From: a virus
Strand: one strand, 5' to 3'
Length of the DNA stretch: 25,708 nucleotides
Virus record (IMG/VR): IMGVR_UViG_3300012954_000063
Span: 1 to 25,708 of that record
The notes beneath the pieces are model-generated. The model saw nothing but the letters and a program-made list of their open reading frames with translations, was not told where the DNA came from and made no database searches. Below, in pieces: positions 1-25,708 of this stretch. Numbering within the stretch: the stretch's first letter is position 1; each line of letters starts with the position of its first letter. Both the position numbers and the translations under genes were made by a program.

Positions 1-1
1 G

Positions 2-973
2 TTAAGAGAAGAGTTTGCACAGAGATATGAGAATGATAAGTCACAGATTGTTGAAGCAATGGACAACATGATGTCAGATGCATTGAAGAAAGAAATTTCA
101 GAATTTGCAGAAGACAAAGCAAAAGTTGTTAAAGAAAGAGTTGCTTATAAAACAGCAGTAGGTGAGCATTCAAATATGCTGTCTAAATTCATTACCGACG
201 CTTTAGTAAAAGAAGTGAAGGAACTTAGAGAAGATAGAGATAATCTCAAAGGTCAATTTACAAAGTTGGAAGACTTTGTAGTCAGACAACTCTCCAAAGA
301 GTTAACTGAGTTTGCACAAGACAAAGCAGATCTTGTTGAGAAGAAAGTACAATTAGTTGCAGAAGGTCGTAAACTGATCGATGAAACTAAAGCGGCTTTC
401 ATCAAAAGAGCGGCAGGTATTGTGGAAAATACAGTTAGTTCAACACTGAAAAACGAAATGTCAGCACTTAAAGAAGACATCAAAGTTGCTAAAGAAAACA
501 ACTTTGGTAGAAAAGTGTTCGAAGCGTTTGCAGGTGAATACATGAGTTCTTACCTCAACGAAGGTGGGGAAATTCGTAATTTGCAACAGCAAATTGCAGA
601 TCAGCAAAAAGCAGTTTCCGAACAGGAAGCGGCTCTAGAGCAAAAAGACGCTGATATCAAAGCAACAGAGACTAAACTTAAGATAGCAGAAGACAAGATT
701 GTTAGAGAAAAAACTCTATCAGAGCTTGTAGATTCACTATCAAAAGACAAACGTCAAGTTATGGTTGAATTGTTAGAATCAGTACAAACAGCGAACTTGA
801 AAAAACAGTTCGAAAAATATCTACCAGCGGTACTAAATGAAGATGTTAAGTCAGACGATGACAAAACAATCATCACTGAGCACACTGGAGATAGAAATAC
901 AAATATTGATGATAACGATTCAATTAATGCAGATATCGTTAATATTAAAAGACTAGCAGGGTTAAGGAGTTAA
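2..973 (+). CDS. 22: Prohead core scaffold protein, gp22-like (5' end outside window)
   Basis: The reading frame is open from base 2 without a start, so the gene begins upstream; 323 codons are visible and the first ATG (59) is probably internal. The protein is charged, almost wholly helical in appearance and rich in Lys, Glu and Gln heptads, as expected for a coiled-coil scaffold. It lies directly before the capsid gene, the place of gp22 in T4, where the scaffold shapes the prohead and is then degraded by the gp21 protease. It holds possible gp21 sites of the (L/I)xE type, for example YLNE|G near 560 and LLE|S near 778. It ends in the motif IKRLAGLRS, which recurs in related form in two other proteins of the window. 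Its last codons contain the AAGGAG ribosome site of the capsid gene. The role rests on composition and position, not on strong residue identity. Confidence 0.75.
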   Translation, partial: LREEFAQRYENDKSQIVEAMDNMMSDALKKEISEFAEDKAKVVKERVAYKTAVGEHSNMLSKFITDALVKEVKELREDRDNLKGQFTKLEDFVVRQLSKELTEFAQDKADLVEKKVQLVAEGRKLIDETKAAFIKRAAGIVENTVSSTLKNEMSALKEDIKVAKENNFGRKVFEAFAGEYMSSYLNEGGEIRNLQQQIADQQKAVSEQEAALEQKDADIKATETKLKIAEDKIVREKTLSELVDSLSKDKRQVMVELLESVQTANLKKQFEKYLPAVLNEDVKSDDDKTIITEHTGDRNTNIDDNDSINADIVNIKRLAGLRS

Positions 974-978
974 ACACT

Positions 979-2157
979 ATGTCAGACAAAACGTTAACAG
1001 AAAATTGGACAGACACTAAATCCGCTCTTCTTGAAGGTTTAAACGGTCAGAAAAAAGAAACTATGAGTGCAATCTTAGAGAACACTCAACAGTACTTGGC
1101 AGAGGCCGCTTCAGCAGGAGCAACAGGTGCCGGCAACGTTGCCGCACTTAACAAAGTGATTCTTCCAGTAATTAGAAGGGTTATGCCTACAGTTATCGCT
1201 AACGAAATCGTTGGTGTACAACCTATGACAGGCCCAGTGGGACAAATCCACACATTAAGAGTTAGATACGCCGATTCGGCTAACGGTATTACAGCAGGTC
1301 AAGAAGCACTTTCACCGGCTGGTATCGCTAGAGGTTATTCAGGTGATGACTCTTCAACTGGTACAACAGCAGATACTACTTCTTCAAAAGAAGGTACTGC
1401 GGGTAACAGACTATCAATTCAAATCTTAAAGCAAACTGTTGAAGCTAAGACAAGAAAACTATCAGCAAGATGGACATTCGAGTCGGCTCAAGATGCTAAC
1501 GCAATGCACGGTTTGGACGTAGAAGCAGAAGTAATGGCGGCACTAGCACAAGAAATTACAGCTGAGATCGATCAAGAGATCATCGGTTCACTAATTTCAT
1601 TAGCAGGTACAGCCGGCGCGGCATACGACCAAGCAGGTGTGTCAGGTCAAGCAACATTCGTTGGAGATCAACACGCGGCATTGGCAGTATTAATCAACAG
1701 AGAAGCAAATAGAATTGCACAAAGAACAAGAAGAGGCGCAGGTAACTATGCTGTTATGTCTCCAACTGCTCTTACAATTCTACAATCAGCGACAACTTCA
1801 GCGTTCGCAAGAACAACTGAAGGTACATTTGAAGCACCAACAAATACTAAATTTGTAGGTACACTTAACGGTGCAATGAGAGTTTACGTAAACTCTTACG
1901 CTTCAGATACTACATCAGTACTGATTGGATACAAAGGTCCAGGTGAAGTAGATGCCGCGGCATTCTACTGTCCATACATTCCTCTAATGTCATCAGGCGT
2001 TGTGATTGATCCATCAACTTTCGAACCAGTAGTGTCATTTATGACAAGATACGGTTACGTAGAGTTGAACAACACAGCATCTTCATTAGGTAATGCAGGT
2101 GACTACGTATCAACTATTGATATGAACACTCACTCAGCTAACTTGAGCTTCATCTAA
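979..2157 (+). CDS. 23: Major capsid protein gp23
   Basis: This 392-aa protein forms the hexamers of the head shell. Residues about 60-95 match the conserved gp23 segment: VILPVIRRVMPTVIA, then GVQPMTGP and a following LRVRY. The N-terminus carries YLAE|AAS at residues 39-45, a match to the gp21 prohead-protease consensus (L/I)xE|A, so residues 1-42 are the probable removed propeptide; LLE|G at 17-20 is a second candidate. An AAGGAG site lies 11 bases before the ATG, inside the end of the scaffold gene, and the two genes are 5 bases apart, so they are likely translated together. A strong intrinsic terminator follows. At 392 aa it is clearly shorter than T4 gp23 (521 aa), so T4's insertion domain is probably reduced or absent. 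Confidence 0.97.
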   Translation: MSDKTLTENWTDTKSALLEGLNGQKKETMSAILENTQQYLAEAASAGATGAGNVAALNKVILPVIRRVMPTVIANEIVGVQPMTGPVGQIHTLRVRYADSANGITAGQEALSPAGIARGYSGDDSSTGTTADTTSSKEGTAGNRLSIQILKQTVEAKTRKLSARWTFESAQDANAMHGLDVEAEVMAALAQEITAEIDQEIIGSLISLAGTAGAAYDQAGVSGQATFVGDQHAALAVLINREANRIAQRTRRGAGNYAVMSPTALTILQSATTSAFARTTEGTFEAPTNTKFVGTLNGAMRVYVNSYASDTTSVLIGYKGPGEVDAAAFYCPYIPLMSSGVVIDPSTFEPVVSFMTRYGYVELNNTASSLGNAGDYVSTIDMNTHSANLSFI

Positions 2158-2187
2158 GCCCTAAGTTATTTGAGTATCAAATACACT

Positions 2188-2220
2188 AAACGCCCGGCTT
2201 TACGTCGGGCGTTTTCTTTT
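2188..2220 (+). terminator. Intrinsic terminator after gp23
   Basis: ACGCCCGGC and GTCGGGCGT form a GC-rich hairpin (arms about 2190-2198 and 2204-2212, including one G-T pair), flanked by an A-run before and TTTTCTTTT after. It starts some 30 bases after the capsid stop codon and would end a very abundant transcript. Confidence 0.9.
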
Positions 2221-2231
2221 GTGCTTTGGAA

Positions 2232-2238
2232 ATAAATA
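2232..2238 (+). promoter_or_regulatory. Late promoter box ATAAATA
   Basis: ATAAATA matches the T4-type late box read by the gp55 sigma factor. It lies just behind the gp23 terminator and 8 bases before the ATG at 2247, with no ribosome site between, so any leader would be only about 3 bases long. Confidence 0.6.
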
Positions 2239-2246
2239 ACAGTAGC

Positions 2247-2486
2247 ATGAAAATTCTAGAAATTATATCTAAAGAAAATATTGGTCCAGCACCAAAAGAC
2301 GTGTGTAGATCTGGTACGCCAGATGACAAATTACCTGCGTCATGGCTCGCTTCATGTAGAAGTCAAGGTTTGAGATCTAGAGATTCTGATAAAGATCACA
2401 AATATGACGGCAAGAGACAAAAAGTAGGAAATGCAACAGTAAAAGGCAAGAAGTATGGTGGCCCACTTCCTGACTATTCTGATTAA
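2247..2486 (+). CDS. Small basic conserved phage protein, function unknown
   Basis: A 79-aa protein starting at ATG 2247; an in-frame TTG at 2226 would add seven residues but lies in front of the late-promoter box and is rejected. The first ten residues are hydrophobic and helical (MKILEIISK). From about residue 28 it is rich in Lys, Arg, Ser and Gly, with LPASWLASCRSQGLRSR in the middle and KGKKYGGPLPDYSD at the end. I know this sort of short basic protein as a recurring hypothetical in marine T4-like phages but know no function for it. Two Cys residues (about 20 and 36) are too few for a classical zinc ribbon. It has its own promoter box and stands between the head and fibre genes. The charge suggests DNA or RNA contact, but that is inference. 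Confidence 0.75.
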   Translation: MKILEIISKENIGPAPKDVCRSGTPDDKLPASWLASCRSQGLRSRDSDKDHKYDGKRQKVGNATVKGKKYGGPLPDYSD

Positions 2487-2502
2487 ACTATAAGTCTTTT
2501 TG

Positions 2503-2509
2503 CTAAATA
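2503..2509 (+). promoter_or_regulatory. Late promoter box CTAAATA for the fibre-like gene
   Basis: CTAAATA ends 19 bases before the ATG at 2529. With T4 spacing the mRNA would begin at about 2515, directly on the AGGAG ribosome site (2515-2519), giving a leader of about 14 bases. Confidence 0.65.
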
Positions 2510-2528
2510 TTATTAGGAGCAGAGCATA

Positions 2529-5009
2529 ATGGCAGGAAAAACTACAAGACGTACTTCAAATGAATTTGAGTTTAAGAACTCAGTTATATTTGCGGACACA
2601 AATACGGTCGTAACATCAACAAATTTAACAACTAATGATCCAGTCATTGCGGTAAACTCAGGAAACACTGCTGTACCTACAGGAGGATCAGGACTTGAAG
2701 TTACAACATCAGGAACTAATCCGTCAATAATTTATACTCCAGCCAACAGCGGTAAATGGAGTCTTACTGAAGCGGCAAACATAGACTTTTCAGGAGCGAA
2801 CTTATTAAATTTCTCAGTATCAAATCTAACAAATTTGACAGTGACAAATTTCATTTCCAATAATGTTGATATAGGCGGCGGCGCGATAGATGGAACACCA
2901 ATTGGTGCCACGGCCGCGGCAACAGGAACCTTCACAGATTTAACTGCAACAGGAACAGTTGATTTAGGAACTTTTTCCGGTAATGAATTTACTGGTAACG
3001 TTACTGGTAACGTACACGCACAAGATACTTCAGTAATGGTTAATTCAAATACAAAAACTTTCACTGGTGATCTAACAGGTGCAGTAACAGGAGACGTTAC
3101 AGGAGATGTTAAGGCAACAAATGCCACGATTGTTTTACAGAATGGTACTAACGGCACAGATGCATCTTTCAGAGGTAACATATTAAGTTCAGATGGGCTT
3201 TCAACAGTTTTAAATGTTTCAACAGCAACACCAGTGTTAACAGGTAACGTTACTGGTAGGGTTTCAACTTTAGATAATCACAGCACAGCCACTTTGCAAG
3301 AAGACCCTAGTGCAACAGTATCAAGTGGTACTATGTACTACACAGATGCTAGAGTAGACACAAGAATTAATTCAACATCAATTAATGCATTATCAGACGT
3401 TAACACATCAGGTATTACAAACGACCAAGTATTAATTTGGAATACAAGCAACAGCAGATTCCAACCAGGTGCGTTAGGACATTCAGTTTCAAACCTACAG
3501 ACAGATAATGACACGGCAACAGCCGCAGTTACAGGTGCTACCTTAAATGCGAATCCAGCCAGTGGTTTAACAGTTTCAATAACGCCAGGTAGTGCAACAA
3601 ACAGAATTACGATAAGATCATTGATCAGATACACAACAAGTTCGACAAGTTCAACGAATATATTTGTACAACTTTGGAGAGACAAAGGTACGGGATCTGA
3701 ACTATTACTTGCAGAAAGAAAGATAACTGAAAACTCTTCTTCAGCATCACAAAGACAGACAAACTTTAATTTATTTGACACACCTGGAACAGGTGCACAC
3801 ACTTACGCAATATACTATGATGCAGACAACAACGATGGCACACTAACACCAAACCCAGCTTATTCAACAGGTGGCGCATCACAGAATTACATTGTAGCAG
3901 AAGAATTATTAGTACAGTCAGACATATTAACTGAAATGGTACAAGACACATCACCGCAATTAGGTGGTACTTTAGACGCAAATAACTTCGGTATAAACAT
4001 GGGATCAGGCTCAGTCACTGTTACTGGACTACCTAACCCATCAAACGCCACAGACGCCGCTAACAAGCAGTGGGTAGAAGCCCAAGTGGCAACAGCAAAC
4101 GAATTAAGTGAGCTGACAGATGTCGATCTAACAGGTGTAACAACAGGAAGTATTTTAAAATACGGTGGTGCAGGTTGGATAGTATCACAAGGTTTTGAAG
4201 AATTAACAGAAGTTGTAGAAGACACATCACCGCAACTTGGTGGTGCGTTAGATCTTAACTCACAGAATATCACAGGTACTGGTAGTATCAATATCACAGG
4301 TAACGCTGACTTTACAGGAAACGTTACGTTAGGTGGTAACTTGACTGTAAATGGTACGACTACAACTATTGACGTAACAACACTAGAAGTTGATGACCCA
4401 CTTATCTACTTAAACAGAAATGCAAGTGATAACGCTAACAACACAACAGATTCAGGCATACTAGTTGAAAGAGGATCTTCAGAAGATCACGCTGGTATGA
4501 TATGGGATGAGTCAGCAGATGAGTTTAGATTTTTTACTTCTCCAAGTATCACTGCCGCAACAACAGTTGTGTCAGGAATGGTATCAGCAGACATCAGAGC
4601 GGCTACGGCTCATGTTACAGCAACACAGGCCCAGTACGCTGACTTGGCTGAGCTCTACACAGCAGACGCAGATTATGAACCAGGTACAGTTATGATATTT
4701 GGTGGTGACGCAGAAGTTACACAATCAATGAAATCTATGGATCACAGAATTGCTGGAGTAGTATCAACTGATCCTGCTTACTTGATGAACAAAGATCAAA
4801 AAGGTAAAACTGTAGCAGTAGCTCTTAGAGGTAAAGTTCCTGTAAGTGTTATAGGACCGGTTAAAAAAGGTGACCTGATTGTTACAAGTGACGAGCCAGG
4901 TGTTGGACAAGCACACGCAGGTGTTACAAATTGTGTTTATGTTATTGGAAGATGTATCGAAGATGACGACACAGAAAATTTAGTAAGACTGATTAATTGT
5001 GTAGTTTAA
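2529..5009 (+). CDS. Fibre-like virion appendage protein with C-terminal chaperone-like domain
   Basis: This 826-aa protein is rich in Thr, Asn, Gly, Ser and Val. Its first third contains the short-period pattern TGNVTGNV / TGDLTGAVTGDVTGDV, typical of beta-helical or trimeric fibre shafts in marine phages. A middle segment (residues about 310-450) resembles a beta-sandwich. A unit beginning DTSPQLGG occurs twice (DNA 3944 and 4220, near-identical over 16 bases), followed by the TLGGNLTVNGTTTTI type of repeat. The last 130 residues start ADLAELYTADADYEPGTV and continue with RIAGVVSTDPAYLM and a GKVPVSVIGPVKKGD segment; this resembles the compact C-terminal domains that assist fibre trimerisation (Peptidase_G2-like), a weak assignment. 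It has an AGGAG site and its own late box. A host-contacting tail or head fibre is likely; which particle part it belongs to cannot be told. Confidence 0.75.
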   Translation: MAGKTTRRTSNEFEFKNSVIFADTNTVVTSTNLTTNDPVIAVNSGNTAVPTGGSGLEVTTSGTNPSIIYTPANSGKWSLTEAANIDFSGANLLNFSVSNLTNLTVTNFISNNVDIGGGAIDGTPIGATAAATGTFTDLTATGTVDLGTFSGNEFTGNVTGNVHAQDTSVMVNSNTKTFTGDLTGAVTGDVTGDVKATNATIVLQNGTNGTDASFRGNILSSDGLSTVLNVSTATPVLTGNVTGRVSTLDNHSTATLQEDPSATVSSGTMYYTDARVDTRINSTSINALSDVNTSGITNDQVLIWNTSNSRFQPGALGHSVSNLQTDNDTATAAVTGATLNANPASGLTVSITPGSATNRITIRSLIRYTTSSTSSTNIFVQLWRDKGTGSELLLAERKITENSSSASQRQTNFNLFDTPGTGAHTYAIYYDADNNDGTLTPNPAYSTGGASQNYIVAEELLVQSDILTEMVQDTSPQLGGTLDANNFGINMGSGSVTVTGLPNPSNATDAANKQWVEAQVATANELSELTDVDLTGVTTGSILKYGGAGWIVSQGFEELTEVVEDTSPQLGGALDLNSQNITGTGSINITGNADFTGNVTLGGNLTVNGTTTTIDVTTLEVDDPLIYLNRNASDNANNTTDSGILVERGSSEDHAGMIWDESADEFRFFTSPSITAATTVVSGMVSADIRAATAHVTATQAQYADLAELYTADADYEPGTVMIFGGDAEVTQSMKSMDHRIAGVVSTDPAYLMNKDQKGKTVAVALRGKVPVSVIGPVKKGDLIVTSDEPGVGQAHAGVTNCVYVIGRCIEDDDTENLVRLINCVV

Positions 5010-5671
5010 TCATATTTAGATTTAATATCATTTACTTTTCTATAAAATTTATCAAAAACATTTAACTGTTTTTTCATATCTTTTAACATCTCTTGGGTAT
5101 GATAATAACTGATAGGCATACTAAAAAATTTGTATCTTTTGCTTAAATTATTAAATTTTTCTTCAATGTTTGATAAGTTTCCGATGTCAACTTCGACTGC
5201 CTTAAACAAAGCACGATACCATTTTTCATCTTTAAATTTTTCTTTTACTTGTTCGTGATCATAATCACCAGAGTTGTAATTTATATTAATCTCTAATATT
5301 TCAAAATATAATGCTCTTACAGGATTAATATCTTTCCTATATTTTTTCATAATAGATTTTATAGCAAACGAAATATTTCTTGTCATTAAATTGTTAACAA
5401 CAACATAATAAGCATCTTCAATATCGTATCTTAATTGTAAATCAATTTCTGAATTGTTATTGGAATGTTTATAATATGCGTCAACTAGTACAGCATATAA
5501 TTCTTTCATTTCAGCACGACTCATTCCGTCACAGAAAGAGTAAAACTTCTTTTTAGTAATATTATTTTTATTTAGATAGTCTATAATAAAATTACTAATA
5601 GTTTTGTTTTTTTCAAATTCTCTCAAGTCTTTCATCATTCTGACTTGGTTGATATGGTAAACCTTGCTCAT
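5006..5671 (-). CDS. Hypothetical protein, helical and Lys/Asn/Tyr-rich
   Basis: I do not recognise this 221-aa protein. It is rich in Lys, Asn, Tyr and Phe, appears all-helical, and has no signal peptide or clear membrane segment. It is the last gene of the minus-strand block gp14, gp15, Nudix, this gene. Its own late-promoter box (TAAATA on the minus strand, 5678-5683) lies 6 bases before the ATG and contains the TAG stop of the Nudix gene. There is no Shine-Dalgarno site. Its stop codon shares the palindrome TTAA with the stop of the fibre-like gene on the other strand, so the two genes overlap tail to tail by four bases and no terminator hairpin separates them. Codon use is even more AT-rich than in the virion genes. 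Confidence 0.75.
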   Translation of the reverse strand: MSKVYHINQVRMMKDLREFEKNKTISNFIIDYLNKNNITKKKFYSFCDGMSRAEMKELYAVLVDAYYKHSNNNSEIDLQLRYDIEDAYYVVVNNLMTRNISFAIKSIMKKYRKDINPVRALYFEILEININYNSGDYDHEQVKEKFKDEKWYRALFKAVEVDIGNLSNIEEKFNNLSKRYKFFSMPISYYHTQEMLKDMKKQLNVFDKFYRKVNDIKSKYD

Positions 5672-5676
5672 GCTAA

Positions 5677-6108
5677 CTATTTACTGTTAGAAAAAGACTG
5701 ATATAACTTCTTTAATTTATTAATATTTTTTCTATTGTGTAGAGTTATTTTTGCACCATCGTGTAATGGTTTAGGATACTTTGCAATATCGACCCATGCG
5801 TATCCTGAGCTCTCATGATTCAATGTTGGTACAAATTCTTTTGGAGTCATTATTACATATGTGTAATACGTAAAACTTTTATCTTTTGAAATGTAAGTGT
5901 CTAATGGATTCAATCCTGACATAGGCGGAACAAAACCCATTTCTTCTTTTAATTCTCTACGTAATGCATCTAATGGATCTTCATTTTTTTCTAATTTGCC
6001 ACCCCAGAAACTCCAAGTATGAGGATACTTTACTCTACCACTTCTCAAGTTTAAAAGTATTCTTCCTGTACTTTGTGCTAAAAATGTTGATCCTACTGCC
6101 TTATACAT
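5677..6108 (-). CDS. Nudix hydrolase
   Basis: A 143-aa protein with a complete Nudix box, G37-x5-E43-x7-R51-E52-L-x-E55-E56-x-G58-F59, which binds the divalent metal and hydrolyses nucleoside diphosphates linked to another group. The length is that of a single-domain Nudix enzyme. The N-terminal strand (residues 2-22) and the SFWGGKLE entry into the box are typical. T4 has a Nudix enzyme, NudE, acting on ADP-ribose and Ap3A; whether this is its counterpart cannot be judged from sequence, and mRNA decapping or dNTP clean-up are equally possible. It lies 21 bases after gp15 and six bases before the next gene in the minus-strand block. A degenerate late box (TAAAATA, 6114-6120 in minus orientation) lies 5 bases before its ATG; no ribosome site is visible. 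Confidence 0.9.
   Translation of the reverse strand: MYKAVGSTFLAQSTGRILLNLRSGRVKYPHTWSFWGGKLEKNEDPLDALRRELKEEMGFVPPMSGLNPLDTYISKDKSFTYYTYVIMTPKEFVPTLNHESSGYAWVDIAKYPKPLHDGAKITLHNRKNINKLKKLYQSFSNSK
5678..5684 (-). promoter_or_regulatory. Late promoter box GTAAATA (minus strand)
   Basis: The minus-strand reading is GTAAATA followed by six bases and ATG. The box overlaps the stop codon of the Nudix gene. Predicted +1 falls within a base of the start codon. Confidence 0.55.
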
Positions 6109-6113
6109 ACTTC

Positions 6114-6120
6114 TATTTTA
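6114..6120 (-). promoter_or_regulatory. Possible degenerate late promoter box TAAAATA (minus strand)
   Basis: TAAAATA on the minus strand has the same 5-base spacing to the Nudix ATG as the perfect boxes elsewhere, but differs from TAAATA by an extra A. The spacing is the main reason to list it. Confidence 0.3.
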
Positions 6121-6129
6121 CTACGATTT

Positions 6130-7500
6130 TTAAGAAGATGCAAGTTCTAATTTCCAGAATCCGTTTTTATATTGACCTTGGTAACTATCAATCCACTGCG
6201 AGCCAGTCCAACGATACTGTATTCCTGTAGTCGTGTTAGTTACGTATTGTGTAGTTGATTGGTTTTCACTATCAAATGATACTGTCCATGCTGATCCGTT
6301 CCATTCTATTATATCATTTGCGTTTGCTTTTATTTTAAAGTATGAAGAGAATCCAGGACCTCCTATTGTTGTAGGATTAACAATCAAATATCTTTGTCCT
6401 GTAGCCGCCGCTGGTAATCCTTTACCCGGATACACTTGTTCTGGATCAATAATTTTTGTTACAGCCGATAATGTATTAGTTGGTAACGAGTCTGCGTCTA
6501 GTGTAAAAATTAATTTATTTTTATCAGTCGGATGGAACGCTAGAGTACCAAACACATCATTTGATGCATCTTCTGGATCGTCTGATTGCCTTAATATTAG
6601 TTTACTGATACCATCTTGTAATTCTCCGTACTGTTCTAAAAATTCTTTCCAATTTTCATTTTCGTTGGCCCCATATGCACCTAACAATGCAATTTGATTA
6701 CCAACTACACTTATCTGTGCATTCTCTGGCGTAATAATCTGTGTTGATATCTGTCCTGGAAAGTTTTCAAAGAAATCCATAAATCTTGGATCATAATCTA
6801 AATCATCAATTGAATCTGTGTTGTTAATTCTAGTAACAATTTGTTTAATGATAGATTGTTTTCTAACTTTAGCAGGAGGGTTAAGCCATATAGGTAAACT
6901 GAAAGTTAATGTACCTATGTCAAGTTGTGTGTCAACACCCTGTGGAACTGCTCTAGAACTCCAATTGATGTCAATAAGTTCTACGTTTGTTATGTTGGTC
7001 CAGTCTAAAGGATTATCATTCGCTTGTATCTCTACAGCAGGATTAAACAGAACTAGTATTTGTTCCATCAGTTGTAGTTTCTGATCTGTATTAGAACACC
7101 ATATGTCTACGGCCATATTTAAATTATATGGAACAGGCATATGACGTTCGACTGTATATGTATTACCTATTTCAGCTGAATATTCTTTTGAAGAGTTATC
7201 AAATTTTCTTTCATTAACTTGCACCTTATCAATTAATCTTGGTTCTTGTAATCTATCTCTTGCAATCTGTAAGTTTGTAATATATGCACTCATAAATGGT
7301 GCAGAGTTCATAACGTTCTCTGAACTGTGACGTAGTATATGTGCAACCATTCTACTCATGTCAGCATATCTAACAGGAACTCTTACGTAACTCTCACTGT
7401 CGCTGTTATTTTTTTTACCTGTTTGAATAGAGAAATCATCGAACAATCTTATGAATTGTAATATGTATCTTCTTATCTGTTGATCGTACCAGTATTGCAT
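6130..7500 (-). CDS. 15: Tail sheath terminator / stabiliser gp15
   Basis: gp15 forms the hexameric ring that caps the tail sheath and tube and joins the tail to the head. The N-terminus YWYDQQIRRYILQFIRLFDD, followed by a YVRVPVRYAD segment, lines up with T4 gp15 (YFYNSSFRRY, then FIRVPITYAS). The later segment with LMEQILVLFNPAVEIQ matches T4's VEQILPYFQPHF. At 456 aa it is much longer than T4 gp15 (272 aa). The excess is C-terminal, from about residue 240, and includes aromatic units ending EWNGSAWTV and YRWTGSQWIDS that look like surface beta modules. The start codon lies one base after the stop of gp14, so the two are translationally coupled; no separate promoter box is seen. Confidence 0.88.
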   Translation of the reverse strand: MQYWYDQQIRRYILQFIRLFDDFSIQTGKKNNSDSESYVRVPVRYADMSRMVAHILRHSSENVMNSAPFMSAYITNLQIARDRLQEPRLIDKVQVNERKFDNSSKEYSAEIGNTYTVERHMPVPYNLNMAVDIWCSNTDQKLQLMEQILVLFNPAVEIQANDNPLDWTNITNVELIDINWSSRAVPQGVDTQLDIGTLTFSLPIWLNPPAKVRKQSIIKQIVTRINNTDSIDDLDYDPRFMDFFENFPGQISTQIITPENAQISVVGNQIALLGAYGANENENWKEFLEQYGELQDGISKLILRQSDDPEDASNDVFGTLAFHPTDKNKLIFTLDADSLPTNTLSAVTKIIDPEQVYPGKGLPAAATGQRYLIVNPTTIGGPGFSSYFKIKANANDIIEWNGSAWTVSFDSENQSTTQYVTNTTTGIQYRWTGSQWIDSYQGQYKNGFWKLELASS

Positions 7501-7501
7501 A

Positions 7502-8752
7502 TTAGTCTACCTTAGGTTTAACAACCTTACTCAAATATTGTCTTTCTTTGTTGTCATCAGTTACAGCAGAACTGTTTGTGTTATTAATGAAACTGTCAAG
7601 TCCTTTGTTAGAACTTACGTATGTTCCTCTAAAGTCATCTGATACTTTGATGTATCTGTTTCCTTCTTTTCTAAATAGTCTACTAGGCGAATAATCAGTT
7701 CTCAATACATACTGACCTTCTGTGATAGAATTAGGAAAACTGTTACCAGTGTGAGCTATTGTTAAACCTCTACCAGGTTTTCCATCTTGTGATTTTTCAT
7801 CTACTAAATGTTGATCAGCAACATTAGTATATAAATGACCCACGTCCATACCTTTTGTCGGGACGTTTCTCTTCGCTTCGTTTATTACAGCATCATTGAT
7901 ATCAATTTCTGATTGATAAGTTGAAATAATATTTTTAAGATCATCTGCTTCTTCACCACTACCAAGTATATCTCTAAATTCTTGTGTGTCTTGCATTGCT
8001 ATTGCTTTACATCTCCAAATATGTGGCCACCAGCCTGGATCATATCCTTCTTGACCTCTAGCGGCATCTTCAACTACATAAAACTTATTAATCTTTAAAT
8101 TCTCTTTTGGTGTGAAACTTGTTACAACAGCACTAGCAGTACTCTTATCTCCTGTGATAGTTTCTGTGGCTGTAAAGTCACCAGCTATAGGAGATATTCT
8201 TATAGTCTTTGCTTCATGATTATAACTAACAACTGTCGCTGTTTGTCCTGATGTTGCACCAGTTATTGTTTCACCTTTTCGAAATTTTTTACTAGGTTTT
8301 GCTTGTAACGTAATACTTGCAGATTCTAGTCTTGTGTCATCTGCTTGATGTGGAAGCTCAAATACATCACCTGGTATAATTTTTCTGCCAAGTCTTTCCA
8401 TCATATCGCCTAAGTGGAAAGTTATAAAGATTGTGTCAGCAGTTTGAAAAAGACCAAACTGTGTTAAGTCAAAATCTTGATCAGCAACACTGTAAACACC
8501 ACGAAGATCAAATACGTCTGAATCGTATTTTCTATCTCTATTTTCACCAAACAACATATCTTGTACATTTAAGTTGCTTGTGACAGAGTTCGTAGGTTGG
8601 TCACTACTAACGCTGTTAGTATTAGTATGAGGTCCTAGGTATTTGTGTACAAAAACGCCCGTACCGCCCGCTAAAAAGTGTTCTTTTATCGTACGATCGG
8701 CAAATTTGTAATCATTACCTCTATTTGGTTTCCATAAACTGAGTCTAGGCAT
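7502..8752 (-). CDS. 14: Neck protein gp14
   Basis: gp14 with gp13 forms the neck to which the finished tail binds after DNA packaging. Recognition rests on the segment GVFVHKYLGP, then NVQDMLFGENRDRKYD, comparable to T4 gp14 YYVPREYV, then DLIFGEDLKNKF, and on its place beside gp13 and gp15. It is 416 aa against 256 in T4. Part of the extra length is a duplicated beta unit at about residues 160-215: GETITGATSGQTATVVSY is followed by the related TETITGDKSTASAVVTSF. A ribosome site (AAAGGA in minus orientation) lies before the ATG, and a late box ATAAATA lies about 16 bases upstream. It heads the only multi-gene minus-strand unit in the window. Confidence 0.82.
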   Translation of the reverse strand: MPRLSLWKPNRGNDYKFADRTIKEHFLAGGTGVFVHKYLGPHTNTNSVSSDQPTNSVTSNLNVQDMLFGENRDRKYDSDVFDLRGVYSVADQDFDLTQFGLFQTADTIFITFHLGDMMERLGRKIIPGDVFELPHQADDTRLESASITLQAKPSKKFRKGETITGATSGQTATVVSYNHEAKTIRISPIAGDFTATETITGDKSTASAVVTSFTPKENLKINKFYVVEDAARGQEGYDPGWWPHIWRCKAIAMQDTQEFRDILGSGEEADDLKNIISTYQSEIDINDAVINEAKRNVPTKGMDVGHLYTNVADQHLVDEKSQDGKPGRGLTIAHTGNSFPNSITEGQYVLRTDYSPSRLFRKEGNRYIKVSDDFRGTYVSSNKGLDSFINNTNSSAVTDDNKERQYLSKVVKPKVD

Positions 8753-8768
8753 TTCGCTTCCTTTAAAC

Positions 8769-8775
8769 TATTTAT
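8769..8775 (-). promoter_or_regulatory. Late promoter box ATAAATA for gp14 (minus strand)
   Basis: Minus-strand ATAAATA lies 16 bases before the gp14 ATG with an AAAGGA ribosome site between. It is back to back with the plus-strand box of gp13, so a 55-bp spacer drives both directions. Confidence 0.65.
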
Positions 8776-8792
8776 TGAATTTAATTAATCTA

Positions 8793-8799
8793 CTAAATA
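8793..8799 (+). promoter_or_regulatory. Late promoter box CTAAATA for gp13
   Basis: CTAAATA ends 8 bases before the gp13 ATG at 8808. No ribosome site is present, so the leader would be about three bases. Confidence 0.6.
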
Positions 8800-8807
8800 G
8801 TAATACA

Positions 8808-9554
8808 ATGGCAAAACAGCAAACAAAACGACAAGAGCTTATTGACGATATACGTAACATCCTAGGCGATGGTATGGTAGATGTCGAGCTGGATCCTAAA
8901 CATTACGAACAAGGTATTGATCTAGCAGTAGACAGATATAGACAAAAAAGTTCAAATAGCACAGAAGAATCCTACATCTTTTTAAAAATATTGAAAGATA
9001 CAGGAGAATATACACTACCTGAAGAAGTTATTGAAGTACAACAAATATTCAGAAGATCAGTTGCAGGCTCTAATAACAGTATAGATTTAGATCCATTTGA
9101 ACTTGCTTATACTAACTTGTATTTTTTACAAGGTGGAAGAATTGGCGGTTTAATGACTTGGGACGCATTTGCTCAATATCAAGAAGTTGTAAGAAGATTA
9201 TTTGGTGGATATTTAAATTTTAAATATGTTCCTGAAAAAAATAAACTTATATTAATGCGTAGACCAAGAGCAGAAGAAAATGTTTTGTTGCAAGTACACA
9301 TGGAAAAACCTGTAGACACACTTATAACACAAAGATACAGTAGACCATGGATCAGAGATTATGCACTCGCACAGTGTAAAATGATGTTGGGTGAAGCAAG
9401 ATCCAAATATTCTAGTTTACCAGGTGCCCAAGGAAATGTTCAGTTAAATGGAGATGCTCTCAAGTCAGAGGCCATGGCCGCAATAGAAAAACTTGAAAGA
9501 GAAATTGAAACTTACGGAACAGGTGAAGATCCTTTAACATTTGTCATTGGATAA
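8808..9554 (+). CDS. 13: Neck protein gp13
   Basis: gp13 is the head-proximal neck ring protein. The N-terminus (KRQELIDDIRNILGDGMVDV) matches the T4 start ELKDVILRRLGAPIINV. The C-terminus, with LNGDALKSEAMAAIEKLERE and then FVIG, matches T4's DGQRLIEEARLEKEALREE and ILVG. A central WIRDYALAQCKMMLGEAR aligns with T4 WVKDYATALAKELNGQIL. I chose ATG 8808 (248 aa; T4 309 aa): the in-frame TTG at 8775 lies upstream of the late-promoter box. It is divergent from gp14, its structural partner, whereas in T4 the two genes follow each other on one strand. Confidence 0.9.
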   Translation: MAKQQTKRQELIDDIRNILGDGMVDVELDPKHYEQGIDLAVDRYRQKSSNSTEESYIFLKILKDTGEYTLPEEVIEVQQIFRRSVAGSNNSIDLDPFELAYTNLYFLQGGRIGGLMTWDAFAQYQEVVRRLFGGYLNFKYVPEKNKLILMRRPRAEENVLLQVHMEKPVDTLITQRYSRPWIRDYALAQCKMMLGEARSKYSSLPGAQGNVQLNGDALKSEAMAAIEKLEREIETYGTGEDPLTFVIG

Positions 9555-9573
9555 TATTTCTTTAAAAAAGTAG

Positions 9574-9602
9574 TTGACAAAAATTCATTTATATCATACT
9601 AT
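9574..9602 (+). promoter_or_regulatory. Sigma70-like promoter for the dNMP kinase gene
   Basis: A perfect TTGACA (9574-9579) is followed after 17 bases by TACTAT (9597-9602, 4 of 6 with the key TA and T kept). With six bases from -7 to +1, transcription would begin at 9609, the A of the ATG. It fits an early or host-RNA-polymerase promoter, which suits a nucleotide metabolism gene inside a late region. Confidence 0.55.
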
Positions 9603-9608
9603 AAGAGT

Positions 9609-10235
9609 ATGTTGATAGGCCTTTTAGGATTTATTGGATCTGGAAAAAACAGTGTAGCGGAACAGTTTGCTAAAAACGGTTTTGCAACTGATTCTTTCGC
9701 GGCACCTTTAAAAGATGCCGTTTCTGATATATTTGGATGGCCCAGAAATATGCTTGAAGGTGACACTGATCATAGCAGAGCTTTTCGCGAAGCACCTGAT
9801 CAGTGGTGGAGTCAGAAATTAGGTAATAGAAGATTTTCACCTAGATATGCGTTACAAGTAATTGGAACAGAAATATTTAGAGAGAATTTTCATCCTAGTA
9901 TCTGGCTACACAGCCTAGAGAGCAGGTACACATCAAAAGGTAGACCAGCTACAGTAATCACTGATTGTAGATTTAAAAATGAAGTTGGACTTATTAAAAC
10001 AATGGGTGGTTTTATTGTACGTGTAAAACGTGGTCCAGATCCACATTGGATATCAATGGCAAAAGAAGCCGCCGATGGAGATGAATTCTCAAAAATGTCT
10101 TTAGAAGAAATGGGAGTACATCAGTCAGAATGGGATTGGATTAATATGAATGCAGATTATACTATAGAAAATAATGGCACATTAACTGATCTAGAATCTA
10201 AAGTGAAATCAGTAATACAAGATATTAAGTCTTAA
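9609..10235 (+). CDS. 1: Deoxynucleoside monophosphate kinase, gp1-like
   Basis: A 208-aa P-loop kinase that would phosphorylate dNMPs for phage DNA synthesis in the cytoplasm. The Walker A motif is at residues 7-15 (GFIGSGKNS). SFAAPLKDAVSDIFGWP matches T4 gp1 QLAGPIKDALAYAWG, and YALQVIGTEIFRENFHP matches its LMQALGTDLIVNNF. ITDCRFKNE corresponds to T4 VPDTRQDHE, and the end with IENNGTLTDLESKVK matches ITNDGSLEELFSKIK. It is slightly shorter than T4 gp1 (241 aa). The gene sits between neck and sheath genes, with its own TTGACA-type promoter and no ribosome site. Its stop overlaps that of the HNH gene on the other strand through the palindrome TTAA. Confidence 0.9.
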   Translation: MLIGLLGFIGSGKNSVAEQFAKNGFATDSFAAPLKDAVSDIFGWPRNMLEGDTDHSRAFREAPDQWWSQKLGNRRFSPRYALQVIGTEIFRENFHPSIWLHSLESRYTSKGRPATVITDCRFKNEVGLIKTMGGFIVRVKRGPDPHWISMAKEAADGDEFSKMSLEEMGVHQSEWDWINMNADYTIENNGTLTDLESKVKSVIQDIKS

Positions 10236-10597
10236 GCGTCAGGCATCAAATCGCCTTGTTTCCAACCTACTTCTTCCATACTTTTAATACGACTGCAATT
10301 AGCACATATAGTCTTTAGATTACTCCATTCACAGTTTTTTAAATTACCATCTACGTGATAAACATCCATCTGTGCGGGGTGTTTGGATTTAAATCCACAC
10401 TTTTCACATATTGATTTTTTTCTGTATGCAGTCTTTTCCCATGTTTGCTTTTTACCTGTGTTTAAGCCTTTATCTTCCTTAATACATTGATCGCATTTAG
10501 TTCTGTAATAGACTTTCCCTTTACGCCTATAGTTAAAGGCACGCGGTTTAATCTTACATGATGAACATAGGGGTCTTATATGCTTTTTATCACTCAT
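10232..10597 (-). CDS. HNH-type zinc-ribbon protein, putative homing endonuclease
   Basis: I start it at the internal ATG 10597 (121 aa), because a late box TTAAATA lies exactly 5 bases before it; an upstream in-frame ATG at 10639 would give 135 aa. Two zinc-binding Cys pairs occur near the N-terminus (C11/C14 and C35/C38), then C64/C67 and C98/C101 frame the HNH core with H81, D83, N85 and N93. Compared with canonical HNH cores, the first His of the usual HH pair is Tyr80 and the His normally after the last Cys pair is Ser102, so catalytic ability is open. Related single-gene HNH proteins are frequent between conserved genes of T4-like phages, where they behave as homing endonucleases. It lies between the dNMP kinase and the tail sheath and runs against both. 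Confidence 0.78.
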   Translation of the reverse strand: MSDKKHIRPLCSSCKIKPRAFNYRRKGKVYYRTKCDQCIKEDKGLNTGKKQTWEKTAYRKKSICEKCGFKSKHPAQMDVYHVDGNLKNCEWSNLKTICANCSRIKSMEEVGWKQGDLMPDA

Positions 10598-10602
10598 ACT
10601 TG

Positions 10603-10609
10603 TATTTAA
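10603..10609 (-). promoter_or_regulatory. Late promoter box TTAAATA for the HNH gene (minus strand)
   Basis: Minus-strand TTAAATA followed by CAAGT and ATG: predicted +1 is the A of the start codon. A second minus-strand box (GTAAATA, 10687-10693) lies about 90 bases upstream and may give a longer transcript. Confidence 0.5.
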
Positions 10610-10654
10610 TACCTTTAAAGGTGGTAGAGATTGGTACATTTTAAAGGAAATTAA

Positions 10655-10661
10655 CTAAATA
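10655..10661 (+). promoter_or_regulatory. Late promoter box CTAAATA for the tail sheath gene
   Basis: CTAAATA lies 63 bases before the gp18 ATG. The leader of about 58 bases is the longest of the late genes here and ends in an AGGGAG ribosome site before ATG 10725. It faces away from the HNH gene. Confidence 0.5.
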
Positions 10662-10724
10662 TCATTATTAAAAAGGATATTAATACTATTTACATATTGT
10701 ATATAGAGTAGGGAGATAAAAACT

Positions 10725-13700
10725 ATGCCAACACTAGTAAGTCCAGGTGTATCAGTTAGCGTTATTGACGAATCAATGTACGCACCGGCGGGCCAAGGTA
10801 CAGTACCTCTTATACTGATTTCAACTGCACAGGATAAAACAGATCCTAGCACAGGAAACACAGCTATAGGTACAACTTCAGCCAATGCAGGTAAACCGTT
10901 CTTAATAACTTCACAAAGAGAACTGATTACAACCTTTGGCGAACCATCATTCAAAGAACTGCAAGGAACACAAATCCATGCAGATGAAAGAAATGAATAT
11001 GGTTTGCTTTCAGCATATTCATACTTGGGTATTGCCAACAGAGCTTACGTTGTAAGATCAAATGTAGATCTTGATCAACTAGAAGCTCAGTCAACAGTAC
11101 CTCAGTTAAACCCAGCCAACGGTACATATTGGTTGGATCTAGCAAACACAGATTGGGGTCTTTTCACAGCCAACACTACATCAGGTGCTTGGGAGAAAAT
11201 GACGCCATTAATATTAACAGACAAACCAGGCGCCGCAGGCGGTAAAGTAGATTCAAATGGTAGACCACAAGGATTTGGTAAATCAGGAGATTATGCTTTA
11301 GTGGCTTCAGCCACTCCGGCAGTATTATACCAGCACACAGGAGCAGGATTTGTTGCAGTAGGTTCACCGACGTGGAAAACAAACACAGGTGGAGCGAATG
11401 TTTACATTCAAACAGGTAACGGTACAGCACCAACTGTAGCTGTTTCTGGTAATTTCAAAGACGTTTGGTTAAAATCAACACCAGGCGGACAAGGTGCGAA
11501 TGTAATTGTTAAAAAATACAGCACATCAACTTCAGCATGGGGTTCTGTCAGTGCAAACGTTTATTCAAGAGATGACGCGGCAACTGCCACAGAAGGTTCA
11601 ACATTAGCTGAAACAGATGTTTACGTAAGATTTGATGACTTTGATGATGGTAACATCTCAGCAGAGTTAAAAGCAAACTTCACGTCAACATCAAGCACAT
11701 TAACATCAGCCGCTTACAACAAGCAGTCAATTGAAGGATTCACACAAGGTGGTGCAACAGCAACTCCGGAAATTTCTTATCAATTACGTGTAAGAGATGG
11801 TGGTGTTAATACAGTAGCAACAGGTAACTCAACTTCACTACACTCAGGTGTAGCAACTGGTGGTTCAAACACAGCCATCAACTTTGAAGTTAATGGTCAG
11901 TCCATTACAGTAACTGGTGCCGCTGGAGCAGGTAATCCAGTAACGCTCGATGAGATTGTTAATGCAATTGAAACTAATTCTACATTAAGAAATGCAGGTA
12001 TTAGAGCGGAGAAGGAATATCTAAGTGCTACAAGACAATACTTAAAAATACAAAGAGCAGGTGGTTATGCAGTTTATCTACATGATGGTACAGACGGCGT
12101 GAATATTAACGGTGTTAGTACTGCATCATTAGGTTACATTGATAATACATCATCTGGAGCAAACGCTTTCTTCTACAAATCATTATGGTCTAACTTGACA
12201 TATGAAGCAAGTTCAACAGCACCAAAACAAGATCCAGCAAATGGAACTTTATGGTACAATAGCTCACAAACAGCAGACATCTATCAAGCAGTTAACGATG
12301 GCGGTACAATGAAATGGCACGCCTACGCTAACTCAAAAGATAGAGGTACAGCTGGTTCTATTGTGTCAGGTGGCTTGAAAGACATACAGATTGTATCGGA
12401 AGCACCAACTAAAAAATCAGATGGAACATCAGCCTTAACAGCAGGTGACATTTGGCTTGACTCAAATGAGTTAGACGTTTATCCAAAACTTTACAAATGG
12501 AATGCAGGTACTTCAAAATGGGTATTGTTAGACAATACTGATCAAAGTACAGCGGACGGTGTATTGTTTGGTGATGCAGTTGGTAATCCAGGCGGAGCAG
12601 ATGAAGATGCACAGAACTGGGGTGCTGTATACACAGACTTCCATTCTGACTCTCCAGATCCGGCTGTATATCCAGAAGGTATCTTGCTTTTCAATACAAG
12701 ATTATCAGGTTACAACGTTAAGAAATACGTAACGAACTACACTTTTGATAATACAAACAATGGAAATATTTGGGTCACTGAATCAGGTCTTGAAGAAGAC
12801 GGTGCTCCATTTATGGGTAGAAAGGCTCAAAGAAAAGTTATCGTAACTGGTTTGCAAAGTGCATTAGCAAGTAACGATGAAATTAGATCTGAGTCAAGAT
12901 TCTTCAACTTACTAGCCGCACCAGGCTATCCTGAGTTGTTAGATGAAATGATCACGCTATCTACAGACAGAAAACAAACTGCTTTTGTATTAGCTGATAC
13001 TCCATTCAGATTAACACCAGATGGTACGTCAACATCAGGTTGGGCTAAGAACTCAGCTCTTGCACCAACTAACGGTGAAGACGGTTTAACATCTGCATCA
13101 CCGTATGCGGCTGTTTACTATCCATCAGGATTTACAACTGACTTGTCAGGCAGTAACGTGGTTGTTCCACCAACGCACATTGCGTTAAGAACACTTGCGT
13201 TTAATGATCAAGTTGCGTTTCCATGGTTTGCACCAGCAGGTTACACAAGAGGCCTAGTTGATAACTCAACATCAGTAGGTTATGTAACTAATGAAGGTGA
13301 ATTCCAAGCAGTGTCTTTGTCAGAAGGTCAAAGAGATACGCTTTACGCTAACAAAGTCAACCCGATTGCGTTTATACCAAACAGAGGTTTAGTAGTGTTT
13401 GGTCAAAAAACTCTATCACCAGTAGCTTCGGCACTAGATAGAATTAACGTAGCGAGATTGATTGTGTATCTAAGATACCAATTAGACTTAATTGCGAAAC
13501 CGTTCTTGTTTGAACCTAATGATAGAATCACTAGGGATCAAGTTGTAGATACGTTTAACAGATTCATGGAAGATTTAGTCTCTAAGAGAGCACTATTTGA
13601 TTTCCTAGTAGTTTGTGATGAATCAAACAACACACCTGCAAGAATTGATAGAAATGAATTATACATTGATATTGCAATACAACCAGTAAAAGCAATTGAA

Positions 13701-13754
13701 TTTATATACATTCCACTTCGTATCAAAAACACAGGTGAGAGTTTAACAAGTTAA
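10725..13754 (+). CDS. 18: Contractile tail sheath protein gp18
   Basis: gp18 polymerises around the tail tube and contracts to drive it through the host envelope. The N-terminus LVSPGVSVSVIDES corresponds to T4 LLSPGIELKE. ITTFGEP with the following AYSYLGIANRAYVVRS match the T4 N-terminal segment (NTFGQP, then NFLQYGNDLRVVRA). The C-terminal 350 residues are the conserved sheath core, including RDQVVDTFNRFMEDLV and IAIQPVKAIEFIYIPLRI, which forms the inter-subunit mesh. The protein has 1009 residues against 659 in T4. The surplus lies at about residues 120-650 and holds several aromatic units such as GTYWLDL, GTLWYNSSQTADIY and GDIWLDSNELDVYPKLYKWN, probably decorating the outer surface. 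It has an AGGGAG ribosome site and a terminator downstream. Confidence 0.95.
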   Translation: MPTLVSPGVSVSVIDESMYAPAGQGTVPLILISTAQDKTDPSTGNTAIGTTSANAGKPFLITSQRELITTFGEPSFKELQGTQIHADERNEYGLLSAYSYLGIANRAYVVRSNVDLDQLEAQSTVPQLNPANGTYWLDLANTDWGLFTANTTSGAWEKMTPLILTDKPGAAGGKVDSNGRPQGFGKSGDYALVASATPAVLYQHTGAGFVAVGSPTWKTNTGGANVYIQTGNGTAPTVAVSGNFKDVWLKSTPGGQGANVIVKKYSTSTSAWGSVSANVYSRDDAATATEGSTLAETDVYVRFDDFDDGNISAELKANFTSTSSTLTSAAYNKQSIEGFTQGGATATPEISYQLRVRDGGVNTVATGNSTSLHSGVATGGSNTAINFEVNGQSITVTGAAGAGNPVTLDEIVNAIETNSTLRNAGIRAEKEYLSATRQYLKIQRAGGYAVYLHDGTDGVNINGVSTASLGYIDNTSSGANAFFYKSLWSNLTYEASSTAPKQDPANGTLWYNSSQTADIYQAVNDGGTMKWHAYANSKDRGTAGSIVSGGLKDIQIVSEAPTKKSDGTSALTAGDIWLDSNELDVYPKLYKWNAGTSKWVLLDNTDQSTADGVLFGDAVGNPGGADEDAQNWGAVYTDFHSDSPDPAVYPEGILLFNTRLSGYNVKKYVTNYTFDNTNNGNIWVTESGLEEDGAPFMGRKAQRKVIVTGLQSALASNDEIRSESRFFNLLAAPGYPELLDEMITLSTDRKQTAFVLADTPFRLTPDGTSTSGWAKNSALAPTNGEDGLTSASPYAAVYYPSGFTTDLSGSNVVVPPTHIALRTLAFNDQVAFPWFAPAGYTRGLVDNSTSVGYVTNEGEFQAVSLSEGQRDTLYANKVNPIAFIPNRGLVVFGQKTLSPVASALDRINVARLIVYLRYQLDLIAKPFLFEPNDRITRDQVVDTFNRFMEDLVSKRALFDFLVVCDESNNTPARIDRNELYIDIAIQPVKAIEFIYIPLRIKNTGESLTS

Positions 13755-13758
13755 TAAT

Positions 13759-13787
13759 AGGGGGATAGGCAACTATCCCTTTATTTT
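13759..13787 (+). terminator. Intrinsic terminator after gp18
   Basis: GGGATAG, a GCAA tetraloop (GNRA type) and CTATCCC form a perfect 7-bp hairpin at 13762-13779, extended outward by G-T pairs, followed by TTTATTTT. It lies directly behind the sheath stop codon, before the promoter of the tube gene. Confidence 0.85.
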
Positions 13788-13830
13788 ACCTTTACAATTT
13801 TTTTTGTGAAGCATAAAAAAAGCGTAGAGC

Positions 13831-13837
13831 GTAAATA
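13831..13837 (+). promoter_or_regulatory. Late promoter box GTAAATA for the tail tube gene
   Basis: GTAAATA lies 20 bases before the gp19 ATG. Predicted +1 (about 13843) coincides with the start of the AAGGAG ribosome site at 13843-13848, as for the fibre-like gene. Confidence 0.6.
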
Positions 13838-13857
13838 AAATAAAGGAGCAGTAGATT

Positions 13858-14451
13858 ATGGCAACACTTTCAAAATTTGGTGTACCAATAGACGGATCAA
13901 CAGGAAGAGGTGGTATTCTTCAACCTAAATTAAAATATAGATTTAGAGTGAGATTTACTAACTTCGGTAACCTAGGAGCGTCTCCACTGCAATTAACACA
14001 ACAAGTAATGAGTGTGACGAGACCTAAAGTTAACCATGAGGAAGTACCGATTCATTCGTACAACTCAATTGCGTACTCGCAAGGTAAACACACATGGGAA
14101 CCAATCAACATTACTTTACGTGATGACATCAACAACAACATTTCTAAACTTGTTGGTCAACAGGTTCAGAAGCAAATGAACCATTTTGAACAAACATCTG
14201 CGGTAGCAGGTTCAAACTATAAGTTTGGAACTAAGATTGAAATCTTAGATGGTACTAACAACACAGAGTTAGAACAATGGGATGTCGAAGGTTGTTTCTT
14301 GCAGAATGTAGACTATTCAGATGGCGATTACGCAGTATCAGAACCAGTACAAGTTATTTTAACTCTAAGATATGATAATGCAATTCACCAGGCACCTAGT
14401 GACACTATCTTCCCACTAATATCCGTTGGTCTTGGTGGCACGAGCTTATAA
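13858..14451 (+). CDS. 19: Tail tube protein gp19
   Basis: A 197-aa protein forming the inner tube through which DNA passes. Features of the gp19 fold are visible: an N-terminal strand KYRFRVRFTNFG, the loop VTRPKVNHEEVPIHSYN, which corresponds to T4 GIVEKIPVGFMNRKINVAG, and WEPINITLRDD for T4 DDWTVTVMNDE. The C-terminal strand EPVQVILTLRYDNAIH corresponds to T4 QTFEVTLALDYWE. It is 34 residues longer than T4 gp19. Position behind the sheath gene, a strong AAGGAG site and a separate promoter after a terminator fit a highly expressed late protein made independently of the sheath transcript. Confidence 0.93.
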   Translation: MATLSKFGVPIDGSTGRGGILQPKLKYRFRVRFTNFGNLGASPLQLTQQVMSVTRPKVNHEEVPIHSYNSIAYSQGKHTWEPINITLRDDINNNISKLVGQQVQKQMNHFEQTSAVAGSNYKFGTKIEILDGTNNTELEQWDVEGCFLQNVDYSDGDYAVSEPVQVILTLRYDNAIHQAPSDTIFPLISVGLGGTSL

Positions 14452-14477
14452 TATCAATAGTCTATAAAGTAGGTTAG

Positions 14478-15560
14478 ATGTCCGGTATAGTTTTAAAACC
14501 AGCTAATAGAGCCGCTCAACTTTACGTTGGCGGCTCAGGCGTTCAACAGGCCGTAAGGCAACAGCACCAATATGTATTGGTGTATAACCTATATCCAATA
14601 AGAGAAGATGATTTTTTAGATGAAAAGATCGGTTATCTAAAAGAATTCAGAGACAGATTACATTTTTTATGTAATTCTGTAGACGGTCCAAAATTTCAAG
14701 TACAGCAAGACGTACTAAATCAATACAATAGAAAAAGAGTAATCAATCGTAAAGTTGATTACGATCCTTTAACAGTGAGAATGTATGATACTGTTGATGG
14801 TTTAGGAATAAAATTTGCAAGAACACTTTATGAGTTTGAGTTTGCAAACGCAAGATTGTATAAGACAAAGGCAGGTGGTGCTCCTTTACAGCATCAAGAA
14901 CAAGCAAACTATGTTCAAACCGTTTTACAAAACAGTAATAGGTTTGTTGAGACACATCACTTTGGTATGCAGTCTCATAGATACTATCACAGATTATTAA
15001 AAAGCATAGACCTTTATCAAATGGCAGGTGGCACTTTCAGTAAAGTGAGAATGGTACATCCAAGAATATCAAGAATGGATATGGATACATTCGCTTATGA
15101 ATCAAGTGCTCCGGTTAATCTTAACTTGGCATTCACTTATGAAAATTTAATTTTCGAAGAAACAAATGTTAAGTTAGATGGTTCTGATCCAGAATACCCA
15201 ATTGACACAATGATGGAAGAAACTGCTGACTTCGAAGATATATCTGGTAGCAGTGGTGGTGGAGGCAGTACATCAGGATCTGGAGTTGCTGAAACTATTG
15301 CTCCGTCTATTACTAAAAAAGTAGATAACTTGATTGCAGATTTAAAGTCAGGCAAATTTCCTAAAGGAGATAACAGTGCAAAAGCTGATACAACACCGGG
15401 AGGCGAAGTACCTGCAAACGCAAAACCATTTAAAGGCTCTTACAATCAGAAAACAGAGAAGTTAAAAAACTACAATAATAAAACTTATGTGGTACCTAAA
15501 GGTACTTCCAGTTCACAGTCTTCGACGAAGTCAACTATAGGTGGAAAGAAGTTAGGTTAA
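14478..15560 (+). CDS. Second tail-tube-fold protein, possibly baseplate tube initiator
   Basis: A 360-aa protein. Its first 240 residues look like a tube-type beta barrel. NSVDGPKFQVQQDVLNQYNR and the following RKVDYDPLTVRMYDT reproduce the gp19 pattern of a strand, a loop ending in NRK, and a DxLTVxMxD strand. SAPVNLNLAFTYENLIFEE resembles the closing strand. From about residue 255 it becomes a Ser/Gly linker (SGSSGGGGSTSGSG) followed by a Lys-rich, low-complexity tail. In T4 the tube-like proteins besides gp19 are gp48 and gp54, which nucleate the tube on the baseplate, so this is a candidate for that role; I see no specific match to either. It follows gp19 by 26 bases, with only a weak ribosome site (AGGTTAG). 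Confidence 0.6.
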   Translation: MSGIVLKPANRAAQLYVGGSGVQQAVRQQHQYVLVYNLYPIREDDFLDEKIGYLKEFRDRLHFLCNSVDGPKFQVQQDVLNQYNRKRVINRKVDYDPLTVRMYDTVDGLGIKFARTLYEFEFANARLYKTKAGGAPLQHQEQANYVQTVLQNSNRFVETHHFGMQSHRYYHRLLKSIDLYQMAGGTFSKVRMVHPRISRMDMDTFAYESSAPVNLNLAFTYENLIFEETNVKLDGSDPEYPIDTMMEETADFEDISGSSGGGGSTSGSGVAETIAPSITKKVDNLIADLKSGKFPKGDNSAKADTTPGGEVPANAKPFKGSYNQKTEKLKNYNNKTYVVPKGTSSSQSSTKSTIGGKKLG

Positions 15561-15564
15561 TATC

Positions 15565-16005
15565 ATGGCAAAAAGACCAAGTACACAAATAATAGAAAAC
15601 TTAGGTGGCATCAAACAAGTTATTAGGTCGTTTGGTAATATCACTAAAAATTTATCTACTGGTTCATTAAATTCACAAAACGTTGAGGCCTCAAATGAAT
15701 TAGAAAATCTTGCATTAGGAGTTCCTGAATCTATTAACGGACCAAAGTTTGATGTTATAAAAGGAATATTTCAACAACACATTGACAGTGACAGTTTGGC
15801 AAATGCGTATACATTACTAACATTAGACGCAATGAAAAAGTTTGAAGCAAACTTTGATGATCTTTTTACCAAGTATGAAGGAGAATTAACTTTTAGTGAG
15901 TTAGGTGTTGCTTTATTGAACAATTACAGACCAAGTACAAGTCAAATAGGTACAACAACTACACTTAAACCTAATAAATTTGTAGCACGTCACATAATAC
16001 AGTAA
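15565..16005 (+). CDS. Hypothetical protein, 146 aa
   Basis: I do not recognise this protein. It starts four bases after the preceding stop, without a clear ribosome site, and ends in TAA inside the late box of gp4. The N-terminal 60 residues are polar and Asn/Ser-rich. Residues about 60-125 look like a helical domain (FDVIKGIFQQHIDSDSLANA, then LDAMKKFEANFDDLF). Position between a tube-like protein and gp4 suggests a small virion or assembly protein. No membrane segment, signal or metal motif is visible. Confidence 0.75.
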   Translation: MAKRPSTQIIENLGGIKQVIRSFGNITKNLSTGSLNSQNVEASNELENLALGVPESINGPKFDVIKGIFQQHIDSDSLANAYTLLTLDAMKKFEANFDDLFTKYEGELTFSELGVALLNNYRPSTSQIGTTTTLKPNKFVARHIIQ

Positions 16006-16008
16006 ATA
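16002..16008 (+). promoter_or_regulatory. Late promoter box GTAAATA for gp4
   Basis: GTAAATA contains the TAA stop of the upstream gene and is followed by GTATT and ATG, so predicted +1 is the start codon itself. Confidence 0.5.
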
Positions 16009-16013
16009 GTATT

Positions 16014-16439
16014 ATGACGAAGTTTCATCAAGGAGAATACAAACTCATTAACCCGCAGAAATATGCAGGTAAAAGAAATCCAAGATATAGATCTGGATGG
16101 GAATTGACTTTTATGAGAATGTGTGATAATCACCCTGCTGTATTAAGTTGGGCAAGTGAACCGGTAAAGATACCTTATAGACATCCTTTTACTGGACAAT
16201 ATACTCACTATGTTCCTGACTTTATTATGGTATATAAAAATAAAGGTGGTACAAAAATAGCAGAATTAGTTGAGATAAAACCAAAAAGCCAAACTCTTTT
16301 AGAAAAAGCTAGATCTTCGAAGGAGAAATCTGTTATAATATTGAATAGGGCAAAATGGCAAGCCGCAGGAGAATGGGCAAAAAGGAAAGGTATGCGATTT
16401 AGGGTCTTGAATGAAGACTCAATATATGCTATAAAGTAA
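16014..16439 (+). CDS. 4: Head completion protein gp4 (nuclease-like fold)
   Basis: gp4 (also called gp50/65 in older T4 maps) is needed to finish packaged heads before tail joining. YRSGWELTFMRMCDNHPAVL with SWASEPVKIPYRHP matches T4 gp4 YRSNWEKFFFEWLDKNPEII and AWGSETAVIPYF. ELVEIKPK matches FFIEIKPK, and KWQAAGEWAKRKGMRFRVLN matches KWKAAQSLAEKRGIKFRILT. The acidic set E30, D69 and E87-x-K89 is that of PD-(D/E)xK restriction-type nucleases of the TnsA kind, so it may trim DNA at the portal; activity is inference. It is 141 aa, close to T4's 150. Its stop overlaps a TAAATA that runs into the gp16 ATG. Confidence 0.93.
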   Translation: MTKFHQGEYKLINPQKYAGKRNPRYRSGWELTFMRMCDNHPAVLSWASEPVKIPYRHPFTGQYTHYVPDFIMVYKNKGGTKIAELVEIKPKSQTLLEKARSSKEKSVIILNRAKWQAAGEWAKRKGMRFRVLNEDSIYAIK

Positions 16440-16441
16440 AT

Positions 16442-17032
16442 ATGAATAAGAAATTAGAAAAAACATTTGATTTACCGAGTATGGAAGAAGCACTAGATAA
16501 TCAAGAACATGATGAGTCATCAGTTGATATTGATGCTGATGAGATAGATACTTCATCAGCCGCCGCCCATGCCGAATTAGATAAGGCAGAAGTAGAAGAA
16601 CAAGAACAAGTTATCAAAAGAGCTCTTACTACTGCTGAAAAAATTGATAAAGCATTACCACAAGTAAAAGACTTACAAACACATGATACGGATATGGATT
16701 CATATTCCGGAGAAGCAATGAAGTCTTACAGAGAACTAATGGATCTTGGCATGAATTCAGAAGCCAGACACGCTGGTAAATTTTTTGAAGTAGCACAAAC
16801 TATGATGAAAAATGCCATAGAAGCCAAGAATGCAAAAGCAGACAAAAAGTTACGTATGATTGAACTACAACTTAAAAAACAGAGGGTTGATCAGTGGGAT
16901 AAGCGTGATAATGGCGAACAAGATGTCATAGAAGGCGAAGGTTTTGTGGTAGGAGACCGTAATAAACTACTAGATCAGCTGATTGAAAAGGTAAAACAAA
17001 ACGACGATAAAACAGAAGACAAGGATAAATAG
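16442..17032 (+). CDS. 16: Terminase small subunit gp16
   Basis: The small terminase forms an oligomeric ring that regulates the packaging motor. The core SYRELMDLGMNSEARHAGKF with EVAQTMMKNAIEAKNAKADK corresponds to T4 gp16 [20 protein letters not shown] with EVFATLMGQMTTTN, a coiled-coil oligomerisation region. The first 60 residues are strongly acidic and the last 25 are charged and mixed, as in T4, where the ends contact DNA and the large subunit. It is 196 aa (T4 164). It begins two bases after the gp4 stop. A TAAATA string overlaps its ATG and so cannot serve as its own promoter with normal spacing; it is probably read from the gp4 transcript. Unlike T4, the large subunit gene is about 3.5 kb downstream. 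Confidence 0.82.
   Translation: MNKKLEKTFDLPSMEEALDNQEHDESSVDIDADEIDTSSAAAHAELDKAEVEEQEQVIKRALTTAEKIDKALPQVKDLQTHDTDMDSYSGEAMKSYRELMDLGMNSEARHAGKFFEVAQTMMKNAIEAKNAKADKKLRMIELQLKKQRVDQWDKRDNGEQDVIEGEGFVVGDRNKLLDQLIEKVKQNDDKTEDKDK
17025..17031 (+). promoter_or_regulatory. Late promoter box ATAAATA
   Basis: ATAAATA overlaps the TAG stop of gp16 and is followed by GAATT and ATG at 17037. Predicted +1 is the start codon. Confidence 0.5.
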
Positions 17033-17036
17033 AATT

Positions 17037-17684
17037 ATGAAGAGTTTTAAACAATATCTAGCGGAAGCAGTAAAAGAAATTCCAGTAAGAATTAAACTGG
17101 CTACAGCAGTAAATGACGAGATGGTAGATACGATTGAGTCTGAATTACAGCGTTATGATGTGGTCAGCGTAGGCAATCCAACTAAAACAATAATGCAAGA
17201 ACACCCACTTGATTTTGGTACAAAGATCAAGAATGCAGAAGTGTTCATTATTGATGCTGTTGTTAGAATGCCAATCAGCTTCGAAACTTTCAGAAGAAAC
17301 TTATCTGACAAGTTAGCAATACCATATGACTATGTTGTTGTAAAAGGTGAGAATGATCCATTAGAAGGCGAAAACGAATTAGAAGTTAAAAGAAACACTG
17401 CTGACCCAGAAGATTATGAAACTAAAATAGGTCAAGACTATACAGATGAAGAAAGTAAAGTTGAAGGTGATCATTTTGGTGAAAAGCACAAAGAGAATTT
17501 TTTAAAAACGTTAGCAGATAACAAAGAGAAAGATCCAGACAGAGCACAGGTTGAAGTAGAAGGTCCTTTAAGCATGAAAAGAGCCGAAGGCGAAAAAGAT
17601 ACTAGTCAGCCAAAAGAAGTAGATGCTAAAGCAAAGTCTCCTCTTTCACAAGATAACAGACCTGCAAACAATTACAGGAAGTAA
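17037..17684 (+). CDS. Putative capsid-targeted internal head protein
   Basis: The first eleven residues, MKSFKQYLAEA, closely follow the capsid-targeting sequence of T4 internal proteins (MKTYQEFIAEA in IPI and IPIII), which directs a protein into the prohead and is removed by the gp21 protease after the Glu. Cleavage here would fall between E10 and A11. The following 100 residues look like a mixed alpha/beta domain (VRIKLATAVNDEMVDTIESE, then EVFIIDAVVRMPISFETFRR). The remainder is very hydrophilic, rich in Glu, Lys and Asp, with DPE, EGD and KEKDPDRAQ stretches and probably no fixed structure. I do not know a homologue of the main domain. If the N-terminal signal is real, the mature protein is packed with the DNA and injected into the host, as T4 internal proteins are. 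An alternative is a structural head component with a processed N-terminus. Confidence 0.75.
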   Translation: MKSFKQYLAEAVKEIPVRIKLATAVNDEMVDTIESELQRYDVVSVGNPTKTIMQEHPLDFGTKIKNAEVFIIDAVVRMPISFETFRRNLSDKLAIPYDYVVVKGENDPLEGENELEVKRNTADPEDYETKIGQDYTDEESKVEGDHFGEKHKENFLKTLADNKEKDPDRAQVEVEGPLSMKRAEGEKDTSQPKEVDAKAKSPLSQDNRPANNYRK

Positions 17685-17688
17685 CGAC

Positions 17689-18174
17689 ATGGAGATCGTA
17701 GAGAAGAAATATGTACTTCAAGTTGCCGACTTAGGTGACTTCGATCTTGATGATGATAGAAGCATTGATTCATCAATTGCTTTTGAATTGAAACAAGCTG
17801 GAATACCAGCAACAGTACATGGCAACGAACACACAAGAGATACAGTTGAGATTGAAACATCAGCAACTTTAGATGAACTAAAGAAAGTATTTCAAGATGC
17901 GGATCTTGCCGCGGAGATAGACATGAAAGAAGATGAACAATACGTGAGAACAGGTCCAGGTCATTTTAAACAAGATGACTTTGTAAGTTCAGTCAAGAAG
18001 TCAAAGAAGTTCAAGTACGTTTCAGCTAAACAAGGTGACAACGCACTTGCTGATGAAGACCAGCAAACTAAAACAAACGAAGCTGAAGAAAAACTTTACA
18101 CACAGCTCAAAGAAGAGTACAGCAAGTTTGTAGAAGACGCTGAAGAAAAAAAAAGACTGAAAAATCAGGACTAA
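17689..18174 (+). CDS. Unknown protein, upstream half of a -1 frameshifted gene
   Basis: I start this frame at ATG 17689 (161 aa), 8 bases after an AGGAAG ribosome site; an earlier start in the overlapping frame would run back into the preceding gene. It begins MEIVEKKYVLQVADLGDFDL, appears to hold a small alpha/beta domain to about residue 90, then RTGPGHFKQDDFVSS and a charged helix ending EEYSKFVEDAEEKK. The frame stops soon after a run of nine A, while the -1 frame is open from 18144 to 18707. Reading through by -1 slippage gives one protein of about 339 aa. Function unknown. It follows the capsid-targeted gene by four bases, so both may be head proteins; that is inference. Confidence 0.7.
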   Translation: MEIVEKKYVLQVADLGDFDLDDDRSIDSSIAFELKQAGIPATVHGNEHTRDTVEIETSATLDELKKVFQDADLAAEIDMKEDEQYVRTGPGHFKQDDFVSSVKKSKKFKYVSAKQGDNALADEDQQTKTNEAEEKLYTQLKEEYSKFVEDAEEKKRLKNQD

Positions 18175-18707
18175 CTGAAAACGACGCCGCGATAGTACAA
18201 GCGTTAAATCGCGATAACTCAGGTCTCTTCAACAAATACAAAACAGAATACGCCAAGGCATTAAACGATGCCAAGTTAATAGCGGATAGAAATCCAAAAG
18301 CATTTACGAATCAAGATATACTTTTACAAACAGCAGTTGGAAATATTTTTAAACAAGGCAGGGCTAGAAATAATTTTGGCAGAATAGTTCCGGTAAATCA
18401 AGATGTTGACAAAATGATCGGAGACATCAAAAGATTAACAGGTGCAGGAATAGGACCTGTGAGAGTTCAAGTCACTAACCTAGAAGACGTTCAAAATATG
18501 TTAAGCAGAATAGCAGTCGGTGAACCATTCTCTGGAATGGAAAACATGATTAAGACTGAAGCAGATGTATATCATTTTAACGGTGTCAGAAGTTTGATAC
18601 TTGACATATTAAGAGGACAAGCCACAGCAACCAGACTTGGTAACTTAGGTGGCGCACTTAAAACAGCGGCCGGCGACATTGCCAGAGCGGCAGGCGTAGA
18701 ACAATAA
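18144..18707 (+). CDS. Downstream half of the frameshifted gene (no start of its own)
   Basis: The frame is open from base 18144, just after a TGA, to TAA 18705-18707. It continues the helical, charged style of the upstream half: KSGLTENDAAIVQALNRDNS, then TNQDILLQTAVGNIFKQ, then a DIKRLTGAG motif and LRGQATATRLGNLGGALKTA. The first ATG in frame is at 18414 and has no ribosome site and no late box, and it would cut off about 90 residues that are clearly protein-coding in style. So I read this as the C-terminal part of the 17689 gene, reached by -1 slippage, or as the result of a one-base error in the A run. The IKRLTG motif resembles the C-terminal IKRLAG of the scaffold and the IKHLAG of the 755-aa protein. 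Confidence 0.65.
   Translation, partial: RKKKTEKSGLTENDAAIVQALNRDNSGLFNKYKTEYAKALNDAKLIADRNPKAFTNQDILLQTAVGNIFKQGRARNNFGRIVPVNQDVDKMIGDIKRLTGAGIGPVRVQVTNLEDVQNMLSRIAVGEPFSGMENMIKTEADVYHFNGVRSLILDILRGQATATRLGNLGGALKTAAGDIARAAGVEQ
18146..18154 (+). other. Candidate -1 ribosomal slippery site (A9 run)
   Basis: In the upstream frame the codons read GAA AAA AAA AGA. A AAA AAA (18147-18153) satisfies the X XXY YYZ rule for -1 slippage. A small hairpin CTGA-AAAA-TCAG (18157-18168) follows within three bases, and a stronger CGCGAT / ATCGCG stem lies at 18188-18213. A lost base in the homopolymer is the plain alternative. Confidence 0.5.
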
Positions 18708-18711
18708 TAAG

Positions 18712-18725
18712 CAAGGAATTCCTTG
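18712..18725. repeat. 14-bp perfect palindrome at the start of the radical SAM gene
   Basis: CAAGGAATTCCTTG covers the AAGGA ribosome site and the first base of the GTG start codon. As RNA it could fold or dimerise and hide the site; as DNA it marks the 5' edge of a gene that looks foreign. Confidence 0.7.
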
Positions 18726-20044
18726 TGAACAAACTTGAAAAAACTAAACAAAGACTAGACACGGTTTCGCCATCATTTTGCCTTGCAAAGTGGCAACAAG
18801 TGACAATACATTTACAGAATGGACATACCCACAGTTGTCACCATCCACAAACACACAAGATACCATTAGCGGAAATTGAAAAAGATCCGTCAGCATTACA
18901 CAACACACTATACAAGAAACAACAGCGTAAACTGATGCTGGAAGGAAAAAGACCTGATGAATGTGGTTACTGTTGGAAGGTGGAAGACACACAGGGAGAT
19001 CACTACAGCGACAGGGTGAAGAAAAGTAGCAACAGCACATGGGCTGAACCTTACTTTGACAAAGTGGCCACGAGTAATTGGGACGAGTCTGTAAATCCTG
19101 CACAGGTAGAAGTCAGTTTTGGTAACGTGTGCAATATGAAATGTGTTTATTGTAGTCCAGTGTTCAGCAGTGAATGGTGGAGTGAAGTCAAGAACCATGG
19201 AGCATATCCCACACAGGACAGTTACAACAATCTTGAATGGATAGCAGAAACAGACAGGACACCATACCTCAACAGGGAAGACAATCCTTACGTTGATGCA
19301 TGGTGGAAGTGGTGGCCGGAAGCCAAACAGGATCTGAAAGTTCTAAGGATAACAGGCGGCGAACCTTTCCTTAACAAGAACACCGCAAAACTGATAAAAG
19401 ACATTGAAGCAAATCCATTGCCAGATATGAGGTTGGAAATAAACACGAACCTCAGCCTGTCCTCGGACATAATAACCAACAACGTACTACGGTTAAAACA
19501 GTTGAAAGAATCAGGCAAAGTCAAAGACGTGATGATATACACCAGTTGTGATTGTCATGGAAAGCAGGCAGAATACATAAGGGAAGGAATGGACTATGAT
19601 AAGTGGTATAGTAACTGTAAAATGGTGGTTAAAAGCGGCATATCCTTGCATATAATGGTGACTGCTAACTTGTTAAGCATTGACACCATGCATGAACTAA
19701 TGACGGACATATACGCTTTAAAACGCGACTATGACGGTGTTACGTACGGTGTTAGCATATTGCATAGCCCTAGTTTCTTGAACCTATTGGTATTACCAAA
19801 AGACGAGTATTGGAAGCAAAAATTTACAGACGTTTTTGAGTATGTGAGCGGGTCTAAACACACAGGAGTGAATGAGTTCAACTATGTGCAACGCTTGATG
19901 AATTATTATAATGAGAATCAGTTAGAAAACAGTGAGCTACAGAAAAGAAGAGTTGATTGCAAAAACTTTGTTCAAGAAATAGACCGAAGACGTAATAAAA
20001 ATTTTACTAATACATTTAGTAACTACAACTTCCTAACCATTTAA
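18725..20044 (+). CDS. Radical SAM protein, twitch/SPASM-like family
   Basis: A 439-aa enzyme with the cluster motif C136-x3-C140-x2-C143 (CNMKCVYC), which binds the [4Fe-4S] cluster that cleaves S-adenosylmethionine, and the GGEPF motif at 211-215. The N-terminus holds the FCLAKWQQ start, C38 in SCHHP and C80/C83 in ECGYCW, as seen in the twitch-type family found in marine phages; the C-terminal part has few Cys residues, so a complete second cluster is not evident. The substrate is unknown; peptide, nucleotide or sugar modification are all possible. It starts with GTG. It uses AGG for Arg repeatedly and is more GC-rich than its neighbours, which use AGA. It separates the terminase subunit genes. 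This looks like an acquired accessory gene (moron). Confidence 0.88.
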   Translation: MNKLEKTKQRLDTVSPSFCLAKWQQVTIHLQNGHTHSCHHPQTHKIPLAEIEKDPSALHNTLYKKQQRKLMLEGKRPDECGYCWKVEDTQGDHYSDRVKKSSNSTWAEPYFDKVATSNWDESVNPAQVEVSFGNVCNMKCVYCSPVFSSEWWSEVKNHGAYPTQDSYNNLEWIAETDRTPYLNREDNPYVDAWWKWWPEAKQDLKVLRITGGEPFLNKNTAKLIKDIEANPLPDMRLEINTNLSLSSDIITNNVLRLKQLKESGKVKDVMIYTSCDCHGKQAEYIREGMDYDKWYSNCKMVVKSGISLHIMVTANLLSIDTMHELMTDIYALKRDYDGVTYGVSILHSPSFLNLLVLPKDEYWKQKFTDVFEYVSGSKHTGVNEFNYVQRLMNYYNENQLENSELQKRRVDCKNFVQEIDRRRNKNFTNTFSNYNFLTI

Positions 20045-20062
20045 CACATCATATAAAAATTT

Positions 20063-20090
20063 ACGCATACAATTAAATATTTTTATGCGT
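20063..20090 (+). promoter_or_regulatory. Late box TTAAATA inside a start-codon hairpin
   Basis: TTAAATA (20073-20079) ends 5 bases before ATG 20085. It lies in the loop of a 7-bp inverted repeat, ACGCATA (20063-20069) and TATGCGT (20084-20090), whose second arm contains the start codon. A transcript starting at the box lacks the first arm and is free; a read-through transcript from upstream would hide the ATG. Confidence 0.45.
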
Positions 20091-20519
20091 GACGAATACA
20101 CCTCGGCTTTTTACAACATAGTCAAAGAAACACAAGATAGATATGGTTACGACTTACCTTTTGATATAGAAGTTTATGTTGTTATGCTTTTATCCTCTCG
20201 TATTGATAAACCAGACTTCTTGCCAAAAGATAGTTTCGCTGAAAGTTATATGAAATTAAAAGGACTAGAAGCAAAGCATCTAGGAGATACCTGTTTGTTT
20301 ACTGTAGGTGTTTTTCCAGAGTATGGAATAAAAAAAGGACTTACAAATGAGTATTTTTCAAATATAGGTATGTCAAGTTACGATATAGCAACCTCATATC
20401 TGGACGACAAACTTTTTTCTGATCTACGAGATCGCTTTCTATTTCTTTCCAATTTTATTAATGTTTGTGTTACTAATCAAGATAGAATAGATATTTCTTC
20501 ATTTTTAACAGATCATTAA
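20085..20519 (+). CDS. Hypothetical protein, 144 aa
   Basis: I do not recognise this protein. It is acidic, helical and aromatic, beginning MRDEYTSAFYNIVKETQDRY with a hydrophobic helix FDIEVYVVMLLSSRI near residues 26-40 and ending RFLFLSNFINVCVTNQDRID. The hydrophobic stretch is broken by charges, so a membrane segment is unlikely. The gene starts five bases after a late box with no ribosome site, and ends at a TAA that is itself part of a TAAATA just before the TerL promoter. The octamer TACGCATA lies in front of the gene (20062) and again behind it (20521). Confidence 0.75.
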   Translation: MRDEYTSAFYNIVKETQDRYGYDLPFDIEVYVVMLLSSRIDKPDFLPKDSFAESYMKLKGLEAKHLGDTCLFTVGVFPEYGIKKGLTNEYFSNIGMSSYDIATSYLDDKLFSDLRDRFLFLSNFINVCVTNQDRIDISSFLTDH

Positions 20520-20526
20520 ATACGCA

Positions 20527-20534
20527 TATAAATA
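20527..20534 (+). promoter_or_regulatory. Exact late promoter TATAAATA for the large terminase
   Basis: The full T4 consensus TATAAATA is followed by AACAT and ATG 20540. A further TTAAATA at 20516-20522 overlaps the upstream stop. Predicted +1 is the A of the start codon. Confidence 0.65.
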
Positions 20535-20539
20535 AACAT

Positions 20540-22150
20540 ATGGTAAGAAAAAGTCTTGAAGGTAACCTAACAAAAAAAGCATACAGCAAGTCAAAATACA
20601 ATGACAAAAAGTTATTAGACTTGAAAAAATGTGCTGATAAGGATAATGGCTACTTGTGGTTCATGGAGAATCATATGTGGATACAACATCCTACTAGAGG
20701 TAGGTTGAAATTCAAACCTTACGAGTTTCAAAAAAGATTATTAGAAACTTATAATGATAATAGATTTGCTATAGCGATGTGTGCCAGACAAACTGGTAAG
20801 ACAACCTGTGCGGCAGGATTTCTGTTATGGTATGCAATGTTCAATCCAGATGTTTTGATTTTAATTGCGGCACACAAATATCAAGGTGCCCAAGACATCA
20901 TGCAACGTGTGAGATTTGCGTACGAAGAGTGTCCTGACTATATTAGATGTGGCGTGACAAGTTACAATAAAGGATCAATGGACTTTGATAATGGATCAAG
21001 AATCATAGCACAGACAACTACAGAAACAACAGGACGTGGTATGTCCATTTCAATGATATACATGGATGAGTTTGCGTTCGTTGAACCACAGACCAAAGCA
21101 CAAGAATTTTGGACTTCCTTATCTCCAACATTGTCAACAGGTGGTAAGTGTATTATTACATCTACACCAAATAATGATGATGATGTATTTGCAGGATTAT
21201 GGAGAGGTGCCAACAGTAAAGTTGATGAGTATGGACAGCCAACAAGAGATGGAACAGGTATAAATGGTTTTAAAGCCATAGGAGTACACTGGAGTGAACA
21301 CCCTGACAGAGATGAAAAATGGGCCAAAGATGAAAGAGCAAGAATTGGTGAAGAAAGATTTAGGCGAGAACACGATTGTGAATTTATTGCTTTTGATGAG
21401 ACACTTGTAGATGGATTGAAGTTAGTGACACTGACCGGCAAAGATCCTCTCTATAAAACAGGACAGGTACGTTGGTATGAAAAGCCAAGGAAAGGAACCA
21501 CATATGTTGCGGCCTTGGATCCTAGTCTTGGTACAGGTGGTGACTATGCCGCCATACAAGTTTATAGTGTTCCTGAGTTGAAACAAGTTGCTGAATGGCA
21601 ACATAATAAAACACCAGTACAAGGACAAGTAAGGACCTTGCTAGGTATATTACAAGAATTAGATACACAATTAAAAGACCTCGGAACACCTAATCCAGAA
21701 TTGTACTGGACAGTTGAGAACAATGCAATGGGTGAAGGTGCTATTGTGTCAATTGAAGAAATGGATGAATCAAAGTTTCCTGGATTCTTTATGCATGAAC
21801 CGAGAAGAGCAGGACAACAACGAAGAGATGTACATAAAAGAAAAGGTTACAACACCACACACAAAGCAAAGATTACGGCTTGTACAAAATTAAAACATTA
21901 TATAGAATCAGGAAAGATGACTGTAAACAGTAGAAACTTGATTAGAGAGTTAAAATTATTTGTTGCCAAAGGAAATTCATATGCGGCCAAACTAGGTGAA
22001 AATGATGATTTAGTATCAGCGACTCTTTTGTGTTGTAGGCTAGTGCAATACCTAACAAGATATGATCCTATATTTGAAAAAAGTCTAGGATTAAGAGATG
22101 AGGATGATGAGGGCGATGGTTCTGTAGTACCAATGCCTATGATCATATAA
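20540..22150 (+). CDS. 17: Terminase large subunit gp17
   Basis: The packaging motor ATPase and headful nuclease, 536 aa (T4 610). The N-terminal ATPase has Walker A ARQTGKTT at 82-89 and Walker B MIYMDEF at 172-178 with D176/E177. A coupling-type TSTPNNDDD segment follows near 215. The C-terminal RNase-H-like nuclease has its acidic residues in ALDPSLGTGGDY (D327), ENNAMGEG (E393) and NDDLVSATLL (D489/D490), corresponding to the D, E and D triad of T4 gp17. All key residues are present. The gene has no ribosome site but a perfect late promoter five bases before ATG. It is separated from gp16 by four genes, including the radical SAM gene. Confidence 0.97.
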   Translation: MVRKSLEGNLTKKAYSKSKYNDKKLLDLKKCADKDNGYLWFMENHMWIQHPTRGRLKFKPYEFQKRLLETYNDNRFAIAMCARQTGKTTCAAGFLLWYAMFNPDVLILIAAHKYQGAQDIMQRVRFAYEECPDYIRCGVTSYNKGSMDFDNGSRIIAQTTTETTGRGMSISMIYMDEFAFVEPQTKAQEFWTSLSPTLSTGGKCIITSTPNNDDDVFAGLWRGANSKVDEYGQPTRDGTGINGFKAIGVHWSEHPDRDEKWAKDERARIGEERFRREHDCEFIAFDETLVDGLKLVTLTGKDPLYKTGQVRWYEKPRKGTTYVAALDPSLGTGGDYAAIQVYSVPELKQVAEWQHNKTPVQGQVRTLLGILQELDTQLKDLGTPNPELYWTVENNAMGEGAIVSIEEMDESKFPGFFMHEPRRAGQQRRDVHKRKGYNTTHKAKITACTKLKHYIESGKMTVNSRNLIRELKLFVAKGNSYAAKLGENDDLVSATLLCCRLVQYLTRYDPIFEKSLGLRDEDDEGDGSVVPMPMII

Positions 22151-22155
22151 AAAGA

Positions 22156-22163
22156 TATAAATA
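22156..22163 (+). promoter_or_regulatory. Exact late promoter TATAAATA for the 755-aa gene
   Basis: TATAAATA is followed by GTAGC and ATG 22169, again with no ribosome site and with predicted +1 at the start codon. Confidence 0.65.
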
Positions 22164-22168
22164 GTAGC

Positions 22169-24436
22169 ATGGCAGTAAATTATTCATCAGTAGCAGAAAA
22201 GATTTTTAGAGTACTCAAAGGTTCTGGATACAATCTTAAGATGTATGACAACAATGAGGGCTCTGAAGTAGCAGATCCACAACAGGCTAGGTTTTTTTAC
22301 GTACAAGATCCTAACTTAATGGTAAATTTAGATGATAAAAATGCAGAAATTAAGATGCACAAAGGCCCTACAAATATAGCTCAAGTGCAGAAAACATTAG
22401 ATTTGCTTAAAAACCTTTCAAAAACTAACCTTTTGGACTTTGATTTAAGGGAGTTTGGTAAGGAGATTAAGCCCAAAAATTATACATTTAGGTTAAATAC
22501 AAATACTATGTCAGACAATATACAAACAGAAGGCCTTAGTGCGCCTATCGGAACACCGAAAACTAGTTCACAGCATCTCGAAGGTGCTAAACTTTTAATT
22601 AAACATCGTAAACCTGTAAACGAAGAAGTTCCAGGTTCTAGATCGAGAAACATCAAAGCGTTGTACGTTGAAAACGCAGATGGCGAAAGATTCAAATATC
22701 CATTCATACACTTGAATGGTGCTAGAGCGATGACAAGACACGTACAAGCAGGTGGCACACCTTACGATGAAGTAGGCCAATCAATCACTGGCATGAGTGA
22801 GCAGTTAAGCAAAATTAGAGAAGTATTAAATGTAATGAGAAGATCACCGGCTGTGCAAGAACAAGCGGGATCAGTCATGAACAGTCTTCTTGCAAGACAA
22901 GATAGATTAAGAGAGACAGTAAAAAGATTAACAACAGCAGAAGGTTACAGAACATATGCTGAAGCATACACAGTACCAGTTAAAAAAGAATTTGACCAAG
23001 AAGTACTAAATGCTATGAAAGAAAAATTCACAGTAACAAATGTTGATAACAGAATTGAAGAATTATTACCATTTATCACAGAAGTAAATGATGAAGAAAA
23101 CACTCTTGACAATTTAAGAAACGTTGTAAAAAATAAAATGGCTAGTGCAGAGTTCCATGAACCAACTGAAAAAGATATTGACACAATGCCAATACAATTT
23201 ACAAATGATGCTATGAAGATCGCGGCGAGACTAGCACTAGTTGCCAAACTTGCAAAAGACGATGAAGTATCAGGTTACCTTTCAAGAATGGCGGCGAAGT
23301 TAAGAGGCGAAGATAAAGAACCAGCTGGCGGAAGTGATGCAGTTGATAAAAGACCTTACACAAAAGATGACATACAAGTTATTCTAAAGATGTTAGATGA
23401 CGCAAAAGTTAAAGCAATCATTCAACAAGTTGAAACCGGTAAAATGAAAATGATGCAGAATCCAGGAGATGACGCTTATGACAAAGCAGTTGCTGGTGAA
23501 TCAGTATTACCGGAACTAAAACAGATTGACGAGTCATTTGAAAGAATGCTTGGAATGTTTTCACCATCACATATTCACGTGTCTGAAAACGATGGTGATC
23601 CAGAAACAGATTTCACAAAATGGTTAAAAATGAATTACAACAAAACTCCAAGAGATCTATCAGCGGAGCAATACGCAATATTTTCAAAAGAGTTTAGAAA
23701 ACAAATGAAAAAGGAAAGCGAAACAGTAGAAGAAGATACTGTAGAAGAAGATAACGCTTTCAACACAGCGGCGGCTAAGGCGGCAGTGGCAGGAGAAAAA
23801 ACTTTTAACTTTAACAACAAATCTTATCCAGTTAAAATGAGCAAAGAAGATGCACAGAAATTACTCGATGAGAATGAAGCTGATATGGGTAGATTTTCAC
23901 AGACAGCACAGAACAAACCAGTTATGTTCAAAGGTAAACAGATAGATTTGGATTCTGTTGAGTATGATATGCAAGATTACAGCGATATGATATATGAACT
24001 AGAAGCCGCAAAATACACAGACGGCACAGATGTTGCTGATGAAGATTTAGAAGATTTAATGTATGATGAACAAATGATGGATTGGGTAGGACAAGACTAC
24101 ATGGACAGAATGCAAGATAGAGCAGACATGATGCGTGACAGCAAAGAAGAAGATTCAGTTAAAGAAGGCGGAAACGCTTTTGATATAGCAATGGGTGACG
24201 CAGAAGCCATTATATCAGATGCCTCAGGTGATAAAGAAGCAATGGATAACCTACAAAGACTACATGATGATGAAGATGATGCGTATGCAAAATCAACTAT
24301 CAAGGACTACATGAGTAGATTGGAAAAAGAAGGGTTATTCAGAATGCAAAGAGATATTGCTATGGCGGACAACGCTGGTCCTGAAGAATCAGTGGATCCA
24401 ACACTATCAAGAATCAAGCATTTAGCAGGTATCTAA
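22169..24436 (+). CDS. Large conserved phage protein, function unknown (755 aa)
   Basis: The N-terminal 100 residues form a mixed alpha/beta region (SSVAEKIFRVLKGSGYNLKM). At about residues 165-205 lies a segment with GERFKYPFIHLNGARAMTRH, then VQAGGTPYDEVGQSI, which I know as a conserved stretch in hypothetical proteins of marine T4-like phages. Then come helical regions, a stretch around residues 530-570 (AVAGEKTFNFNNKSYPVKMS) and a very acidic C-terminal third rich in Asp, Glu and Met. It ends in SRIKHLAGI, close to the scaffold's terminal IKRLAGL. The acidic, helical make-up, the late promoter and the shared tail motif suggest a head-assembly or internal head protein; this is inference and no enzyme motif is visible. 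A terminator follows immediately. Its position between TerL and gp32 is unlike T4. Confidence 0.82.
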   Translation: MAVNYSSVAEKIFRVLKGSGYNLKMYDNNEGSEVADPQQARFFYVQDPNLMVNLDDKNAEIKMHKGPTNIAQVQKTLDLLKNLSKTNLLDFDLREFGKEIKPKNYTFRLNTNTMSDNIQTEGLSAPIGTPKTSSQHLEGAKLLIKHRKPVNEEVPGSRSRNIKALYVENADGERFKYPFIHLNGARAMTRHVQAGGTPYDEVGQSITGMSEQLSKIREVLNVMRRSPAVQEQAGSVMNSLLARQDRLRETVKRLTTAEGYRTYAEAYTVPVKKEFDQEVLNAMKEKFTVTNVDNRIEELLPFITEVNDEENTLDNLRNVVKNKMASAEFHEPTEKDIDTMPIQFTNDAMKIAARLALVAKLAKDDEVSGYLSRMAAKLRGEDKEPAGGSDAVDKRPYTKDDIQVILKMLDDAKVKAIIQQVETGKMKMMQNPGDDAYDKAVAGESVLPELKQIDESFERMLGMFSPSHIHVSENDGDPETDFTKWLKMNYNKTPRDLSAEQYAIFSKEFRKQMKKESETVEEDTVEEDNAFNTAAAKAAVAGEKTFNFNNKSYPVKMSKEDAQKLLDENEADMGRFSQTAQNKPVMFKGKQIDLDSVEYDMQDYSDMIYELEAAKYTDGTDVADEDLEDLMYDEQMMDWVGQDYMDRMQDRADMMRDSKEEDSVKEGGNAFDIAMGDAEAIISDASGDKEAMDNLQRLHDDEDDAYAKSTIKDYMSRLEKEGLFRMQRDIAMADNAGPEESVDPTLSRIKHLAGI

Positions 24437-24447
24437 AAAAATCCAAA

Positions 24448-24475
24448 AAAAAGTCAAAAAACCGGTTGACTTTTT
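24448..24475 (+). terminator. Intrinsic terminator after the 755-aa gene
   Basis: AAAAAAGTCAA's last ten bases pair perfectly with TTGACTTTTT across an AAAACCGG loop, and the second arm ends in T5. The stem is AT-rich, so efficiency may be moderate. The second arm also contains the -35 element of the gp32 promoter. Confidence 0.65.
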
Positions 24476-24494
24476 CTCAAAAGATAAATATATT
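24466..24494 (+). promoter_or_regulatory. Dual promoter for gp32: sigma70-like plus late box
   Basis: TTGACT (24466-24471), a 17-base spacer and TATATT (24489-24494, 5 of 6) form a good sigma70-type promoter. A late box ATAAATA (24484-24490) overlaps its -10. gp32 is needed from early infection on and through the late phase, which fits two overlapping promoters. Confidence 0.65.
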
Positions 24495-24495
24495 A

Positions 24496-24575
24496 GTAGT
24501 TAATGCTTAGATGCATTAATTACGTTTAGGCAAACATATACTAACAAAGGCTAACATAGGCACAAGGAGGCTAAC
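24496..24575 (+). promoter_or_regulatory. Structured gp32 mRNA leader, possible autogenous operator
   Basis: The leader opens with an 11-bp hairpin: GTAGTTAATGC (24496-24506), loop TTAGAT, GCATTAATTAC (24513-24523), one G-U pair. A purine- and A-rich stretch follows, in which CTAACA recurs at 24541, 24551 and 24571 in a ten-base frame, covering the AAGGAGG ribosome site (24564-24570). The UUAG of the loop can pair with CUAA of these repeats, so a pseudoknot is possible. In T4, gp32 represses its own translation by binding cooperatively from a leader pseudoknot over an unstructured region; this leader has the same layout. Confidence 0.5.
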
Positions 24576-25628
24576 ATGGCTACATTAGAAGAAATCCGTG
24601 CGAAACTGGCGGAACAAGAAAAAAAGACTTCAGGCGGAGGTCAAGTTTCAGATAACGCAATATTTCCTTTTTGGAACATTCCAGAAGGAACAACTTCAAC
24701 TCTTAGATTTTTACCAGACGCAAATAAAGACAACACGTTCTTTTGGGTAGAAAGAGCAATGATCAAGTTACCTTTTCCAGGTATCAAAGGTCAAGCAGAC
24801 ACTAAACCTACTATCGTACAAGTACCTTGTATGGAGATGTTTAATGAACCTTGCCCAGTACTTGCAGAAGTAAGAACTTGGTTTAAAGATCCTGCATTAG
24901 AAGACATGGGAAGAAAATATTGGAAGAAGAGAAGTTACATCTTCCAAGGTTTTGTAGTTAACTCAACATTAGATGAAGAAACTACACCAGAGAATCCAAT
25001 CAGACGATTCGTAATTAATCCATCTATTTTTAACATTATTAGATCGGCATTGATGAATCCAGAGATGGAAGACCTACCAACTGATAATGAATCAGGAAGA
25101 GATTTCAAATTAACGAAAACTCAAAAAGGTGGTTATGCTGATTACTCAACTTCAACGTGGAGTTTCAAGGCAAGATCATTAGGTGAATCAGAAAGATCAG
25201 CGATTGATCAATATGGTTTACATAATTTAAGTGATTATATGCCAAAGAAACCTTCACAGGAAGAGCTTAACATAATTCAAGAGATGTTTAAAGCATCTGT
25301 TGATGGTGAGCTTTACGATCCAGACAGATTTGGTCAGTACTACAAGCCAGCAGGCTTTAGTAACAATTCTTCGTCTGGTGGTTCTACTGCGACTGCAAAG
25401 CCAGTAGAAACAGTTGCTCCAGCAGTTGCACCAGCAACTGAAACTGTAGCACAACCGGTTCAATCAACTCCTGAACCAGCAAAAGTTGAAGTCACAGAAA
25501 CAGTGACAGCAACGGCTAGTGAACAACCTGCACCTGCAACCGCAAGTGCAACGGCTACTGAAACAGGTGGTAAGGTATCTGCAGAGGATATCTTGTCAAT
25601 GATTAGAAGTAGACAGGCTGGCAAGTAA
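24576..25628 (+). CDS. 32: Single-stranded DNA-binding protein gp32
   Basis: gp32 coats ssDNA during phage replication, recombination and repair. The N-terminus [14 protein letters not shown] corresponds to the T4 cooperativity region. [20 protein letters not shown] matches T4 [36 protein letters not shown] and later [17 protein letters not shown] match T4 VKRKTSYWANILVV and KYRFGKKIWDKINAMI. The zinc site is degenerate: C85 and C93 remain but the last Cys of CPVC is Leu96, and no equivalent His is obvious. The C-terminal 90 residues are a Pro/Ala/Thr/Val linker ending [16 protein letters not shown], basic at the very end, unlike the acidic tail of T4 gp32. An AAGGAGG site lies 5 bases before ATG. 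It is 350 aa (T4 301). Confidence 0.92.
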   Translation: [350 protein letters not shown]

Positions 25629-25641
25629 TAGTGTATAATAT

Positions 25642-25663
25642 GGCTGTGGGGAAACCCACAGCC
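25642..25663 (+). other. 9-bp GC-rich hairpin with GAAA tetraloop after gp32
   Basis: GGCTGTGGG, GAAA and CCCACAGCC form a perfect stem with a GNRA loop in the 54-base spacer before the next gene. No T-run follows, so it is more likely a 3' stabiliser, processing site or attenuator for the gp32 message than a full terminator. A TATAAT (25634-25639) precedes it. Confidence 0.7.
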
Positions 25664-25682
25664 TATAACTTTAGGAGAAATT

Positions 25683-25708
25683 ATGGTAAGACCGTTTGAC
25701 GTAAGTAA
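25683..25708 (+). CDS. Start of the next gene (cut by the window end)
   Basis: An AGGAG site (25673-25677) precedes ATG 25683, which opens MVRPFDVS before the window ends. Eight codons cannot fix a function. Its place directly behind gp32 would suit a replication or recombination gene such as the RecA-like uvsX of marine T4-like phages; that is a guess from gene order. Confidence 0.6.

Follow-up and report, generated by a model that had tools for sequence, protein, structure and literature searches.

Proteins without other likeness share a short C-terminal motif in a large group of T4-type phages, and the motif is best explained as the docking end of a gp22-like prohead scaffold that other proteins probably copy to enter the prohead. 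The carriers that recur as a pair in distant phages are the scaffold itself and a 755-aa protein encoded beside the terminase. The initial annotation of the DNA had read the common ending as a short docking signal of unrelated head proteins. Computation supports that idea through the same gene pair in distant phages, hypervariable linkers in front of the motif and nine carrier groups by single linkage, but not the internal copy that had been placed in a frameshift product.

Genomic setting and the two copies of the motif

The window, that is, the whole stretch of 25,708 bases analysed here, is the IMG/VR virus record IMGVR_UViG_3300012954_000063, and its source is a T4-superfamily myophage. 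Judged by the capsid protein, the cultured phages nearest to it among the matches listed are Sinorhizobium phage Phosso (68.9%) and Escherichia phage EC22.5-2 (62.5%). When 12 kb of the window were compared with phages by megablast, no match was returned. Further late genes run between gp23 and the terminase region (Table 1). An ORF at 18725-20044 (+), between the head genes and the terminase, has a CNMKCVYC-type motif, from which it is labelled a putative radical-SAM gene.

The ORF at the left edge is assigned as the gp22-like scaffold from position and architecture. It abuts gp23, with its upstream side outside the window, and the order protease, scaffold, gp23 is found in phage PA5oct (gp331, head maturation protease; gp330; gp329, major head protein). 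AlphaFold2 folds its full-length relative in locus L001 (362 aa, 98% identical) into a long helix. No gp22 family model matched the ORF; the only hits it gave were to PHROG 10922, whose function is unknown, and, weakly and under the cut-off, to Pfam. In large phages, PA5oct, RaK2 and CBB among them, 'virion structural' proteins align with the 755-aa protein, in no case beyond its residues 1-346; its PA5oct homologue, gp278, bears an ESI-MS/MS note in the annotation, and its Phosso homologue (XYS97569) has 976 aa. A Foldseek search of its model against the PDB returned nothing at E 0.001 or better.

The scaffold's C-terminus reads DIVNIKRLAGLRS. The endings reported initially are both present, NIKRLAGLRS in codons 941-970 of the scaffold, with the stop at 971-973, and SRIKHLAGI at the end of the 755-aa ORF, and a profile scan of the window finds only these two C-terminal copies at 13 bits or more. 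The proposed third copy, DIKRLTGAG at 18423-18449 (+), does lie in the frame that follows the presumed frameshift, but it is no copy of the motif: it is without the LAG[IL] core, is non-terminal and scores below 13 bits, compared to 18-28 bits for the training copies. The frameshift region itself consists of two ORFs in different frames (17689-18707, +) joined at an A8 run near 18147, likely a programmed frameshift or a frame error in this gene upstream of the terminase.

The two 33-base motif stretches agree in just 14 bases, and their likeness is thus one of peptide, not of recent copying. The trailing RS codons of the scaffold (AGG AGT, 965-970) overlap the AAGGAG that precedes the capsid start. 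Other scaffolds trail off in -K, -EK, -NK, -KF or nothing and, given this variation, the motif itself is taken to end with LAG[IL]; the conserved RS of the window scaffold need not belong to it.

Table 1. Features of the window and carriers of the motif in related loci (window coordinates unless a locus is named)
Feature	Position	Strand	Remark
gp22-like prohead scaffold ORF	2..973	+	5' end outside window; directly upstream of gp23
Predicted prohead-protease site I-T-E	872..880	+	17 codons before scaffold motif
Putative docking motif DIVNIKRLAGL	932..964	+	core IKRLAGL 944-964; 25.3 bits by profile
AAGGAG, Shine-Dalgarno-like site of capsid gene	964..969	+	read from sequence; start at 979
Major capsid protein gp23	979..2157	+	Pfam Gp23 3.7e-100; PHROG match; candidate docking partner
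Predicted gp23 cut YLAE/AASAG	within 979..2157	+	N-termini of 6 relatives by eye: L[AMV]E before [ATNS]
Terminase large subunit	20540-22150		name from matches to annotated terminases
755-aa protein	22169..24436	+	first ~330 residues match PHROG 13484 'virion structural protein'
Putative docking motif TLSRIKHLAGI	24401..24433	+	end of 755-aa protein; 25.1 bits by profile
gp32-like ssDNA-binding protein	24576-25628		
Carrier: gene just upstream of terminase	L100 5664-7172; L126 7096-8310; L090 7164-8306		
Carrier: gene just downstream of 755-aa homologue	L100 11473-11970		
Carrier: ~210-aa protein	L298, L305, L331		
Carrier: 418-aa family	L306 and relatives		
Carrier: ~80-aa protein beside DNA polymerase	L293, L333, L317		
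Carrier: 178-aa protein	L318		matches PHROG 13138 'virion structural protein'

Recurrence and C-terminal placement

The regular expression proposed at the outset, I[KR][RH]LAG[ILV], matched nine times in 3,514 phage ORFs from the genomes and contigs assembled for this analysis, and all nine matches lay within 6 residues of the C-terminus, although several are mutually related and do not represent nine independent events. A looser expression was 7.5 times denser at C-termini (28 in 24,598 positions) than elsewhere (122 in 802,298). In Phosso (2 of 693 ORFs) and contig G001 (2 of 119), its C-terminal matches were the scaffold and the 755-aa homologue and nothing else; the same pair was matched in G008 (2 of 57 ORFs) and, together with one N-terminal match, in G007 (2 of 59). 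Additional C-terminal matches occurred in G009 (one), G011 (two) and G012 (one).

A profile built from scaffold C-termini only placed the 755-aa homologue ahead of every other ORF in 9 of 12 contigs (G016 included, the CBB and EC22.5-2 parts left out), the ranks being not fully independent since the phages are related. First place was taken in Phosso (1/692), G001 (1/118), G007 (1/58), G008 (1/56), G009 (1/75), G011 (1/430), G015 (1/63), G016 (1/67) and the window (1/24), with a thin lead over the runner-up in G001 (8.2 vs 7.7) and G011 (10.2 vs 8.6); lower ranks were obtained in G013 (2/119), G012 (375/510) and PA5oct (113/457). When the last 12 scaffold residues had been used earlier as a BLOSUM62 query, the homologue ranked first in just 2 (G007, G015) of the 13 contigs or parts with both genes, since this query extended beyond the motif.

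Degenerate DNA for RIKxLAGI followed by a stop was found at 50 loci in 2.9 million IMG/VR contigs. At 43 of them an ORF of at least 60 aa ends in the match, the tails being of 25 distinct kinds, and further proteins of this phage clade are matched at 40 of the 50. Among the 50 ORFs are 24 clear and 2 weak (E about 1e-3) homologues of the 755-aa protein and 2 scaffolds. The reordered controls RIKxALGI and RIKxLGAI gave 9 and 7 loci, with one and zero ORFs of at least 60 aa, respectively; three of the nine loci of the former match a clade protein, the radical-SAM gene only, and their ORFs have 4 aa. Three of the 50 pattern loci (L334, L338, L340) have short ORFs of 9-37 aa and were judged chance matches; another (L325), portal-like by eye and without match to five clade proteomes, is probably one as well.

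Motif anatomy and predicted structure

The eleven-residue consensus is [ED][LI]xx[IL][KR]xLAG[IL]. Across 63 distinct 11-mers the positions hold E/D; L/I; any residue; R by preference; I/L/M; K/L/R; K/R/H; L/I; A; G, present in all 63; and L/I. Hydrophobic residues recur every three positions, and the helical hydrophobic moment is not above that of shuffled sequences (0.277 vs 0.307). AlphaFold2 predicts a helix at residues 744-753 of the 755-aa protein (block pLDDT about 62-64) behind a stretch below 50 (735-742), and one at 348-357 of the L001 scaffold behind 318-346, likewise below 50. Both models are of low confidence at the tail and show no more than a separate element there; the predicted arrangement in both proteins is a disordered linker that leads into a short helix at the C-terminus.

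Within the scaffold family, the motif is kept in every one of the 50 loci with an intact 3' end, 43 recognised by regular expression (42 and L052) and L044-L050 carrying it as ILYLAGINK; the remaining three of 53 loci (L043, L051, L053) have a cut 3' end. One I and the L, A and G columns are invariant in 18 aligned scaffolds. In 43 close relatives, 20 distinct linkers precede the motif, and LAG is constant in protein with synonymous differences around it.

Carriers of the motif

Applied at 17 bits to 1,021 distinct ORFs from loci L001-L145, with four named-phage loci left out, a profile trained partly on sequences it then finds returned 82 copies, 60 of them C-terminal, 21 internal and one N-terminal; one shuffle of each of the ORFs returned none. 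This partly self-trained profile also gave the bit scores in the window and the tails grouped next. The bodies behind 91 distinct tails fall by single linkage into nine groups, a number to be read with the caution that shared modules may merge families, that six groups have 1-3 members and that a single-member group may be due to chance. Internal head location is shown for few of the groups.

The 755-aa family is itself not uniform. Among 41 distinct complete homologues, the motif is terminal in 23 and only internal in 8, and 10 have none by profile, four of these showing RLRQLAG[IL] near the end by eye; the homologues of PA5oct, RaK2 and CBB are without it. PA5oct has copies on two other proteins, gp281, which is equivalent in position and has them at residues 3-13 and around 244, and gp249 (around residue 155), both annotated as structural with an ESI-MS/MS note. 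The internal and N-terminal copies imply that a free end of chain is not required.

The terminase-upstream carrier of L100 shows a weak endolysin/peptidoglycan-binding match at about 229-308, below the Pfam cut-offs, and its product is possibly an encapsidated wall enzyme. In L300 (8857-8883), L295 and L321, which have the same tail, a motif-bearing ORF has at its end, in another frame, an intact TRIKKLAGI-stop that may be a frame-shifted relict or a recoded tail. Further modules recur in the L330 and L300 carriers and in the 755-aa protein of the window, ENAFN..AA.AA.AG...F.F..K.Y..KM and a CWDGYKKDGTKMKGGVRVNNCVP stretch, with weak PHROG hits.

A protease-like site before the scaffold motif

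The T4 prohead protease gp21 cleaves after L/I-X-E, according to the available text of PMC9026906. In 18 aligned scaffolds [IL]xE is followed by a TG[DN][RK] segment and then the motif, and the E column is invariant. A strict [IL]xE within 45 residues upstream of the motif is present in all 32 distinct scaffold tails, in 5 of 34 tails of the 755-aa group and in 1 of 14 of the remaining seven groups. The pooled count (38 of 80) is within the shuffled range (mean 28.1, max 40), and the relaxed [ILVMF]xE[ASTN] is found in 46 of 80 tails compared to a shuffled mean of 18.2. The idea of a cleavable linker for all carriers was dropped, the strict site being met almost only in scaffolds. This distribution makes loss of the scaffold end at maturation plausible, and loss of the cargo's end is not supported by it. 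In PA5oct, MS notes are attached to the carriers gp281 and gp249 and not to the scaffold gp330, a pattern that degradation of the scaffold would produce.

Discussion

Based on the collective evidence, the motif would work as follows. A short terminal helix on a flexible linker would tether the rod-like scaffold inside the growing prohead, most likely at the inner face of gp23, although scaffold, portal and protease are candidate partners beside the capsid protein. The 755-aa protein, the product of the terminase-upstream gene and more would have acquired a scaffold-type end, or internal copies of it, and would be carried into the prohead through mimicry of the scaffold. After assembly, the prohead protease would probably cut the scaffold before its helix. 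The solved systems described in the available text of PMC12005531 have the coat-binding region of the scaffold at its C-terminus; for HSV-1, the part bound by the capsid protein is the C-terminal 25 residues of the UL26 and UL26.5 products. The same precedent weighs against the closest alternative, that the motif binds the scaffold core helix to helix, such that cargo joins the core and not the shell. T4 internal proteins co-purify with gp22, as stated in the accessible part of PMC9026906, and the scaffold is predicted as a long helical rod, both consistent with core binding, which we nonetheless regard as unlikely.

The invariable L/I-X-E of the scaffold tails could be taken to mean that the motif recruits or presents its carriers to the gp21-like prohead protease and so marks them for processing; in T4, processing also takes place at the C-terminal ends of gp21 and Alt, as far as the text available of PMC9026906 describes. 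The rarity of the strict site in the 755-aa group argues against this reading, to which we give only a small chance. A mobile coding segment, spread by recombination without function of its own, would account for one tail on unrelated bodies, and other modules recur in the carriers too; yet LAG stays constant with synonymous differences while linkers turn over, and the few bases common to the two window copies speak against recent copying, making this explanation very improbable. Tags of the ssrA type have a hydrophobic C-terminal end. The motif's own end recalls them, which might suggest a tag for breakdown by ClpXP or another host protease; however, the residues that trail the motif vary (RS, K, NK, EK, TSN), copies occur internally and N-terminally, so that the recognised free C-terminus of an ssrA-like degron is not a property of the motif, and the PA5oct carriers are noted in virions. 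We consider a degron highly improbable. Chance similarity of two C-termini, conceivable for so short a motif, is refuted by the controls (placement of regular-expression matches, shuffles, reordered patterns and scaffold-only profile).

The preferred reading, a scaffold docking end copied by cargo, has partial parallels in known systems. HSV-1 UL26 and UL26.5 are encoded by overlapping genes, in contrast to the unrelated proteins that carry the present motif. One C-terminal end, common to their two products, binds the major capsid protein (PMC12005531, text available in part). In phage P22, the C-terminal part of the scaffold brings proteins into the shell; the available description (PMC9962691) is of man-made fusions with 66-163 residues (238-303, 141-303), in contrast to the natural 11 residues of the motif. 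Phage P1 DarB is sent into the head by a short terminal signal; that signal is N-terminal, and the accessible text of PMC9024508 reports no consensus among the Dar proteins.

The motif would work like the capsid-targeting sequence (CTS) of T4 IPII and IPIII, about ten residues common to otherwise dissimilar internal head proteins and, in the portions available of PMC9958956 and PMC9026906, described as N-terminal, removed by gp21, sufficient in fusions and absent from other T4 core proteins. Our motif is likewise a short sequence across dissimilar proteins, those of the nine groups. It differs from the CTS in being mostly C-terminal (only one of the 82 copies is N-terminal), in being shared with the scaffold and in mostly lacking a strict cut site in cargo. 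CTS-type starts exist as well: MKTYQEFIAEA in the T4 genome and, resembling it, MKSFKQYLAEA in a 215-aa protein of the window (17037-17684, +), followed by an L-A-E/A cut, with relatives starting MKSF..YL[AT]E[AS]. One head may therefore use two address systems. By eye, the scaffolds of T4 (gp22), S-SSM5 and C48C1 have short helix-like ends that differ from the motif, and in these controls, T4 and two of cyanophage type, that last helix of the scaffold has no clear counterpart on another protein. A 221-aa ORF of S-SSM5 (151664-152326) has near its end NYVDTMARY, which resembles the scaffold end KYVDALARW (score 28 vs next 15) and is possibly a parallel case in cyanophages. A literature search, with subscription papers and preprints largely outside its scope, returned no C-terminal motif common to scaffold and internal proteins, and the literal motif strings had no match within the same scope.

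Lastly, the motif bears on how the interior of large heads is furnished. A 2023 review states, in the text available, that the mechanisms localising certain T4 scaffolding-core proteins 'remain mysterious', the known signal being absent from other core proteins (PMC9958956). A motif common to scaffold and cargo makes this question directly testable. We tentatively suggest a general C-terminal 'zip code' for the head interior, by which any protein ending like the scaffold might get loaded, an idea we hold at somewhat less than even confidence. If the proposal is true, it would provide a sequence rule that predicts encapsidated, possibly injected, proteins in large phages with poor annotation, and a small tag with which proteins could be loaded into large heads. 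The motif would then represent a natural modular packaging signal that is used across many protein families and is distinct from the N-terminal signal of T4.
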